Assembly: GCA_003290465.1 (NCBI GenBank)
Contig: CP030759.1
Location: 474,672 to 538,671, forward strand
Origin: Candidatus Sumerlaea chitinivorans
GTDB lineage: Bacteria; Sumerlaeota; Sumerlaeia; Sumerlaeales; Sumerlaeaceae
Reading direction: 5' to 3'
DNA length: 64,000 bases
Below, in pieces: positions 1 to 64,000 of the stretch (the stretch's first letter is position 1; the number at the start of each line of letters is the position of its first letter). The notes below the pieces were generated by a model, which had not been told where the DNA came from, did not search any database, and saw nothing but the letters and a program-made list of their open reading frames with translations. A program made the position numbers and the translations under genes.

Positions 1-2
1 AA

Positions 3-224
3 CCGCAAGGCACACCGATTTCGGTCATCAAGCTCGTTTATCTTTTTGCCCAAGGTCTCTTTGGTGGAGTCTTGGTTGCAGTCTTCCTGCTTGCCGTGGC
101 GGCACTCATTCCAATCCTCGTTCACATTGCGCTTAATCAGCAAGAACAGTCAGAGCATTCTTCCGGCACGGTTTCTCTTCCATCCCAAGATCCTGAGATT
201 TCCGAAGCGAGTGAGGCAGAATAG
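3..224 (+). CDS. C-terminal end of a membrane protein (partial)
   Basis: An open frame enters from the left edge and ends at TAG 222-224, so only the last 73 codons are visible and the start lies outside the window. The visible part has one strongly hydrophobic segment (VLVAVFLLAVAALIPILVHI) followed by a short polar Gln/Glu/Ser tail. This is a membrane anchor with a soluble C-terminus. I do not recognise the family. The two genes that follow are also small membrane proteins with a hydrophobic helix followed by a short polar tail, so the three may be related or co-transcribed. This frame is preferred over the overlapping 46-378 frame because it gives a coherent transmembrane helix. Confidence 0.6.
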   Translation, partial: PQGTPISVIKLVYLFAQGLFGGVLVAVFLLAVAALIPILVHIALNQQEQSEHSSGTVSLPSQDPEISEASEAE

Positions 225-382
225 AGTGTCTGATAGGCGGAAGAATTCCCGATGCGACTACACCATTTACGCCCGGATGGGGATACGGTGTGGGCCTAAT
301 CTCGCCTGTGAGAGTGACGGCGTGGCTTTGCAACGGACCGGTCGAATCATACAAAGAAACGGTCGTCGGCTGAGGTGAATGG

Positions 383-727
383 ATGATTCGCATACGTCAT
401 CGTGCAGTTCTTTGGTGCTCGGTGCTCATGAAGGTTGTAGCGGCAGTGTTGCTGATTCGAGGTGGGATTGGCATGCTGCATTTATTGTGGGTTTGGTGGC
501 ACCCATCCCGATTAATGTCGGAGCTCGAACTTCTCCAAGGATTTAAGCAACTGATTGTGTATTCGATTCTTCCAAGCTCTGTGGCCTACGCTGCGAGTGT
601 TGCACTGCTTCTTGTGCTTGATATCGAGTCGCACACTCGACGAGTGCTGGAAATGAGGGGGGGAGCAACGTTTGGGGCTACGCCTCTCCAAGATGACCCC
701 ATGCCTCAGGAGCACCGTCTGGGGTGA
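383..727 (+). CDS. Small two-helix membrane protein, unknown function
   Basis: This encodes 114 residues with two predicted membrane helices, roughly residues 9-38 and 58-80, followed by a polar tail of about 30 residues. The ATG at 383 has a GAGGTG ribosome-binding site five bases upstream, which supports translation. No enzyme motif or conserved domain is recognisable. The layout (helix, short loop with HP and Leu-rich residues, second helix ending in an acidic-aromatic-basic cap) resembles the next gene at 840-1142, so the two may be distant paralogues. The function is unknown; a small subunit of a membrane complex encoded to the left is one possibility. Confidence 0.55.
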   Translation: MIRIRHRAVLWCSVLMKVVAAVLLIRGGIGMLHLLWVWWHPSRLMSELELLQGFKQLIVYSILPSSVAYAASVALLLVLDIESHTRRVLEMRGGATFGATPLQDDPMPQEHRLG

Positions 728-839
728 CGAGGTCCGCCATGTTGGCGCAAGGTAGAAGCCCGGACTTGCAATTGTTGTTCCACCCCGCTCAATTCTGCCA
801 AGTATACGATTCTTTCCACGGAGGTCGACCAAAAGCAAC

Positions 840-1142
840 GTGGCAAGCCGCAATGCTCGTTATCCGATGATCCCGTTTGTCATGTTTTCCTTGCGACTGA
901 CGGCTGTGCTTTTGGTCGCGGGGTGTTTAGGGACTGAGATCCTACGCGTTGTGAACGCCTTAAAAAGCGCACCTCACCCTGTCTTGGAGCTGTGGGCTGC
1001 GCTCGTTAAGATTTACGGTGCAATCGTGGGAGGTGTGATCTTGTTGGTTTTGGCTCACGTTGTGGCACTGCTCGCCGACTGCGAGGCATGGACCAACCGC
1101 CTTGCCCACGCTCGCACGGACCGCAAACCGCGGACTCAATAG
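840..1142 (+). CDS. Small two-helix membrane protein, unknown function
   Basis: This encodes 100 residues with two hydrophobic segments, about residues 14-37 and 60-82, and a short basic tail. The start is uncertain. GTG 840 has a GGAGGT 14 bases upstream, while an in-frame ATG at 867 has no clear Shine-Dalgarno sequence. The second helix (GGVILLVLAHVVALLADCE) is followed by a Trp-Thr-Asn-Arg-Leu cap, comparable to the acidic/Thr-Arg-Arg cap after the second helix of the gene at 383-727. I recognise no family. It lies about 90 bases before the epimerase gene in the same direction and could share a transcript with it. Confidence 0.5.
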   Translation: MASRNARYPMIPFVMFSLRLTAVLLVAGCLGTEILRVVNALKSAPHPVLELWAALVKIYGAIVGGVILLVLAHVVALLADCEAWTNRLAHARTDRKPRTQ

Positions 1143-1234
1143 CGTCCTTGCAACCGCTCCTCAGCGAGGTATTTTCTGGAGCAACGTAGCACACCCAGAA
1201 TTCTACGACTATGGAAGGAGGCCGCGATTAGCGA

Positions 1235-2206
1235 ATGGCCCATATTTTGATCACCGGGGGAGCTGGATTCATTGGCTCACATTTGGCCGAAGAGCTGCTC
1301 GAGCAGGGGCATTGGGTGTGCGTTATTGACGATTTGTCCACAGGGACGATTTGGAATCTCGACGGCATCCGAAGCCACGAGCGATTTAGCTACCACATTG
1401 CCTCCGTCATGGACTACCCGCTAATGGCTGAGCTTGTGGATCGGGCAGATGAAATCTATCATCTCGCGGCTGCAGTAGGGGTGCGCCTTATAGTCGAGAA
1501 GCCAGTCCATACAATCGAAACAAACATTCGCGGAACGGAGATCGTTCTCGAGCTTGCTGCACGCAAGAAAAAGAAGGTACTGATCACGTCAACCAGCGAA
1601 ATCTACGGTAAGAGCGCCAAAGTCCCCTTTAGCGAAAACGACGATCTGGTGTTGGGCTCCACCACACGACCTCGCTGGGCCTATGCGTGTTCCAAAGCAA
1701 TCGATGAATTCCTCGCGCTTGCCTATTACCGGGAGCAAGGGGTCCCTGTGGTCATCGTGCGCTTGTTCAATACGGTCGGTCCGCGACAGACGGGCCAGTA
1801 TGGCATGGTGATTCCCCGCTTTGTGGAGCAAGCGCTCCGCGGTCAGCCCTTGACCGTGTATGGCGATGGCACTCAGACTCGGGCATTTGCGTACGTGGGC
1901 GATGTGGTGAAGGCGCTCGTGGCGCTGATGAATGAGCCACGCGCGATCGGCGAGGTGTTCAATGTCGGGAACGATAGAGAAATTGCGATCCGAGACTTAG
2001 CTAAGCTTGTGATTGAGCGGACTCAGAGTTCGAGCCCCATTCAGTTTATTCCTTTTGAACAAGCCTACGATTCGCAGTTTGAAGATTTGACACGACGGGT
2101 TCCCGATCTTTCGAAAATTCGGGCTCTTATCGGTTATGAGCCCAAGGTCCAGATCGAGGAAATTATTGATCGTGTTGCAACCTACATGAAGGACCGTTTG
2201 CGATGA
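1235..2206 (+). CDS. NAD-dependent sugar-nucleotide epimerase/dehydratase
   Basis: This is a 323-residue extended short-chain dehydrogenase. The NAD-binding glycine motif GGAGFIGSH is at residues 8-16 and the catalytic Tyr-x3-Lys is YACSK at 150-154, preceded by Ser/Thr residues in TSTSE (119-122). A segment reading YGDGTQTRAFAYVGDVV is typical of the UDP-glucose 4-epimerase / UDP-glucuronate decarboxylase group. It is expected to act in the cytoplasm on a nucleotide sugar feeding cell-surface polysaccharide synthesis; the exact substrate cannot be told from sequence alone. A GGAGG lies 13 bases before the ATG. The stop overlaps the ATG of the following lyase gene (ATGA at 2203-2206), implying translational coupling. 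Confidence 0.88.
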   Translation: MAHILITGGAGFIGSHLAEELLEQGHWVCVIDDLSTGTIWNLDGIRSHERFSYHIASVMDYPLMAELVDRADEIYHLAAAVGVRLIVEKPVHTIETNIRGTEIVLELAARKKKKVLITSTSEIYGKSAKVPFSENDDLVLGSTTRPRWAYACSKAIDEFLALAYYREQGVPVVIVRLFNTVGPRQTGQYGMVIPRFVEQALRGQPLTVYGDGTQTRAFAYVGDVVKALVALMNEPRAIGEVFNVGNDREIAIRDLAKLVIERTQSSSPIQFIPFEQAYDSQFEDLTRRVPDLSKIRALIGYEPKVQIEEIIDRVATYMKDRLR

Positions 2207-3738
2207 CGCCGAAGCCAACTCAGCCCAAGCTGTCCACGCCCGCCTCCAAGCCGCAAGTCTGGGGTTCAAGAATGAGCGAACCCCCCGACCCGCGAAATGT
2301 TTTGTACTGTGCGGGCCGCGATGTGGCGCCACGACCTATGGCCGACTCAGCGCTGGTGCCGTTCGACCTGTGGCAAAACCGAGCGCACGTCCTCATGCTG
2401 GCAAAGCAGGGAATCGTGAGCCGAAAGATAGCTTCGCGCATCCTTGCAGCGCTCGATGACCTCGAAAGTTTGTGGGAGCGTCGGGAGTTTGTGTTAGACC
2501 CCGCCCGCGAGGATGTTCACATCAACATCGAGCATTTTGTCGCGACAGTCATCGGACCAGAAGCCTCAGGGTCCATGCACACCGCGCGAAGCCGGAATGA
2601 CCAAACCACCACAGTTGTACGTCTCTACGTTCGCGATCGCCTGCTTAGTTTCGCCGAGTCCCTCGTGCGACTGATTGACGTTCTTCTCGATGCATCCAGA
2701 AAGTACGCCCATCTGCCGATTGCGGGACTTACGCATTATCAGCCCGCCAGTGTCACGACGTTCGGTCATTGGCTCGCATCGTATGCACAGGCGCTCCTGC
2801 GGGATCTTGAACGAGCAGAGCAGACGCTTCACCGGCTCAACGTCTCACCGCTGGGAGCCGCGGCGTCCTTTGGGACTACATGGAAAATTGACCGGGCCTA
2901 TACCGCGCAACTCCTCGGGTTCGACTCAGTTCAGGGCAACACGCTCGACTGTATCAGCACGCGATGGGAGTTTGAGGCAGAAGCAGCCGTCCTTGTCGCG
3001 TTTGTACTGACGCATCTTAGCACCATCGCTCAGGATCTTATTGTGCTTAGCCTCCCACAGGTTGGGATCGTACGTGTGGCGGATCGCTTTACTACGGGCT
3101 CTTCCATCATGCCGCAAAAGCGTAACCCCGACTTTGCCGAGGTGACACGCGCAAAAGCGGCGCTTGTTCAGCAGTTGGTGCCTACTCTCTTGGGAATCGC
3201 CCGGGGCCTACCTTCAGGCTACAACCGCGATACTCAGTGGACAAAGTATGCGATCATGGACGTTTTCGACGAGGCAACGGCGGCCCCGGAGATCTTCGCC
3301 GACGTGATCGCGACGCTGCAAGTGAACGAAGCCCGAGCACGCGAAAGCGCGGAGACGAATTTTATCAACGCGGTGGACGTCGCCGACACGCTTGCACGTG
3401 AAAGCGGAGCGCCATTCCGCGTGTGTTACCAAATCATCTCTCAGGCTGTTCGCGAATGTGAATCCCGAGGACGCCTCCTCCCCGACGTTGTTGTCCAGCT
3501 CGCGCGAGAGGCGGGAGTTCAGGTTCAGAGCGTGAACTTCCTTTCCGCAGAGCAAATTCTGAACGAGAAGAATCACATCGGCGGACCCGCTCCGTCCGCA
3601 CTCGCACGAGAGATTCGCAACGTGCGTGAGCAACTCCAGCAGCGCAAAAAGCAGTTAGCCGCTTTCCGCAAGCGTCTTACACGCGCAAAAATGAAGATTG
3701 AACAAGAGCGCAAAAAGCTCCGGCAGAGTCCGAAATAG
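2203..3738 (+). CDS. argH: Argininosuccinate lyase-like protein (divergent)
   Basis: This is a fumarase/aspartase superfamily lyase of 511 residues. Family motifs are HTARSRNDQ at 126-134 (substrate loop), Thr-His at 177-178, and the flexible catalytic loop GSSIMPQKRNPD at 299-310. ArgH cleaves argininosuccinate to arginine and fumarate in the last step of arginine synthesis. It departs from typical ArgH, which is about 460 residues: there is a Pro-rich N-terminal extension of about 30 residues, the usual Trp-Gly-Gly-Arg-Phe opening is replaced by Cys-Ala-Gly-Arg-Asp, and a basic coiled-coil tail is added after about residue 472. The start overlaps the stop of the epimerase gene; an inner Met at residue 24 is possible. 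No other arginine genes are nearby, so a different amino-acid-like substrate remains possible. Confidence 0.75.
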   Translation: MTPKPTQPKLSTPASKPQVWGSRMSEPPDPRNVLYCAGRDVAPRPMADSALVPFDLWQNRAHVLMLAKQGIVSRKIASRILAALDDLESLWERREFVLDPAREDVHINIEHFVATVIGPEASGSMHTARSRNDQTTTVVRLYVRDRLLSFAESLVRLIDVLLDASRKYAHLPIAGLTHYQPASVTTFGHWLASYAQALLRDLERAEQTLHRLNVSPLGAAASFGTTWKIDRAYTAQLLGFDSVQGNTLDCISTRWEFEAEAAVLVAFVLTHLSTIAQDLIVLSLPQVGIVRVADRFTTGSSIMPQKRNPDFAEVTRAKAALVQQLVPTLLGIARGLPSGYNRDTQWTKYAIMDVFDEATAAPEIFADVIATLQVNEARARESAETNFINAVDVADTLARESGAPFRVCYQIISQAVRECESRGRLLPDVVVQLAREAGVQVQSVNFLSAEQILNEKNHIGGPAPSALAREIRNVREQLQQRKKQLAAFRKRLTRAKMKIEQERKKLRQSPK

Positions 3739-3787
3739 AAGCGCTGGTTTTCGGAATTACCGAGTTCCGGCGGAGCGCATGCACGAT

Positions 3788-6394
3788 TCACGTTCTATGT
3801 TCGTGCTCGCAATGAGAATGGGTTTGATCAGGCGGGGGACAAAACATGCTGCGCAGAAGGTGCAAGGCGCTCGCTTTGCCAAGCGGAGCAACTTCTGGCC
3901 CCACGCAGGACGGACACCCAGCCGCACACGGGCACTTCTCCACAATTTCCCACGCCGCCCGCAAGATCGTGCGATCCATTTCGAACACTTTTTGGGAAAG
4001 GCCAATGCCACCCGGATAGCGATCGTATAGATAGATCGTCGGCAGACCATCGTGCGGAGACTGAACCATTGCCACGGCGCCAATATCCCGCGCATCGCAC
4101 AAAACGTACAGAGGAACAACTTGCCCCAATAGATGCGCGATTCCCTGAAGACCATGAGATAAGTCCAGCTGCCGTTGCTCGAGTTCCTCTTTCAATCTTG
4201 GGTCGAAGGTGAGCCAACACGCTTCCGTCTGCATTTCCAGCGGTGGCAGACTAATCGTGCCATACCCAATGTTCTCGTGGCTCTCAAAGCGCAATTTTTT
4301 GTAGGCGGAAACGATCGTAATTACGGCAACGTCTCCTCGCCCTTTCCTGATGACAGTCGGGGACAACGACGCAGAGGTACTGGCGGTCTCCTCGAGCGGT
4401 GGAGAAGATGCGACTTGCTCACCCAAAAGGCGGGAAGCTTTTTCGCTGCCATGCTCGGGGAGGTCGCTGGCAGCAGGCGGTCCGTCGGTGGGCGACTGAG
4501 TTAATGGATACTCCGTGTCGGTGGGCAGCTTTTCGTATTCGGAAAGGAGGCCGCCTCGTTCTTGGGATCCGGTCTCTGCCGCGATTTCGATTTCTGCGTA
4601 ATCGTGCTTTTCATCAATCTGTAAAACGCGAATCTCAGTTTTTGAGATTGCTTCGGTGTAATAATCGCTCCGTTGAGGTCGCGCGAACGCGGTTCGTCGG
4701 TCCCAATCGAGGTGTTCAACGTAGTAAGTTTCGCCCAAGTGCATGTAGATGGCTTCCGTGTGAATCAGGAACGGAGCAGAGTCAAAGTCCACCTCAGCAA
4801 ACACTCGATTCTGATCCGCAAGATTCACAACCACGAAGTTCTCACTACTCGCGCTTCTGAGTGAGATGTTCTCGCTTGGATACGTGTCCGCGGACCAAAA
4901 CCATTTATTGCCAGAGTGCCGGACAATCCGTTCAGCCTCAAGGTGCTCGAGTAGGGGAGTCGGGTCAAGCGACCCAAATGGCTCTCCATCCAAAAACGGA
5001 AGTTCAAACGCAGCACACTTAATATGGCTTGCCGCGATCGCGGGGTTTTCAGGGTTGACGATTGCTTGCTCGGGCGCGCGGCCAAAGAAGTAGCCCGGAT
5101 GGGAAATGATGTATTGGTCGAGAGCTGAGGAGTTCGCAATCAGCACAGCCACCGACGTCTCGGTGGAGCGTCCGGCTCGGCCTGCCTGTTGCCACGTACT
5201 CGCCACGCTCCCGGGATAGCCAGCAAGAATGGCGGCGTTGAGCTGCCCAATGTCAATGCCCAGCTCCAAGGCGTTGGTACTCACCACGCCAAGGATGGCT
5301 CCCTCTTTAATGCCACGTTCAATCGATCGGCGTTCGTTCGGCAGGTATCCTCCGCGGTACCCCGCGATGCGGCCAATGCTTTTGCCGAGGCGCCGCATCG
5401 TTTTTCGCAGGTAATTTACCAGCAGCTCGACTTGCATCCGACTGCGAGCGAAAACAATGGTCTGAATATCCTCCGCGAGAAAACGCGACGCGAGTCGCCG
5501 AGCCTCATTCACCACACCCCGGCGAATACCCAGCTCTTCGTTCACGATCGGCGGATTATAGAAGACAAAGAACTTTTCTCCAGCCGGTGCACCATTCTCA
5601 GAGATAAGAGTTACCGGATGATCAATGAGTCGTTCCGTGACTTCCTTCGGGTTTGCGATCGTCGCCGAACAGCAGATGAATTGGGGCTGAACGCCATAGA
5701 AATCGCAAATCCGGCGCAGGCGTCGAAAAACGTTTGCGACGTGCGACCCAAACACCCCTCGATACTGGTGGACCTCGTCCACGACGATGTAACGGAGATT
5801 CTCAAAAATGCGACACCACGCCGTGTGATGGGGCAGAATGCCCGTGTGGAGCATGTCGGGATTCGTCAGCACAATATTGCCGGCCTCGCGGATGGCTCGT
5901 CGGGCGCTTGCCGGTGTGTCGCCGTCAAACGTGTAGAGTTTGATTCCTTTGCCGGTGGCCCCCGCCAAGGAGTACAACTCTTGATACTGATCCTGAGCCA
6001 GCGCTTTAGTCGGGAAAAGGTAGAGCGCACAAGCCTTTGGGTTTTCAAGAACGGCGCTTAGGACGGGGACATTGTAGCAGAGGGTTTTCCCAGAAGCGGT
6101 GGGCGTGACCACGACGACGTGCTCGCCCCGTAGTACGGCCTCGATGGCTTGAGCTTGATGGCTATAGAGCTGCTGGATGCCATACTCGCGAAGCGCAACA
6201 AGAACATCTGGATGGAGTCCCGATGGGAAGGGCGCATAACAGGCTGCCCGAGGCGGAATCCTTTCCAAGTGCGTGATGTTCCTGGCAATATGGTGAATGC
6301 TGAGTAGTTCCTCGAGCACTTCCCGCACACTCGGTTGAGCCCTGTTCGTGCGTTCCATTCTTTTGGGCTGTTTTGCCATAAACTCTTTGCTCAT
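3788..6394 (-). CDS. MrfA-family DEAD/DEAH-box DNA helicase with DUF1998 zinc domain
   Basis: This is an 868-residue superfamily 2 helicase. Walker A is TPTASGKT at 97-104, the DEVH box is at 206-209, the Ser-Ala-Thr motif at 243-245, and a QQAGRAGR motif VI lies in the second RecA-like domain. The C-terminal DUF1998-type region has four clustered cysteines, C821, C823, C827 and C830 (CPCAAGCPSC), expected to bind zinc. This architecture matches Bacillus MrfA (YprA), a 3'-5' helicase in mitomycin-damage repair that works with the exonuclease MrfB. No mrfB is seen nearby. A low-complexity Ser/Pro/Glu-rich stretch of about 75 residues interrupts the C-terminal half around residues 620-700. The gene converges with argH and is divergent from the acyltransferase. 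Confidence 0.85.
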   Translation of the reverse strand: MSKEFMAKQPKRMERTNRAQPSVREVLEELLSIHHIARNITHLERIPPRAACYAPFPSGLHPDVLVALREYGIQQLYSHQAQAIEAVLRGEHVVVVTPTASGKTLCYNVPVLSAVLENPKACALYLFPTKALAQDQYQELYSLAGATGKGIKLYTFDGDTPASARRAIREAGNIVLTNPDMLHTGILPHHTAWCRIFENLRYIVVDEVHQYRGVFGSHVANVFRRLRRICDFYGVQPQFICCSATIANPKEVTERLIDHPVTLISENGAPAGEKFFVFYNPPIVNEELGIRRGVVNEARRLASRFLAEDIQTIVFARSRMQVELLVNYLRKTMRRLGKSIGRIAGYRGGYLPNERRSIERGIKEGAILGVVSTNALELGIDIGQLNAAILAGYPGSVASTWQQAGRAGRSTETSVAVLIANSSALDQYIISHPGYFFGRAPEQAIVNPENPAIAASHIKCAAFELPFLDGEPFGSLDPTPLLEHLEAERIVRHSGNKWFWSADTYPSENISLRSASSENFVVVNLADQNRVFAEVDFDSAPFLIHTEAIYMHLGETYYVEHLDWDRRTAFARPQRSDYYTEAISKTEIRVLQIDEKHDYAEIEIAAETGSQERGGLLSEYEKLPTDTEYPLTQSPTDGPPAASDLPEHGSEKASRLLGEQVASSPPLEETASTSASLSPTVIRKGRGDVAVITIVSAYKKLRFESHENIGYGTISLPPLEMQTEACWLTFDPRLKEELEQRQLDLSHGLQGIAHLLGQVVPLYVLCDARDIGAVAMVQSPHDGLPTIYLYDRYPGGIGLSQKVFEMDRTILRAAWEIVEKCPCAAGCPSCVGPEVAPLGKASALHLLRSMFCPPPDQTHSHCEHEHRT

Positions 6395-6483
6395 CTTTTG
6401 CCCACAATTGCTTGACGGTTTGCATCACTCGCAAACCCTCTTGTTTGGTGACACGAAGCGCGGTTGTGAGGCAAAGAAAATTC

Positions 6484-7428
6484 GTGAGTCGAAGCAAGGC
6501 ACCAAAGCAAGAACGCATTCAGTGGCGCCACCGCTTGGAATTTTGGGCATGGCGTGGCGCAGAATGGTTGGCTTTGCGTCTTTCCAGACGGGCTTTGGTC
6601 CGGTTGGCCGATCTCTGTGGGCTGCTACTTTACGAGGTCTTACGGGCGCGTCGGCGTGTGACGGAAGAGAACCTACAGCGTGCTTTCGGCGATTCCTTCC
6701 CGCCAACAAAACTTCGCGCGATCGCCCGGCGTGCCTATCAGAATGCCGTGCTTACGTTCTTCGAGTGTCTCCAATCGCGCTACTATGGCCCCCTCTCTCT
6801 CTGTCTCTTCAAGAACGGGCAGGGTTTAGAGTACTTGGAAAAAGCCCGAGGATCCGCGGCTGTGTTTGTGACGGCGCACAGCGGCAATTGGGAATTGTTT
6901 GGCCAAGCCGTACAGGCGATGGGCTTCGAATGCGATGCGGTGATGAAACCTCTGCACAACCCACTCATCAACGCGTACGTTGTGGCACAACGTCAGGCAG
7001 GAGGTGTTCGGCTCATTCCTACGAGTGGCGCATTGAAAGGCATTGTTACGGCTCTGCGAGCTGGGCGGCACCCCGTCTTTCTTGCCGATCAGGACGCTCG
7101 ACGTGACGGAATCTTCGTGAGGTTTCTGGGGCATCCTGCTTCGACGGCGCTGGGCCCAGCCTATTTCGCGTATAAGTTCCGTGTTCCGATTTACGCTGGT
7201 TTTTGTGTGAGGAATGAGGATCCCGAGCGCACGCTGAGTTTTGTGATTATGCCACCGATCGAGCCCGATTGCTCTGCGCCCGAAGAGGTCGAACTTCGTC
7301 GGCTAACGGAAGCGCACGTTCGTGCCCTCGAGCAGGTGGTGCGTGCGTATCCCGAAAGCTACTTCTGGCTGCACCGTCGGTGGAAAACGAAGCCAAAGGC
7401 AGAAGACCTCGCCGCAGACCAAGAGTAG
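6484..7428 (+). CDS. Lipid A biosynthesis acyltransferase (LpxL/HtrB family)
   Basis: This membrane-associated acyltransferase transfers a fatty acyl chain onto a Kdo2-lipid A precursor at the inner membrane. The catalytic His and Glu sit in HSGNWELFG (H132 and E137 from this start). The family motif with DQDARRDG followed by Gly-Val-like strand residues and the C-terminal block YFWLHRRWKTKP are characteristic. The open frame extends up to a TTG at 6412, but family alignment starts near the hydrophobic N-terminal helix. GTG 6484 also leaves room for a promoter between it and the divergent helicase start at 6394, so I prefer it; GTG 6466 or 6448 are alternatives. Its presence implies an LPS-bearing outer membrane. 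Confidence 0.82.
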   Translation: MSRSKAPKQERIQWRHRLEFWAWRGAEWLALRLSRRALVRLADLCGLLLYEVLRARRRVTEENLQRAFGDSFPPTKLRAIARRAYQNAVLTFFECLQSRYYGPLSLCLFKNGQGLEYLEKARGSAAVFVTAHSGNWELFGQAVQAMGFECDAVMKPLHNPLINAYVVAQRQAGGVRLIPTSGALKGIVTALRAGRHPVFLADQDARRDGIFVRFLGHPASTALGPAYFAYKFRVPIYAGFCVRNEDPERTLSFVIMPPIEPDCSAPEEVELRRLTEAHVRALEQVVRAYPESYFWLHRRWKTKPKAEDLAADQE

Positions 7429-7542
7429 CCCGGATCGGGCATTTATGCGTCAGCCGTGCACTTGAGAACGGATTCCTGAGGCGGGTTTAGTTGTTTTGAA
7501 TTTGCATTGCACCCAGACTCTAACGCGAATACGGTGCGAGCG

Positions 7543-8574
7543 ATGGTTCGAGTAGAACATCTGACAAAACGATTCGGCGACATTCACGCGATCGAGGATC
7601 TCACATTTGAGGTTCTGGAGGGCGAAATTCTTGGCTTTCTTGGCCCAAATGGAGCCGGCAAAACCACCACGATGCGCATTCTGACCTGCTTCTTCCCGCC
7701 GACGGAAGGGCATGCGACTGTTGCTGGCTATGATGTCGTCAAGGAGGCCGACGAAGTTCGTCGAGTCATTGGTTACATGCCCGAGCACGTGCCTTTGTAT
7801 CGCGATATGACCGTTGAAGACGCTTTGGACTTCATCGCCCATGCGAAAGGGTTTCGTCGGCAAGAACGGGCCAAGTATGTGGCAGAAGCGATCGAGGAAA
7901 CCGGGCTAAGCGATGTACGCAAGCGCCGCATCGCGCATCTTTCCAAAGGCTATCGGCAGCGCGTTGGGTTAGCGCAGGCACTGATTGGTAACCCCAAAGT
8001 ACTCATTCTCGACGAGCCGACGGTGGGGCTCGATCCTCGCCAGATCGCTGAAGTGCGCGCTTTGATCAAGGGGATGGCAGGGCGTCGCACCGTTGTGTTG
8101 AGCACGCACATCCTACCAGAAGTTCAGATGACCTGTTCGCGAGTTGTGATTCTAAACCGTGGCAAGATTGCTGCAAGTGGCACCCCAGAGAAGCTGACCA
8201 CCCAGATGCGCGGGGGAGGTCAGAGTGTTGCCCGCATTGTCGGGCCACCAAAGGATGTGCTTCGAACGCTGGAACAACTCCGTGGAATTCGGAGTGTCCA
8301 AGTGCAGCGAGATGGCAAGCGGCTCAACGCCTCCGAGGTGCCACAAGAAGGAGATGTCGTCCTCGAGTACGTGATCGAAACAAGCGATTTTGCTCCTGAT
8401 ACAAATGCGATGGTGGCTGAGGCCGTGGTCCAGCGCGGCTGGCGACTCCTTGAGCTCTACAGCGTTGGGATGACCCTCGAAGAGATTTTCTTACGTGTTG
8501 TTGCTGGCGAAGCAAGCGACCGCGAACTGCCAGATGAACCCATGCTACTACGTGGTTCGGGGGAAAACGCATGA
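7543..8574 (+). CDS. ABC transporter ATP-binding protein, GldA-like
   Basis: This ATPase subunit of an ABC-2 type exporter has 343 residues from ATG 7543. Walker A is GPNGAGKTT at 34-42, the signature is the variant LSKGYRQ at 133-139, and Walker B is LILDEP at 154-159. The Lys-Gly-Tyr variant of the LSGGQ motif is common in GldA-like proteins. About 100 residues after the nucleotide-binding domain form an accessory C-terminal domain. The frame is open back to a TTG at 7507, but ATG 7543 directly precedes the conserved start VRVEHLTKRFG. The stop overlaps the next ATG (ATGA at 8571), so it is coupled to the permease gene. It is first in a four-gene operon ending at the terminator near 12800. 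Confidence 0.88.
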   Translation: MVRVEHLTKRFGDIHAIEDLTFEVLEGEILGFLGPNGAGKTTTMRILTCFFPPTEGHATVAGYDVVKEADEVRRVIGYMPEHVPLYRDMTVEDALDFIAHAKGFRRQERAKYVAEAIEETGLSDVRKRRIAHLSKGYRQRVGLAQALIGNPKVLILDEPTVGLDPRQIAEVRALIKGMAGRRTVVLSTHILPEVQMTCSRVVILNRGKIAASGTPEKLTTQMRGGGQSVARIVGPPKDVLRTLEQLRGIRSVQVQRDGKRLNASEVPQEGDVVLEYVIETSDFAPDTNAMVAEAVVQRGWRLLELYSVGMTLEEIFLRVVAGEASDRELPDEPMLLRGSGENA

Positions 8575-9350
8575 GGCTATTACGGTTTTACCCTATCTAT
8601 CGTCGTGAGCTGAAAAGCTATCTTGCGAGCCCCACCGTGTATGTGGCGGCAGCACTCTTCTTGTTCCTCTCCGGTCTGTTTTTTTACGGTATTTTGGAGA
8701 ACTTTTCGCGGCTGTCAGCAGACGCACAATATCGGCGCGAGATGGGCTTTGAAAAACTGAATTTCACCCGCCATGTTGTTTCGAATCTCTTTTGGGTGGT
8801 CAATTTTCTCCTACTGTTTGTCGTGCCAGCATTTACTATGCGGTTGCTTGCAGAAGAGAAAAAAAGCGGGACGTTTGAGCTGCTGGTGTCGCTGCCATTC
8901 ACTGAGTGGAACATCGTGATCGCGAAGTTCCTTGCGGCATACACAGTCATTGCGGCGATGTTAGTGGTCTCGGCCTACTATGTACTCATCATGATGCGTT
9001 TCGGCGTACCTGAACTTCCTGTCGTAGCGGTTGCTTACGTCGGTGCATTCATTGTGGCAGGAGGATACGTGGCAATAGGATTATTCGCCTCTTCGCTGAC
9101 TGAAAACCAGATCGTGGCCGCGATCATCTCCTTTGTTGCCCTCTTAGGGTTATACATGATCGGAGATTTGACCACACCGACTTCGTCTGGGTTCGGCAAG
9201 ATCTTAGAACTACTCTCCTTGCGCTATCATAGCGAACCGTTTACCCTCGGCTTGTTGCGCTTGCAGGATGTGGGCTTCTTCTTAGTCCTCATCGTGAGTT
9301 TTCTCTTCCTCACGTGCAGAATGCTTGAGATTCGAAAGTGGCGCGTATGA
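8571..9350 (+). CDS. ABC-2 type permease, GldF-like
   Basis: This 259-residue inner-membrane permease has about six hydrophobic segments, beginning with a helix at residues 20-44. It contains the ABC-2 family stretch LLAEEKKSGTFELLVSLPF after the second helix, where permeases of this family contact the ATPase. It is the membrane partner of the GldA-like ATPase. ATGA overlaps at both ends (8571 and 9347) show tight translational coupling with its neighbours. In Bacteroidota the equivalent GldFG module is needed for gliding; in other phyla the same module is widespread with unknown cargo, so gliding should not be assumed here. Confidence 0.87.
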   Translation: MRLLRFYPIYRRELKSYLASPTVYVAAALFLFLSGLFFYGILENFSRLSADAQYRREMGFEKLNFTRHVVSNLFWVVNFLLLFVVPAFTMRLLAEEKKSGTFELLVSLPFTEWNIVIAKFLAAYTVIAAMLVVSAYYVLIMMRFGVPELPVVAVAYVGAFIVAGGYVAIGLFASSLTENQIVAAIISFVALLGLYMIGDLTTPTSSGFGKILELLSLRYHSEPFTLGLLRLQDVGFFLVLIVSFLFLTCRMLEIRKWRV

Positions 9351-10954
9351 TCAACGCACGACGGCTCATGCCATGGATTGCTTTTGCAGGCCTGATCCTC
9401 TTGTTGACGGGCCTCGTGGTGACAGGTCTGCACGGTTTTTTCACACCGGTCTCTGCGGGCTTGTGCCTGTTGGGATTGGTTCTTGGTCTTTTATTGTTCG
9501 TGCGCCAGACGTCGCGTAATCTCGTCCTTTACCTTCAGGTGTTTCTCTACAGCGCGTTCTTTGTCGGGACGCTCTTTCTGCTGTATCTGGTAATGGATCG
9601 GCACGGGCTGAGTTACGATGCCACCAAACGCCAGCTTCACAGTCTCAGCCCCATTACCGTCAATTTTGTGAAACGACTCCCTCAGCCGGTGCGGATCACA
9701 GCCTTTGTCACGGAGGCTGACAAGGACAACGCCCGCCTCCTGCTGGAGCAGTATCGGGTGGCTTCCCCAAAGATCTCTTACGAACTTCTCAATCCATTTC
9801 GTGACGTAGTGGCGGCGCGTCGGTTCGGAGCTCAAGTCATGCCGGGGGATATCTATATCGAGGCGCTGACGACGTCCACTGCGCGCGCGTCACGTATTGC
9901 GCGCGTAGCGCGCCTGCGAGAGGAAGACATCACGAACGGTATCGTTCAGGCCCTTCGTGCCAAGGACACAGTGCTTTATTTCCTCACGGGTCACTCCGAG
10001 ATGCCGCTCGAGCGAGACACTGCCGGTGCATTGCTGGCTGGTCAGCGCGTCTCACTTCGCGATTTGGCGTGGGTGCGTGATCAGCTTACTCGACTAGGCA
10101 TGCAAGTTAGGCCTCTTTCGCTTGTCCAGCGTGGGCGCGTGCCTGCGGACGCCAGTGCTGTCCTTTGGGTCTGGCCCAAAGCAGATCTTACCGGGACGGA
10201 GCTCGAAATTCTGCGTCGTTACCTCGATGATGGGGGAAGGTTATTGGTTTTCCTTGCTCCAGATTTGCCACAGGCAATGGGGGAGTTGACGTCCCCTTTC
10301 CGCAACGTGGCTTCCTTGCTTGAGCGTTATGGCATTCTCCTGACGTCCGAAGTAGTGGCGCGCGTGACTCCTCAGGCAAACGTTGATCACTTTGCCATTC
10401 CTGTTGAGCTCGTACAGCACCCCATCACTCAAGTGCCGGGTGACGATCCATTGGTGTTTTTCTACGCGCGCCCCGTTCAACCCAAGCAAGTGTTGCCACC
10501 CGAGGTCAGGCTCGACGAACTCCTGCGCAGCAGCGCGGACTGCCTGCGGCTGTCGGCAGGTGAAGTTGCCACGGCACTGATCAAGCGCGAAAACCTTACC
10601 CGCAACGTGGATCCTAAAGAGCTGAGCGCGGTGCCTCTTGGAGTCGCAGCGATGCGTTTGGAGCCCGGTAAACCTGAGGAGCGGGCAAGTCGTATCGTGG
10701 TTATTGGTAATGCCGATTTTCTCTCCAGTGAGAGGATCACTCAGAAAGGGTGGCTCTTACTCAACAACATGATCGCTTGGGCGGTTCAGGCCGAGGAAAT
10801 GATTGCGATACCTACGGCAGAGATTGAGAATACCCCGATGGTGCTTACTGATGGCGAGCGTCAGTTCTTATTCCTTCTCATGGTCATAGTGGTGCCGGTC
10901 ACTGTGGGACTGATTGGGGTGGGCTTCACGTTAGCGAGGCGGGAGATGCAATGA
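9347..10954 (+). CDS. GldG-like ABC-associated auxiliary transport protein
   Basis: This 535-residue protein has three N-terminal membrane helices within about the first 95 residues, a large extracytoplasmic domain and a C-terminal membrane helix (FLFLLMVIVVPVTVGLIGVGF). The soluble part contains the family features VYLLTGH-like FLTGHSE and a strand-loop rich region resembling a periplasmic-binding Rossmann-like fold, typical of the GldG / ABC-type uncharacterised transport family. ATG 9347 overlaps the permease stop; a GTG at 9338 is in frame but less likely. The stop overlaps the next start at 10951. It is expected to form the extracytoplasmic part of the ABC complex. Confidence 0.83.
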   Translation: MINARRLMPWIAFAGLILLLTGLVVTGLHGFFTPVSAGLCLLGLVLGLLLFVRQTSRNLVLYLQVFLYSAFFVGTLFLLYLVMDRHGLSYDATKRQLHSLSPITVNFVKRLPQPVRITAFVTEADKDNARLLLEQYRVASPKISYELLNPFRDVVAARRFGAQVMPGDIYIEALTTSTARASRIARVARLREEDITNGIVQALRAKDTVLYFLTGHSEMPLERDTAGALLAGQRVSLRDLAWVRDQLTRLGMQVRPLSLVQRGRVPADASAVLWVWPKADLTGTELEILRRYLDDGGRLLVFLAPDLPQAMGELTSPFRNVASLLERYGILLTSEVVARVTPQANVDHFAIPVELVQHPITQVPGDDPLVFFYARPVQPKQVLPPEVRLDELLRSSADCLRLSAGEVATALIKRENLTRNVDPKELSAVPLGVAAMRLEPGKPEERASRIVVIGNADFLSSERITQKGWLLLNNMIAWAVQAEEMIAIPTAEIENTPMVLTDGERQFLFLLMVIVVPVTVGLIGVGFTLARREMQ

Positions 10955-12723
10955 GCTGGAAACGGGTCATCATTGCTGGCGTGGCGTTTGTCATAGCGGT
11001 TTTCCTTTATGTCCTTGATCGCAAGCTTGCGGAAACCGCGGTGTACGCCTCGGTCAATGAGGCTTCCCTGACGCCGGGAATCAACAAGAGTGAAGTTACC
11101 GAGGTCCGACTTCGTAATCGCTACGGTGAGATCGTACTTGTGCGGGAACAAGAACGCTGGCGGATGGTCAGCCCCTACGAGGGACCTACGGATGCGGAGC
11201 TTGTCGATCAGTTGCTTACGAACGTAACTGGCGCTCGGAAGCGAAATGAGGTGAAAGTCTCTTCCTTAGAAGAATTTGGCTTAGCAGTGCCCGAGATTAC
11301 CTTGGCGCTCAGGACGAGTAGCGGGAAGTCACTGGAACTCCAGTTTGGACATGAATCAACTTACACCGGTCAGATCTTCGCGACTCAGCCCGGCTCGAAG
11401 CGCGTCTTTACGGTTAGTGATGGCGTCGTGAACACTCTTCGGCGCACACCGCTTGAATTCCGGCGCACCCGACTTTTGGAAGTGGATGCTGGTGCGCTGG
11501 ATTCCTACTTGGCTGTGCGGATCACCAAGCCCGACGCCGAAGTTGAGCTCCGCAATGAGCGAGGGCAATGGCAGGTTGTCAAGCCGCAAACCTTGCCCGC
11601 CGAAAACACCATTGTTCAGGATTTTCTCCAGCGACTGGGAATGCTACGAGCGGACGGTTTTGTCACTGAGGCATCCGACCGTCCCACGAGTATGGTGGCG
11701 GCTCTTCAGGCTCTTGAGTCCCCTATTCTCGTTGTCACTTTGGAGAAGGTCGGGGTGAAGCCCCTCACTCTTACCATCGGACAAACCGGAGAACCCACCA
11801 AGCCCGTCTACGTTGCGCAACGGCAAAATGAAAAAGAAATCATGGTGATTCGTCGGGAAACACTCGATGAGATGGACGTTCCCGCCAGCTACTTCCGCTC
11901 GCGGAGCCTCTTCACGCTAAAACCTGAAGATGTGGGATATGTCGCTTTTGAAATCGGCCGAGCGCGAACCGATCTTGTTCGTAACGCACAGGGGCTTTGG
12001 GAGTTTGTGGGGGATCCGCACCGCCGAGTTGATCAGAGTGCGGTCAACACGCGACTGGAAGTTCTACTCAAGACACGCATCCGAGACTTTGTGGACATGG
12101 AACCGCGCGACGCCAGCCTGTACGGCTTGGTCCCCCCACGATACCGTTTCACAGTGGTCACGCGTGATAAGCAGCGTACGGAATCTCTCGAGATTGGCAA
12201 GAGTGAGCCACAGAACGTGAGCAGTGTGTACGCTCGTCGCGGGGGCGATCCAGCCGTCTTCACTGTCGACATGCCGCGTGAACTCGTGGTCCTGCCCGAA
12301 ACCCTCGCAGATCCACACCTCGTCGGGATCGATTTGTCCGAAGTCTTGCACATGGAAATTGAAATAGATGGCGCAAAATACGATCTCCGGCGCGAGGGGA
12401 TGGAGTGGAAGTTGCTCAGGCCGGGGCAGACCCTCTACGCCCCTGTGGACCTCCGGCGGGTGACACGGCTGCTCGAGACAACCAGCAAGTTGCGCTTCGA
12501 TAAAGACTTTACCGCTTCCGGAGAGAAAGTGATTGCCCCTGTTGAGAAACCCCAGCTTGTGATGAAGTTCTTCGGAGCGGATGACAAGTTACTTGCAGAA
12601 ATCAGTTTTGGAAAACGCTTACCTTCCACATCGCTTGCCAAAGACGAAAAGGATCGAACCTACGAAGTGAAAAACAGCGATTTAGATTTCCTGATCGCGC
12701 AAGTTCGATCCGTGATAGAATAA
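10951..12723 (+). CDS. DUF4340 membrane-anchored protein
   Basis: This 590-residue protein has a single N-terminal anchor (VIIAGVAFVIAVFLYVL) and a long extracytoplasmic region. That region is made of repeated beta-rich units containing Trp-x-Met/Val-x-x-Pro segments (RWRMVSP, QWQVVKP, EWKLLRP), the hallmark of DUF4340. DUF4340 genes are regularly found directly after GldG-like genes, as here with an ATGA overlap. The function is unknown; the repeated units suggest a structural or binding role at the outer face of the inner membrane in the ABC complex. It is the last gene of the operon and a strong terminator follows. Confidence 0.8.
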   Translation: MSWKRVIIAGVAFVIAVFLYVLDRKLAETAVYASVNEASLTPGINKSEVTEVRLRNRYGEIVLVREQERWRMVSPYEGPTDAELVDQLLTNVTGARKRNEVKVSSLEEFGLAVPEITLALRTSSGKSLELQFGHESTYTGQIFATQPGSKRVFTVSDGVVNTLRRTPLEFRRTRLLEVDAGALDSYLAVRITKPDAEVELRNERGQWQVVKPQTLPAENTIVQDFLQRLGMLRADGFVTEASDRPTSMVAALQALESPILVVTLEKVGVKPLTLTIGQTGEPTKPVYVAQRQNEKEIMVIRRETLDEMDVPASYFRSRSLFTLKPEDVGYVAFEIGRARTDLVRNAQGLWEFVGDPHRRVDQSAVNTRLEVLLKTRIRDFVDMEPRDASLYGLVPPRYRFTVVTRDKQRTESLEIGKSEPQNVSSVYARRGGDPAVFTVDMPRELVVLPETLADPHLVGIDLSEVLHMEIEIDGAKYDLRREGMEWKLLRPGQTLYAPVDLRRVTRLLETTSKLRFDKDFTASGEKVIAPVEKPQLVMKFFGADDKLLAEISFGKRLPSTSLAKDEKDRTYEVKNSDLDFLIAQVRSVIE

Positions 12724-12777
12724 CAAACGTCTGGATCGCTCGAGTGGTCTGAAGCGATTCCTTCCCCGGCAAATTCG

Positions 12778-12817
12778 AAGCGGCGGAGAGTACAGTCTCC
12801 GCCGCTTTCGCTTTTTT
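12778..12817 (+). terminator. Intrinsic terminator of the GldAFG-DUF4340 operon
   Basis: A perfect 12-bp stem (12778-12789 pairing with 12796-12807) with a six-base loop is followed by TCGC and a run of six T residues at 12812-12817. It lies 55 bases after the DUF4340 stop. The T-run is only on the + strand side, so it mainly serves the rightward operon. Confidence 0.88.
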
Positions 12818-12844
12818 AGGCCGACGCCTCTTCAACAAGTGAGT

Positions 12845-14146
12845 TTAGCGTTGGTCCATGGGGATGTAGTCACGCTTCGTCGGTCCGATATAAACCTGTC
12901 GGGGGCGAGCAATGCGAGCCGTCGGATCATCGTGTTGTTCTTTCCACTGCGCTATCCACCCCGGCAGTCGGCCGATGGCGAACATGACAGTGAACATATT
13001 GAGCGGAATGCCAAGTGCACGCATGATGATTCCGCTGTAGAAGTCAACGTTCGGATACAGCTTCCGCTCCACAAAGTACGGATCGTTCAAGGCCAGCTCT
13101 TCCAGCTTCATTGCGATATCGAGCAAGGGATCCTTGATACCAAGCTTGCTCAACACTTTATCGCACTGGGCTTTCAGGATCTTCGCGCGCGGGTCAAAAT
13201 TCTTATAAACACGATGCCCGAAGCCCATAAGACGGAACCCACTGTCCTTGTCCTTTGCCATTTGCAGGCATTGCTCAGGCGAAAGGCCGCCCTGGTGCAT
13301 AGCCTCGAGCATTTCGATAACGGCCACGTTGGCGCCGCCATGCAACGGCCCCCACAAAGCGCACACACCCGCCGCACACGAGGCGAACAGGTTCGCCCGA
13401 CTCGATCCCACCATCCGTACGGTCGAAGTGCTGCAGTTTTGTTCGTGATCCGCGTGCAGAATCAGGATCAGGTTCAGTGCATCCTCGATTTCATGCGGCA
13501 CTTCATACTCTTTGTACGGCATCGAGAACATCATGTGCAGGAAGTTTGAACAGTAGCGCCGTTTCGGGTCCGGATACATGAAGGGGAGGCCCTTTGAGCG
13601 TCGGTAGGAGTAGGCCGCAATTGTACGCACCTTGCTGATGAGTTTTGCAGCTGCGTCTTCAAATTGCTCGTCCTCCTCGAACCGGGAGAACTGGGGCTCG
13701 AAGCACGAAAGCGTATTGATCATTGCAGAGAGAATCGCCATGGGGGGCGCGTCCACCGGGAAGCCTTCGAAGTGGTGCTTCATTGCCTCGTGCAGGGGGG
13801 CATACTCAGTCAGTTTTGCACTGAAGCGCTGCAATTCTTCTTCCTTGGGGAAGCGTCCAAAAATCAGGAGCCATGCGACTTCAATGAAATTGGGGTGCTC
13901 GACAAATTGCTCGATTGGAATGCCGCGATAGCGGAGAATACCCTTTTCCCCGTCGATAAAGGTGATAGTGCTTTTGCAACTACCGGTATTGCCAAAACCC
14001 GGATCGTAGGTAATGTATCCCGTTTTGGCGCGGAGCTGGGTAATGTCTATGGCCCGCTCGCCTTCCGTGCCCTCAAAAACCGGCAGCTCGATTGTCTGAT
14101 CGCCAAGAATGAGCGTTGCCTTTTCGGGCAATGGTCTGTCGGACAT
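12845..14146 (-). CDS. gltA: Citrate synthase
   Basis: This 433-residue enzyme condenses acetyl-CoA and oxaloacetate to citrate in the cytoplasm. Catalytic blocks are visible in order: LHGGANVAVIEML (His), GFGHRVYKNFDPRA (His and Arg) and VDFYSG (Asp), as in bacterial type II enzymes. The start at 14146 (MSDRPLPEKATL) is chosen because a GGAG lies about ten bases upstream; the frame is open a further 90 bases without a better start. It is divergent from pyruvate:ferredoxin oxidoreductase, so the two genes share a 436-base intergenic region. Three CGTAAAC copies upstream may be regulatory. Confidence 0.95.
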   Translation of the reverse strand: MSDRPLPEKATLILGDQTIELPVFEGTEGERAIDITQLRAKTGYITYDPGFGNTGSCKSTITFIDGEKGILRYRGIPIEQFVEHPNFIEVAWLLIFGRFPKEEELQRFSAKLTEYAPLHEAMKHHFEGFPVDAPPMAILSAMINTLSCFEPQFSRFEEDEQFEDAAAKLISKVRTIAAYSYRRSKGLPFMYPDPKRRYCSNFLHMMFSMPYKEYEVPHEIEDALNLILILHADHEQNCSTSTVRMVGSSRANLFASCAAGVCALWGPLHGGANVAVIEMLEAMHQGGLSPEQCLQMAKDKDSGFRLMGFGHRVYKNFDPRAKILKAQCDKVLSKLGIKDPLLDIAMKLEELALNDPYFVERKLYPNVDFYSGIIMRALGIPLNMFTVMFAIGRLPGWIAQWKEQHDDPTARIARPRQVYIGPTKRDYIPMDQR

Positions 14147-14582
14147 CGTTCGTAAACTCCTTGGTTGTGTTCGTTTGCCGCAAGCCTTTTGCCACGGCGT
14201 AAACTCCCGTAAACAGGGAAAAAACCTTGGAGTCAAGCGGTGTTGAGAGGTCCCACAACATCTTTATTTTGCTTATAAAAGACCGTGGCCCGGCATTGTA
14301 TTTAGGAATAAATCGGAGGGAAATCACTGAGCGTGGCACTTCTCGATGTGGCCTGAATTTCTGGTACCAAAAAGAGGGATCTAAGCCAATTCTCGTTTCT
14401 GCTTTTTTCTCTTGCGGTAGGTTCTTTTAGGGCAAGCAATCCGATTTTGAAAATATAAAATAAGGCTAAGGCAGGTTTCAAGAGTGGCTAGGGCCAGGCA
14501 TGGCACTGGGCTTCAATAGGCACGACTGAAACCCCTCAGTGAAACGTTTAGGAGTTACGACAACCAAGGAAAGGAGCAGCAG
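14147..14582. other. Divergent intergenic region between gltA and nifJ
   Basis: This is 436 bases without a credible gene. It must hold the promoters of citrate synthase (-) and PFOR (+). Next to gltA there are three direct copies of CGTAAAC (see separate entry). Towards nifJ there is an AT-rich tract at 14446-14466 (TTGAAAATATAAAATAAGG) that could be promoter-associated, but I cannot assign -35 and -10 boxes with confidence. The ribosome-binding site AAGGAAAGGAG lies just before the nifJ ATG. Small overlapping frames here have no protein-like features. Confidence 0.5.
14151..14214 (-). repeat. Three CGTAAAC repeats upstream of citrate synthase
   Basis: CGTAAAC occurs at 14151-14157, 14198-14204 and 14208-14214. 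The first two are extended (CGTAAACTCC at both sites). The last two are spaced exactly ten bases apart, one helical turn. On the gltA strand they read GTTTACG and lie in its leader, the nearest overlapping the ribosome-binding site region. They could be a regulator-binding array or a chance repeat. Confidence 0.4.
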
Positions 14583-17500
14583 ATGGCTGATCAGAAAATG
14601 ATCGCGATTGACGGCAACGAGGCTGCAGCGTCTGTAGCCTACCGCCTCAATGAAGTGATCGCGATTTATCCGATTACGCCATCGTCGCCCATGGGAGAAC
14701 TTTCCGATGAATGGGCGGCGAAGGGGAAGAAGAACATCTGGGGCACAGTGCCTCAAGTCACCGAAATGCAGTCGGAAGGCGGTGCAGCCGGGGCGGTGCA
14801 TGGAGCGCTTCAGGCAGGAGCTCTCACCACCACATTCACCGCTTCTCAAGGGCTGTTGTTGATGATCCCCAACATGTACAAAATTTCTGGGGAATTGACC
14901 TCGATGTGCATGCACGTGACGGCGCGAACGGTGGCTACCCACGCGCTGTCAATCTTTGGCGACCACTCGGATGTGATGGCATGTCGCCAGACCGGATTTG
15001 CTCTGTTAGCTTCGGGGTCCGTTCAAGAAGCGCACGATTTTGCCTGTATCGGAACTGCTGCAAGCTTACGTTCCCGCGTTCCCTTCCTCCACTTCTTCGA
15101 CGGTTTCCGCACATCTCACGAAGTCTCGAAAATTGCCGAGTTGAGCGATGACATCCTGCGCCAGATGGTGCCCGACGAGCTGGTGGAAGAGCATCGCAAG
15201 CGCGCCATGACGCCGGACCGCCCCATTCTGCGCGGCACCGCTCAGAACCCCGATGCTTTCTTCCAGGCGCGCGAGGCTTGCAATCCGTGGTACTTTGCTT
15301 GCCCACAGCACGTGCAGGACGTCATGGATCAGTTTGCCAAGCTCACGGGCCGTGCCTATAAGCTGTTTGATTATGTAGGCCATCCGGAAGCCGAGCGTGT
15401 GATCGTCCTAATGGGCTCGGGCGCCGAAACTACCCACGAGACCGTCGAATGGCTGTTGGCCCAAGGCGAGAAGGTCGGTGTGGTCAAAGTGCGTCTTTAC
15501 CGGCCATTCGATGTTGCAGCATTCGTAAAGGCCCTTCCAGCTTCCACCAAGGCCATTGCAGTTCTGGATCGGACCAAAGAACCCGGAGCGGTTGGGGAGC
15601 CTCTTTATCTCGATGTGATCACCGCACTCGACGAGATGGAGGACCGTGGCGAGCTTCCGTTTGCGAAGCGGCCGCGTGTGATCGGTGGGCGCTATGGGCT
15701 CTCCAGCAAAGAGTTTACGCCCGCGATGGTGAAAGCCGTGTTCGACGAGCTGAAAAAAGATGCGCCGAAGCGTCATTTCACCATCGGAATCATGGACGAC
15801 GTCACTCATCTGTCCTTGCCCTACGATCAAGATCTGGATATCGAGCCAGAAGACGTACGGCGCTCGGTCTTCTTCGGATTGGGATCGGACGGTACCGTCG
15901 GGGCCAACAAGAACTCCATCAAGATCATCGGCGAAGAGACAAACAACTGGGCGCAAGGCTACTTCGTCTACGATTCGAAGAAAGCGGGCGCGGTTACCAT
16001 TTCACACTTGCGCTTTGGCCCACGCCCCATTCGCTCCGCCTATTTGGTCAAGCAGGCGCAGTTTGTGGCCTGCCACCAGTACAACTTCCTCGAGAAATAC
16101 GACGTTCTCGAGTATGCAGCACCCGGCGCGGTCTTCCTGCTGAATTCTCCGATTGGCCCAGAAAAGGTCTGGGATGATCTGCCGCGCGAAGTCCAAGAGC
16201 AAGTCATCGAGAAAAAGCTCAAGTTCTACGTGATCGACGCCTACGACGTCGCAGCTAAGACCGGCATGGGGCGCCGCATCAACACGATCATGCAAACCTG
16301 CTTCTTCGCGATCTCGGGAGTTTTGCCGCGCGACGAGGCTATCGCTGAGATCAAAAAAGCGATTGAGAAGACTTACGGGAAAAAAGGTCCCGAAGTTGTG
16401 CGCAAGAACTTCGAGGCGGTGGATCAAACTCTCGCGAATCTTTTCGAAGTTCAAGTTCCAGCCCAAGCGACTGCTACTAAGCGGCGGCCACCCATTGTCG
16501 CGGACGAAGCGCCAGACTTCGTCAAACGAGTCACGGCCGTGATGATGGCCAACAAGGGCGATCTCCTGCCGGTCAGCGCGTTCCCACCGGATGGCACATG
16601 GCCCACGGGAACAGCGAAATGGGAGAAACGCGCCATTGCGCTCCAGATTCCGGTGTGGGATCCCAAGATCTGTATCCAGTGCAACAAGTGCGCACTGGTC
16701 TGCCCACATGCCGCAATTCGGCCAAAGATTTACGACCCCGCGTATCTGGAGAAGGCACCAGCAACATTCTTGAGCACCGACTATCGTTCTCCGGATCTCA
16801 AGGGACTAAAGTACACGCTTCAGGTCGCGCCCGAGGACTGCACGGGCTGCGAGGTGTGCGTGGCGGTTTGTCCCGCGAAGGACAAATCCAACCCGAAGCG
16901 GAAAGCCATCAACATGGCACCGCTTCCGCCTCTGCGCGAGCAGGAGCGCGAGAACTTCGCGTTCTTCCTCGAGCTGCCTGAATTCGATCGGAGTAAGCTC
17001 GAAATCTCAGTGAAAGGCACGCAGTTCTTTGAGCCGCTGTTTGAGTTCTCAGGAGCCTGCGCGGGCTGCGGTGAAACGCCGTATGTGAAACTGCTCACCC
17101 AGATGTTTGGCGATCGCGCTTTGATTGCGAACGCAACGGGTTGCTCGTCAATTTACGGCGGGAATTTGCCCACCACACCTTATACGGTGAATCGTGAAGG
17201 CCGTGGCCCAACATGGAACAACTCCCTGTTCGAAGACAACGCCGAGTTCGGCTTTGGCTTCCGTCTGGCCATCGACAAGCATCAGGAGCAGGCGAAGGAG
17301 CTTCTGAAGAAACTCGCTTCGCAGATCGGCGAGACTCTCGTAAATGAACTCCTGTCCGCGGATCAGAGCACCGAGGAAGGAATCTGCGCGCAACGCGAGC
17401 GAGTGGCTGCTCTGCGGGCGAAGCTTCAGGGAATTGCCTCGTGGGAGGCGCGCTGGCTTGATATCTTGGCAGACTACCTCGTCAAGAAGAGTGTCTGGAT

Positions 17501-18170
17501 CGTCGGTGGCGACGGGTGGGCCTATGACATCGGCTACGGCGGGCTCGACCACGTCTTAGCCATGAACCGCGACGTCAACATCCTCGTGCTCGATACCGAG
17601 GTCTACTCGAATACGGGCGGTCAGCAGTCGAAAGCTACGCCCCTGGGTGCGGCAGCGAAGTTCGCAATGGCGGGACGTGACCTCGCCAAGAAAGACCTCG
17701 GTCTCATGGCCATGAGTTATGGTCATGTGTACGTGGCACGCGTCGCGTTCGGGGCTCGCGATAATCAAACGGTGCTTGCCTTCAAGGAAGCCGAATCCTA
17801 CCCGGGAACTTCGCTGATTATTGCCTACTGCCACTGCATTGCGCATGGCTACGATCTTGTACACGGACTAGACCAGCAGAAGCTGGCCGTCGATAGCGGC
17901 TACTGGCCACTTTATCGCTTCGATCCGCGTCGTGCCGCCGCTGGCGAGTCCCCACTCAAACTGGATTCTCCAGCGCCGAAAGCGGATCTATCGCAGTTCA
18001 TGCGCAACGAGACTCGCTTCCGCATGGTCGAGCAGATGAATCCAGAACGCTTCCGCATGCTGCTTGAGGCTGCGAAGAATCAGGTGCGTACTCGCTATCA
18101 CCTGTACGAAGAGCTGACGAAAGCGTTTGCAGCTGATGGCAATGGCGGATCGGCGAGCAAGGGCAACTAA
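14583..18170 (+). CDS. nifJ: Pyruvate:ferredoxin (flavodoxin) oxidoreductase
   Basis: This single-chain enzyme of 1195 residues, the usual length for the fused homodimeric type, oxidatively decarboxylates pyruvate to acetyl-CoA and CO2 and reduces ferredoxin or flavodoxin. In order there is a pyrimidine-binding domain with YPITPSSPMGE near residue 29, the gamma/transketolase-C-like domains, and a bacterial ferredoxin insert with two 4Fe-4S motifs (CIQCNKCALVCP from C697 and CTGCEVCVAVCP from C753). The thiamine-diphosphate domain follows, with CAGCGE from C826 and GDGWAYDIGYGG near 976. A strong AAGGAAAGGAG precedes the ATG. It is followed after about ten bases by the DHOD-like gene, a common pairing. 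Confidence 0.97.
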   Translation: MADQKMIAIDGNEAAASVAYRLNEVIAIYPITPSSPMGELSDEWAAKGKKNIWGTVPQVTEMQSEGGAAGAVHGALQAGALTTTFTASQGLLLMIPNMYKISGELTSMCMHVTARTVATHALSIFGDHSDVMACRQTGFALLASGSVQEAHDFACIGTAASLRSRVPFLHFFDGFRTSHEVSKIAELSDDILRQMVPDELVEEHRKRAMTPDRPILRGTAQNPDAFFQAREACNPWYFACPQHVQDVMDQFAKLTGRAYKLFDYVGHPEAERVIVLMGSGAETTHETVEWLLAQGEKVGVVKVRLYRPFDVAAFVKALPASTKAIAVLDRTKEPGAVGEPLYLDVITALDEMEDRGELPFAKRPRVIGGRYGLSSKEFTPAMVKAVFDELKKDAPKRHFTIGIMDDVTHLSLPYDQDLDIEPEDVRRSVFFGLGSDGTVGANKNSIKIIGEETNNWAQGYFVYDSKKAGAVTISHLRFGPRPIRSAYLVKQAQFVACHQYNFLEKYDVLEYAAPGAVFLLNSPIGPEKVWDDLPREVQEQVIEKKLKFYVIDAYDVAAKTGMGRRINTIMQTCFFAISGVLPRDEAIAEIKKAIEKTYGKKGPEVVRKNFEAVDQTLANLFEVQVPAQATATKRRPPIVADEAPDFVKRVTAVMMANKGDLLPVSAFPPDGTWPTGTAKWEKRAIALQIPVWDPKICIQCNKCALVCPHAAIRPKIYDPAYLEKAPATFLSTDYRSPDLKGLKYTLQVAPEDCTGCEVCVAVCPAKDKSNPKRKAINMAPLPPLREQERENFAFFLELPEFDRSKLEISVKGTQFFEPLFEFSGACAGCGETPYVKLLTQMFGDRALIANATGCSSIYGGNLPTTPYTVNREGRGPTWNNSLFEDNAEFGFGFRLAIDKHQEQAKELLKKLASQIGETLVNELLSADQSTEEGICAQRERVAALRAKLQGIASWEARWLDILADYLVKKSVWIVGGDGWAYDIGYGGLDHVLAMNRDVNILVLDTEVYSNTGGQQSKATPLGAAAKFAMAGRDLAKKDLGLMAMSYGHVYVARVAFGARDNQTVLAFKEAESYPGTSLIIAYCHCIAHGYDLVHGLDQQKLAVDSGYWPLYRFDPRRAAAGESPLKLDSPAPKADLSQFMRNETRFRMVEQMNPERFRMLLEAAKNQVRTRYHLYEELTKAFAADGNGGSASKGN

Positions 18171-18181
18171 GGGAGATGACT

Positions 18182-19174
18182 ATGGACCTTTCGACAACCT
18201 ACCTCGGACTAAAACTGAAACACCCGTTCATGCCGGGCGCTTCCCCTCTGGTGGATGACCTTGGGATGGTCAAGCAACTGGAGGATGCAGGAGCCTCCGC
18301 AATCGTCATGCACTCGCTCTTTGAGGAGCAAATCTTGCGCGAATCCTTGGCAACCACGGAAGCCATCGAGGGAACTGCAGAGTCCTTCGCCGAGGCTTTG
18401 AGCTACTTCCCAAAGCCAGATGAGTTCCGGCTGGGGCCTGAAGCCTACCTCGAGCAGATCCGCAAGATCAAAGAGTGCGTGAGCGTGCCGGTCATTGCTT
18501 CACTCAACGGTTCCACCCCCAGTGGCTGGATGGAGTATGCAAAACTCATCCAACAGGCAGGGGCGGATGCCCTCGAGCTCAACGTCTACATTCTGGCCAC
18601 AAACCCTTGGGAGACAGGCGAAGCGATCGAACGCCGCCTGCTCGATATCGCCCATGGCGTCAAGAAGGCCGTCACCATTCCCGTATCGGTCAAGTTGTCA
18701 GTCTTCTACTCGTCCATCGCCAACGTGGCAAGAAGACTCGACGAAGTGCCGGTGGACGGCTTGGTGCTCTTTAATCGCTTCTACCAGCCCGACATTGATA
18801 TCGAGAATCTCGAGGTCACTTCGACGCTTCAACTTAGCGACTCAAGCGAGCTCCTCCTGCGTCTGCGCTGGTTGGCGATTCTTTATGGAAATGTGAACGC
18901 AAGCCTTGCGGTCTCAGGCGGCGTGCACACTCCTCATGACGCAATCAAAGCACTCATGGCGGGAGCGAGCGCAGTACAGGTAGTCTCGGCTCTGCTCAAG
19001 AACGGACCGTCCTACCTGACCCAACTTATTACAGGGGTAAAAGCTTGGCTTGAAGAACACGAGTACGAATCCTTGAATCAAATGATCGGCTCGATGAGTC
19101 TCCAAAAGTGCGGGAATCCCGCCGCATTCGAGCGGGCAAACTACATGCGAATTCTGCAGAGCTACCGCATCTGA
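18182..19174 (+). CDS. Dihydroorotate dehydrogenase-like flavoprotein
   Basis: This TIM-barrel protein of about 330 residues is related to dihydroorotate dehydrogenase. It has the phosphate/FMN-binding strand features AVSGGVHTPHDAIKALMAGA and VPVIASLNGS. In true class 1 enzymes the active-site loop reads Leu-Asn-x-Ser-Cys-Pro-Asn; here it is LNVYILATN, with no catalytic Cys, so normal PyrD activity is unlikely. Such proteins are repeatedly encoded next to pyruvate:ferredoxin oxidoreductase, as here; their role is not established. ATG 18182 is preferred to ATG 18176 because AGGGAG at 18170-18175 would be too close to the first ATG. A strong terminator follows, closing the two-gene operon. Confidence 0.82.
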   Translation: MDLSTTYLGLKLKHPFMPGASPLVDDLGMVKQLEDAGASAIVMHSLFEEQILRESLATTEAIEGTAESFAEALSYFPKPDEFRLGPEAYLEQIRKIKECVSVPVIASLNGSTPSGWMEYAKLIQQAGADALELNVYILATNPWETGEAIERRLLDIAHGVKKAVTIPVSVKLSVFYSSIANVARRLDEVPVDGLVLFNRFYQPDIDIENLEVTSTLQLSDSSELLLRLRWLAILYGNVNASLAVSGGVHTPHDAIKALMAGASAVQVVSALLKNGPSYLTQLITGVKAWLEEHEYESLNQMIGSMSLQKCGNPAAFERANYMRILQSYRI

Positions 19175-19199
19175 AGATCCGCAGACACTGAGTTCTTCG

Positions 19200-19240
19200 G
19201 CCGCCTTGGCCATTCTTCAGGCCAAGGCGGCGTTTCTTTT
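19200..19240 (+). terminator. Intrinsic terminator after the PFOR operon
   Basis: A perfect 12-bp stem (19200-19211 with 19220-19231), an eight-base loop and a following GTTTCTTTT tract lie 25 bases after the stop of the DHOD-like gene. Confidence 0.88.
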
Positions 19241-19314
19241 GCGCGACAGGTTTCCGAACGTAGTTTCTCTGAAAAGGTAGGTACCGTGTTGAAGATTAAG
19301 AAAGGAAAAGCATC

Positions 19315-19611
19315 ATGACGCAACACCGACTACTTTCCGAAGAAGTGATTCAAGGAGCCCTCCAGAAGCTTCCGAGCTGGCATCGGGAGGAGGGGAAAAT
19401 TATTCGCGACTACACGTTTGCAGACTTCCGGCGCGCGATCGAGTTTGTGAACCTCGTGGCTGAATTGGCGGAACAAGCGGACCATCATCCCGACATTTTG
19501 ATTCATGGCTGGAACAAAGTGCGCATCACGCTCACAACTCACAGTGCTGGGGGTATCACCCAGAACGATATTGAGCTCGCGCGGAAAATAGAGGAAATTG
19601 TGGTGCTATGA
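19315..19611 (+). CDS. Pterin-4a-carbinolamine dehydratase
   Basis: This 98-residue protein has the normal length for PCD/DCoH and covers the whole fold. The active-site histidines are in ADHHPDI (H57, H58) and the family block WNKVRITLTTHSAGGIT is present at residues 66-82. The enzyme dehydrates 4a-hydroxytetrahydropterin, recycling the pterin cofactor of aromatic amino-acid hydroxylases; in many bacteria without such hydroxylases it is linked to molybdopterin or other pterin metabolism. An AGAAAGGAAA lies before the ATG. No hydroxylase is visible in this window, so the physiological partner is unknown. Confidence 0.93.
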   Translation: MTQHRLLSEEVIQGALQKLPSWHREEGKIIRDYTFADFRRAIEFVNLVAELAEQADHHPDILIHGWNKVRITLTTHSAGGITQNDIELARKIEEIVVL

Positions 19612-19798
19612 CGCGCCCCTTGCCTCAGTTCGGTGGGGTGGGTTCTGCTGCCAATAGTATGTGCGAGTCACAAACCATCGCGACGAGGGTTGGCGAGTAG
19701 CCCAGCGTAACAGACGGGAGTTCTCTTGATTTTTCTCTCGCTCATTGTGTGCCTTCCCGCGAGGGTATTGCAGACCATCCGGTTCTGAGGAAAACGCA

Positions 19799-22390
19799 GT
19801 GGAAAGCCAATCGAAAGATTGTAGAGAAGCCTTTGACCATAGGGCAACAACAGCAGCTCCGCAGGTTCGTCCAGTCAGCATAGCCCACGGTCTTGTGAAC
19901 TTCGCCTTGGTGGTGTGGGCATGGGGACTTGTGCTTTATTTCTTAGTTCGGGAAGGCGCGTTGCCGCTTTCGCTTTTGTGCCAGAAGCTTTCTTGGGTTT
20001 GTGGTCTGCTGCCGGGATTTCTCGTGAACGCCGAAACGACGGGCGCCGTGCCAATTATTTTCCCCAGCTTATTTACGGAAGATTGGCATTGGTGGTGGGC
20101 AAATGCTCCGTGGAGCGCGCTCGCGATTGCAGCCGCAATGGCTACGGGCTATTGGCTTTTGGGCGCCTTGCTGCTTGATAGCATGGAGCATGCAATGACC
20201 CCCTTGGGCCGTCATGCTCTCGCCCTTGCGCTCGGAATGGGGGTTGCTGGTGTCGCGTTTGAACTTGTGACGCTTGCCCATCTTCTTTACCAGCCGGTTG
20301 TAGTCGTGGTGTGGGCAGTATTACTGGGAGGTGCAGCCGTGCTCCGATGGCTGCGCCCCCGGTGGTACCTCGGAAAATTAGCGGTTTCCGAGAGCTGGAA
20401 ACAGCACGAAAAACGTAAAGAGCTCGCGCTGGAGTATTACTCACGTAAGCTTGTCGTGCCACTCAAGACGCGTTCGGCCCGGATCTACTGGGTCGCGTGT
20501 TGGGTTGCCATTGTCGTCATCTCTGGTTTAACGCTGCTTCACGGCATCGGTCTTCCAGAAACCTACTGGGATTCCTTAATTCTCTACGTCGGCTATGCCC
20601 GCAAAATCTTCCTTCAACACGCATTTCCAACGAAAGTGGTAGGCCAAGTTGGAATCGGCTTAGGCGCAAACTATCCGCATCTTTATCCCATACTCACAGC
20701 CCAAACCGCAACTTTGGCAGGATTTTGGCACGACGCATTTGCTCAACTGTTGCCACCCCTCGCTGGGCTCGCGAGTTGCCTACTGCTCTACGCCTTGCTC
20801 GAGGAAATGACGCGTGATCGTCTCCTTGCTGTGTCGGCGGTCCTACTTTTTCGGGCAGTGCCGTATGGTATCGCCTATTTCCAGTACGCAAGCGATTATG
20901 CGATCGCGATCCTGTTCACCAGCGCCTTCCTCTATTGTGCAGCTCAGTACCTTCGCACGGGACTTCGTGGGCCGCTTGTTCTCATGTGGATGTTTGCGGC
21001 TTTCGCAGTACACATCAATTACCTCATGTGGGTGTTGTGGCCTGTTGCGCTCCTGGCCACGCTTCTTGCGCACGTTAAAGGGGGAAGCTGCGAAGGACAC
21101 GGCGAGGAACCTCGTAGACGCTACCGATGTCATTCCAACGCAAACGATCCCGATTCCCTCGTAGGGGAGTTGGAGGACTACTTACCCCCAGACGAACGCG
21201 CATGGCGCCAACTTCATATCGGAATGCGTCCCTCTGTGGCGCAGCTCCTAAAGTCGCGCAGTTTTCTTGTCCTCGTGTTGTGCGCGCTGGCTGTGGCGAG
21301 CCCATGGTACATCCGGAATGTGATCGTAACTGGCAACCCCGTTTACGCTTTCTTCTATAACGTTTTCCCCAGTAAGCATGTGAACCCTGCCGTGATGAAA
21401 TCCGCGGAAGTAGAATGGCGTCTCAACGGCGACGGACTTGGGCGTGTGGGGCGAACCGTTGGGGAGAAGCTGCGAAATTCTTGGTTTTACTTTGTGACGG
21501 GACCCCACCACTGGAAACTTGGGCCTGTGTTTATGGCCTTTGTTATTCCCGGTGTTCTGTTGTTTGGGGCCCGCGTGGTCTCTCACTCGGTTGCGCAAGG
21601 TGTGAGTCGAATCCGTGGGCAATGCAACGTGAGCATTCTCCCCAGTATGTGGGATGATACATTGAAAATGGGAGCTATTGCCGCGCTTCTCTTTTTTCTG
21701 CTTTGGTTTTACGCCTACGCAGTTGCCGACATGTATCTTTATCAGATTATTATCGTGCTGCCCTTGTTTGCGATTTTTGCGGCGTTCGTATTTGAACGAT
21801 TTCCCGCCGCCCGAGCACGGGTGCCTCTCTATCTCTTAGTTCTCACGATCGGGATAATCCCCGGCTTCACAATGGGGCTGATGGGGTTCAAGCTTAAGCG
21901 ATCCAGTGGCCCAAACGACGTCATGCAGTTTTCGCAGGTCACTCTGACTGCCTTGCGAAACCTGTTCATCGACCGCGAGACGTTTTACCAAATGGAGTTT
22001 GATGGCGACATGATGATGCTGCGCCAAGTGAACGCCTTACCCCCGGGCACAAGAATTCTCACGCACGAGAATCGCCATCTGTTACTAAACGAAGAACTCC
22101 ATATTGTGCATCTGGATGACTGGGAGGTGCAGACTGCTTACGGCAAGTCCGCCGCAGAGCGAGTGAAGGTCCTCGATGGCCTTGGCATCCAGTATTACCT
22201 TTACGTCCCAAACGAGGACAAACACCGCGCGAATTCGTGGCTCGGTATGGACGAACTCATTGGCGAAGGGTATTTTGAAGAAGTCTTTCGAACACCGTCA
22301 GCAGGTGCAAGCTTCCGTGAAGGGCTTCGCTATCGCCATATTCCGGAGAATACCAACGTACTCTATCGAAGAACTTCGAAGAAGCCGTGA
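19799..22390 (+). CDS. Large multi-pass membrane protein, probable GT-C glycosyltransferase-like
   Basis: This protein has about 863 residues and roughly a dozen hydrophobic segments between residues 30 and 705, then a soluble C-terminal domain of about 155 residues. After the fourth helix or so the segment LPETYWDSL followed by YARKIFL resembles the acidic periplasmic loop of polyprenyl-phosphate-dependent GT-C enzymes, where Asp/Glu is catalytic. That is the main reason for the call and it is an inference. A cytoplasmic-looking polar stretch around residues 440-490 separates two membrane halves. The frame is open from TTG 19745, but GTG 19799 has a GAGG eight bases upstream and removes a non-conserved Cys-rich leader. 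It converges with tatD, 22 bases away. Confidence 0.6.
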   Translation: MESQSKDCREAFDHRATTAAPQVRPVSIAHGLVNFALVVWAWGLVLYFLVREGALPLSLLCQKLSWVCGLLPGFLVNAETTGAVPIIFPSLFTEDWHWWWANAPWSALAIAAAMATGYWLLGALLLDSMEHAMTPLGRHALALALGMGVAGVAFELVTLAHLLYQPVVVVVWAVLLGGAAVLRWLRPRWYLGKLAVSESWKQHEKRKELALEYYSRKLVVPLKTRSARIYWVACWVAIVVISGLTLLHGIGLPETYWDSLILYVGYARKIFLQHAFPTKVVGQVGIGLGANYPHLYPILTAQTATLAGFWHDAFAQLLPPLAGLASCLLLYALLEEMTRDRLLAVSAVLLFRAVPYGIAYFQYASDYAIAILFTSAFLYCAAQYLRTGLRGPLVLMWMFAAFAVHINYLMWVLWPVALLATLLAHVKGGSCEGHGEEPRRRYRCHSNANDPDSLVGELEDYLPPDERAWRQLHIGMRPSVAQLLKSRSFLVLVLCALAVASPWYIRNVIVTGNPVYAFFYNVFPSKHVNPAVMKSAEVEWRLNGDGLGRVGRTVGEKLRNSWFYFVTGPHHWKLGPVFMAFVIPGVLLFGARVVSHSVAQGVSRIRGQCNVSILPSMWDDTLKMGAIAALLFFLLWFYAYAVADMYLYQIIIVLPLFAIFAAFVFERFPAARARVPLYLLVLTIGIIPGFTMGLMGFKLKRSSGPNDVMQFSQVTLTALRNLFIDRETFYQMEFDGDMMMLRQVNALPPGTRILTHENRHLLLNEELHIVHLDDWEVQTAYGKSAAERVKVLDGLGIQYYLYVPNEDKHRANSWLGMDELIGEGYFEEVFRTPSAGASFREGLRYRHIPENTNVLYRRTSKKP

Positions 22391-22412
22391 GTTTATAGGG
22401 CCGAACATTCAT

Positions 22413-23222
22413 TCAGAGCCTTGATGCGTCGACTCTTCGAAATAGCCGAAGGGCGTTCTCCGTTGTAGTACGGGCGACTTCTTCCACAGGGATCGCGCGA
22501 AGCTGGGCAATACGCTCCGCCACCAAACGCAAATAAGCCGGTTCATTGCGTTTGCCTCGGTAGGGAACGGGCGCCATGTAGGGCGCATCGGTTTCCAGAA
22601 CAAGCGATTCGAGGGGGACGGTGCGCACAATCTCTTGGAGTTTCACGGTTTTCTTGAAGGTCACTGCTCCGCCTACCCCAAGCAGGAACCCTCGGCGGAT
22701 GAATTCCTCCGCCTGTGCCTGTGTGCCAAAAAAGCAATGCATAACCCCGCGCGGGGGAGTCGAGGATGGCGCCTCGTCCTGGGGGAGAATCTCGAGCATC
22801 TCCGAATATGCTTCGCGGCAATGAATGACCACCGGTAGGCCTAATTCTGTTGCAAGCTGGAACTGCGCGATAAACGCGCGGATCTGCTGGTCCCGAGGTG
22901 CAAAATCGTAGTGGTAGTCCAAACCAATTTCGCCAATCCCTACCACCTTCTTGCTCGCCCTGACAAGGTCTCGCAACGCGTTTAGGGATTGCTCACAAAA
23001 CTCTTGGGCGTGGTGAGGATGAATCCCAACCGTGGCAAGTAGTGCCTCATGAGCCTGAGCTCGCCCCAGGGCCAGCTTGCTGTTCTCGATCGTCTCACCG
23101 ATAAGAACGATCCGTTGGACACCACTTACCAAGGCACGGCCAAGGACCTCATCAAAATCGTCCGCGAATTCCGAATCCTGCAAGTGAGCATGGGTATCCC
23201 ACAAGAGCGGGTGCAAACTCAT
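22413..23222 (-). CDS. tatD: TatD-family metal-dependent hydrolase
   Basis: This 269-residue TIM-barrel amidohydrolase-type DNase has the family's usual length. Metal ligands are seen in DTHAH (His11, His13), GEIGLDYH (Glu98), IHCRE (His134), MHCF (His162) and ETDAPY (Asp212). TatD proteins are 3'-5' exonucleases or general metal-dependent hydrolases in the cytoplasm. The start at 23222 has an AGAGGA about nine bases upstream. It stands alone on the minus strand between the large membrane protein and the divergent copper-efflux operon. Confidence 0.93.
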   Translation of the reverse strand: MSLHPLLWDTHAHLQDSEFADDFDEVLGRALVSGVQRIVLIGETIENSKLALGRAQAHEALLATVGIHPHHAQEFCEQSLNALRDLVRASKKVVGIGEIGLDYHYDFAPRDQQIRAFIAQFQLATELGLPVVIHCREAYSEMLEILPQDEAPSSTPPRGVMHCFFGTQAQAEEFIRRGFLLGVGGAVTFKKTVKLQEIVRTVPLESLVLETDAPYMAPVPYRGKRNEPAYLRLVAERIAQLRAIPVEEVARTTTENALRLFRRVDASRL

Positions 23223-23396
23223 CGCCGAAAATCCTCTTCACGTAAGAATCGCAGTGTGAGACTGGATAGGCTCATGCTAAGGAGAAGACTTGCAATCCAC
23301 ACTCACATCAATGTTGCGCCGAAGCGGTACGAATAAACTGCGCGCGTGCAAGCTAACATAAAGGAAAGGGACGAATTCATTCGGTAGGTCTCGATT

Positions 23397-23783
23397 GTGA
23401 AGACAGGCCACGCGCTCCTTATGCAGGTTGTTACCGTCCTCGTGATGGTGGCGGTGAGCGCGTTTTATTTGCCTGCGTTTGTTTGTCCTTCATCTACACC
23501 GCCGGTAAAAGGATCCTGTTGTGGGGCTGAGTGTCACTGTTCCCCAAAAGCTCCTCAGCCGCTGGGCGATGATAACGATTCGTGCTGTAACTACGAGGCA
23601 TCGCAGAAGATGCCGAAAAGCGGGGCACTGCCGTTAGAAAAAGTATCATTTGAACCACCGCTTTACTCGCAAGAGCTCCCTCCAACGCCTTTCGCTTCTC
23701 GTTTCCTGGCTTGGCAACCTATCACGGCTTTGCCTCACATGGTTGCTCATAGCCCTCCGTTGACGTTAGTCCTTCGAATTTGA
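23397..23783 (+). CDS. Cys-rich secreted or membrane-anchored small protein of the efflux operon
   Basis: This 128-residue protein has an N-terminal hydrophobic segment (residues 8-28) that could be a signal peptide or anchor. A short Cys-rich region follows: seven cysteines at 30, 41, 42, 46, 48, 63 and 64, including the cluster SCCGAECHCS. The rest is Pro-rich and low in structure. I do not recognise a named family. Its place as the first gene before a TolC/CusA/CusB operon suggests it binds the exported soft metal (Cu(I) or Ag(I)) in the periplasm, comparable in position but not in sequence to CusF. The GTG at 23397 lacks a strong ribosome-binding site, so expression level and exact start are uncertain. 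Confidence 0.6.
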   Translation: MKTGHALLMQVVTVLVMVAVSAFYLPAFVCPSSTPPVKGSCCGAECHCSPKAPQPLGDDNDSCCNYEASQKMPKSGALPLEKVSFEPPLYSQELPPTPFASRFLAWQPITALPHMVAHSPPLTLVLRI

Positions 23784-23807
23784 TAAGCTCCCTTGGTAGT
23801 GTCATTG

Positions 23808-23836
23808 GCACGACTGCCGGAGCTCCGCTGTCGTGC
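23808..23836 (+). other. Intercistronic hairpin between the Cys-rich gene and cusC
   Basis: GCACGAC (23808-23814) pairs with GTCGTGC (23830-23836), and the loop itself contains the palindrome CGGAGCTCCG (23818-23827). No T-run follows, so it is not a simple terminator. It sits in the 101-base gap before the TolC gene and may affect mRNA stability or relative expression. Confidence 0.35.
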
Positions 23837-23884
23837 TCAGTCAGTACTTGTTGATAACCCGTTTGACCCTTAAGGGAGCTTGCA

Positions 23885-25342
23885 ATGGACATTCTGATTC
23901 CCTCTAAGAAGACCCACATTGGCTGGTGTTTGGGGGTGGTTTTTGCTACGTATATTGCCTCCGTGACCAGCGCCTCAGTCACGACTACACCGCTATCCAC
24001 TAAACCCGAGCCAACCAGATTGCCATCGGTTGGAACCCTAAGTTCCACTCCACGTGCACTGACGCTCGATCAAGCCCTGAAAGAAGCCGTCACGCGAAAT
24101 CCGCGACTGCGAGCGGCAAAGCAGGATTGGATCGCGGCATGTGAGCGAATTCCACAGGCAGGGGCATTGGATGATCCTAAACTGATGCTCGGGTATGAAT
24201 TTGCACTCGATCCCTTTGGCCGCCGCGAGATGCCGCTGGATATGAAAAAATGGACCACAGACCGCGCTATCGTCGGCTTCTCGTGGATGATCAGCCCCTC
24301 TCGAAAAAGGCGACAGCGCACGGAACTGGCCGTGTACGAGGCAGCCGTAGCGGCAGCAAATTATCGGCGCATGGTTTATGAGATCCGAAGAAAAGCGGCC
24401 CAAGCTTATGCGGAAGTGTTCTACGGGAGAGAAAAACTACGCATAGCGGATCAAAACGCTGCAACACTTCGCCAAATCTATGAAGTTGCTCTCCACCGTT
24501 TTCATGCCTCAGAAATGACGCAGGCCGAGCTCACGAAGATCGAAATCGAATCTTTGCGAGCAGAGAGTGCGCAAACAGAAGCCCAGCTTGCTTATGATCG
24601 GGCTGTGGCTTCGTTCAACGGACTCCGCTTTTATCCGCCCACTACTCCCGTCACAGTAAGCGATATTCCTGGGGTAAAGCTTCCCACCCGATCCGCCACT
24701 CAGCTTCTTCAGAGGGCTGCCAGAAACAATCCTGAGCTTGAGGAGCTTCGCAACGAGCTCGAAGCGCGTGGTGTGGAGGTCGTGTTGGCAGAGCTTCAAC
24801 GCATGCCTGATTTTGAACTCAGTCTGCCTGATGTGCGCACCCTCTCGCAGATGCTGATGATTGGCATGACGTTGCCATTCTTCAACCGCGCACGAATCGA
24901 TGCAGCAATTCGGGAGGCAGAAGCCCGGCGGGAGGCAGCCTTGGCACGCCTCCATGGGGGAGAAAGCGATGTCGGTGTGCGTCTACTCGTTGCTATCTCG
25001 ATGATCACGGACGCGGAGCGAATCATCGCGGATTATGGGGCAAGGATTGAGTCTAAAACCTCCGGCCTCCTTGAGCTTCAGCTACAGAATTACGCCGTCG
25101 ACCGCGAGGACCTTCTCAATGTGTTGGATACTCAGAGGATGCTGCTGGATATCCAGCAGCTTGTCGCCCGTGCGCGTGCCGATCGCCTCGTCGGTGTGGC
25201 AGAGTTAGAGGAAATCCTTGGCGAACCACTCATGCCCCCATTCTTCCCGAGTCTGTCCGTCCCAAGGCAGCCACAAGACCAACGCTATCCCCCCTCATCA
25301 TCCAGTCGGCTTGAGGGACGTTTGAAAGGGGCGAAAAAATGA
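23885..25342 (+). CDS. TolC/CusC-like outer-membrane efflux channel
   Basis: This 485-residue member of the outer-membrane efflux protein family has an N-terminal hydrophobic signal-like segment (about residues 13-32). Two homologous halves rich in long Ala/Glu/Arg helices follow: LDQALKEAVTRNPRLRAAKQ starts the first and LLQRAARNNPELEELRNELE the second. These are the usual TolC helical-barrel repeats. It forms the outer-membrane exit for the CusA pump with the CusB adaptor. The stop (TGA 25340-25342) overlaps the cusA start at 25339, so the genes are coupled. A GGGAG lies a few bases before the ATG. Confidence 0.88.
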   Translation: MDILIPSKKTHIGWCLGVVFATYIASVTSASVTTTPLSTKPEPTRLPSVGTLSSTPRALTLDQALKEAVTRNPRLRAAKQDWIAACERIPQAGALDDPKLMLGYEFALDPFGRREMPLDMKKWTTDRAIVGFSWMISPSRKRRQRTELAVYEAAVAAANYRRMVYEIRRKAAQAYAEVFYGREKLRIADQNAATLRQIYEVALHRFHASEMTQAELTKIEIESLRAESAQTEAQLAYDRAVASFNGLRFYPPTTPVTVSDIPGVKLPTRSATQLLQRAARNNPELEELRNELEARGVEVVLAELQRMPDFELSLPDVRTLSQMLMIGMTLPFFNRARIDAAIREAEARREAALARLHGGESDVGVRLLVAISMITDAERIIADYGARIESKTSGLLELQLQNYAVDREDLLNVLDTQRMLLDIQQLVARARADRLVGVAELEEILGEPLMPPFFPSLSVPRQPQDQRYPPSSSSRLEGRLKGAKK

Positions 25343-28300
25343 TCGAGAGAATCATTGAATACTCAATCCGAACGCCTGCAGTGGTGCTCATTCTAACCTT
25401 GGGACTGGCTGTCGCTGGCATTTGGTCCCTTTCGCGGACACCTATCGACGCCATTCCCGATCTCTCCGAAAACCAAGTGATTGTCTTTGCAGACTGGATG
25501 GGGAGAAGTCCGAAGGAAATCGAAGAGCAAATCACCTACCCCCTCTCGGTAAACTTGCAGGGGTTGGCCGGTGTCAAAGCGATTCGGTCGTCCTCCGAGT
25601 TCAACTTCTCAATGCTGAACATCATCTTCGACGATTCCGTGGATTTCTATTTCGCGCGCACGCGTGTGCTGGAGCGATTGGCGCTTGCCTCGGCTTTTCT
25701 TCCGCCGGGCGTGGTTCCATATCTGGCGCCCGACGCCACAGCTCTCGGACAAGTCTTCTGGTATACGATTGAAGGAGACGGCTACGACTTAAGCGAGCTG
25801 CGAACGATTCAGGATTGGTTTGTCCGCTATCAACTCAATGCGGTGCCCGGTGTAGCTCAAGTTAGCTCCGTCGGTGGCTTTGCCAAAGAGTACCAAGTGG
25901 ATGTTACTCCAGAACGCCTCCGCGCCTATAACATCACGCTCGGGCAGCTTATGAACGCCCTCGCAAGTAGCAACCTGTCTGTCGGAGGGCGCGTGATCCA
26001 CAAAGGCAAGGCCGAGTATCTCGTACGGAGTGTTGGGTGGATCACCTCGTTGGACGACATACGCAACACAGTGATCGAGACCAGAAATGGGGTTCCAATT
26101 CGGGTAGGAGACGTTGCGACTGTAACGGTCGGACCTCAGTTTCAGCGCAGCGTTTTGGAAAAGGATGGGCGGCAGGTCGTCGGCGGTGTGGTACTGATGC
26201 GCTTCGGCGAGAATCCTCTCGAGATCACGAGACGCGTCCGAGAGAAGATTCGAGAAATTGAAAAGGGTCTCCCACCGGGCGTAAGAATTGTTCCATTTTA
26301 TGATCGAACGCCACTCATCGAAGGGGCCATTCAAACCGTTCGCCGCACCCTAATCGAGGAACTAATAGTCGCCGCTTTAGCAGTTCTCTTAATTCTTAAA
26401 CACTTCCGCAGCGCCTTTATCATATGTGCGACTCTCCTGCTGGCGGTCCTTGCGTCGTTCGTTATGATGAAGCTTTTCAACATTCCCTCCAACATCATGT
26501 CCCTTGCAGGGATCGCGATCTCGATTGGGATTCTTGTCGACCAAGCGATCGTGATGGTTGAAAATGCTTCTCATTATCTCGTGCGGCGGTTTGGTAGCCA
26601 ACCGATTCGCGGTAACGTTACGGAGCTACTCATTCAGCCATGCCGCGAGGTAGGAAGACCGATCTTCTTTAGTGTGCTTATTATGATCGTGTCGTTTCTC
26701 CCGGTGTTTGCTCTTTCCGGCATGGAGGGGAAACTGTTTCATCCTCTCGCGTACACGAAGACCTTTGCGCTCGTGGGAGTGGCTCTCATCTCAATCACAT
26801 TCGTCCCCGCAGCAATTGGTTTGTTCCTGAGGGGGCGGCTGATTCGGGAAGAGGACAGTGCGATTGTTCGAGGTTTTATCGAAGTTTATAAGCCTGTGCT
26901 GTCTTTTCTCATGCCACGGGTGCGCTTGGTGAGTGTGCTCTTTGTCATCTTGTGTGCAATTGGACTTTATCTTGCACGCCACACGGGGCGCGAGTTCATG
27001 CCGCCCCTTGATGAGGGAACTATCCTCGACATGCCCGTCACGGCGCCACGGATTTCGGTAACACAGGCGGTGGATGATTTGAAGGTTCGTGATGCACTCC
27101 TGCGTGGGTTTCCGGAGGTCGAATCCGTGGTGGGGAAAGCTGGCCGAGCGGATACGCCCACTGATCCCTCCCCCCTCGACATGGTGGAAACCATAGTCAA
27201 CCTTCGTCCTAAAGAACGTTGGCCAAAACGGATGCTTAAGTTTGAGGATGCCGAACAGCTCACGAGATTCGCCCTCGCAGAATTAGCGTTGGCTAAAGGA
27301 TCCGCCCTTACGACGCAAACGCTGGTCACCGATTCGACCATCAACAAGATCACAATGAACGCGTTGGCGCAATTTGATGCTACAATGCGGCATGAAGCCT
27401 CATCCAAAATCGCCCAGTTTGAGCCCGACCTAAAAATTGAGGTACAGAGTGCGATTGCCCAAGCAATTCTTGAAGAGATTGACCGCGCGAATGGGTGGAT
27501 CAAAACACCGGACCGAGAAAGCCGCGAGACGTTGAAGAGGGAAATTGTGCGGCTCGACCTTCCTTTTCCGCTCACAAGCCGCGATATTTCGTCGGTCGCG
27601 TCCACGGTTTTCGAGACTCTAACAAAGGAGGGTTGGATCAAAGATCGCCACAGCGCTCTGACGGCCTCTCCCTCGCTGCTTACCAAGATTCGTAGGTTTA
27701 GCCGAGAAGTGTTTACTGGCCGCGCATGGTCTCTTGAAGAGCATCTGGAAAGCGTCGTGGAAACGCAGACGGCTCGAATGTGGCGATCTCACATACGAGA
27801 TCTCAATCAACACCTCTACGATCTTGGTGCTTCTGCTTTTGCTCAAGCTGTGGCGAAAGAAATGGCCACTGAGCTCTCCCCCAAAATGGATCTCAGCTCA
27901 AATACACTCCACACGCTTCAGGAAAAGCTCCAGACTCGGTTCAGTGAGAAAGTATTCTTGTGGCAAAAAGCGAAAGCCGACCTTCTCCAAGAACTTGATA
28001 CCGTTGTCCGCATGCCCGGGTGGGCAAACATTTGGACCCAACCAATCATTAACCGAATCGACATGCTTGCAACGGGCGTGCGTACGCAAGTCGGAGTCAA
28101 GGTGTTCGGTCGAAGCGTCGAGCAAATCGACTCCGTTTCGCGCCAAGTGGTGGAGGTATTGCGAAACATCCCGGGCGCTGTGGATGTGGTCGCAGACCAG
28201 AACGTTGGCAAGGGTTATGTAGAGATTGAGGTAGATCGCGAACGAGCAGCTCGCTACGGCGTGAGCATCAATGACATTCAGGACGTCATTGAAGTCGCGC

Positions 28301-29439
28301 TGGGCGGCAAACCACTTACCACCGTCATCGACGGGCGCAATCGTTATCCACTGCGACTTCGCTATGCGAGGGATTATCGCGATGACGAGGCATCGCTGCG
28401 CAATATCCTCATCCCAGCCAAGGGCACATCTTCAAGTGGAGCTACTCTCCCCGCTGGCTCAGTTCCCTCGACCGGGATGACAAATCCTTCGGATCCTACG
28501 ATGAGGAGTGACAGCCCCGGAGGTAATTCGGCTGCATCCATGAATGAAGGATCTTCTGCGGGACCCCGTGAGGTAATGCCTCAGGTGACGGGCGGTGGGG
28601 CGATGCCTACTTCCTCTCTGGGGCCGTCGGTCACGCTTGGCGATGTGGCAGACGTGCGCATCGTCGAAGGCCCGGTAATGATTAAGTCGGAAAACGGGCT
28701 TCTTCGTTCTTATGTGCAACTTAATGTGCGTGGGCGGGACCTTGTGGGATTTGTCGAGGAGGCAAAGCGGGCCGTTGAAGAACGTGTCAAATTACCTGAG
28801 GGCGCGTATCTGGAGTGGAGTGGGCAATTCGAACATCAGTTACGAGCTCGCAAAACGCTCCAAATAGTGTTTCCCACGGTCCTGCTTCTCATTTTCGTGA
28901 TCCTTTACATCACTTATAGGGATTTCGGGGATGCTGTACTGATGATGCTTGCTGTGCCGGGCGCCCTTGCTGGCGGGGTGCTCTTCCAAACGCTTTTCGG
29001 GTTCAATTTCAGCGTCGCTGTCTGGGTGGGATATATCGCTTGTTTCGGAATGGCGACAGAAACTGGCATCATCATGCTGGTTTATCTACGCGATGCTATC
29101 GAACAGCGTGGGGGCCTTGCCGCCATCCGTTCCCCCGAAGAGCTCTCCAAGAGTGTCCTGGAAGGCGCAGTTCATCGTTTACGACCCAAGTTACTCACGG
29201 AAGCCACAGCCATAATCGGCCTCGCGCCCATGCTCTGGGCTCACGGAGTTGGGGCAGAGGTCATCCGACCCATGGCTGCCCCTGTTCTGGGCGGGCTGCT
29301 CGTTGCAGACGAAGTCATCGACCTATTCCTGCCAGTGCTCTTCTACCACCTACGGCTGTGGCGTTGGAAGAAACTCCGTGATGCGGGTCTCCTGCACAAC
29401 TCTTCAGCTCCGCAAGTTGACGAAAGGAGTGCTTTCTAA
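25339..29439 (+). CDS. cusA: CusA/CzcA-type heavy-metal RND efflux pump with large inserts
   Basis: This proton-driven inner-membrane pump belongs to the HME-RND family. It has 1366 residues against about 1045 for E. coli CusA. The proton-relay helix reads GILVDQAIVMVENA (Asp401). Three methionines that line the Cu(I)/Ag(I) path in E. coli CusA (M573, M623, M672) have counterparts here at M565 (GTILDM), M615 (PLDMVET) and M909 (RIDML), which supports monovalent copper or silver as substrate. Two inserts explain the extra length: an alpha-helical stretch of about 245 residues (about 635-882) between the PLDMVET strand and the RIDML strand, and a Ser/Gly/Pro-rich linker (about 1029-1097). The stop overlaps the cusB start (TAATG). 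Confidence 0.92.
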   Translation: MIERIIEYSIRTPAVVLILTLGLAVAGIWSLSRTPIDAIPDLSENQVIVFADWMGRSPKEIEEQITYPLSVNLQGLAGVKAIRSSSEFNFSMLNIIFDDSVDFYFARTRVLERLALASAFLPPGVVPYLAPDATALGQVFWYTIEGDGYDLSELRTIQDWFVRYQLNAVPGVAQVSSVGGFAKEYQVDVTPERLRAYNITLGQLMNALASSNLSVGGRVIHKGKAEYLVRSVGWITSLDDIRNTVIETRNGVPIRVGDVATVTVGPQFQRSVLEKDGRQVVGGVVLMRFGENPLEITRRVREKIREIEKGLPPGVRIVPFYDRTPLIEGAIQTVRRTLIEELIVAALAVLLILKHFRSAFIICATLLLAVLASFVMMKLFNIPSNIMSLAGIAISIGILVDQAIVMVENASHYLVRRFGSQPIRGNVTELLIQPCREVGRPIFFSVLIMIVSFLPVFALSGMEGKLFHPLAYTKTFALVGVALISITFVPAAIGLFLRGRLIREEDSAIVRGFIEVYKPVLSFLMPRVRLVSVLFVILCAIGLYLARHTGREFMPPLDEGTILDMPVTAPRISVTQAVDDLKVRDALLRGFPEVESVVGKAGRADTPTDPSPLDMVETIVNLRPKERWPKRMLKFEDAEQLTRFALAELALAKGSALTTQTLVTDSTINKITMNALAQFDATMRHEASSKIAQFEPDLKIEVQSAIAQAILEEIDRANGWIKTPDRESRETLKREIVRLDLPFPLTSRDISSVASTVFETLTKEGWIKDRHSALTASPSLLTKIRRFSREVFTGRAWSLEEHLESVVETQTARMWRSHIRDLNQHLYDLGASAFAQAVAKEMATELSPKMDLSSNTLHTLQEKLQTRFSEKVFLWQKAKADLLQELDTVVRMPGWANIWTQPIINRIDMLATGVRTQVGVKVFGRSVEQIDSVSRQVVEVLRNIPGAVDVVADQNVGKGYVEIEVDRERAARYGVSINDIQDVIEVALGGKPLTTVIDGRNRYPLRLRYARDYRDDEASLRNILIPAKGTSSSGATLPAGSVPSTGMTNPSDPTMRSDSPGGNSAASMNEGSSAGPREVMPQVTGGGAMPTSSLGPSVTLGDVADVRIVEGPVMIKSENGLLRSYVQLNVRGRDLVGFVEEAKRAVEERVKLPEGAYLEWSGQFEHQLRARKTLQIVFPTVLLLIFVILYITYRDFGDAVLMMLAVPGALAGGVLFQTLFGFNFSVAVWVGYIACFGMATETGIIMLVYLRDAIEQRGGLAAIRSPEELSKSVLEGAVHRLRPKLLTEATAIIGLAPMLWAHGVGAEVIRPMAAPVLGGLLVADEVIDLFLPVLFYHLRLWRWKKLRDAGLLHNSSAPQVDERSAF

Positions 29440-31430
29440 TGAATTCCGGACAACCGAATACTCAGACCCAAAACAAGAAATCATGGCAACGTCTCCTATT
29501 CACCTTACGGGTTATCGAAGTACGCTTACGTTTCGTTGCCATCCTCATCATTCTTGGTCTTGCCATTGGTTACTGGGACTATATCGAGAATTGGTATGAA
29601 CATCGTCTGGCCCCACGCAAAGCGGCGCTATCTTCAGCTTCCCAGCCGAGCGAAGAATGGTTCTGCCCGATGCACACTTTTATTGTGCGCTCCGAACCGG
29701 GGAAATGCCCCATCTGTGGCATGCCTCTGACAAAGCGAGCCAAGGGTGAAAAGACCCCACTCCCACCTGGCACCCTTGCGCGGGTCCAGATATCACCTGA
29801 GCGAATTCTGCAAGCAGGGGTACGCGTTGTTCCGGTGACTTATCGCACTCTCATTGACGAGACGCGTGCAGCGGGAACCATCGAAATTGACGAGGAGTCA
29901 CTTGCAAGAATCACTGCGTGGTTCCCCGGACGGATTGAAGATCAGTTTGTGAAGTTCGTGGGCGCATCCGTGCAGAAGGGCGAGCCGCTCGTTACCATTT
30001 ATAGCCCGAAATTCTTGGCTGCAACGCAGGAATTCGTTCACGCTCTGGAGCAACTCCGTGCCGCTTCGTCTGGGCCTTCACAAGAGGCGGAACGAGCTCG
30101 AAGAGTCGTAGAGTACGCTCGACAACGTTTGTTGCTTTCAGGCTTTGAGCCCGACCAACTGGCCGAGATTGAACGGACGGGCACAGCCGGCGACCGAGTC
30201 ACGTACCGGGCAAAGATCTCAGGAATCGTGATCGAGCGTAATGCTTTGCCGGGAGATTACGTTGCCGAAGGACAAACGCTCTTCGTCGTCGCAGATCTCC
30301 AGCGGTTGTGGGTCCAGTTGGCAATCCCAGAGTCGCAATTGTCGCTGCTTCGGTTGGGAATGCCCGTAGAAATTACTTCCGCGGCTTTTCCTAACCAGAT
30401 CTTTTACGGAGAAGTTCAATTTGTTTCCCCCACGGTTGATCCGGCGACACGCACCGTCCGGGCACGCGTAGTACTCTCAAACTCGGAGCTTAAGCTAAAA
30501 CCGGGCATGTTCGTGACGGGAACCCTTCGTTGGCCTGTTGGAGGCATGGAAGAAATCACACAAGAGACGACAGGTGTAACTCATGTTCTCCACGGGCCCG
30601 CCCAAACGACAAGCACCGTGGTGGCCCAGCCGCATCCGTCTGTTTACTACCAATGCGACATGCATCCCGAGGTGGTGAGTCTTCAACCGGGCGATTGCCC
30701 GAAATGTGGCATGCACTTGACTCGGCGCGAAGGGGTGCCTCCAGCAAGTCTGGATTTTGGAACAACAGGCAGCCAGACTTCACTCAAAGCTACTGCGAGC
30801 GTCTACTATCAATGTGACATGTGCCCAGACGTGATTAGCCTTCAACCAGGCGACTGTCCGAAGTGTGGCATGCATCTGACACGCCGGGAGGGAATCCCGC
30901 CCGCAGGGTCTGACGCAGGAACGACTACTTCAAAGAGTGAAGTGGCACTCGTTCCCCACCACCATGGGGCTTCTGCTGGCGAAGGGCCTTGGGAAATCGG
31001 CTATGCGTGTGCAATGCATCCGGGAGATTTAAGGCAACAACCGGGGATCTGCCAGGTTTGCTCGTGTGGCATGCCCACCAAACTCTGGCGAGTGCGAAAG
31101 GTACTCGCAGTTCCAGAGCTGGCGGTTATCGATACCGGCCTACGCAAAATCGTCTATGTGGAGCAAGCCGAAGGCGTCTATGACGCACGCGAAATCAAAG
31201 TGGGAAATCGTGTTGGTGCTTTCTACCCTGTGATCGAGGGCTTGCGTGAGGGCGATAGGGTAGCGGCAGAAGGCGCGTTCTTGATTGACGCTGAATCGCG
31301 ACTCAATCCGTCAGCCAGCGCATTATATTCCGCCCAGTATTCGAAATCGGAAAATGAACCCGAACGGAGAGCGATAGAGTCGTCGCCCTCAGAACAATCG
31401 CATCAAGAAGATCATGCTCATCACCATTAG
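29439..31430 (+). CDS. cusB: CusB-like periplasmic adaptor with four heavy-metal-binding motifs
   Basis: This 663-residue membrane-fusion protein has one N-terminal anchor (about residues 31-48). A first heavy-metal-binding domain follows at C76-M95 (CPMH, then CPICGM). The usual barrel-sandwich, helical-hairpin and beta-barrel parts come next (about 120-365). Between the beta-barrel and the membrane-proximal domain, three further copies are inserted: C406-M425 (CDMHP...CPKCGM), C459-M478 (CDMCP...CPKCGM) and C524-M545 (CAMHP...CSCGM). The chain ends in a His-rich tail (HQEDHAHHH). Typical adaptors of this type have no or one such motif. The protein is expected to deliver Cu(I)/Ag(I) from the periplasm to CusA and to bridge to the TolC channel. 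It is last in the operon. Confidence 0.9.
   Translation: MNSGQPNTQTQNKKSWQRLLFTLRVIEVRLRFVAILIILGLAIGYWDYIENWYEHRLAPRKAALSSASQPSEEWFCPMHTFIVRSEPGKCPICGMPLTKRAKGEKTPLPPGTLARVQISPERILQAGVRVVPVTYRTLIDETRAAGTIEIDEESLARITAWFPGRIEDQFVKFVGASVQKGEPLVTIYSPKFLAATQEFVHALEQLRAASSGPSQEAERARRVVEYARQRLLLSGFEPDQLAEIERTGTAGDRVTYRAKISGIVIERNALPGDYVAEGQTLFVVADLQRLWVQLAIPESQLSLLRLGMPVEITSAAFPNQIFYGEVQFVSPTVDPATRTVRARVVLSNSELKLKPGMFVTGTLRWPVGGMEEITQETTGVTHVLHGPAQTTSTVVAQPHPSVYYQCDMHPEVVSLQPGDCPKCGMHLTRREGVPPASLDFGTTGSQTSLKATASVYYQCDMCPDVISLQPGDCPKCGMHLTRREGIPPAGSDAGTTTSKSEVALVPHHHGASAGEGPWEIGYACAMHPGDLRQQPGICQVCSCGMPTKLWRVRKVLAVPELAVIDTGLRKIVYVEQAEGVYDAREIKVGNRVGAFYPVIEGLREGDRVAAEGAFLIDAESRLNPSASALYSAQYSKSENEPERRAIESSPSEQSHQEDHAHHH
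30645..30734 (+). repeat. Direct repeat copy 1, metal-binding module in cusB
   Basis: This stretch encodes YYQCDMHPEVVSLQ and the following CPKCGMHLTRREG. It matches 30804-30893 over its whole length at both DNA and protein level, with many differences at third codon positions. That pattern suggests an older tandem duplication retained for function. Confidence 0.8.
30804..30893 (+). repeat. Direct repeat copy 2, metal-binding module in cusB
   Basis: This is the second copy of the module at 30645-30734. The His of the CxMHP motif is replaced by Cys (CDMCP), adding one thiol ligand. The two copies are separated by a Ser/Thr/Gly linker of 23 residues. Confidence 0.8.
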
Positions 31431-31454
31431 GGGCTTTTTCAAAACATAAGGCTA

Positions 31455-31509
31455 CAATCACCGTGATTGGCGCCCAAACGCAATTTTGCGTTGAGCTGAA
31501 CTCAGGGCG
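31455..31509 (+). other. Compact structured intergenic segment after cusB
   Basis: Two adjacent foldable units are visible. A hairpin forms from CAATCA (31455-31460) and TGATTG (31464-31469). A possible three-way junction is closed by CGCCC (31471-31475) with GGGCG (31505-31509), and holds the hairpins AACGCA/TGCGTT and GAG/CTC. No T-run follows. It could be a 3'-end stabiliser of the efflux mRNA or chance. Confidence 0.3.
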
Positions 31510-31658
31510 AAGCAAATGAAAGCTTCTTGTTGTGTCGATGGTTTAAGTAGGCATACTCACCGGGCAAGAGTCTGTCGGGGGATGCTTGCTGGAGGGGAGA
31601 CTCTACCGGATTTCTGACTTTACTTTATTCGCGCAACAAGCAGATACGGTTGAGTGGC

Positions 31659-32471
31659 ATGCTGAGGCGGGTTGTTCGATTATATAGTTCAGAGCTGTCG
31701 AAAGTGTTGCGTATGCGCCTGCCGTATCTGGGCGTGGTTTGCAACGCATTGATGGCCTTAATTGCGAAACAAAGCGTAGAAAGCTTTTCGCAACCGGGAG
31801 AACTCACGTTTTCCGGATATTTCTCCGCTTCTCTTAATCTTACTTCCACCCTCACGACGCCTCTGTTTGCTACGATTTTTGCAGCTATGTTAGTTGCGGG
31901 AGAGACTTCACGGGGTACCCTGCGGACGGTTTTGGTTCGGCCACTTAGTCGTTGGGATTTCCTCGTTGCGAAGTTTCTTGTTGCGGTTACCTATCTCATC
32001 GTATTGGTCGCCGCGAACGTTCTGCCTGCGCTGCTCGTAGGGAAGAATTATCCCTTACAAAGTGCATTCGATCGAAATATTGAGATTCCGCCAGCCAGCG
32101 AGCAGGCTGTGATTTATCTCACAGCCATTGGGTTGGCCCTTATCCCCCAGATCGCTGCACTCGCGTTTGGGTTTGTGATTAGCGTAATTGCGAAGAATGC
32201 TGGCACAGCCGTGGGTATGGCAGTTGGTCTGCTGTTAAGCGTTCAGGCTGCCAAGGAGTTCGTGCAGATTGGGGAGGTGGAAGTGCGGCGTTACGTCTTC
32301 TCGTCGTATTTTGATGAGCCATTTCGAATCGCCAGCACGAAAATTTCCGGTGTTTATGAGGTGTGGAGCCAAGAGCGCATCTATCTTCTACTTGCGACAA
32401 GTCTTGCTACGATCGTGATTTGCCTCGTCATTAGCTTTTGGACATTTCTGAGGCGAGATCTCAACGGGTAG
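31659..32471 (+). CDS. ABC-2 family transporter permease (orphan)
   Basis: This integral membrane protein of about 270 residues has six hydrophobic segments. It contains the ABC-2 coupling region GETSRGTLRTVLVRPLSRWDFLVAKFL after the second segment (positions about 86-113), similar in layout to bacitracin/Nod-type export permeases. No ATPase gene lies next to it, so it must use an ATP-binding partner encoded elsewhere or be a remnant of a larger cluster. The open frame begins at a TTG (31650), but ATG 31659 is the more likely start; neither has a strong ribosome-binding site. The cargo is unknown. Confidence 0.75.
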   Translation: MLRRVVRLYSSELSKVLRMRLPYLGVVCNALMALIAKQSVESFSQPGELTFSGYFSASLNLTSTLTTPLFATIFAAMLVAGETSRGTLRTVLVRPLSRWDFLVAKFLVAVTYLIVLVAANVLPALLVGKNYPLQSAFDRNIEIPPASEQAVIYLTAIGLALIPQIAALAFGFVISVIAKNAGTAVGMAVGLLLSVQAAKEFVQIGEVEVRRYVFSSYFDEPFRIASTKISGVYEVWSQERIYLLLATSLATIVICLVISFWTFLRRDLNG

Positions 32472-32655
32472 CACTCTTGCAGCTTGGGGGGTGCTCCAGT
32501 CTGCAGTTTCTACCTTGCCGTCCTCAGATCAGTAGGGGCGTGCAGCGGTGGAATCCTATCCGAATTCCCCAGCAAGCATCGAGTGTGCCGCGTGGCCCTT
32601 TTTTGTGTCCTACCCCGTACTCTCAAAAGCCTCTGCACAGGTCGCATGATATGAG

Positions 32656-33699
32656 CTACTCGAGGGTTGGGCGAAAACTGTAGATGAACTTATCAATCAA
32701 ATCTGCTTGCTGGTCGAACACACTTGCTGGCCCTTCCACGCACACAAGTTTGCCGACCCCATCCACAACAAAGGCTTGAATTCGCCCCCGATAAAGTTGC
32801 TCGGGCTTATCTCGTTGGGCGGCTCGAACATAGGAGTAGGTGTAATCGCGTCCTTCAATGTCCCCATCAAAGACTTTGAGTTTCTTTTCGACGTTTACGG
32901 GACCTTTTGCGAGCGTCCCCACGTAATTCAGGTAATCTTTGATCTGTACGTAAGCTGGCGGGTCCGTGGGGTCGGAGCTTTTGATCTCAGGTGCAGCCCA
33001 AACGCGTGCTTCAAGAGGCACATCCGCTGGCGGGACACCGACGGCGCCATCTCCGTTGCGGGCAATCTTGTAATCCCAATTCTTCGGCCAACGGATTCGA
33101 AAACCGTACTGTTGATTCACGTAAAGGGGATTTTTGGTCTGGACGCGCGTTGTTGCAATGTCAGCTTTGGCTGGCTGGGTTACCGCCAAGCCAAGGTCTG
33201 TAGCGTAGCGCTCAAGCTGTTTTGCGAAGGCTTCAAGGTCAAAATCCGGAACCTGACGGGCTCGGTCCTTCCGCACGACGAGTAATTGGTAAGGCCGACC
33301 TTCTTCCAACAGGTTGTCTGAGGACACAAACACCGGCAGGGTAACTTGCCGCTGCGAAAGGATTTCCTCCACAACGTCCGCAAGCTCCTCACGTTCTACA
33401 ACCACAATCGCGTAAATCGGGACACTGGAACCGAGACGTTGTGTTGCCCAACTTTGCAACTCTTGAAGTCTCCCATAATTGTTAGGATCGTGCCTAAACA
33501 CGAGGACGCCAGCAAGCGGACTTTCTAAAAGCATGGGGTCGGCGCTTCCAAGCGCTTGCAACTCGTTGTCCTCGAAAAAGCCAGAGGCGGGTTTGAACGC
33601 AAACGCGTGAGTAAGGCCCATCAAGCTTAGCGTTAGGCACAGGACAGTAACCAACAATCTTCCCGCCCACCAACTTCTGTTAAACGATTTCGAGCTCAT
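32656..33699 (-). CDS. Secreted protein with thioredoxin-like and PsbP-like regions, unknown function
   Basis: This protein of about 347 residues has a clear signal peptide (LLVTVLCLTLSLMGLTHAFA, cleavage after about residue 34). The next 130 residues look like a thioredoxin-like fold: a beta strand (GVLVFRHDP), helix, strand (VPIYAIVVVE), helix, then TLPVFVSSDN. It has no CxxC, so it is not an oxidoreductase of the usual kind. The C-terminal half has a YGFRIRWPKNWDYK segment like that of PsbP/DUF1795-type lipid- or metal-site proteins. The ATG at 33699 overlaps the glgC stop and has a GGAG upstream, so it is coupled to glgC. Function unknown. Confidence 0.7.
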   Translation of the reverse strand: MSSKSFNRSWWAGRLLVTVLCLTLSLMGLTHAFAFKPASGFFEDNELQALGSADPMLLESPLAGVLVFRHDPNNYGRLQELQSWATQRLGSSVPIYAIVVVEREELADVVEEILSQRQVTLPVFVSSDNLLEEGRPYQLLVVRKDRARQVPDFDLEAFAKQLERYATDLGLAVTQPAKADIATTRVQTKNPLYVNQQYGFRIRWPKNWDYKIARNGDGAVGVPPADVPLEARVWAAPEIKSSDPTDPPAYVQIKDYLNYVGTLAKGPVNVEKKLKVFDGDIEGRDYTYSYVRAAQRDKPEQLYRGRIQAFVVDGVGKLVCVEGPASVFDQQADLIDKFIYSFRPTLE

Positions 33700-34988
33700 T
33701 CGCACTTCTCCGATTTCTCACCTCTTGGCATGATTGTTACACCCGAGCCGAGGTCACTTGCGGGATAGTCCGTGGCTTTTGTCTCTGGGAAGATGAGCAC
33801 GTTGCGGCCAAGTCGGCAACCCCGTGGGACGACAGCATTTTTACCAATTACGGTGATTCCGGTGTCCAAAAGATGCGGAAATTCGCGGTTTGGAGTGTTT
33901 TCTCCAACGCCAATGACGCAGTTCGGTTCAATAGTGCAGTTTTTATCCACGATAACACGTTCAAGCTGGCATTGGGGCCCCACGACGGAATTGTTCATGA
34001 TTATGGAATCACGCACAACGCTATCCCGCGCCACGTGCACGCCGGCAAACAAGATCGAATTTGTGACTTCGCCCTCGACCACGCATCCTCGTGCTACGTA
34101 GCTATTCGTCACCTTGGCCGTGGAAGCGATGCGGGCAGGAAGATCGTTCGCAAGCCGCGGGTCGAAATAATTTGTCCGCAATCGCCACCCCGAAAGATCA
34201 AGTCCTGAGGAGGGATCAAGAGACTCCATGTTTGCGGCCCAATACGACTCGATGGTCCCGACGTCTCGCCAGTAATCACTGAATTCGTATGCGTAGACGC
34301 GATCTTGCGCCACCATGGCAGGGATGACATTCATCCCGAAATCGTGCTTGCTTCGGTCGTCCGCAGCATCTTCGCGCAACCGCCGTAGCAATACGTCTGT
34401 GGTGAAAACATAAATACCGAGCGAGGCAAGGTTCGACACGGGGTTGGACTTGGGCTTCTCCTGAAACCGCAGAATGCGCCCATCCTCCGTGAGCTCTGCA
34501 ACACCGAATCGCGACGTTTCCTCCCACGGGACGCGTTGCATGGCAATTGTAAGGTCGGCTTTTGTCCGGGCATGTTGTTCGATCAATTCGAGGTAATTCA
34601 TTCGGTAAATGTGGTCACCCGATAAGACAAGAACGTAATCCGGATCAAAGCGCGCCAAGAAGTTTCTATTTTGCCAAACCGCATCGGCGGTTCCTGCATA
34701 CCAATCGCTGTCGGCTTCGCCTGTTGCAGGCGGCAGAATGCGCCCGTTGCGTCCCCGTCCCGTGAACCCCCACCATTCTCCGTTCCCGAAGTGCTCCATG
34801 AGCGAGTAGGGTTTATACTGGGTAAGAATGCCGATGTAGGGAATCTCAGCGTGCATCACATTGCTAAGGGTAAAGTCGATAATTCGATAGGCGCCCCCAA
34901 ATGGCACGGCAGGCTTAGCTCGGTGTTGGGATAAGATCGAAAGGCGAGACCCTTGCCCGCCAGCCAACAACATTGCAACCACTCTCAT
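33696..34988 (-). CDS. glgC: Glucose-1-phosphate adenylyltransferase
   Basis: This 430-residue enzyme makes ADP-glucose from glucose-1-phosphate and ATP, the committed step of glycogen synthesis. The nucleotidyl-transfer motif LLAGGQGSRL lies at the N-terminus. It is followed by the substrate region DSDWYAGTADAVWQN, the LSGDHIYRMNY block, the sugar-phosphate-binding FQEKPK, and a C-terminal left-handed beta-helix of hexapeptide repeats. The start MRVVAMLLAGG at 34988 matches the family N-terminus; the frame is open 72 bases further without a supported start. The stop overlaps the next gene by an ATGA. No other glycogen gene is in the window, though a GT4 glycosyltransferase is encoded upstream on the same strand. 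Confidence 0.95.
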   Translation of the reverse strand: MRVVAMLLAGGQGSRLSILSQHRAKPAVPFGGAYRIIDFTLSNVMHAEIPYIGILTQYKPYSLMEHFGNGEWWGFTGRGRNGRILPPATGEADSDWYAGTADAVWQNRNFLARFDPDYVLVLSGDHIYRMNYLELIEQHARTKADLTIAMQRVPWEETSRFGVAELTEDGRILRFQEKPKSNPVSNLASLGIYVFTTDVLLRRLREDAADDRSKHDFGMNVIPAMVAQDRVYAYEFSDYWRDVGTIESYWAANMESLDPSSGLDLSGWRLRTNYFDPRLANDLPARIASTAKVTNSYVARGCVVEGEVTNSILFAGVHVARDSVVRDSIIMNNSVVGPQCQLERVIVDKNCTIEPNCVIGVGENTPNREFPHLLDTGITVIGKNAVVPRGCRLGRNVLIFPETKATDYPASDLGSGVTIMPRGEKSEKCE

Positions 34989-35085
34989 GCGCTTGACCGT
35001 CCCTGTACGAGTTTCAGCAATAATGGAACAGCGCCAGCAAATGCCTGCAAGCAAGAACACGTAAATGCAGCCACCTCACTTCAGA

Positions 35086-36222
35086 TCAGTGCTGGGATGG
35101 TGGGCTCACAGCGGTCAGTCGATCACTGCTCCCGTAACGAGAAAGGCGATGAACCAGATCGGCAAAGCGTTGCTTAAACAGACTCCGATCGAACTGTCTC
35201 GCATGTTCCCGGAGGTGCTCTGAATCAAATTCGTATTGGCTGAACCGGGTAACAGTTTCCGCCAAAGCCTCTGGTGTCTGCTCCTCGAAGAAAAGGCCGG
35301 TTTCGAACTCGACGACGGTCTCAAGTGCTCCACCTCGGCGCAGCGCAATCACAGGACATCCTGCCGCCATTGCTTCCAGTGGGACAATGCCGAAATCCTC
35401 TTCTGTGGGGAAAACAAGAGCTCGTGCACACGAGTAAAGGGCAGCAAGGTCGGAATCGCTCACCCATCCCAAAAACTCGATGTTCGCGCCAGCAAGTCTC
35501 TGGAGATGAGCCGCCTCGGTACCAGTGCCGACGATCTTTAAAGGTAGTCCCAAACGATTAAAGGCCTCGATCGCGACATCCACTCGCTTGTATGGCTCAA
35601 GCGCCGACACAACAAGGTAAAAGTCGGTGGGGGCCCGTTCGATGAGTGCGAACTTGGCCCAATCCACGGGTGGATGGAGCACCATAGCTTCGCGCAAATA
35701 GTACTCACGAATCCGCTGCCGCACAAACTCTGACACGGCGATAAAATGCGTTACACGTTTCGCGCTTTCTCGGTCCCATTGCTGAAGTCCACTTCTCACG
35801 ATGGGCATGACCCAACTGGCAAGGCTCCGTCGCCTCGCAAAGTAATCGTCGTATTTATCCCACACGTAGCGCATGGGCGTGAAACAGTAGCAAATATGCG
35901 GGGTCGTTGGGGGATCGGGTGCGACTCCCTTCGCCACGCAGTGAGAAGTCGAGATCACCAGATCGTAATTCTCGATAGGAAGAGACTCGACCGCATGCGG
36001 CAAAATCGGGAGGAACCAGCGATAAAACCGCCGAGCTACGGGCATCAGGCGGGGCAGCCACCATTCCCGAACGTTCATTGTTCGGATGATGGGTGAGACT
36101 TTCTCGGGCTCAAAGAAAAGCGTGTAAACGTCGGCGTCAGGATAAAGTTCGCACAACACCTCGAAGACCTTTTCTCCGCCGCGCATTCCGTTCAGCCAGT
36201 CATGAATGAGCGCAACTCGCAT
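35086..36222 (-). CDS. GT4-family glycosyltransferase
   Basis: This 379-residue two-domain GT-B enzyme has the retaining GT4 motif E-x7-E at E275 and E283 (EDFGIVPLE). The N-terminal domain contains HICYCFTPMRYVWD at 109-122, a segment typical of mannosyl- or related transferases for polysaccharide side chains. It is expected to be cytoplasmic, using a nucleotide sugar to extend a lipid-linked or glycogen-like glycan. The start MRVALIHDWLNG at 36222 is chosen by family N-terminus; the longer frame runs through a structured region with a terminator and is not credible as protein. It lies upstream of glgC on the same strand, so it may be co-transcribed with it. Confidence 0.88.
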   Translation of the reverse strand: MRVALIHDWLNGMRGGEKVFEVLCELYPDADVYTLFFEPEKVSPIIRTMNVREWWLPRLMPVARRFYRWFLPILPHAVESLPIENYDLVISTSHCVAKGVAPDPPTTPHICYCFTPMRYVWDKYDDYFARRRSLASWVMPIVRSGLQQWDRESAKRVTHFIAVSEFVRQRIREYYLREAMVLHPPVDWAKFALIERAPTDFYLVVSALEPYKRVDVAIEAFNRLGLPLKIVGTGTEAAHLQRLAGANIEFLGWVSDSDLAALYSCARALVFPTEEDFGIVPLEAMAAGCPVIALRRGGALETVVEFETGLFFEEQTPEALAETVTRFSQYEFDSEHLREHARQFDRSLFKQRFADLVHRLSRYGSSDRLTAVSPPSQH

Positions 36223-36304
36223 GACTTTGTAACGGTGGGCAGGTTGCGCTCGAGGGTAAAGGGAAAACAGGCCTTTTTTCAGCAAGGGCAAAGGCCGATT
36301 GAGC

Positions 36305-36352
36305 AAAAAAATAGACCGGGCACCGGCAGATAGATTGCGATGCCGGTGCCCG
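36305..36352 (-). terminator. Strong intrinsic terminator upstream of the GT4 gene
   Basis: A 12-bp stem (36317-36328 with 36341-36352) with a 12-base loop is followed on the minus strand by GGTCTA and seven T residues (36306-36312 on the + strand are A). It ends transcripts coming from the right, 83 bases before the GT4 start. It could be a plain terminator, the 3' end of a small RNA, or an attenuator. Confidence 0.85.
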
Positions 36353-36470
36353 CCCCCCTGCCCGCTGGGCGACCTCGCCTCCAGGCTGCGAGGTCTTTTC
36401 GCCCATCCCCTCTCCCGAAGGCTCACAGTGGAGGGACTGTGAAGAGGCTTTTCACTCTCTGCCCAAGATA
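36306..36470 (-). ncRNA. Candidate structured RNA (sRNA or attenuator leader), unassigned
   Basis: Read on the minus strand, about 165 bases form several clean helices. The first is a seven-base stem TCACAGT/ACTGTGA near 36423-36443. The second is an eight-base stem (36371-36378 with 36388-36395) stacked through a GAAAA bulge on a further five-pair TGGGC/GCCCA helix. The third is the long terminator stem at 36317-36352. No protein-like frame fits. The element ends in a terminator and lies directly upstream of the GT4 gene, so it could be a free small RNA or a regulatory leader. I could not match it to tmRNA, RNase P or SRP RNA, and it lacks the defining blocks of common riboswitches. The 5' end is a guess. 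Confidence 0.4.
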
Positions 36471-36592
36471 TACCATAGGGGTGTGACAAAGTAGGTCACA
36501 CTTTTGTAGGTGGATGGAATTGTGGCCAAACAAGAGCTTTTCGCGAAAGGCGTGGCAACCGACCCACGAGGTGTTTGCGAACAAGCAGTCGG
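36353..36592. other. Intergenic region upstream part, between WYL gene and GT4 terminator
   Basis: This stretch holds the 5' part of the candidate RNA (to about 36470), the perfect palindrome at 36481-36501 and about 90 bases before the stop of the WYL regulator. A TATATC-like box at about 36467-36472 (minus strand) could be a -10 element, but no well-spaced -35 is evident. No gene is seen. Confidence 0.4.
36481..36501. promoter_or_regulatory. Perfect inverted repeat, candidate operator
   Basis: GTGTGAC (36481-36487) and GTCACAC (36495-36501) are a perfect 7-bp inverted repeat with a seven-base spacer. It contains TGTGA and TCACA half-sites as in CRP/FNR-family operators, but the half-sites are nine bases apart instead of six. 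It sits just upstream of the candidate RNA and downstream of the WYL regulator gene. Confidence 0.45.
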
Positions 36593-37630
36593 CTATTCAA
36601 ACTCCAAAGCGAGTTCCCCACTGTCCTGATTATCCAAGAGCTGCTTTTGGAACTCGATCGCTGCGGTGTGACGCTCCAGTAGGAGATACGCTAATTCCGC
36701 GGGGCGCACCACGCGAACGCGCGTCCCAAACCCCATGAGCTCATGAACAAGGGTTTCGTTAATGCCGACGCGAAGAATGAGGTGGGTGGCACCACGAACC
36801 CGAGTGATTTTCTGACTCGCGTGAAGAGGGGCTTCCTCGAAATACTGCCTGAGCTTGTCATCGATCTCCAACTCCACTTCCACGGGCTCGGCGGGAAACA
36901 CGCCCATGACATTCGTCGTGTTACGCTTGATTTGCTCGTCCCACTCAGGCTTAGGCACAAATGACTCGCCTGTCAGTTTCACAGCGAGCAGGCGAGAGAG
37001 CTTAAACCACCTCATCCCCTTCTTTGCGTAACAGTAGGCCGCGAGGTACAATTGTTGGCCCGCCAAGACCAGTTTGAGCGGGGCAAGGATGCGATCTTTC
37101 GATTTGACCCCACTTGCGTTTTGGTACTCCACCTTCACTTTAACCTGTTCCCGGATGGCGCGCACGAGCGTATCGTACACAGATTCTGGGAGAGGTCGTG
37201 AAAAGGGAGTGGTGGGTTGTGCGAAAATTCCTTCCTCTAAGGTTTGGAGCGCCTTCTCGAATTCTGGTGTGTGCTTGCAGCGCACCTCTTTGAGCAACGA
37301 AGCAATTTGTTCAGCCACAAAAGTGTTTCCAAAAGCGGCAAAGGACCGCTCCGCCACCACGAGCGCAAACGCCTGAAGAAGAGAGATAGGAATGGGAGGC
37401 GTGTTTTTGAATCCGTCCGTGATTTTCCAAACGGTGCCCCGCGCAGTTTTTTCAGTGTAGATGGGGAACCCAGCGTTTTGGAGCATCTGAAGATCACGCC
37501 GGATTGTTCGGCTGCAGACTTCAAAGCCGTCTTCGCGGAGAATACGTTCAATCTCTGGAATCGTTTTTCCACGAGAGCTCAGAACAAAGCTCAGGATACG
37601 TAGATGACGCGAATAACGGCCCTCGCGCAT
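36593..37630 (-). CDS. WYL-domain transcriptional regulator
   Basis: This 345-residue protein has an N-terminal winged helix-turn-helix of DeoR type (about residues 5-70, with CSRTIRRDLQMLQNAGFPIY as the recognition region). A WYL-type SH3-like ligand domain follows in the middle (RWFKLSRLLAVKLTGESF corresponds to the R..K..R-type segment), and then a C-terminal WCX-type domain. Such proteins bind single-stranded nucleic acid or nucleotide ligands and usually repress DNA-damage or defence-related genes. The start at 37630 has a GGGAGAGA ribosome-binding site. It is transcribed leftwards, with the macB ATPase gene ending 131 bases upstream. Its target could be itself or the palindrome downstream; this is inference. 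Confidence 0.85.
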   Translation of the reverse strand: MREGRYSRHLRILSFVLSSRGKTIPEIERILREDGFEVCSRTIRRDLQMLQNAGFPIYTEKTARGTVWKITDGFKNTPPIPISLLQAFALVVAERSFAAFGNTFVAEQIASLLKEVRCKHTPEFEKALQTLEEGIFAQPTTPFSRPLPESVYDTLVRAIREQVKVKVEYQNASGVKSKDRILAPLKLVLAGQQLYLAAYCYAKKGMRWFKLSRLLAVKLTGESFVPKPEWDEQIKRNTTNVMGVFPAEPVEVELEIDDKLRQYFEEAPLHASQKITRVRGATHLILRVGINETLVHELMGFGTRVRVVRPAELAYLLLERHTAAIEFQKQLLDNQDSGELALEFE

Positions 37631-37761
37631 TGTCTCTCCCTCTCGGATTTCTCAAGTCCCTTCCAAATCGTGCGTTTAGCGATCTGCTTGTTGGCGTGTC
37701 AATCAAAACGCCGACGCAATCGCGTCCCCCAACAGGGATCCCAAACGCCACATGGTCGCTT

Positions 37762-38463
37762 TCACCCAGCCGCCGAAGCTACAGTCATGTTCGGCTCATC
37801 GCTGATCACTTTACCATCACGCATGTGGATGATGCGCCTACAGTAAGCTGCAATGTCGTGCTCGTGCGTGACGATCACTAACGTCACTCCCTCGGCATTG
37901 AGCTGACGGAAGAGTTCCATAATCTCGACGCTTGTCTTGGAGTCCAGATTTCCCGTTGGCTCGTCGGCAAGGACGATCGTTGGCTTGGTCACAAGCGCGC
38001 GAGCAATGGCCACACGCTGACGCTGTCCACCAGAAAGTTGATTGGGTTCATGGTGAGCGCGCGAGCCTAAACCGACTCGCTCGAGGGCAGCTAAGGCTTC
38101 CGCCTTGGCATGGCGGTATCCAGCATAGAGCAAGGGGACTTCAACGTTTTCGAGTGCCGACATTCGGGGTAACAGGTTGAAGTTTTGGAACACAAATCCG
38201 ATCTTGCGATTGCGAATTCGCGCTAATGCATTTTCCGAAAGCTTGCTTACATCCTCGCCGTCTAAGAAGTACTGTCCCGAAGTCGGACGGTCGAGGCAGC
38301 CAATAATGTTCATTAGGGTGGTCTTGCCGCTTCCCGAAGCGCCCACAATGGCTACCATTTCGCCACGGTCGATCGTGAAGCTCACCCCATCCACGGCGCG
38401 TACGTCCTGATCCCCCATGCGATAGATTTTCACGATATCACGAAGCTCAATACAGGTGTTCAC
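37762..38463 (-). CDS. MacB/LolD-type ABC transporter ATPase
   Basis: This 233-residue ATPase has Walker A GASGSGKT at 41-48, Q-loop FVFQNFNLLPR, signature LSGGQ at 143-147 and Walker B VLADEP at 164-169, all of the MacB/LolD/FtsE subfamily. Unlike E. coli MacB it is not fused to the permease, which is encoded separately at 41651-42880. It is the last gene of the leftward operon permease, TolC, adaptor, ATPase. It drives a tripartite mechanotransmission-type exporter for a peptide, lipoprotein, glycolipid or toxin; the cargo is not known. Confidence 0.92.
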   Translation of the reverse strand: MNTCIELRDIVKIYRMGDQDVRAVDGVSFTIDRGEMVAIVGASGSGKTTLMNIIGCLDRPTSGQYFLDGEDVSKLSENALARIRNRKIGFVFQNFNLLPRMSALENVEVPLLYAGYRHAKAEALAALERVGLGSRAHHEPNQLSGGQRQRVAIARALVTKPTIVLADEPTGNLDSKTSVEIMELFRQLNAEGVTLVIVTHEHDIAAYCRRIIHMRDGKVISDEPNMTVASAAG

Positions 38464-38467
38464 GTAA

Positions 38468-39850
38468 TCAGCGTCCTCTTCCTGCGCCGCTCATCCTGAA
38501 GGTCGCCATGCGCATGCCGCGATCAAAATTCTGGCTACCTCGCTGCTGTCCCGCGCCAGCCATTCCTTGCGTCCAACGGCTTTGTGGGCGTGAAGGCACC
38601 AAAACCTCGTCACCTTCGTTCAGGCCGGAAACGATCTCGGTAACCAATCCGTCCGTGATTCCCGTTTCGATTTTTTGTCGGACGGTGGTTGTGGGATCGT
38701 CCTTCGATTTCATCTCCACGAAGTAGCCCTGTTTTCCAAACTGCACGGCTTCATTCGGCAACGTGAGCACGTTTTCTCGGCGATCCGCCTGGATCTCGAC
38801 GTTTGCTGTCATCTCGGGCTTTAGTAGCTCTTTCCCCTCGCCCTCCACCTCGATTTTGACTTCAAACGTCACGACATTGTTATTGTTTGTTCCTTTGGTG
38901 GCAATGCGCACAACCTTCCCCCGGAAACGCTTTCCGGGATAGGCATCCGCCGTGATGATCGCCCGTTGGCCCAGTTTGACCTTTCCAATGTCGGACTCGT
39001 CTACGTTCGCATTAACAAAAATCCGTGAGAGGTCACTCAGTGTCATGAGCGTGGTACCGCCTCCCACGTTGGAGATACCTGAGGCAATGATCTGCCCGAT
39101 TTGCACCTCTTTCGTGGTAATGACTCCATCCATGGGGGCAAAGATCTTGGTTTCTCGTAAGCGCTGCTGTGCGTTTTGCAGATCAACCTCCGCCTTTTTC
39201 ACATCTGCTTCCGCCAACAGCACATCCTGACGTTTCATTTCCACTTGGCGTGGCAGATTTTTTGTCTGCTCCACCTTCACTTGAGCTTGGCGGAGAGCAT
39301 TTGCAGCGCTCGCGGCTTCGCTCCGTGCTGCATCAAGAGACTCCTTCGTTGTCAAACCCTTTGCATAGAGTTCTTCCTCGCGTTCCAGCCGCGCACGGGC
39401 ATCTCGCTCCTTGATCGTTGCAGCCGCAAGCTCGGCAAGGGCACTGGACGTGCCTGTCTCAAGTTGCACCAACGCCACCTGATATTCTTCCTTTGCTTGC
39501 GCAAGGCGAGCTCGAGCTGAGGATAATGCCGCTTCCTTTTGGGTCACGTTCCGGATCTCATCCACCGGATCCAGCTCGGCAAGAAGAGCGCCACTTGTCA
39601 CACGGTCACTAATATCATAAGGCAGCTTAATGATCTGACCGCTGGCTTTGGATTTGATTGCAACGTCGAGGTTGGAAACCACCTTTCCCGTGGTCGCAAC
39701 CTTTAACTCAATCGTGCCGCGTTCCACTTTCACGGTATTTTCTTTTTCAATGGGTTCGGGTGGAGCTGTTTTCCCGCGGCCCCAAACAACGTACCCGATC
39801 ACTGCTGCTACCACAATTGCGATACCCAGTAGCTTGAACCCTTTGCTCAC
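38468..39850 (-). CDS. MacA-like periplasmic adaptor (HlyD/RND family)
   Basis: This 460-residue membrane-fusion protein has an N-terminal anchor (LLGIAIVVAAVIGYVVWG). The first half of the lipoyl domain is near residues 45-95, followed by a long alpha-helical hairpin (about 105-230, rich in Ala/Glu/Arg). The second lipoyl half (IFAPMDGVITTKEVQIGQII), a beta-barrel and a membrane-proximal domain complete it. The C-terminus is Gly/Arg/Met-rich. It joins the MacB-like permease to the TolC-like channel. It overlaps the TolC gene stop by four bases (ATGA at 39847-39850) and precedes the ATPase gene by four bases. Confidence 0.92.
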   Translation of the reverse strand: MSKGFKLLGIAIVVAAVIGYVVWGRGKTAPPEPIEKENTVKVERGTIELKVATTGKVVSNLDVAIKSKASGQIIKLPYDISDRVTSGALLAELDPVDEIRNVTQKEAALSSARARLAQAKEEYQVALVQLETGTSSALAELAAATIKERDARARLEREEELYAKGLTTKESLDAARSEAASAANALRQAQVKVEQTKNLPRQVEMKRQDVLLAEADVKKAEVDLQNAQQRLRETKIFAPMDGVITTKEVQIGQIIASGISNVGGGTTLMTLSDLSRIFVNANVDESDIGKVKLGQRAIITADAYPGKRFRGKVVRIATKGTNNNNVVTFEVKIEVEGEGKELLKPEMTANVEIQADRRENVLTLPNEAVQFGKQGYFVEMKSKDDPTTTVRQKIETGITDGLVTEIVSGLNEGDEVLVPSRPQSRWTQGMAGAGQQRGSQNFDRGMRMATFRMSGAGRGR

Positions 39851-41658
39851 CGTTTCTTCGCTCCCATCTCTTTTGCAGGGGCAACCGAAGAAATTCCGTA
39901 TCGTTGCAGTAGGCTACCCTCTGCCTTGAATAACGCCAAGTAGGCTTTGACGTTTGCTACTATTGCCGAAATCTCGTCCACCCGCGCGCTTGTGAGGTCG
40001 CGCTGCGCCTGAGCCACCAGTAGTTGCGTCGAGCGGCCAACACGAAACTTCTCAATCTCTGCTTCCAACTCTTGCTCGCGTAATTGCCGCGTGATGCGCG
40101 TGGACTCAATAAGCCGCTCCGTGCGCTCTATCTCAATAATGGCTTGGCGAACGTCCGTTTCGATAATCTGCTTGTAGTTCCGGATGGCCTCTTCTGCTTG
40201 CTGACGTGAAAAGACAGCGCGCCGATACGCAGCCTGCGCCGTACGATTCTGTAGGGGATAGGAAAATTGGAGGCCCACCCGCCAATTGGGAAAATCCCCT
40301 TGGCGCACTTCGGAGATCGCATCGCCGAAGGAGTCGCCTACCCCTGTTGCACCAACGACCGTGTAAAAGTCGAGAGCGGGAAGCAAGCCGTTGGCGGTGC
40401 GCACAACCTCAAGTTCTCCGTTTGCTAAATCCAATTCTGCCTGCTTGAGATCGGGCCGCAGTTTTAGCGCCACTGCCACGTGTTGCTCGGGGACAAGCGG
40501 TTCGGTGGGCACCTTCGGGTCTTCCTTCGGCCACAGCTTGAGGTTCCATTGCCTTGGGTCGGATTCTGGATTGAGCAGTCGCAAAAGCGTGAGCTGCCGA
40601 CGTCGCACGTCGGCGGCCGCATTGATCACATCGCTAATCCGAGCACTCTCCTCCGCGTGAGCACTGAATAACCCCAACGGCGTTTCTCGCCCAACCCGCA
40701 CGAGCTCCTCAGTTCGCTTTCGCTGCTCTTGGGCTACACGGTAGGATTCCAGCCGAATGTCCAGCACTTTGCGTGCGAGGTATAGGTCCCAGTAGCCATT
40801 GAGCACATCGGCGACCAGATTGATCACCACTTGCTGGAGTTGATGCAAGGAGATGAGGAACGTGTTCTCTGCCGTACGCACTCGCACGAGATTGACGGTC
40901 GGCCCAGCGCCTTTCAGCAGGTTCTGTGTAATGTTCAAGTTTGCGCTCGCATCGTAAAAGGGGTACGTGGTGTTCGTTGAGCTCCGTCCCGCGCTTATCC
41001 CCACGCTATAGTCCGTCCCCGTGGGGAGGCGACCACTGAGGGATATATCCATATCTTGTCCCCTGGAGACGCGTTCGCCTTCCTCTCGGTTGTCGGATGA
41101 AGAGTTTTTGGGACGTGGGCCCAAAGTAGACGAGTGTGCACTGGATGCTCCAATTTGGGCGTTCACGCGAGTGTCGAACTCGCCCCACGCGCTTTCGATA
41201 CTTGTATTTGCAATCTCAGGTGCGAGTTTTTGCACTCGCAGGGCCTGATTGGCTTCCAAAGCCCAGCACACTGCGTCGAGCAGACGCAGCCAGCGTACGC
41301 CTTTCGACGGCGTAGTAAGAGCCTCGAGTTCTTCCAAGGGGAGAGGGTGAGAGGGCAACGCTAATAACGATGTTGTCGTTGCCGCAAAATTCTCATGTTC
41401 AGGTACGAGAGGAACCGGCGGCGTTGGCGAGGGAGCCTCGAGTAGCAAAGCGCCAGCGGATGTTTCGTCTAACTCAGCCGGCAGAGATAGTGGCTGTGAA
41501 GCGGGCGCGGATAGGTTCGTGTTTAGGGCCACAGCCACGCGCTCACTTCGGGTGACCGCTGGGGTTTGAAGGTCTTCCGCCGACAGGATCCCGTGGAGAA
41601 ATGGGAGGCCCACGGCGAATGCAAAGGCCCAACTTCGGAACATCGTGTTTCTACTCAT
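39847..41658 (-). CDS. TolC-like outer-membrane efflux channel
   Basis: This 603-residue outer-membrane efflux protein is longer than usual because a Pro/Ser/Ala-rich linker of about 90 residues (about 45-130) lies between the signal peptide and the channel body. Two repeat halves are seen, starting near LDAVCWALEANQALRVQKLAPEIANTSI and ALKLRPDLKQAELDLANGELEVV. The signal peptide is SWAFAFAVGLPFLHGILSA. The start at 41658 overlaps the permease stop by eight bases; an internal ATG at 41643 is possible. It is the outer-membrane part of the MacA-MacB-like exporter encoded around it. Confidence 0.88.
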   Translation of the reverse strand: MSRNTMFRSWAFAFAVGLPFLHGILSAEDLQTPAVTRSERVAVALNTNLSAPASQPLSLPAELDETSAGALLLEAPSPTPPVPLVPEHENFAATTTSLLALPSHPLPLEELEALTTPSKGVRWLRLLDAVCWALEANQALRVQKLAPEIANTSIESAWGEFDTRVNAQIGASSAHSSTLGPRPKNSSSDNREEGERVSRGQDMDISLSGRLPTGTDYSVGISAGRSSTNTTYPFYDASANLNITQNLLKGAGPTVNLVRVRTAENTFLISLHQLQQVVINLVADVLNGYWDLYLARKVLDIRLESYRVAQEQRKRTEELVRVGRETPLGLFSAHAEESARISDVINAAADVRRRQLTLLRLLNPESDPRQWNLKLWPKEDPKVPTEPLVPEQHVAVALKLRPDLKQAELDLANGELEVVRTANGLLPALDFYTVVGATGVGDSFGDAISEVRQGDFPNWRVGLQFSYPLQNRTAQAAYRRAVFSRQQAEEAIRNYKQIIETDVRQAIIEIERTERLIESTRITRQLREQELEAEIEKFRVGRSTQLLVAQAQRDLTSARVDEISAIVANVKAYLALFKAEGSLLQRYGISSVAPAKEMGAKKR

Positions 41659-42880
41659 ATCGGAGCGCCTCTATCGGATCGAGCTTGGCAGCTTTGCGTG
41701 CGGGATAGAACCCAAAAAACACCCCAACCAGCACGGAGAAGCCAAATGATATGATTATAGGAAGCAACTGGATTTTAGCGCCATAAGCCTGACCCGAGAA
41801 GTGTGCTGTGATTTGGTTGAAGGCAATGATCGCGCCAATGCCGAATGCTATCCCGATAAGGCCACCCGTTACACTAATGGTGACTGCTTCGATGAGAAAC
41901 TGCGACAGCAGATCAATGCCGCGCGCACCAAGTGCCTTGCGTACGCCGATTTCCCGAGTCCGCTCGGTGACCGTCACCAGCATAATATTCATGATACCAA
42001 TTCCACCAACAAGCAGCGAGATCGCCGCAACACCTGCCAGAAGCAAGGTGAATACTTGCGAGACTTGGTTGAGCGAGTCCGAAATCTCCTGAAGATTTCG
42101 AATCGTGAAGTCGTCTGGCGCGTCGGCTTGGAGGCGATGTTGACGGCGCAAGACCTGCCGAATCTTTTCCTGAGTGGCCTCCATGTCCGCCCCTTGCTTG
42201 ACTTGGCAGTAAATGCTACTTAGGAAGTCCCTCCCCATAACTTGATTCATAGCCGTAGTGTAGGGGATGATCACTTGATCATCAGGGTTGAACCACCCTT
42301 GGTCGCCCTTTGCTTTCGTAACGCCAACCACGAGGAAGTTGATGCCGTTGACTTTGATGGTCTCTCCGATGGGGTCGAGGTCATTGAAAAGATCTTGGAC
42401 AGTCTTGGGACCCAACACCGCCACGCGGGCATTTCTCATAACTTCGCTCTCGGTGAACGCGCGGCCTTTCTCGATGACGTAATTCCGGACCGGGAAGTAG
42501 GTCACTGCCACGCCCTCAATCGTCGGTCGCGAGTTCTGGTTCATGTATTTGACCTGATAACGTCCCATGACCTCCGGGCAGACCATTGCAACTTCAGGCA
42601 CCTGTGCCAGGATGGCCTCGGCATCCTCGAGTTTGAGATTGACGCGATCGCTTGTTCTCACGCCAGACGCGCCACCTGCCATCCCCGGCCGAATTACGAG
42701 CAAGTTTGCCCCCATCGTGCTCACGGTTTGCATGATTCGATCCCGAGTTCCCGCCCCTAACCCAAGCATGGCAATCACCGCGGCCACACCGATGATCACC
42801 CCCAGCATCGTCAAGAACGAACGCAGTTTGTTCGCCGCGATGCTCTTCAGCGCCACTTTAACAATCGTCAAGAATAGCAT
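41651..42880 (-). CDS. MacB-type ABC transporter permease
   Basis: This 409-residue inner-membrane protein has the MacB/FtsX layout. One helix lies near the N-terminus (SFLTMLGVIIGVAAVIAMLGLGAG), followed by a large periplasmic domain (about residues 45-280) and three C-terminal helices with the family sequence GGIGIMNIMLVTVTERTREIGVRKALGA. It is the first gene of the leftward operon and is separated from the divergent comEC by 157 bases holding the promoter region. It works with the separate ATPase (37762-38463). Confidence 0.93.
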   Translation of the reverse strand: MLFLTIVKVALKSIAANKLRSFLTMLGVIIGVAAVIAMLGLGAGTRDRIMQTVSTMGANLLVIRPGMAGGASGVRTSDRVNLKLEDAEAILAQVPEVAMVCPEVMGRYQVKYMNQNSRPTIEGVAVTYFPVRNYVIEKGRAFTESEVMRNARVAVLGPKTVQDLFNDLDPIGETIKVNGINFLVVGVTKAKGDQGWFNPDDQVIIPYTTAMNQVMGRDFLSSIYCQVKQGADMEATQEKIRQVLRRQHRLQADAPDDFTIRNLQEISDSLNQVSQVFTLLLAGVAAISLLVGGIGIMNIMLVTVTERTREIGVRKALGARGIDLLSQFLIEAVTISVTGGLIGIAFGIGAIIAFNQITAHFSGQAYGAKIQLLPIIISFGFSVLVGVFFGFYPARKAAKLDPIEALRYE

Positions 42881-43037
42881 AATTTATCACGCACCTTTTC
42901 ACTCAACGTTCTAATATTTCAACCATGAAAGTTATGGCGATACATGTTTGTCGGCACTTTTCCACGGAGGGAAACCACAGGGAAACGACTTTTTACCACA
43001 GTTGCAATGGCGCGCACTATTTGCTAACCGCTGAGTT

Positions 43038-45458
43038 GTGAATTACTTCAAACGTCCCGTCATTCCTTGTCTGATTCTTTTTATTGCCGGAGCCACTTTG
43101 GTTAGCGAGTTGGATGGAACGGCCGTCCTTCTTGGGGCGTTGCCGGCCACTCTCGTCGCGGTCGGAACAAGCGCCCTGCGTAAAGATGCCACTCCCGTTT
43201 TCCTTCTCTTTTTCGGGGCTTTAGGGGGCGTTCAAATGGCCACCCTAAAGCACGAGAAGCAGCATGCGGCGGACATTCTATACACGATTGGTCCTCCAGT
43301 ATCGTGTTCCGTGCAAGGGCGCGTGGTGGCAAGCGACGTCGAGAGTGACATGGGGCGATTTCGCTTTGTTCTCGCGAATGTGGAGCTCATGACGGATCGC
43401 GGCCAATTCGCTTGGCCCGGACGCCTCCTTGTGACCTTTCGCAGCCAAGGAACGGATTCGTCTTCTGCCCCCCCGATCGTAGGGGAATGGGTTTCAGCAA
43501 AGGGAACTCAGGAGCTTCCTTCGGGGTTCCAAAACTTCTATGGCCCCAATTTCCGGGAGGCCCTATCAAGAAAGCGCATTTACGCTGTGCTGCGGGTGAG
43601 TGGGACCGAGGATCTTCAAGCGATCCAGCCGCAACTCACGGTTATCCCAGCACTATACTCAACCCTCAGGGACGTGCGGCTTGCGATCAGCCGATCTTTG
43701 ATGGAGTTGCTGCCCGAACGTGAAGGAAGATTGGCAACTTCACTTCTATTTAACGACCGTCGGGTTCTCCGGGACGAAGAAATCCGTGTGCTTCGCGACA
43801 GTGGGACATTCCATATCTTCGCGGTCAGCGGCCTCCATGTCGGCATTCTCGCGATGATCCTCTTAGTGCTGGGGCGAGTGGCTGGCCTGAGGTGGCGCGC
43901 TGCATGGACCTTAGTTGCTGGGATTGTCTGGTTGTATGTTGCAATGATCGGTTTTCCCCCACCGGCTTGGCGCGCTGCGCTTATGGTCAGTGCGGTTGCC
44001 TTCAGTCGCTGGCTGAGGCGGGAGATTGACGGCGTCAGCACTTTTGCGTTCGCCTGCCTTGTGGTGGTCGTGACGGATCTACCAACTCTCTATGAGCCGG
44101 GATTTCAGCTCTCCGCCATGGGAGTCTTCGGGATTTTGGGGTTTTATCCGATCTTTCGGCAAATTCTTGGAGACCGATCATGGCTACCGGGAAGTGGATG
44201 GAAGAGAACACTTGTAGGATTTGCACTCGAGGGCATCTGTCTGACCTTTGCCGTCACCCTCCTGCTTCTGCCGCTTCAGCTCTATTACTTTCACCGCTTT
44301 AACCTCCTTTCGCCCCTTACAAACATATTTGCCTCCGCATTAGCTGCGCCGATACTCGGGGGCGCGCTGACTACTGTGACGCTTAACACATTTTCATCTA
44401 CCTTGGGGGCATGGGCTGCTGCGGCTACTGCCGGGCTACTTCGCCTACTTTACGCTCTTGCTTCTCTGACTGCTGATTCATCATGGGCTCTTTTGCGCAT
44501 ACCGCATCCGCCACTTGCTGTGGTATTTGGCTACTACGCGATTATCCTGAGCGGATATTACTTCGTCCGACGAGATAGCCCGGAGTACGTTCCCAAAGCA
44601 CGGGCCCGTTTGACGATCCACGGGGTTGCTGCCTGTCTACTCTTGGTCTTGTGCACGGCGTGGCAGCGTGCGGATCGAACTCTTCGAATATGGTTTTTCG
44701 ACGTTGGCCAAGGTGACTCGATTCTGCTTCAGTTGCCCGATGGGCAGTCCCTTTTAGTAGACACCGGAAATACAATCCCCAACATTGGCAGGCTGGTGTT
44801 GGAGCCCCAATTGTCGGCTTTGGGGGTTTATCCGCTCGACAACCTCGTGCTGACCCACAACGACTCAGACCATTGCGGCAGCGCTCCTTATTTACTTGCG
44901 AACTGGAAAATCCGTCGTGTCGTCGTGCCCACGACTTTCCGCGATGTTGAGCAGCTCTTTCGGCAACCAGCCGGGCCGATTCCGGACAGTGTGCCGGTCA
45001 CCCAGGTCGCGGCTGGTTACCATAGCGAGGTGGGACGACATTTGACACTTGAAGTCCTTAACCCGGAAGCGCTCACAGGTGAGCTCTCGAGCAGTAATGA
45101 AGGCTCCTTAGTGTTTCTTATCCGCTACAAGCAATTTAGCTTGCTCCTTACGGGCGATGCGGAAGAGGCCGCCGAAAACTATATGCGGCGGAATGGTTTG
45201 GCAAAAGCCGACGTTCTTAAGGTGGCCCACCACGGTAGTGCCTCAAGCACAAGCCAAGACTTTCTAAACGTGGTGCGGCCGAAAGTTGCTGTGATCTCCT
45301 GTGGTCAGCGCAACTCGTATGGTCATCCACACCCCGTAGTATTGAAGCGGCTTTGGGATGTGGGCGCACGGGTTTTTCGTACGGATGAGCATGGAGCGGT
45401 TCTGGTCTCGACGGACGGCGAGGAATTCAAAGTCGAAACCGCAACTGGCGGGAACTAA
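43038..45458 (+). CDS. comEC: ComEC/Rec2 DNA-uptake channel protein
   Basis: This 806-residue protein has the full ComEC domain order. N-terminal helices and an OB-like DUF4131 region (about 1-200) come first, then the competence helical domain with GTFHIFAVSGLHVGILAMI (about 255-275). A C-terminal metallo-beta-lactamase-like domain follows, with FFDVGQGDSILLQLP and THNDSDHCG (His607). ComEC forms the inner-membrane channel for single-stranded DNA in natural transformation and the hydrolase-like domain degrades the other strand. The start is GTG 43038; no ComEA gene is nearby. The metal-binding HxDxDH motif is present in the form HNDSDH. Confidence 0.92.
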   Translation: MNYFKRPVIPCLILFIAGATLVSELDGTAVLLGALPATLVAVGTSALRKDATPVFLLFFGALGGVQMATLKHEKQHAADILYTIGPPVSCSVQGRVVASDVESDMGRFRFVLANVELMTDRGQFAWPGRLLVTFRSQGTDSSSAPPIVGEWVSAKGTQELPSGFQNFYGPNFREALSRKRIYAVLRVSGTEDLQAIQPQLTVIPALYSTLRDVRLAISRSLMELLPEREGRLATSLLFNDRRVLRDEEIRVLRDSGTFHIFAVSGLHVGILAMILLVLGRVAGLRWRAAWTLVAGIVWLYVAMIGFPPPAWRAALMVSAVAFSRWLRREIDGVSTFAFACLVVVVTDLPTLYEPGFQLSAMGVFGILGFYPIFRQILGDRSWLPGSGWKRTLVGFALEGICLTFAVTLLLLPLQLYYFHRFNLLSPLTNIFASALAAPILGGALTTVTLNTFSSTLGAWAAAATAGLLRLLYALASLTADSSWALLRIPHPPLAVVFGYYAIILSGYYFVRRDSPEYVPKARARLTIHGVAACLLLVLCTAWQRADRTLRIWFFDVGQGDSILLQLPDGQSLLVDTGNTIPNIGRLVLEPQLSALGVYPLDNLVLTHNDSDHCGSAPYLLANWKIRRVVVPTTFRDVEQLFRQPAGPIPDSVPVTQVAAGYHSEVGRHLTLEVLNPEALTGELSSSNEGSLVFLIRYKQFSLLLTGDAEEAAENYMRRNGLAKADVLKVAHHGSASSTSQDFLNVVRPKVAVISCGQRNSYGHPHPVVLKRLWDVGARVFRTDEHGAVLVSTDGEEFKVETATGGN

Positions 45459-45691
45459 AGTAGCTACGAGTCCAACACTGGTGCGACGCGTAAGATTGAG
45501 CCCAGGAATCGAATGACGTCAGGCAGGCGACTCCCGCAGAATCCGGATGCATGGGAAGTTGCCTCTTGAAGAAAAACGTTCTGGTTGAACAATTCTGTGC
45601 GAATAGAACGCACAGCGACAGCATTCGTTGCGGTAGCCATCGGCTTTGCTGTGCACCCAGATACAGATAAAGAGAAAGAGGTAATCCATCT

Positions 45692-46906
45692 TTGAGTCGC
45701 TTAGACTACATGACAGCCGGCGAATCGCATGGTCCTCAGCTTACGGCTATTATCCGGGGAATCCCTTCTGGGCTCGCCTTGACAGCCGAGGATATAAACC
45801 GTGATCTTGCGCGGCGGCAACTTGGCTATGGCCGCGGCGGTCGAATGAAAATCGAAAAAGACACCGTCGCGATTCGCTCTGGAGTACGCAAAGGTTACAC
45901 CCTCGGCTCGCCCATAACGCTTGTGATTGAGAATCGTGACTACCAAGCGTGGCGCGACCAAATGGCGCCAGAGCCGGGGGAGTTGGATAACCGCAAGGTA
46001 GTCACTCGCCCCCGGCCGGGGCATGCGGATTTGGTCGGCGCCCTGAAGTTTGCGCACCGGGATGCACGGAATGTTCTGGAGCGCGCCAGCGCGCGCGAAA
46101 CAGCGGCGCGTGTTGCAGTTGGGGCCGTGTGTAAGACCTTGCTCGCCAACTTTGGCATTCAGATCTACAGCCATGTGGTGAATCTCGGGGGCATTGCCGC
46201 CGAACCGAAAGGTCTTTCCCACGAGGAAATCGCAGCCCGAGCTGAGACCAGTGAGCTCCGCGTTGCGATTCCAGAAGTGGAAGCGCAGATGCGTCAGCTC
46301 ATTGATCAAGCCAAGGCAAACGGCGACACCGTGGGCGGCGTCTATGAGGTCGTAGCTCTCGGCGTACCCCTTGGCTTGGGTAGCACCATGAATTGGGATG
46401 AAAAGTTAGATGCCCGCCTCGCTGGAGCGCTCATGAGCTGTCAGGCTATCAAAGGCGTAAGCATTGGGATGGGATTTGACGTCGCCAATCACCTTGGCTC
46501 ACGGGTCCACGATCCCATCGCATACACAGCCGACCGAGCTGAACAAGAGAGGCTTGCGCGTGAGCGTGGCCGAGGCCCTTCGGGTGGCTTCTATCATCTC
46601 TCAAATAACGCCGGCGGAATTGAAGGGGGAATGAGCAATGGGGAGCCTATCGTCGTCCGTGTCGCCATGAAACCAATTGCGACATTGATGAAACCGTTGG
46701 CGAGTGTGGACCTTGCTACAAAAGAGCCTTTCGAGGCAGTCCGCGAGCGCAGCGATGTATGTGCAGTTCCTGCCGCTGCTGTGGTGGGTGAAGCCATTGT
46801 GGCATTTGTGCTTGCACAAGCATTTCTGGAGAAGTTCGGTGGGGATTCGATGGTTGAAATTCGGCGAAACTATGATTCCTACGTGGAATACCTGCAGGCG
46901 TACTGA
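45692..46906 (+). CDS. aroC: Chorismate synthase
   Basis: This 404-residue enzyme converts EPSP to chorismate with reduced FMN. Signature blocks include TAGESHGPQLTAIIRG at the N-terminus, the RPGHADLVGALKFAH block, and GAMYH-like FMN contacts in the RNVLERASARETAARVAVGAV region. The start is a TTG at 45692: the residues SRLDYMTAGESHG match the family N-terminus and no ATG lies before the essential GESHG. A GAGG lies about twelve bases upstream. The stop overlaps the start of the aroK-cmk fusion by one base. Confidence 0.96.
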   Translation: MSRLDYMTAGESHGPQLTAIIRGIPSGLALTAEDINRDLARRQLGYGRGGRMKIEKDTVAIRSGVRKGYTLGSPITLVIENRDYQAWRDQMAPEPGELDNRKVVTRPRPGHADLVGALKFAHRDARNVLERASARETAARVAVGAVCKTLLANFGIQIYSHVVNLGGIAAEPKGLSHEEIAARAETSELRVAIPEVEAQMRQLIDQAKANGDTVGGVYEVVALGVPLGLGSTMNWDEKLDARLAGALMSCQAIKGVSIGMGFDVANHLGSRVHDPIAYTADRAEQERLARERGRGPSGGFYHLSNNAGGIEGGMSNGEPIVVRVAMKPIATLMKPLASVDLATKEPFEAVRERSDVCAVPAAAVVGEAIVAFVLAQAFLEKFGGDSMVEIRRNYDSYVEYLQAY

Positions 46907-48126
46907 TGAGTAACAACGTCGTTCTCATTGGCATGATGGGCAGCGGCAAAACGACGGTTGGCCGGTTGCTCGCCGAGAAAGCCGAAATGGAGTTCGTCGA
47001 TCTCGACGAAATGATCGAGAAGCGCACGGGAAAGCGCATCGCTCAAATCTTCGAAGAAGAGGGTGAGCAAGCCTTCCGCCTTTTGGAAACCGAAGCCCTG
47101 CGCGAAGTTTTGGCGGCGAACCGGACGGTGATTGCAACGGGTGGCGGGATCGTGACTCGGCCCGAGAACCGGCGCCTTCTGCGAGAAGCCGGGCTTGTGG
47201 TTTGGCTGGACGCACCCGCTGAAGAGTTGAGTCGGCGGATCGGTTCGGATCAAAGCCGTCCGCTGTTGCGTGGCCACGCCAGCATCCTCAAGCAACTCGA
47301 ACAACTGTTAGCTGAGCGCCGCGTGATGTACGCCGAAACATCCGATATCCACTTGGATACCACCGAGCACACGCCTGAGGAAATTGCGGAACGCATCTTG
47401 GAAGAACTCGAGAACCGCACCCTGGCAACGGACGAGGAAGTTTTTGCTACCATTGTGGCCATTGACGGTCCTGTAGCTTCAGGTAAAAGTGCGCTTGCTC
47501 GCCGGCTGGCCCGCCGGCTTGGTTTTACACATATCGACACGGGGGCAATGTACCGGTGTGTGACCTACGAAGCCATGCGGCGTGGCATCCCGCTCGACGA
47601 TGAGAAGCAGGTGACGGACGTTGCTCACTCAATTGATATTCGGTTTCTGGAGGACGAGGGAGATTCCGAACATAAGCGCGTCTTGCTCAATGGCGAAGAT
47701 GTCACAGAAGTGATTCGTAGCCCAGAGGTCAGCAGGAACACCAGCCCCATTGCCGACATTGCCTCCGTTCGCACGGAGATGGTTCGCCTGCAGCGCCAAC
47801 TTGCGCTTCGTGGCCGTTGTGTGCTCGAAGGACGAGACATCGCCACGGTGGTTGTGCCCGAGGCAAAGTGGAAATTCTACGTTGTTGCCTCGTTAGAGGA
47901 AAGGGTTCAGCGTCGGCATCGTCAGTACGTAGCGGAGAGCCGGGAGGTGCCGTTAGAACGCATCCGTGAGGATATCCTGAGCCGCGATGAGCGCGACAGA
48001 AACCGAGCTCATGGCGCACTGAAGCTTGCTCCGACCGCTATGATTTTGGATACCACCGGGATTGGCCTTGAGGAAGCGGTGGAAATCATGGCGGCCATCA
48101 TCGAAATGTCGGAAGCACAGGGATGA
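46906..48126 (+). CDS. Shikimate kinase-cytidylate kinase fusion
   Basis: This 406-residue two-domain protein has one continuous frame. Residues 1-170 are a shikimate kinase (AroK): Walker A GMMGSGKTT at 9-17, the shikimate-binding Asp-Leu-Asp at 32-34 and GGG at 79-81. Residues 180-406 are a cytidylate kinase (Cmk): DGPVASGKS at 187-195, DTGAMYR at 211-217 and a GRDIATVV block. It links aromatic amino-acid synthesis (neighbour aroC) with pyrimidine nucleotide phosphorylation. The cmk-plsC order downstream is common in bacteria, so the fusion joins an aro cluster to that block. No frameshift or stop separates the domains. AroA-Cmk fusions are known; AroK-Cmk is less familiar to me. Confidence 0.93.
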   Translation: MSNNVVLIGMMGSGKTTVGRLLAEKAEMEFVDLDEMIEKRTGKRIAQIFEEEGEQAFRLLETEALREVLAANRTVIATGGGIVTRPENRRLLREAGLVVWLDAPAEELSRRIGSDQSRPLLRGHASILKQLEQLLAERRVMYAETSDIHLDTTEHTPEEIAERILEELENRTLATDEEVFATIVAIDGPVASGKSALARRLARRLGFTHIDTGAMYRCVTYEAMRRGIPLDDEKQVTDVAHSIDIRFLEDEGDSEHKRVLLNGEDVTEVIRSPEVSRNTSPIADIASVRTEMVRLQRQLALRGRCVLEGRDIATVVVPEAKWKFYVVASLEERVQRRHRQYVAESREVPLERIREDILSRDERDRNRAHGALKLAPTAMILDTTGIGLEEAVEIMAAIIEMSEAQG

Positions 48127-48746
48127 CGCCATTTTATCGGCTGGTGCGGTGGGTGATCCGGTGGGCTGCCGGGATTTTATTCCGCGTGGAATGGCATGGC
48201 GTCGAGAAATTGCCAAGTCAAGGCGCGTATCTATGCGTTGCAAATCATGCCAGTTACTTGGATCCTCCCTTGGTTGCCTGCGGCATGCCGCGAGAGTGCC
48301 ATACGTTGGCAAAAGCGGAGCTGTTCGACGTCCCCATTTTGGGGTGGCTGATTCGACATCTCCATGCACATCCGGTTCGGCGTGGGGGAGTGGACCGCGC
48401 CGCTTTGCGCCAGTGCGTGGATATTCTGCGCCAAGGGAATATCCTGCTTCTTTTCCCAGAAGGGACACGGAGTCGCGATGGGGAACTCCAACCCCCAAAA
48501 AACGGCGCCGCCATGATTGCGACCATGGCGGATGTTCCCATCGTCCCGACCTATGTCGAAGGGACTTTTGAAGCATGGCCAATAGGCCGCCGGCTACCCC
48601 GCTTGAAAAAAATTCGGGTGTTTTACGGCGAACCGTTCCTTCCACCCCGCACAACGGTGGGGGAACGCCCTGACTATGATGCCCTCTCGCAAGACATCAT
48701 AAGCAGGATTGCGTCACTCAAAGCTGAAGCAGCAGCCCATAAATAA
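48123..48746 (+). CDS. plsC: 1-acylglycerol-3-phosphate acyltransferase
   Basis: This 207-residue enzyme acylates lysophosphatidate to phosphatidate at the inner membrane. The catalytic motif H-x4-D is NHASYLD (H42 and D47). The substrate motif FPEGTRSRDG is at 111-120, and the further block VPIVPTYVEG follows. The N-terminal 20 residues are a hydrophobic membrane-associating segment. The ATG overlaps the stop of the aroK-cmk gene (ATGA at 48123), closing the four-gene-style aro/cmk/plsC cluster. A hairpin lies just beyond it. Confidence 0.93.
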   Translation: MTPFYRLVRWVIRWAAGILFRVEWHGVEKLPSQGAYLCVANHASYLDPPLVACGMPRECHTLAKAELFDVPILGWLIRHLHAHPVRRGGVDRAALRQCVDILRQGNILLLFPEGTRSRDGELQPPKNGAAMIATMADVPIVPTYVEGTFEAWPIGRRLPRLKKIRVFYGEPFLPPRTTVGERPDYDALSQDIISRIASLKAEAAAHK

Positions 48747-48750
48747 AAAT

Positions 48751-48792
48751 GAAAAGGGGGGAAAAGGTCGCTCTGCCAGACCTTTTCCCCCC
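48751..48792 (-). terminator. Intrinsic terminator of leuA (possibly bidirectional)
   Basis: A 14-bp perfect stem (48756-48769 with 48779-48792) has a nine-base loop. On the minus strand it is followed by TTTTCATTTTTATTTA, a good U-rich tail for leuA, whose stop is 55 bases away. On the plus strand the tail is not T-rich, but the stem's own T4C6 arm may still slow transcription from plsC. Confidence 0.85.
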
Positions 48793-48846
48793 GTTGCGAT
48801 CACCCAATCACACTTCCGGCCTTAGGAAGTGTTCACGAGGTAGAGA

Positions 48847-50412
48847 TTACATCCCCGTCTTGGGCACGTCCTCGCTGCGAGCTGATTCGCGCATAGCGAT
48901 CAGCTTGTTGATCGCATTCACGTATGCCTTGACGCTTGCAGTGACGATATCCGTGCTGGCGCCTCGGGCCCGAACGCGGGTGCCATTTGCGCGGATTGCG
49001 ACCGACACCTGCCCGACGGCATCGGTACCACCGGTGACGGCCTCAAGCGAGTAATCCACAAGTTCAGCTTCAACTCCTGTAATGCGCTGGACCGCGCGGA
49101 ACGCTGCGTCGACGGGGCCATCCCCACAGCTCGCATCCATCTTGTACTCATCGCCTTTTTTGAGGCGGACCGTAGCCGTCGGGACTGTGCTTGTCCCGCT
49201 TGTGAACCCGAGGTAATCGAGGCTGTAAACCTCCGGCGAGCCAAACACTTCGTCCTCGACGATCGCGTAGAGGTCTTCGTCGAAGATCTCCTTTTTCTTG
49301 TCGCAGAGTTCTTTGAACCGTTCGAAGAGACGATTGATTTCCTGCTCGCTGAGCTGATCGTAGCCGAGCTGCGCCAAACGCGTCTTGAAGGCATGACGGC
49401 CAGAGTGTTTTCCGAGTACCATAGACTCTCCAGTCCAGCCGACTTCCTCTGGCCGCATGATTTCGTACGTGGTGCGTTCCTTCAACACACCGTCCTGATG
49501 GATTCCGGATTCATGCGCAAACGCATTTGCCCCTACGATGGCCTTATTGCGTTGCACGCGGATTCCCGTGATCTCCGACACAAGCCGCGAAGTGCGGTAG
49601 ATTTCCTCGGTCTTAATGCCAGTGGTCAAACCGTAGAAATCCTTACGCACCTTCAGATTCATCACAATCTCTTCAAGCGAGGCATTTCCTGCCCGCTCGC
49701 CGATTCCGTTGATCGTGCATTCGACTTGGCGGGCGCCCTCGCGCAGAGCTGCCAGCGAATTGGCGACCGCAAGGCCAAGATCGTTGTGGCAATGCACACT
49801 AAAGACCACTTTGTCGGCGCCCCGCACATGCTTGCGCAGGTAGGCAATACACTGTCCAAATTCCCATGGATTTGTGTATCCCACCGTGTCGGGAACGTTG
49901 ATTGTTGTGGCCCCGGCTTCGATGACCGCGCTGATTACATCAACCAGGTAATTCCAGTCGGTGCGGCCAGCATCCTCGCATGAGAACTCCACGTCGGGGG
50001 TGAAGGTCTTGGCGAGCTGCACAGCCCGCACGGCCGTTTCAATGACCTGTTCTTTCGTCATCCGCAGTTTCTTTTCGATGTGGATCTGGGACGTAGCGAT
50101 GAAGGTGTGGATACGCGGGCGCTTGCTCCGCGTCACAGCTTGGCCGCAGCGCACAATATCCTTTTCAATGGCGCGTGCGAGTCCGCAGATGATCGGCCCC
50201 TCCACTTCTTCTGCGATTGCAGCGACTGCTTCGAAATCGCCCTGCGAGGAAATCGGGAACCCAGCTTCAATGACATCCACACCAAGACGGGCCAACTGGT
50301 GTGCAATCTCCAGTTTCTCGCGGTGGTTCATTGTTGCTCCGGGCGATTGCTCGCCATCGCGCAAAGTTGTATCGAAGATAATTACTCGATTCGGATCCTG
50401 CATCGGTACCAT
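48847..50412 (-). CDS. leuA: 2-isopropylmalate synthase
   Basis: This 521-residue enzyme condenses acetyl-CoA with 2-oxoisovalerate, the first step of leucine synthesis. The catalytic TIM barrel starts with [14 protein letters not shown] and contains the metal-binding [19 protein letters not shown] is also present. The C-terminal regulatory LeuA domain (about 390-505), which gives feedback inhibition by leucine, is complete. The start at 50412 ([16 protein letters not shown]) has an AAAGGTG ribosome-binding site; the longer frame to 50463 is not needed. Expression is controlled by the leucine T-box upstream. Confidence 0.95.
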
Positions 50413-50650
50413 GGCTTTAACACCTTTCGTTAGAACATGATTTGGTTTCGTGCCTGAATGCAAACGTGTCAGTTATTTCGTGGTAAAAGGATTACGGAGT
50501 CTATAGGAGGGTCATAGCGCGAGCGTGCTGCGGGAGCGAAACGAATAGCCTGCCACCTCCCGTTTCCGAGAGGTCGAATTTCGTCCGAATGATTCCGGAA
50601 TCTCGCTCCAACTTATCCTATGGAAATGTTTGTCTCGCATGCGACTGTGC
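50413..50650 (-). other. Leader between T-box terminator and leuA start
   Basis: About 240 bases lie between the T-box terminator and the leuA ATG. A hairpin with a GAAA-type loop (ACCTCTCG paired with CGGGAGGT, about 50556-50575) is visible. No gene is seen. The ribosome-binding site is at the end next to 50412. The length is unusual for a T-box leader, which normally ends close to the gene. Confidence 0.45.
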
Positions 50651-50686
50651 CCTAAACAAAATCCCCGCGACATTGATGCCGCGGGG
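50651..50686 (-). terminator. T-box attenuator terminator
   Basis: CCCCGCG (50663-50669) pairs with CGCGGGG (50680-50686), and the minus-strand continuation is ATTTTGTTTAGG. This is the terminator of the T-box switch; it competes with the antiterminator that includes the T-box sequence at 50701-50713. Confidence 0.85.
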
Positions 50687-50940
50687 ACGAAACTATCTTC
50701 GTGGTACCACCCTGCTTCGCAGTGTCTTGCCTAATTAGGTTGAGGCTTGACCACTGCCTTCATTGCCTCTTTTACGCCGAGGACCGCGGCAACAGCTAAC
50801 GCGACACATCTGCGTCGTGCTTCACTGTTGCGGCTCCGAGGCGAGTTCGGAAGGCTCCCCACCGCTTCGCACCAACCAGCGGCTCTCTCCAAGGCGGAGT
50901 TGCTTCCTACTACTCCTCTTCATCGCCTTTGTAAGAAGTC
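50663..50940 (-). promoter_or_regulatory. T-box riboswitch, leucine specifier (CUC), controlling leuA
   Basis: Read on the minus strand, the leader shows the full T-box order. Stem I has GATGAAGAGGAGTAGTA near 50924-50908, then GGAGAGAGCCGCTGGTTGGTG (AG-bulge and GNTG elements), and the specifier loop with GAA-CTC (the CTC codon is at 50845-50843). Stem III and the T-box AGGGTGGTACCAC (50713-50701) follow, then the terminator. The CTC specifier means leucine, matching leuA. The UGGU of the T-box pairs with an ACCA tRNA end, consistent with a tRNA-Leu discriminator A. Uncharged tRNA-Leu binding is expected to stabilise the antiterminator and allow leuA transcription. The minus-strand gene at 51039 ends just upstream, so leuA likely has its own promoter in 50925-51038. 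Confidence 0.9.
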
Positions 50941-51038
50941 AAAGAACTGGTGATCCTGATTGCCAAACTCTACAGTGCACGGGAAAACTTTATGCGCCAA
51001 CTTCACACCTGCACACATGCTGAAGGCCAGCCCTCGTG

Positions 51039-52190
51039 CTACTGGGTGACTTCAATAAGGCCAGGAGACTTCGTCTTTTCTTCTTCGAGCGGAGGCTCAA
51101 CCAGCGTTCCGCGCTGGAGTTCGCTCTCCCGAGTGCGAATTTCCCCGTCAGGCCCCACGATGTCATACGGCGAGACGTGTTGCGTGAGAATGTTGACTTG
51201 TGCCTCGCTCACATCGCTGACGGGCTCTGCGGAATAGACAAACTGTTGTCCGCCGATCTGAACTTCCAACGGTTGCCCAACGCCAAAATTCGTCCCGTAG
51301 TACCAATCATCGCGGCTGAACTTTCCCTCAGCAGCAACCCACCGACTGGCATTAGCCCGACGACCCCACGCTGTGGCCCACCGTGTCAAATCCTGATCTT
51401 GTTGAGCCAACCATTCCAAATACTTCTTCCGCACGTCCTCACGCCTCTGGAGGCGCTCATAAAACTCCAAGTTCTCATCACGTTGCCTGTTTACTTCTTC
51501 CTGCGCTGCTTTATCGTAAGCTGTCTTCAGGTCTTTGCGGTTTGCCACGACAGCTTCCTGGCTCGAAACATTGAAGTCTGGGTCTGGCAAATCCTCTGAA
51601 GCATTCGGCAGCAGTTGTTCCTTTACATAGCGACCATACAGCTCAAGCTGCTGGAAGTAAAAATCCCAACTTGCAAAGGCACGGGGATCCGCCCCTTGCT
51701 GCTGCTGCGCCCCTGCTTGTGGGTTGCCGTATTTCTGCGCTAAACTTGCAATTTCCTTATCCTTGATCTTTTTGGCCTCTTCCACCGACATCTTTTCGCG
51801 GAGAACGCCGTACTCGTCATGAGCCACAAATAGAAATTCATATAGTTCAATCGGGCCAGCTGGGGCGCCTGCCACGGCCGTGGTCGTCTCGCTTGCCTCC
51901 TCTGTGACAGAGCCCAGCGACGGAAGTGGGGGAGGCGTACCCACTGCCTCTCCGGCGGGTGGAAGCGGTGCTAAACCTCCCTGTGGTTGAGTGGCTGGCG
52001 GCGCCTGGGCTGTACCCCCATCCAAAGGTGCTAAAGAGGGAAGCGGTGACAGACCAGCTGCAGGTGCAGCGGCTGCAGGGGCGGGGGCAGGAGCAGTTGC
52101 AGGATCCTCAGCTGCACTCGCACACGATGCAACCGCAACGACCCCCACGATCACACTGTACCAGAGCCACTTTTGGCTTACCATGCTCAT
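51039..52190 (-). CDS. Secreted protein with Ala/Pro-rich linker and helical domain, unknown
   Basis: This 383-residue protein has a signal peptide (WYSVIVGVVAVASCASAA, with Cys near the cleavage site so a lipoprotein is possible). A long Ala/Pro/Gly-rich linker follows (about 28-105), then a helical, charged domain (about 115-300) with repeated Glu/Lys/Gln and Tyr-Trp residues, and a final beta-like region. I recognise no family. Rich disorder in the linker suggests a periplasm-spanning or surface-tethered protein. The start could also be the Met at 52184. It precedes the leuA T-box on the same strand, and the DUF374 gene starts 94 bases away. Confidence 0.65.
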   Translation of the reverse strand: MSMVSQKWLWYSVIVGVVAVASCASAAEDPATAPAPAPAAAAPAAGLSPLPSLAPLDGGTAQAPPATQPQGGLAPLPPAGEAVGTPPPLPSLGSVTEEASETTTAVAGAPAGPIELYEFLFVAHDEYGVLREKMSVEEAKKIKDKEIASLAQKYGNPQAGAQQQQGADPRAFASWDFYFQQLELYGRYVKEQLLPNASEDLPDPDFNVSSQEAVVANRKDLKTAYDKAAQEEVNRQRDENLEFYERLQRREDVRKKYLEWLAQQDQDLTRWATAWGRRANASRWVAAEGKFSRDDWYYGTNFGVGQPLEVQIGGQQFVYSAEPVSDVSEAQVNILTQHVSPYDIVGPDGEIRTRESELQRGTLVEPPLEEEKTKSPGLIEVTQ

Positions 52191-52284
52191 GAGTGGTTCA
52201 ACCCATAGATTTATCAGCTACAGTTCTACATCCCATAAACATTGGACGAAGCTTGCCAATCAATAACAAACTACGCCCCAACCG

Positions 52285-52992
52285 TTAAGATTCTTTACAA
52301 GCACTGAAACTCTCTTCCTGCCGCGGCGCGGCCTGTTCCCCGTGAAGCTGCCACAACCTCTCTTCCAGTAGCAATCGAAACTTCTCCATCTCCTCACGAG
52401 TGCAGTTCGTTGGTACGTACATTGGTGTGTCGTAAACCACTTCGATGGGCGCACGGAACTTGGGCAGCCACATTCGATCCCAAGATCGAAAGACATATCG
52501 TGCGCTTGGTTGCGTGATGGCAGCTGCAGGGATAATTGGGGCACCCGTGCGAGCCGCTAATAGCACGATCCCTGCTTTTACTTCGCCCCGTGGCCCGCGT
52601 GGTCCGTCCACTGCTATTAGGAGGCTTCCCTCCTTCCGCAACCACCGTTCCATCAGGCGGAGTGCCTCCACCTGCCCCCGTGAACTCCCACCTCGCAAAG
52701 GGGTAATGCCAACTGCTTTCGCCAGTCGGGCTGCAATCTCGCCGTCGCGGCTGCGACTGACTAATGTGGCGAAATCCTTGCGGCCCACATTCATCGCCTC
52801 AGCCGCTCCGACCAAGAGATCCCCATGCCAGAACGCAACAATTATGGGATTTGTACGAAACCGTTCCTCTCCCGTCCGGTGAATGCGCCATGTGCGTCTT
52901 AGCAGTTGCAATAGCCCAACAGTCAACCACACGCCCCCAGCCAATGCTACTTGTCGCCGGACCTTTCGCAATGTCACACGCCACGAACTCAT
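52285..52992 (-). CDS. DUF374-type lysophospholipid acyltransferase-like protein
   Basis: This 235-residue protein belongs to the DUF374 branch of the LPLAT superfamily. The H-x4-D-type motif is FWHGDLL (His56). The family blocks are VSRSRDGEIAARLAKAVGI near 79-96 and AVDGPRGPRGEVKAGIV at 127-143. Such proteins are thought to acylate a lipid in the inner membrane and are often next to genes of lipid A or Kdo metabolism; the substrate is not established. Two hydrophobic residues groups at the N-terminus form a membrane anchor. No known partner is adjacent, as the neighbours are rpsI-rplM and a secreted protein. Confidence 0.83.
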   Translation of the reverse strand: MSSWRVTLRKVRRQVALAGGVWLTVGLLQLLRRTWRIHRTGEERFRTNPIIVAFWHGDLLVGAAEAMNVGRKDFATLVSRSRDGEIAARLAKAVGITPLRGGSSRGQVEALRLMERWLRKEGSLLIAVDGPRGPRGEVKAGIVLLAARTGAPIIPAAAITQPSARYVFRSWDRMWLPKFRAPIEVVYDTPMYVPTNCTREEMEKFRLLLEERLWQLHGEQAAPRQEESFSACKES

Positions 52993-53026
52993 CCGAGAAC
53001 CCGACTGTTATTCGATGAGAGGGTCT

Positions 53027-53069
53027 TTACCAGAAAATAAAACCCACCCGAAATCGCTTCCGGGTGGGT
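53027..53069 (-). terminator. Intrinsic terminator of the rplM-rpsI operon
   Basis: A nine-bp stem ACCCACCCG/CGGGTGGGT (53042-53050 with 53061-53069) has a ten-base loop. On the minus strand it continues TTTATTTTCTGG. It lies 30 bases after the rpsI stop. Confidence 0.85.
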
Positions 53070-53098
53070 ACAGCGTAAAACCTCTCGGGAAAGCAGCG

Positions 53099-53497
53099 TT
53101 AGCGCTTGGAGAATTGGAAGCGCTTGCGTGCGCCCTTCTGCCCGTACTTCTTGCGCTCTTTCATTCGCGGATCACGCGTCAGTAGCCCGGCTTTTTTGAG
53201 GGCGGGACGGTATGCAGGATTTGCTTCCAGCAACGCACGAGCAATACCGTGCCGGATGGCACCAGCCTGCCCGATCTTCCCACCGCCGCGCACCGTCACT
53301 TTGATATCGTATTTCGTGAGGGTGTGAGTTTCTTTTAATGGCTGCTTGAGGATTGCCTCAATTGCGGGTTGGTCGCCGAAATACTCATTCCACGGTTTTC
53401 CGTTGACCTCAAGCTTGCCTCGTCCCGGTCGAAGGAATACTCGTGCCGTCGCGGTCTTACGTCTTCCAGTTCCGTAATATTGTTCGATTGCCGCCAT
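53099..53497 (-). CDS. rpsI: 30S ribosomal protein S9
   Basis: This 132-residue S9 has the normal length, with the family C-terminal basic tail ending KRFQFSKR. The conserved [17 protein letters not shown] is at the N-terminus, and [19 protein letters not shown] lies in the middle. The C-terminal Lys-Arg end reaches the P-site tRNA. It is translated downstream of rplM in the usual rplM-rpsI order; a GGTAATC-type ribosome-binding site precedes the ATG at 53497. A terminator follows directly. Confidence 0.97.
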
Positions 53498-53513
53498 GAT
53501 TACCTTTTCTCTC

Positions 53514-53960
53514 CTACTGAGCTGCCCGTTTGGTCAATTTAATAGGCTCGGGTTTTTGTGCTGTGTGAGGGTGCGTTTCGCCAGCATATACTTTCACGTG
53601 CGTGATCAGGCGATCGCCCAGCCGGGTTTTAGGGAGCATGCCCTTAATCGCTAACCGCAGGATTTCACCCGGCTTCTTCCGGCTGAGTTCTTCCGCGGTC
53701 GCTTCTTTTAGTCCACCCGGATAACCGCTGTGCCGCCGGTAGAGCTTGGTTTTCATTTTATCCGCGGTCAGAACCGCTTTATCTGCATTGATGATGACAA
53801 CGTGGGTTTTCGGGTTCACGGCAGGGTGAAAACTGGGCGACATTTTTCCGCGCAGCAATGCCGCAACGCGCGACGCAAGTCGTCCCACAACTTCCCCTTT
53901 TGCGTCCACGAGATACCACTTCTCTTGGATGTCCCCCGGACGGGGGTAAAACGTCTTCAT
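53514..53960 (-). CDS. rplM: 50S ribosomal protein L13
   Basis: This 148-residue L13 is of normal length, with [26 protein letters not shown] near the N-terminus. The conserved block [23 protein letters not shown] at the C-terminus ends the family core. It binds 23S rRNA domain II. A GTGGAGGAC ribosome-binding site precedes the ATG. It starts the two-gene operon with rpsI; the promoter must lie in the 313-base gap to the right. Confidence 0.97.
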
Positions 53961-54273
53961 TTACAAGTCCTCCACAGCTATACAGACACGAACAGCCGTG
54001 CGCATATATTGATTCGTGGTACGTTTATTCGACGCATTTAGGCATTTCGTCCAGTGCACTTGGCTGCGTACCGTTTCCTCACAAGTGCTCAACCGGTCGG
54101 ACGTAATCTGTCGAATGAAAAAATGAGTTGTTTTTCGCAGGAATGAAGTTTCGCTCAAAGAATATCAATCCGCGCAAGACGCAAGAAAAGAGCGTCTAAT
54201 TCCCTTGCGCCCCTCGATTCGCTCAGTTGGGGATAAACGCGCAAAAGTCATCTTGCACAGAAAGGAGCCGCCA
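53961..54273. other. Intergenic region between rplM and the small acidic protein
   Basis: This 313-base divergent region has no gene. Towards the right, GCGCAAG (54172-54178) pairs with CTTGCGC (54204-54210), enclosing a GACGC/GCGTC hairpin (54178-54182 with 54192-54196). This nested structure sits about 60 bases before the acidic-protein ATG. No clear promoter boxes could be assigned on either strand. Confidence 0.45.
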
Positions 54274-54537
54274 ATGCCGAAGAACCCGAAACCTTTTGAT
54301 GATGAAGACGAGGAAGATCAGACCGAAGACCGCGGACATTGCCGTGATTGTGTCTATTACGATGTCGACCGCGAGGAGGACGAGGAAATTTCAGACGAAA
54401 CCCTCGCTCCTTGCATTCACCCGGATTTAGAGGAGTACGAACTCATCGTCTCGGGTGATAGCGGTTGCAATTTGTTTGAAGCGTACGAGGAAGAACTCGA
54501 GGACGAAGAAGAGGAAGACGAAGAAGACGAGTACTAA
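54274..54537 (+). CDS. Small acidic protein with a Cys4/His motif, unknown function
   Basis: This 87-residue, very acidic protein (Asp/Glu-rich at both ends) carries four cysteines, C23, C26, C47 and C65, arranged CxxC, CxH, C. They are in HCRDCVYYD, CIHPD and SGCNLFE. This could bind one zinc or iron ion. It has no signal peptide. ATG 54274 is chosen because AAAGGAG lies eight bases upstream; the frame is open to 54205 but that start has no support. I recognise no named family, although short CxxC-CxxP-C proteins recur in bacteria. A strong terminator follows directly, so it is monocistronic. Confidence 0.75.
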   Translation: MPKNPKPFDDEDEEDQTEDRGHCRDCVYYDVDREEDEEISDETLAPCIHPDLEEYELIVSGDSGCNLFEAYEEELEDEEEEDEEDEY

Positions 54538-54569
54538 GCCGAACCCATCCTTCGGCTCCTTACGTTTGA

Positions 54570-54607
54570 GCGCCTGATGTGCTCGCACGTCGGGCGCTTT
54601 TTCTTTT
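54570..54607 (+). terminator. Intrinsic terminator of the small acidic protein gene
   Basis: A 13-bp stem including G-U pairs (54570-54582 with 54585-54597) is followed by TTTTTCTTTT. It lies 32 bases after the stop. Confidence 0.88.
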
Positions 54608-54730
54608 AACCCACTCTTTTCTTACGCCTTACCGATACAGAAAAACGTATAGGCGTGTTGTTTAACAAGATAATAAGCTAATGCAGGTCCGCTCCAGTGT
54701 TTTTCCACAAGCTAGCGCTGGCGACAGAAG

Positions 54731-55462
54731 TCACCGAAAGAATCGGTATTTCAGTAGCGTGGCAACGGCGACGAAGAAGTCGCGGTATCCAATTTTCTTG
54801 CCCTCTTCGAAGGTGCGAGCGCGGTAAACTACGGGCACTTCCACGATTCGCTCGCCTCGGCGGAGGACTTTGGCGGTCACCTCCGGGCAAAATTCAAAGC
54901 GTTGGCACTTCAAATCTAAGGACTGGATTACGTCGCGGCGAAAAGCTTTATAGGCAGTGGCTTCGTCAGTGATGCGTTGTCCGTAAAGCAAGGTAACCAA
55001 CCAGGCGAGGATGTGATTGGCAATCCGGTTTGGGAGTCGCATTCCTTCGATCCGCCCCCGAAAGCGGGAGCCGTAGCAAACGCGCGTTTTCCCTTCCAAA
55101 ATTGGCTGAACAACGCTGAGAATGTCCCGAGGATCGTACTCCATATCCGCATCTTGGATGATGACGACCTCTCCCCGCGCCGCTTTCAGCCCTGTGACGA
55201 TTGCTGCCCCCTTGCCCCGATTGCGCTCGTGATAGAGCACCCGTGTGTCAGGCTTGCGTTCCTCGTTCGAGAGGATTTCGCGAGTGCCGTCGGTGGAACA
55301 GTCGTCCACCAGAATTAACTCCTTGTCGATGGGCAGAGAGCGAACCTCACGCAGAACCGTCGGCAGCAATTCCTGCTCGTTGTAAATGGGAATAATAATG
55401 GAAATCAGGGGCTTTGACGCCATTTCTCCTGGTGGAGCTGTTTGTTCGCGTTTCTCATCCAT
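54731..55462 (-). CDS. GT2-family glycosyltransferase, DPM1-like
   Basis: This 243-residue single-domain GT-A enzyme opens with LISIIIPIYNEQELLPTVL and contains the Asp-Ala-Asp metal motif at 104-106 (IIQDADMEYD). The GKGAAIVTGLKAARGEVV block is also present. Its sequence and length fit the polyprenol-phosphate mannosyl/glucosyl synthase branch without membrane helices. It probably charges a lipid carrier with a hexose for GT-C enzymes, such as the large membrane protein at 19799-22390. The start at 55462 lacks a strong ribosome-binding site; the Met at 55423 is an alternative. Confidence 0.86.
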   Translation of the reverse strand: MDEKREQTAPPGEMASKPLISIIIPIYNEQELLPTVLREVRSLPIDKELILVDDCSTDGTREILSNEERKPDTRVLYHERNRGKGAAIVTGLKAARGEVVIIQDADMEYDPRDILSVVQPILEGKTRVCYGSRFRGRIEGMRLPNRIANHILAWLVTLLYGQRITDEATAYKAFRRDVIQSLDLKCQRFEFCPEVTAKVLRRGERIVEVPVVYRARTFEEGKKIGYRDFFVAVATLLKYRFFR

Positions 55463-55889
55463 GGATCACCACTACTGCGCTGCCTTTCGGTTAGCTCAGC
55501 ATCTCGCACAAGAATTCGCCCGAAGGCAGCACACCATGCCCACGTAAGTAAAGAGGGAATTCGTGCCCTACTTTGCCCAAGAAAGCTGAACACTCCCCGC
55601 AGCTGAATCAACCCCCAAAACACAGTTCCGACACGCGATGGGGTGAGGACTCAGTCAGCAAACCCCCTCCTCAGCAAAAATCCACTAACTAAATAGGGAA
55701 CGATAGCTGTTCTTTTTTGTGGAAAAAGGAATTTTTCGAGAAAATCTCGTGAAATAATGACAAAATCGGTTCTGTTGAGGCTTATGTGCGCGGAAACCCC
55801 TTTCGGTTTTGATTGGGGAAGCAGGTGACACAAAAGCGGAGAATAAAAAGGGACCGATTTAGTACCATATCAAGGAGCGCGAAAATCCC
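55463..55889. other. Divergent intergenic region before the suf operon
   Basis: This is 427 bases between the GT2 gene (-) and the suf operon (+). The right half is AT-rich. A small hairpin CGAGA/TCTCG (55737-55749) and a TGAGGA/TCCTCA inverted repeat (55644-55649 with 55668-55673) are visible. No convincing Rrf2-type operator or -35/-10 pair could be assigned by eye. AGGAG before the ATG at 55890 is the ribosome-binding site. No gene is seen. Confidence 0.4.
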
Positions 55890-56435
55890 ATGATTCGTTT
55901 AACGAAACTCACAGACTACGGATTGGTCATCATGACCCATTTTGCCATGCAGCAGGAGAAGAAGATTCTCAACGCTCGCGACGTGGCAGAATCGGTAGGA
56001 CTGCCTCTGCCGACCGTGAGCAAGCTGCTGAAGGCGTTCGCCCGAAGCGGGCTTCTCACTGCACACCGCGGGGTCCATGGTGGTTACAGCCTGAGTCGAG
56101 GCCCCGAGAAGATCTTACTACCTGAGATCATTGAAATCTTTGAAGGCCCGATCGCGGTGACAGAGTGCCAGGAGGGTGGCGATTCAAATTGTCTGCTCGG
56201 GAAGAAGTGCCCTGTTCGAACGCGGTGGCGTCCAATCAACGAAGCTGTGCGCCGAGCTCTGACACAAGTGACCTTGGCACAGATGGCTGGGCTCGCGCCA
56301 GCGGAGGCAGAGTCGGATAATGGTATTGGAGCTGCCAAAAAGAGCTCTCCAGCGAATCATGGGAATCGCGAAAACTTAGGGGAGGAAAAGAAGCCAGTTC
56401 GTGCAAACGGTGCTTCGCGGGCTTCGAAGCCCTAA
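55890..56435 (+). CDS. Rrf2-family Fe-S-sensing regulator of the suf operon
   Basis: This 181-residue regulator has an N-terminal winged helix (about 1-70, with LPLPTVSKLLKAFARSGLL as recognition helix region). Three cysteines, C93, C101 and C107, are spaced x7 and x5, as expected for an Rrf2/IscR-like Fe-S ligand set. The fourth ligand position (His in IscR) appears to be Arg110, as in the SufR-like SUF assembly regulator branch. A polar C-terminal tail of about 45 residues is added. It is the first gene of the operon, so it likely autoregulates suf transcription in response to cluster supply. Confidence 0.88.
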   Translation: MIRLTKLTDYGLVIMTHFAMQQEKKILNARDVAESVGLPLPTVSKLLKAFARSGLLTAHRGVHGGYSLSRGPEKILLPEIIEIFEGPIAVTECQEGGDSNCLLGKKCPVRTRWRPINEAVRRALTQVTLAQMAGLAPAEAESDNGIGAAKKSSPANHGNRENLGEEKKPVRANGASRASKP

Positions 56436-56486
56436 GCTCAGAACTCCCCGCTGACTAACTGTGATACCGTAAGGAGAACGAGTGCC

Positions 56487-57935
56487 ATGACAACAGACGC
56501 TCGGGACGTTGAATCCCTCGCGCAGCAGGAATATAAGTACGGCTTCGTTACGCCTGTTGAAACGGAGACCGTCCCCAAGGGTCTCAACGAAGACATCATC
56601 CGCATGATTTCGGAGCGGAAGAACGAGCCGGAGTTCTTGCTCGAGTGGCGCCTAAAGGCGTATCGCCACTGGTTGACCATGACAGAACCCCATTGGGCCA
56701 ACGTCAAGTACCCGCCCATTGACTATCAGGACATCTACTATTACGCTGCGCCGAAATCGATCAAGGAGCGACCGAAGAGCCTTGATGAAGTGGATCCTGA
56801 GCTTCTGCGCACGTACGAAAAACTGGGCATTCCGTTGCGCGAGCAAGAAATCTTGGCAGGGGTGGCCGTGGACGCTGTGTTCGATAGCGTTTCGGTTGCC
56901 ACGACCTTCAAGGAGAAACTTGCCGAGTTAGGCATTATCTTCTGCTCGTTCTCTGAGGCAGTTCAGGAACACCCGGAACTCGTGAAAAAGTATCTCGGTT
57001 CCGTGGTGCCGTACACGGATAATTTCTTCGCAGCCCTGAATTCTGCGGTGTTTAGCGATGGCTCGTTCTGCTATGTGCCCAAGGGCGTACGTTGTCCCAT
57101 GGAGCTTTCCACCTACTTCCGAATCAATGCTGCAAAGACGGGCCAGTTCGAGCGGACGCTCATAATCGCGGACGAAGGTGCCTACGTAAGCTATCTCGAG
57201 GGCTGTACCGCCCCCATGCGCGATGAGAACCAGCTCCACGCTGCGGTGGTCGAGCTAATCGCCCACGACAATGCCACGATTAAGTACTCGACGGTCCAGA
57301 ACTGGTACCCAGGCGACAAAGAAGGACGCGGCGGCATCTACAACTTCGTCACGAAGCGGGGAAAGTGTCTCGGCAAGAACTCAAAAATTTCTTGGACCCA
57401 AGTGGAGACAGGCTCGGCAATCACGTGGAAATACCCGAGTTGCATCCTACTTGGCGACAACAGCGTTGGCGAGTTTTACTCCGTTGCCCTGACCAACAAT
57501 CGCCAGCAGGCAGACACCGGGACGAAGATGATTCACATCGGGAAGAATACAAAAAGCACGATCGTCTCCAAGGGCATCTCCGCGGGTTATAGCCAGAATA
57601 CCTACCGCGGCGCTGTGAAAATCATGCGCTCTGCGGAGAACGCCCGGAACTTCTCCCAGTGCGACTCGTTGTTGCTGGGCGATAAATGCGGGGCCCACAC
57701 ATTCCCGTATGTCGAAGTCCAGAATCCAACGGCGACACTCGAGCACGAAGCATCTACCTCGAAGATCGGGGAAGAACAGCTCTTCTATTGCCAGCAGCGC
57801 GGCATCTCAAAGGAGGACGCTGTTTCGATGATTGTGAACGGGTTCTGCAAGGAGGTCTTCCGCGAGCTGCCAATGGAATTTGCCGTCGAAGCCCAAAAGC
57901 TGCTCAGCATTAGCTTGGAGGGCAGCGTCGGCTAA
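56487..57935 (+). CDS. sufB: Fe-S cluster assembly protein SufB
   Basis: This 482-residue SufB scaffold subunit has the usual length. The family core includes [28 protein letters not shown], the region EGCTAPM with the conserved Cys, and the C-terminal NVRHxHxAxxG-like region [17 protein letters not shown]. It forms the SufBC2D complex in the cytoplasm, where the cluster is built. The ATG has AGGAG upstream, and the gene is 52 bases after the regulator. It is followed by sufC. Confidence 0.97.
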
Positions 57936-58001
57936 CGTTCAACCGTCTCAAAACTGCGAAAAACCAAACTCTAAATTCGCGACAAAAAGGAAGGATAACC
58001 G

Positions 58002-58754
58002 ATGTTAGAGATCCGAAACCTACATGCCACCGTAGAGGGCAAAGAAATTCTGCACGGCGTAGACCTGAAGGTAAATGCCGGCGAAGTCCATGCAATCATG
58101 GGGCCGAATGGTTCCGGCAAGAGTACGCTGGCCCAAATCATCGCTGGGCGCGAGCTCTATGAGGTCACAGAAGGTGAGATCATTTTCAACGGGAAGAATC
58201 TTCTGGAGCTTAGCCCCGAGGAGCGCGCCTGCGAAGGAATCTTCCTTGCCTTCCAATATCCCGTCGAGATTCCCGGCGTCAGCAATACCTATTTCTTACG
58301 GGCGGCGCTCAACGCCATTCGCAAGTATCGGGGCGAGGAAGAACTCGATCCTATGGAATTTCTCGCATTGATTCGTAAAAAGATGAAGTTGCTCAACATG
58401 GATGAAGAACTTCTGCACCGCAGCGTCAACGAGGGGTTCTCCGGCGGTGAGAAAAAGCGCAACGAGATCTTTCAAATGGCCGTTCTCGAGCCAAAACTTG
58501 CGGTGCTGGACGAAACAGACAGTGGTCTCGACATTGATGCGCTTAAGCTGGTGGCAAACGGTGTCAATTCGCTTCGAAGCCCAGAGCGCGCAATGATTGT
58601 GGTCACTCACTACCAACGGCTTCTCGAGTACATTGTACCCGACTATGTGCATGTGCTGGCCAACGGCCGCATCGTGAAATCGGGCGGACGAGAGCTTGCC
58701 CTTGAGCTGGAAGAAAAGGGCTACGGTTGGATCGACGAGACTGTGGCTGTCTGA
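58002..58754 (+). CDS. sufC: Fe-S cluster assembly ATPase SufC
   Basis: This 250-residue ABC-type ATPase of the SUF system is soluble. Walker A is GPNGSGKS at 34-41. The signature region is FSGGEKKRNEIFQM and Walker B is LAVLDETDSGLDIDAL, where the SufC-specific Glu-Thr-Asp-Ser-Gly-Leu-Asp is seen. It drives conformational change in SufB-SufD during cluster assembly. AAGGAAGGATAACC precedes the ATG. Spacing of 66 bases after sufB is unremarkable. Confidence 0.97.
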   Translation: MLEIRNLHATVEGKEILHGVDLKVNAGEVHAIMGPNGSGKSTLAQIIAGRELYEVTEGEIIFNGKNLLELSPEERACEGIFLAFQYPVEIPGVSNTYFLRAALNAIRKYRGEEELDPMEFLALIRKKMKLLNMDEELLHRSVNEGFSGGEKKRNEIFQMAVLEPKLAVLDETDSGLDIDALKLVANGVNSLRSPERAMIVVTHYQRLLEYIVPDYVHVLANGRIVKSGGRELALELEEKGYGWIDETVAV

Positions 58755-58811
58755 GCGCTTCCGGCATGATCCGACGATACTAAGTCGCAAAACGTAGAAG
58801 GATAAGTCCTC

Positions 58812-60152
58812 ATGACGAAGATAGTTAGCGAAAATACGGTGTTTTTCCGGCACTTTTCAGAGTTGCGGGAGACATTTTCTGACCCCGCGTGGTTGGCAGA
58901 CGTGCGGGAATCTGCGATAGCCAGTTTTGATGCTCAGGGCATTCCCACCGTCGCTGACGAAGAGTGGAGGTTCACCAATCTTGCAGAATTTGCTCGAATT
59001 GAGTTTCAGCCCGTACGCCCTGCAAGCATTACTCTTGATCAAGTTGCAACGCTTCCGATTTGGCAAATCGCCTCGCCGCGTTGTGTCTTTGTAGATGGAG
59101 TTTTTTCCCCAGAGCTTTCGGAAGTTTCTAACCTGCCCCAAAGTGTGAAAATCGGTTCGCTTCGCGAGACGATCGCGTCAGGCGTAGATGTTTCTGGACT
59201 GCTTGCCAAGATTGCTCCGGCAGAGACTCGGCCGTTCGTTGCGCTAAATACCGCTCTGTGGCGTGACGGACTTTATGTCCACGCTGAAACGTCTCAAGAG
59301 CGCGAAGTGGTTCCACAACTTTTCGTCATCTACCTCTCGACTGGCCAGACGCCTGCGGGTGCCACGCACATTCGCAATCTGATTATTGTTGAGCGCGGAG
59401 CTAAGCTCAGGCTGGCAGAGGTTTTTTGTGCGCTCACTCCGCAACTTTATTTCACGAATCCCGTGAGCGAGGTCCTGGTCAGCCGGGAAGCAGAATTCGA
59501 GCATTATCGCATCCAGTTGGAAAGTACGGAAGCCTACCACCTGGGAGCTGTCCAAGCACGAGTGGGCGGCCACGCCTCGTACTCGCTCATGGAGGTCGCC
59601 TTGGGCGGGCGCCTTTCTCGATCGGACCTCGGCATCGAGTTCTTCGAGCCAGAATCCGTAGGAATTCTGAATGGCTTGTTCTTCTTAGGCGGATCCCAGC
59701 ACGCTGACTTCCACACGGTCATTGATCACGCCAAACCCTATTGCGAAAGCCACGAATTGGTGAAGGGGATTCTTCGTGATCATGCGCGAGGGGTTTTCAA
59801 TGGAAGGATTATTGTGCGCCCCGACGCTCAACGCACCAATGCAAAGCAGACCAACAAAAACCTTTTGCTGTCGCGGACCGCGCTTGTGAACACGAATCCC
59901 CAGCTTGAGATTTTTGCGGATGACGTGAAATGCACGCACGGTGCAACGGTAGGCCATCTGGACGAGACGCAGCTCTTCTACTTGCGCGCGCGAGGGATTT
60001 CGGAGCAAGCCGCACGCAGCCTCCTCACCTATGCTTTCGCAAACGACGTGTTGCGTCGGATCGCAATTCAGCCTCTACGCGAATTGCTGGAAAGTGAAAT
60101 CCTCGCGGTTGAACATATGCGTGTGGATGCCGACCTCTTGGAGGCGCTATAA
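58812..60152 (+). CDS. sufD: Fe-S cluster assembly protein SufD
   Basis: This 446-residue SufD homologue is a beta-helix partner of SufB. The C-terminal core ends with DVKCTHGATVGHLDETQLFYLRARGI, containing the conserved CxHG motif with the His required for iron acquisition. The DHAKPYCESHELVKGIL block is also characteristic. It is less conserved at its N-terminus than SufB, as usual. The stop overlaps the sufS ATG by one base (TAATG), so the genes are translationally coupled. Confidence 0.95.
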   Translation: MTKIVSENTVFFRHFSELRETFSDPAWLADVRESAIASFDAQGIPTVADEEWRFTNLAEFARIEFQPVRPASITLDQVATLPIWQIASPRCVFVDGVFSPELSEVSNLPQSVKIGSLRETIASGVDVSGLLAKIAPAETRPFVALNTALWRDGLYVHAETSQEREVVPQLFVIYLSTGQTPAGATHIRNLIIVERGAKLRLAEVFCALTPQLYFTNPVSEVLVSREAEFEHYRIQLESTEAYHLGAVQARVGGHASYSLMEVALGGRLSRSDLGIEFFEPESVGILNGLFFLGGSQHADFHTVIDHAKPYCESHELVKGILRDHARGVFNGRIIVRPDAQRTNAKQTNKNLLLSRTALVNTNPQLEIFADDVKCTHGATVGHLDETQLFYLRARGISEQAARSLLTYAFANDVLRRIAIQPLRELLESEILAVEHMRVDADLLEAL

Positions 60153-61420
60153 TGGCAGGGCAGAAAGCGTCGATGCACATTTTTGAGACCACGCTTTCGG
60201 ATATTTTGGATGTTGAGCGTATTCGCCAGGATTTCCCGATCCTGCAACGCTCGATTCGCAGCAAGCCGCTTGTTTATCTGGACAATGGAGCCACGACCCA
60301 AAAACCACGATCAGTGATCGATGCCATCACACGCTACTATGAGCATGAAAATGCCAACATCCACCGGGGTGTGCATTTCCTCAGCATGGTGGCCACAGAA
60401 GCGTACGAAGAGGCGCGGGAGAAGATCCGTCGCTTCCTAAATGCGGCCGAAAGCCGCGAAATCGTTTTTGTGCGAGGTGCCACCGAGGCCATCAATCTCG
60501 TGGCACAAACCTACGGGAAAGCAAACGTGCGAAGTGGGGACGAGGTTCTTGTGAGTGCTATGGAGCACCACTCGAACATCGTGCCGTGGCAATTGCTTTG
60601 CGAGGAGAAAGGCGCCCACCTGCGGGTAATTCCGATGAATGACCGTGGGCAGCTTGTGATGTCTGCACTTGATGAGCTACTTACCCCGCGCACGCGTATC
60701 GTGGCCATTACACACATCTCGAATGCCTTGGGCACGGTGAATCCCGTCAAAGAGATCGTCGAATTGGCCCATGCTCGCGGGGTCCCGGTGTTAGTGGATG
60801 GAGCACAGGCTGTCGGCCATATGCGGGTAAACGTCCGTGACCTTGGCTGTGATTTCTATGTGCTTTCGGGACACAAAATGTTTGGCCCCACCGGAATCGG
60901 TGTCCTTTACGCAAAAGCCGAACTACTGAACGCCATGCCACCCTATCAGGGGGGAGGTGACATGATTAGTTCAGTAACATTCGAAAAGACCACCTACAAT
61001 GAGATCCCGTATAAATTTGAGGCTGGCACCCCACACATTGCCGGTGCAATTGGTTTAGCAGCGGCGATCGAGTATCTTGAACAAATTGGCATGGAGCGAA
61101 TCACTGCCTATGAGCAGAAGCTGCTGCAGTACGCTACGCATGTGCTGTCCGAGTTCCCGGGGATTCGGATCATCGGAGAAGCAGAGCACAAGGCTGCCCT
61201 GATAAGTTTCCTGCTCGATGGAGTCCATCCCCACGACGTGGGCACAATCTTGGACCAAGAGGGAATTGCGGTGCGCACGGGGCATCATTGCGCGCAACCA
61301 GTGATGGAGCGCTTTGGCGTTCCGGCGACAGTGCGGGCCTCCTTTGCTTTTTACAATACAATGCACGAAGTTGATATACTTGTGAATGCATTAAGCAAAG
61401 TGTACGAGGTCTTTCGATAA
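60152..61420 (+). CDS. sufS: Cysteine desulfurase SufS
   Basis: This 422-residue PLP enzyme takes sulfur from cysteine, leaving alanine. The PLP lysine is K242 in SGHKMFGPTGIGVLY and the persulfide cysteine is C380 in GHHCAQPVMERF. LDNGATTQKP is the start of the family core, so an N-terminal extension of about 45 residues precedes it. This is a group II (SufS-type) desulfurase, expected to pass its persulfide to SufU encoded immediately downstream (two bases between genes). Confidence 0.97.
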   Translation: MAGQKASMHIFETTLSDILDVERIRQDFPILQRSIRSKPLVYLDNGATTQKPRSVIDAITRYYEHENANIHRGVHFLSMVATEAYEEAREKIRRFLNAAESREIVFVRGATEAINLVAQTYGKANVRSGDEVLVSAMEHHSNIVPWQLLCEEKGAHLRVIPMNDRGQLVMSALDELLTPRTRIVAITHISNALGTVNPVKEIVELAHARGVPVLVDGAQAVGHMRVNVRDLGCDFYVLSGHKMFGPTGIGVLYAKAELLNAMPPYQGGGDMISSVTFEKTTYNEIPYKFEAGTPHIAGAIGLAAAIEYLEQIGMERITAYEQKLLQYATHVLSEFPGIRIIGEAEHKAALISFLLDGVHPHDVGTILDQEGIAVRTGHHCAQPVMERFGVPATVRASFAFYNTMHEVDILVNALSKVYEVFR

Positions 61421-61422
61421 TC

Positions 61423-61884
61423 ATGAGCGACCTGCGGGATTTATACCAAGAGGTTATCCTCGACCACACAAAGCGCCCACGCAATCGGCGCCCACTGGAA
61501 GATGCACAACATGTTGCGGAGGGGCGAAATCCGCTGTGTGGCGATCACGTGAAAATTTACATTAAGAAAGACGGGGACCGCATTGGCGAGGTCACCTTTG
61601 AAGGTGGTGGGTGTGCAATTTCAACAGCCTCTGCCTCACTCATGACACAGGCTGTGAAAGGGAAGACTGTTGAGGAAGCGCTCGAGCTTTTTGAGAAATT
61701 CCACGATCTTGTGACTGGGAAATTATCGGATGAGGAGTTTGAGGAAAAGCTGGGCAAGCTGCTCGTGTTTTCCGGGGTATGCGAGTACCCAGTCCGCGTG
61801 AAATGTGCCACACTACCTTGGCACACTCTGAAGGCGGCAATCGAAGGGGCAAAGGATCCTGTCTCGACTGAGAACGAAGCGTGA
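61423..61884 (+). CDS. sufU: SufU-type sulfur transfer / scaffold protein
   Basis: This 153-residue protein is IscU-like, with cysteines C39 (NPLCGD), C64 (GGGCAIS) and C128 (VKCATL) and Asp41. The insertion between C64 and C128 and the SufS-next-door position identify the SufU branch. SufU binds zinc and receives the persulfide from SufS in Gram-positive-type systems. Its presence in a diderm suf operon replaces the SufE role. No sufE is present in the operon. Confidence 0.94.
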   Translation: MSDLRDLYQEVILDHTKRPRNRRPLEDAQHVAEGRNPLCGDHVKIYIKKDGDRIGEVTFEGGGCAISTASASLMTQAVKGKTVEEALELFEKFHDLVTGKLSDEEFEEKLGKLLVFSGVCEYPVRVKCATLPWHTLKAAIEGAKDPVSTENEA

Positions 61885-62003
61885 TCCCGCGACAAGGTTC
61901 ACGTGACCAACTTTCCTCTAAACCAAGATTGCGTGAACTCACGAAGGTATTACGGAATTTCGTGGAATCCAATGTGCACCAAGGATGTTGAGGTGACTCT
62001 GTC

Positions 62004-62453
62004 ATGATCGAAAAGCCCATGGATAACAATTCTCCAGTGTCTGCTGCCGAGCAATCGCCTACAAGTGCTGCCCAGACTCAAAACGATGCCGAATCTCCTT
62101 GTCGTGCAAATTCGGAGGTGTCGGGTACTTCAGATGCGAAGATTGATCCTGACGCCCTACGGCAGAAAATCATTCAGGTGCTTCACACGGTCTATGATCC
62201 CGAGATCCCGGTGGACATTTGGGAATTGGGGTTAGTTTATCAGCTTTCGGTCACCGAAGAAGGCGACGTTTATGTCCAAATGACATTGACCTCGCCGATG
62301 TGTCCTGTAGCGGGCTCCCTTCCACCCGAAGTCGAGGCAAAGGTGCGCGGTGTGGAAGGGGTGCGAAATGTCCGGGTGGAGCTGACGTGGGAACCCCCTT
62401 GGAATATGGCGATGATGTCGGAGGCTGCCCGCCTCAAGCTTGGCTTCATGTAA
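62004..62453 (+). CDS. sufT: SufT-like DUF59/MIP18 Fe-S maturation protein
   Basis: This 149-residue protein has a low-complexity Ser/Ala/Asp N-terminal extension of about 45 residues and a DUF59 core. The core contains VYDPEIPVDIWELGLVY and the conserved TSPMCPVAG Cys block, then VRVELTWEPPWNMAMMSEAARLKLGF. DUF59 proteins (SufT, MIP18) help in late Fe-S cluster delivery. It is the last gene of the operon, 119 bases after sufU; the ATG has GAGGTG upstream. Some bacteria keep the same suf-sufT order. Confidence 0.92.
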   Translation: MIEKPMDNNSPVSAAEQSPTSAAQTQNDAESPCRANSEVSGTSDAKIDPDALRQKIIQVLHTVYDPEIPVDIWELGLVYQLSVTEEGDVYVQMTLTSPMCPVAGSLPPEVEAKVRGVEGVRNVRVELTWEPPWNMAMMSEAARLKLGFM

Positions 62454-62802
62454 CTGTGGGTACACACGAAGCGAAGCGGTCGCCACGTCACAGCACAGTC
62501 TCCCGTCCGTACAATTTTACCTTATGAGGCTGTCTTGCTATCTTGATCTCTCCCATCCTCGCTGTGGCAGATTGTTCGTTCAGACGTTCGGCGTTCGTCT
62601 CAGACAAGGTGAACTACGAAAAATCTGCCTTGTCCTCAGCAAAAGGGGAGCGGCGGCAGGGGTGAGAAATGAAATCAGGGAGCTGCATCTTTTGCAGCCC
62701 CCTGACGTTGGGAAAGGTCGATTCGCTTCTATCTAATTATTTGCCACGTCGAACCACTCGCTGGGCAGTGCCTCCAAGTAGCTAATTGGAATGACGCCAG
62801 CG
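62454..62802. other. Intergenic region between sufT and the redoxin gene
   Basis: This is 349 bases between convergent genes. It contains one long hairpin (separate entry) and no credible gene. Small overlapping frames lack protein-like features. Confidence 0.5.
62664..62704 (-). terminator. Probable intrinsic terminator of the redoxin gene
   Basis: CAGGG-A-GCTGCA (62676-62687) pairs with TGCAGC-C-CCCTG (62693-62704), leaving one A-C mismatch. On the minus strand it is followed by ATTTCATTTCTC. The tail is only moderately U-rich, and the hairpin is about 100 bases after the stop, so the call is tentative. Confidence 0.55.
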
Positions 62803-64000
62803 CTACTTCTGTTCGATGAGCTTCTTAACAGTCTCGTTTAGCTTGGGTGGATGCTCGTCCACGGCAGCAATCACGCCGTTCTTGTCGATCACAACAGTAG
62901 TGGGGAATTTCGAAATTCCATAGCGGTGGAGAACGGAGGTTGTTTCTTGTCCGGGCTCAAAAATCTGCGCCCACGCGATTCCTTCCTTTTCGACGTACGT
63001 CTTCAGATCCTCCAGCGTTTCGTCCCCGCTGATTCCAATCATGACGAAATCTTTCTCTTTGTTCTCTTCATAGAGCTTCTTCATCTCAGGCATGATCATG
63101 CGGCACGGCCCGCACCACGTTGCCCAGAAATCAAGAAGCACGACTTTCCCCTTTAGGTCAGAAAGGCGGACCTTTTTGCCATCAATGGTGCCCGCCTCGA
63201 AATCGGGAGCGGTTTTGCCCACTGCGATGGCCTGCCAGTTCCGCGTTCTTTGTTCGCTGGAGCGCACTTCGTCCGCGATTGCTTGGAACATACCCGCGAA
63301 TTCACCCTTCGGATGCTTGGCGAGATACTCATCGAGAGTGGTTAGCAGCTTCGTCGTATCGAGTTCATTTCCAGCGATGCTCTCGCGCATGGCGCGGGCA
63401 GCCGAAGCCCCTGCGGCAGCATCCTCTCGCAGTTTGGCGAGCTCTTCACTGGAGAGTTTGCTCATGCCGATGCGACGCGACTCGACCCGCGCATGAAGCT
63501 TCTTGGTTTCTTGGCTTCTGGGGTCCACGATTTCTGCTTGGAAATCCTGCTTGAACGACAATGGTGCGCCTTCGGTCGTGGAAAACTCCGCTTCGACGAC
63601 CAGTGAGCGAATCTTCAGCGGCGACGCTTGATCCTGTTTGTCGTCGTTAGCTGAGTAGGAGATTCTCTGATGGTAAATGCCATTGCTAAGTTTCGTTTCT
63701 AATTTGGCTGGCAACTCGACCCCGCTTGTCGGATCCAGGTAATTGAGCGTCCCATCCTTGGATTCGGTAAAAAGCCGGACCAGCTCCGCATTGACCGTCC
63801 ACCCCGGGAAAAGCTGCGTTGGGGCGAGCGTGCCGCGCTTCACGATCTCTCCTTGCTCAGTGATTTGGATCGTATCGCGAGGGCCAAACGCGGCGGCCTT
63901 GTTTTTGGCTGGCGGCTCCACACGCTCAATGCTCATGAAGATGTCGAGCGTGTCCTTTTCCTTGTTTAGGACAGTGTAAGAAGTGCGGTGGCGGACAACT
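62803..64000 (-). CDS. TlpA-like thioredoxin-domain protein (5' end outside the window)
   Basis: This frame stays open to the right edge of the window, so the 5' end is missing. The internal Met at 63936 is probably not the start, since the coding pattern continues upstream (TSYTVLNKEKDTLDIFM). The visible part is about 398 residues. A long N-terminal region of beta strands and charged helices is of unknown fold. It is followed by a C-terminal TlpA/AhpC-TSA thioredoxin domain with GKVVLLDFWATWCGPCRMIM, containing the redox CxxC (WCGPC), and a cis-proline loop KFPTTVVIDKNG. Such proteins reduce periplasmic disulfides, often in cytochrome maturation. A signal peptide or anchor, if present, is outside the window. 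Confidence 0.85.
   Translation of the reverse strand, partial: VVRHRTSYTVLNKEKDTLDIFMSIERVEPPAKNKAAAFGPRDTIQITEQGEIVKRGTLAPTQLFPGWTVNAELVRLFTESKDGTLNYLDPTSGVELPAKLETKLSNGIYHQRISYSANDDKQDQASPLKIRSLVVEAEFSTTEGAPLSFKQDFQAEIVDPRSQETKKLHARVESRRIGMSKLSSEELAKLREDAAAGASAARAMRESIAGNELDTTKLLTTLDEYLAKHPKGEFAGMFQAIADEVRSSEQRTRNWQAIAVGKTAPDFEAGTIDGKKVRLSDLKGKVVLLDFWATWCGPCRMIMPEMKKLYEENKEKDFVMIGISGDETLEDLKTYVEKEGIAWAQIFEPGQETTSVLHRYGISKFPTTVVIDKNGVIAAVDEHPPKLNETVKKLIEQK

Follow-up and report, generated by a model that had tools for sequence, protein, structure and literature searches.

A leucine T-box and a probable second leucine sensor in series upstream of leuA in Candidatus Sumerlaea chitinivorans

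The leuA gene of Candidatus Sumerlaea chitinivorans, a species for which a complete genome (BY40) has been published (PMC8092238), is almost certainly preceded by a full-length leucine T-box, as its sequence anatomy indicates, and the host is a diderm. A short open reading frame (ORF) lies between the T-box terminator and leuA, and comparison with relatives suggests that leuA is probably governed by two successive leucine sensors, first the T-box and then this leader ORF. The coding nature of the ORF is well supported by the pattern of sequence change; its leucine sensing, its output and its action on leuA are what we infer.

Rfam covariance models were used to search the window, a 64,000-nucleotide stretch of the genome. 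The T-box model (RF00230) matched the minus strand at 50932..50680 with a score of 110.9 bits (E 1.2e-23), above the gathering score of 93 across the whole model, and this was the sole Rfam match within the 64-kb window. The first-pass annotation had called a leucine-specific T-box upstream of leuA, in a diderm, without stating the strand, and had named the Rfam search as a check and the lack of a match as one possible refutation; the match bears the call out. A scan of the whole 3.29 Mb single-contig genome showed that this T-box is the only one. The elements listed in the annotation can be read in the sequence (Table 1): AGAGAG and GGUUGGUGCGA in Stem I, the GAA-CTC leucine specifier, the T-box sequence, and a terminator with a competing pairing. 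CCCC is common to the terminator stem and the antiterminator, which makes the two structures mutually exclusive. The predicted fold of the T-box region is more stable than those of dinucleotide-shuffled sequences (z = -2.9).

Table 1. Features of the leuA leader and leuA, in window coordinates.
Feature	Position	Strand	Basis
T-box leader RNA (RF00230)	50680..50932	minus	Rfam model 1-219, the whole model; Stem I, Stem II / IIA-B region, Stem III, antiterminator
Specifier codon CUC (Leu) in GAA-CUC-GCC specifier loop	50843..50845	minus	sequence; Leu codons in relatives; genomic tRNA-Leu(GAG)
Antiterminator with T-box sequence AGGGUGGUACCAC (50713..50701)	50684..50713	minus	sequence; covariation in relatives
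Bulge UGGU, predicted partner of tRNA 3' ACCA	50709..50706	minus	sequence; tRNA-Leu(GAG) end
Intrinsic terminator, 12-pair stem then TTTTGTTT	50661..50688	minus	sequence and terminator scan; overlaps antiterminator 3' arm
Upstream ORF (putative leader peptide), 42 codons, MRDKHFHRISWSEIPESFGRNSTSRKREVAGYSFRSRSTLAL then stop	50512..50640	minus	sequence and comparison with relatives
Putative control codons CTC-GCG-CTA (Leu-Ala-Leu), directly before stop TGA	50515..50523	minus	sequence; Leu positions kept in relatives
leuA Shine-Dalgarno AAAGGTG	50427..50421	minus	sequence
leuA, 2-isopropylmalate synthase, 521 aa	48847..50412	minus	ATG at 50412; tblastn relatives 54-85% identity

Five tRNA-Leu genes were found among the long-arm tRNAs of the genome, and exactly one has the anticodon GAG. 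This tRNA carries the discriminator A and an encoded CCA end, so it ends in ACCA and is a perfect partner for both the CUC specifier and the UGGU bulge. The T-box step is indicated by anatomy and conservation, and its mechanism most likely follows the established T-box scheme. Uncharged tRNA-Leu(GAG) would pair through its anticodon with the specifier and through its 3' ACCA with the bulge, and the bound tRNA would stabilise the antiterminator, allowing RNA polymerase to read through the terminator at 50661. The order on the minus strand is a gene of unknown function at 52190..51039, a 106-nt gap, the T-box, the terminator, a 248-nt stretch and leuA. Elsewhere in the window, a 406-aa ORF at 46906..48126 on the plus strand, directly after a chorismate synthase gene, looks on visual inspection like a fusion of shikimate kinase with cytidylate kinase.

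The closest named relative of this LeuA belongs to 'Candidatus Sumerlaeota bacterium' (85%). Of 40 Sumerlaeota genomes surveyed, 29 have a T-box, one each; among the 20 of high quality the figure is 19. leuA is directly downstream of the T-box in 27 genomes, or 28 counting G033, where T-box and leuA are on two contigs with overlapping ends; about 30 Sumerlaeota genomes bear leuA. The exception is G032, which has its T-box before a trpE-like gene and a leuA without one. This T-box (L098, G032:C5:27862-28110) sits on a contig that is AT-rich, in a bin of 66% completeness, and is likely contamination or a transfer from a Firmicute. A T-box is absent from 11 genomes; in nine of these a LeuA search at 1e-60 gave no match, G003 has only a 36% homologue, and G038 has leuA. 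The idea that a leuA T-box is general among LeuA relatives was rejected, as 50 LeuA-related genomes outside Sumerlaeota had T-boxes in only four, before other genes.

The specifier in Sumerlaeota is mostly CTC; seven genomes, from families f5, f12 and f13, have CTG instead. Both codons are leucine codons, and variation confined to CUC and CUG gives independent support for the leucine assignment; a conflicting specifier in relatives, which the annotation had held open as a counterargument, did not turn up. The antiterminators of relatives have double compensatory changes at 4 of 10 pairs and an invariant GGG/CCC core. Sumerlaeota LeuA sequences form one clade in a quick tree, and the outgroup class (G039) also has the T-box, which indicates that the T-box is old in the phylum. 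A search of the freely available literature returned no T-box report for Sumerlaeota. The locus is thus a useful phyletic data point, as first claimed, in that the phylum is new; the novelty is modest, since this is a known element and leuA T-boxes of diderms have already been published for Geobacter and Pelobacter.

The stretch between the terminator and the leuA ATG had been described as unusual and about 240 bases long. The length agrees with our measurement, and the conserved upstream ORF inside it had been overlooked. The ORF starts just past the U-tract of the terminator, with AGGG at 50653..50650 as a possible ribosome site, and ends in FRSRSTLAL-stop 99 nt before leuA; its tail holds only two leucines. 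The stretch is single copy in the genome, which removes a repeat or mobile origin, and a search for an internal sigma-70 promoter within it found none.

T-box-to-leuA distances in Sumerlaeota are bimodal, with short gaps of 54-116 nt and long gaps of 158-394 nt, and many leuA T-boxes, those with the short gaps, lack the ORF. Its absence from so many of them means that it is not essential, and is one of three observations that fit regulation of leuA by the T-box alone, with the stretch as a spacer and the ORF as a chance or decaying frame. The others are that the 263-nt stretch of this genome folds no better than shuffles (z = +0.5), which also led us to reject a strong switch structure here, and that the ORF bodies are unconserved. 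The body is 55% identical between L086 and L087, with a shuffled level of 60%, whereas the tail is 93% identical.

The frequency, the leucine content and the tail of the ORF argue against a spacer. A blind rule that ignores sequence and accepts ORFs of at least 15 codons was applied to 19 long gaps; it found an ORF in 18, compared with 8.3 ± 2.1 in shuffles (maximum 15 in 300), and chose a non-conserved frame at a few loci such as L092 and L099. Leucines in the last 12 codons numbered 2.67 versus 0.93 ± 0.36 in shuffles (0/300), about a threefold excess. The last nine codons in six genomes of family f1 differ by 60 synonymous versus 33 non-synonymous changes, a result equalled in 0 of 3000 column shuffles, and the same test was weaker in family f12 (161/3000); shuffle tests on related loci overstate significance. 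The other two frames of the f1 tail gave synonymous/non-synonymous counts of 9/80 and 3/82. The f1 changes include TCN/AGY serine switches, and both tail leucine positions are kept in 6 of 6 family members having the tail. A different conserved ORF occupies the same place in Desulfuromonadia (below), and we consider the spacer explanation unlikely.

The ORF ends are recognisable within families. Same-family ends are FRSRSTLAL (L086 and L087) and PSRSTLSL (L105), with FPARSTLSLRGW and FPSRVTLSLRRW carried by L093 and L110; family f12 ends in LL.[GA]LRL..P (L100, L104, L106 and L108), and the family f4 ORF carries CPRTLAL. At two Gammaproteobacteria leuA loci, L057 and L071, short ORFs situated some 150 bases upstream of leuA end in LLLPLLRLLP-stop and LLSLRLP-stop; these endings resemble those of f12, and the ORFs are probably classical leucine leader peptides. 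The leuA leader of G038 (L114) has an ORF ending YTLPL-stop and no T-box, and families f10, f11, f13 and f15 have the T-box without the ORF, so each element can stand alone. A promoter-like site, TTGATT-N17-TAGTAT, lies before the G038 ORF. CUC and CUU are in excess in the ORF tails overall (32 of 51 versus 17.0 expected); this genome shows no such excess, its own leuA being rich in both codons. Families with a CUG specifier have CUC/CUU-rich ORFs, so the two sensors need not share a tRNA, and we dropped the idea that they always do.

The region behind the ORF was searched for a regulatory output. There is no intrinsic terminator between the upstream ORF and leuA, the only terminator-like site being the one that precedes the ORF. 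The Leu leader family (RF00512) had no match in the window or in the relatives' stretches searched, and the stretch matched no Rfam family besides the T-box apart from a sub-threshold match in relative L106 (E 0.17). A hairpin at the ORF stop is weak in this genome and strong in several relatives, with z below -2 for hairpins at or just after the stop in 9 of 16. These hairpins would suit a tail that serves as an RNA structure or protein site, its coding look being incidental, and the actinobacterial LEU element, which joins leucine codons and structure before leuA (PMC1262725), offers a precedent. This is very unlikely, given that the tail changes follow the codon frame, that Rfam matches are limited to the T-box and the weak one in L106, and that no strong hairpin is present in this genome. 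A pseudoknot of the LEU type, between Leu codons and the leuA Shine-Dalgarno, is absent from the minimum-energy fold, a kind of fold that cannot show pseudoknots.

Leucine codons at the ORF end together with a stop hairpin in many relatives fit control by ribosome position. Downstream of the ORF the RNA is richer in C than in G, both in this genome (29% versus 13%) and in most relatives, and the genome encodes Rho. Rho-dependent termination is therefore possible, the other candidate output being control of leuA translation.

The same arrangement occurs in a second phylum. T-boxes before leuA have been published in Geobacter sulfurreducens and Pelobacter (PMC2494555), tRNA-Leu(GAG) being the tRNA assigned to the Geobacter element (PMC2700814). 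We found a T-box, one per genome, in 116 of 117 genomes of Desulfuromonadia, a class name inferred from these published cases. leuA is behind the T-box at all 39 readable loci, with a CTC specifier in 38 and CTG in 1. As here, the T-box is full and an upstream ORF lies behind the terminator in many. A conserved ORF start, [V/M/L]-E-S-D-L-[G/S]-[D/E]-L, was identified between terminator and leuA at 19 loci, about half of those sampled, and is preceded by a strong GGGGGTGG ribosome site; ORFs of this type are found among L163, L166, L168, L170 and L173-L198. Codon differences in the ORF are 377 synonymous versus 208 non-synonymous (0/1000 shuffles), which is an overwhelming signal of coding.

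The Desulfuromonadia ORF differs from the Sumerlaeota ORF in having its conserved part, the peptide ESDLGDL, at the N-terminus with no leucine run, and in overlapping leuA at some loci, where its stop and the start codon of leuA coincide (as ATGA in L168 and L170). Both features fit an ORF whose translation, without any leucine sensing, would either bring ribosomes to leuA through coupling or re-initiation, or protect the mRNA. The Sumerlaeota ORFs speak against such a role, because they stop about 90-145 nt before leuA, which is far for coupling, and their conserved part is the leucine-bearing C-terminus; it has a small chance of being correct. Each group has its own LeuA clade in the quick tree, and a horizontal transfer of the leuA-T-box pair between them was unsupported. 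The difference between the peptides indicates that the arrangement probably arose separately in the two phyla. No description of a T-box combined with an upstream ORF was found in the literature searched.

Known leucine leaders share parts of this architecture. The Bacillus subtilis ilv-leu T-box also uses leucine-tRNA antitermination of leucine synthesis but serves a whole ilv-leu operon with additional protein regulators, according to passages of PMC5794164 and PMC12452182, and those passages do not mention a leader ORF. The LEU element of Actinobacteria (PMC1262725) likewise has a leucine-codon leader peptide immediately upstream of leuA; it has no T-box and is defined by a pseudoknot and by Leu codons paired with the leuA Shine-Dalgarno. 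Short leucine-codon ORFs before leucine genes are also found in the leucine-rich Staphylococcus aureus ilv-leu attenuator peptide (PMC5794164) and the enterobacterial Leu leader (RF00512); in these leaders the terminator is behind the ORF and there is no T-box, whereas here the terminator precedes the ORF and belongs to the T-box. A riboswitch followed by a conserved small ORF is described for the Mycobacterium tuberculosis Mbox (PMC12810186), there with Rho-dependent termination; the Mbox is a Mg2+ sensor, not a leucine sensor, and is not a T-box.

In the preferred two-sensor reading, transcripts that read through the T-box terminator would expose the short leader ORF with its Leu codons before the stop. 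Ribosome speed over these tail codons would set leuA expression, most likely through the RNA between the ORF stop and leuA, by Rho-dependent termination or by access to the leuA ribosome site. More broadly, we tentatively suggest that diderm leuA leaders stack two independent leucine-starvation sensors as a serial AND-type gate, with unrelated peptides, in an arrangement that arose at least twice, in Sumerlaeota and in Desulfuromonadia. The survey traces the leuA T-box back to near the base of Sumerlaeota and shows its specifier alternating between leucine codons. T-boxes and leader-peptide attenuators are usually seen as alternatives, used by different lineages to sense amino-acid starvation. 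Their joint presence in a single leader, in each of two diderm phyla, would if true mean that they can be stacked, and would raise the question of why a cell measures the same amino acid twice.
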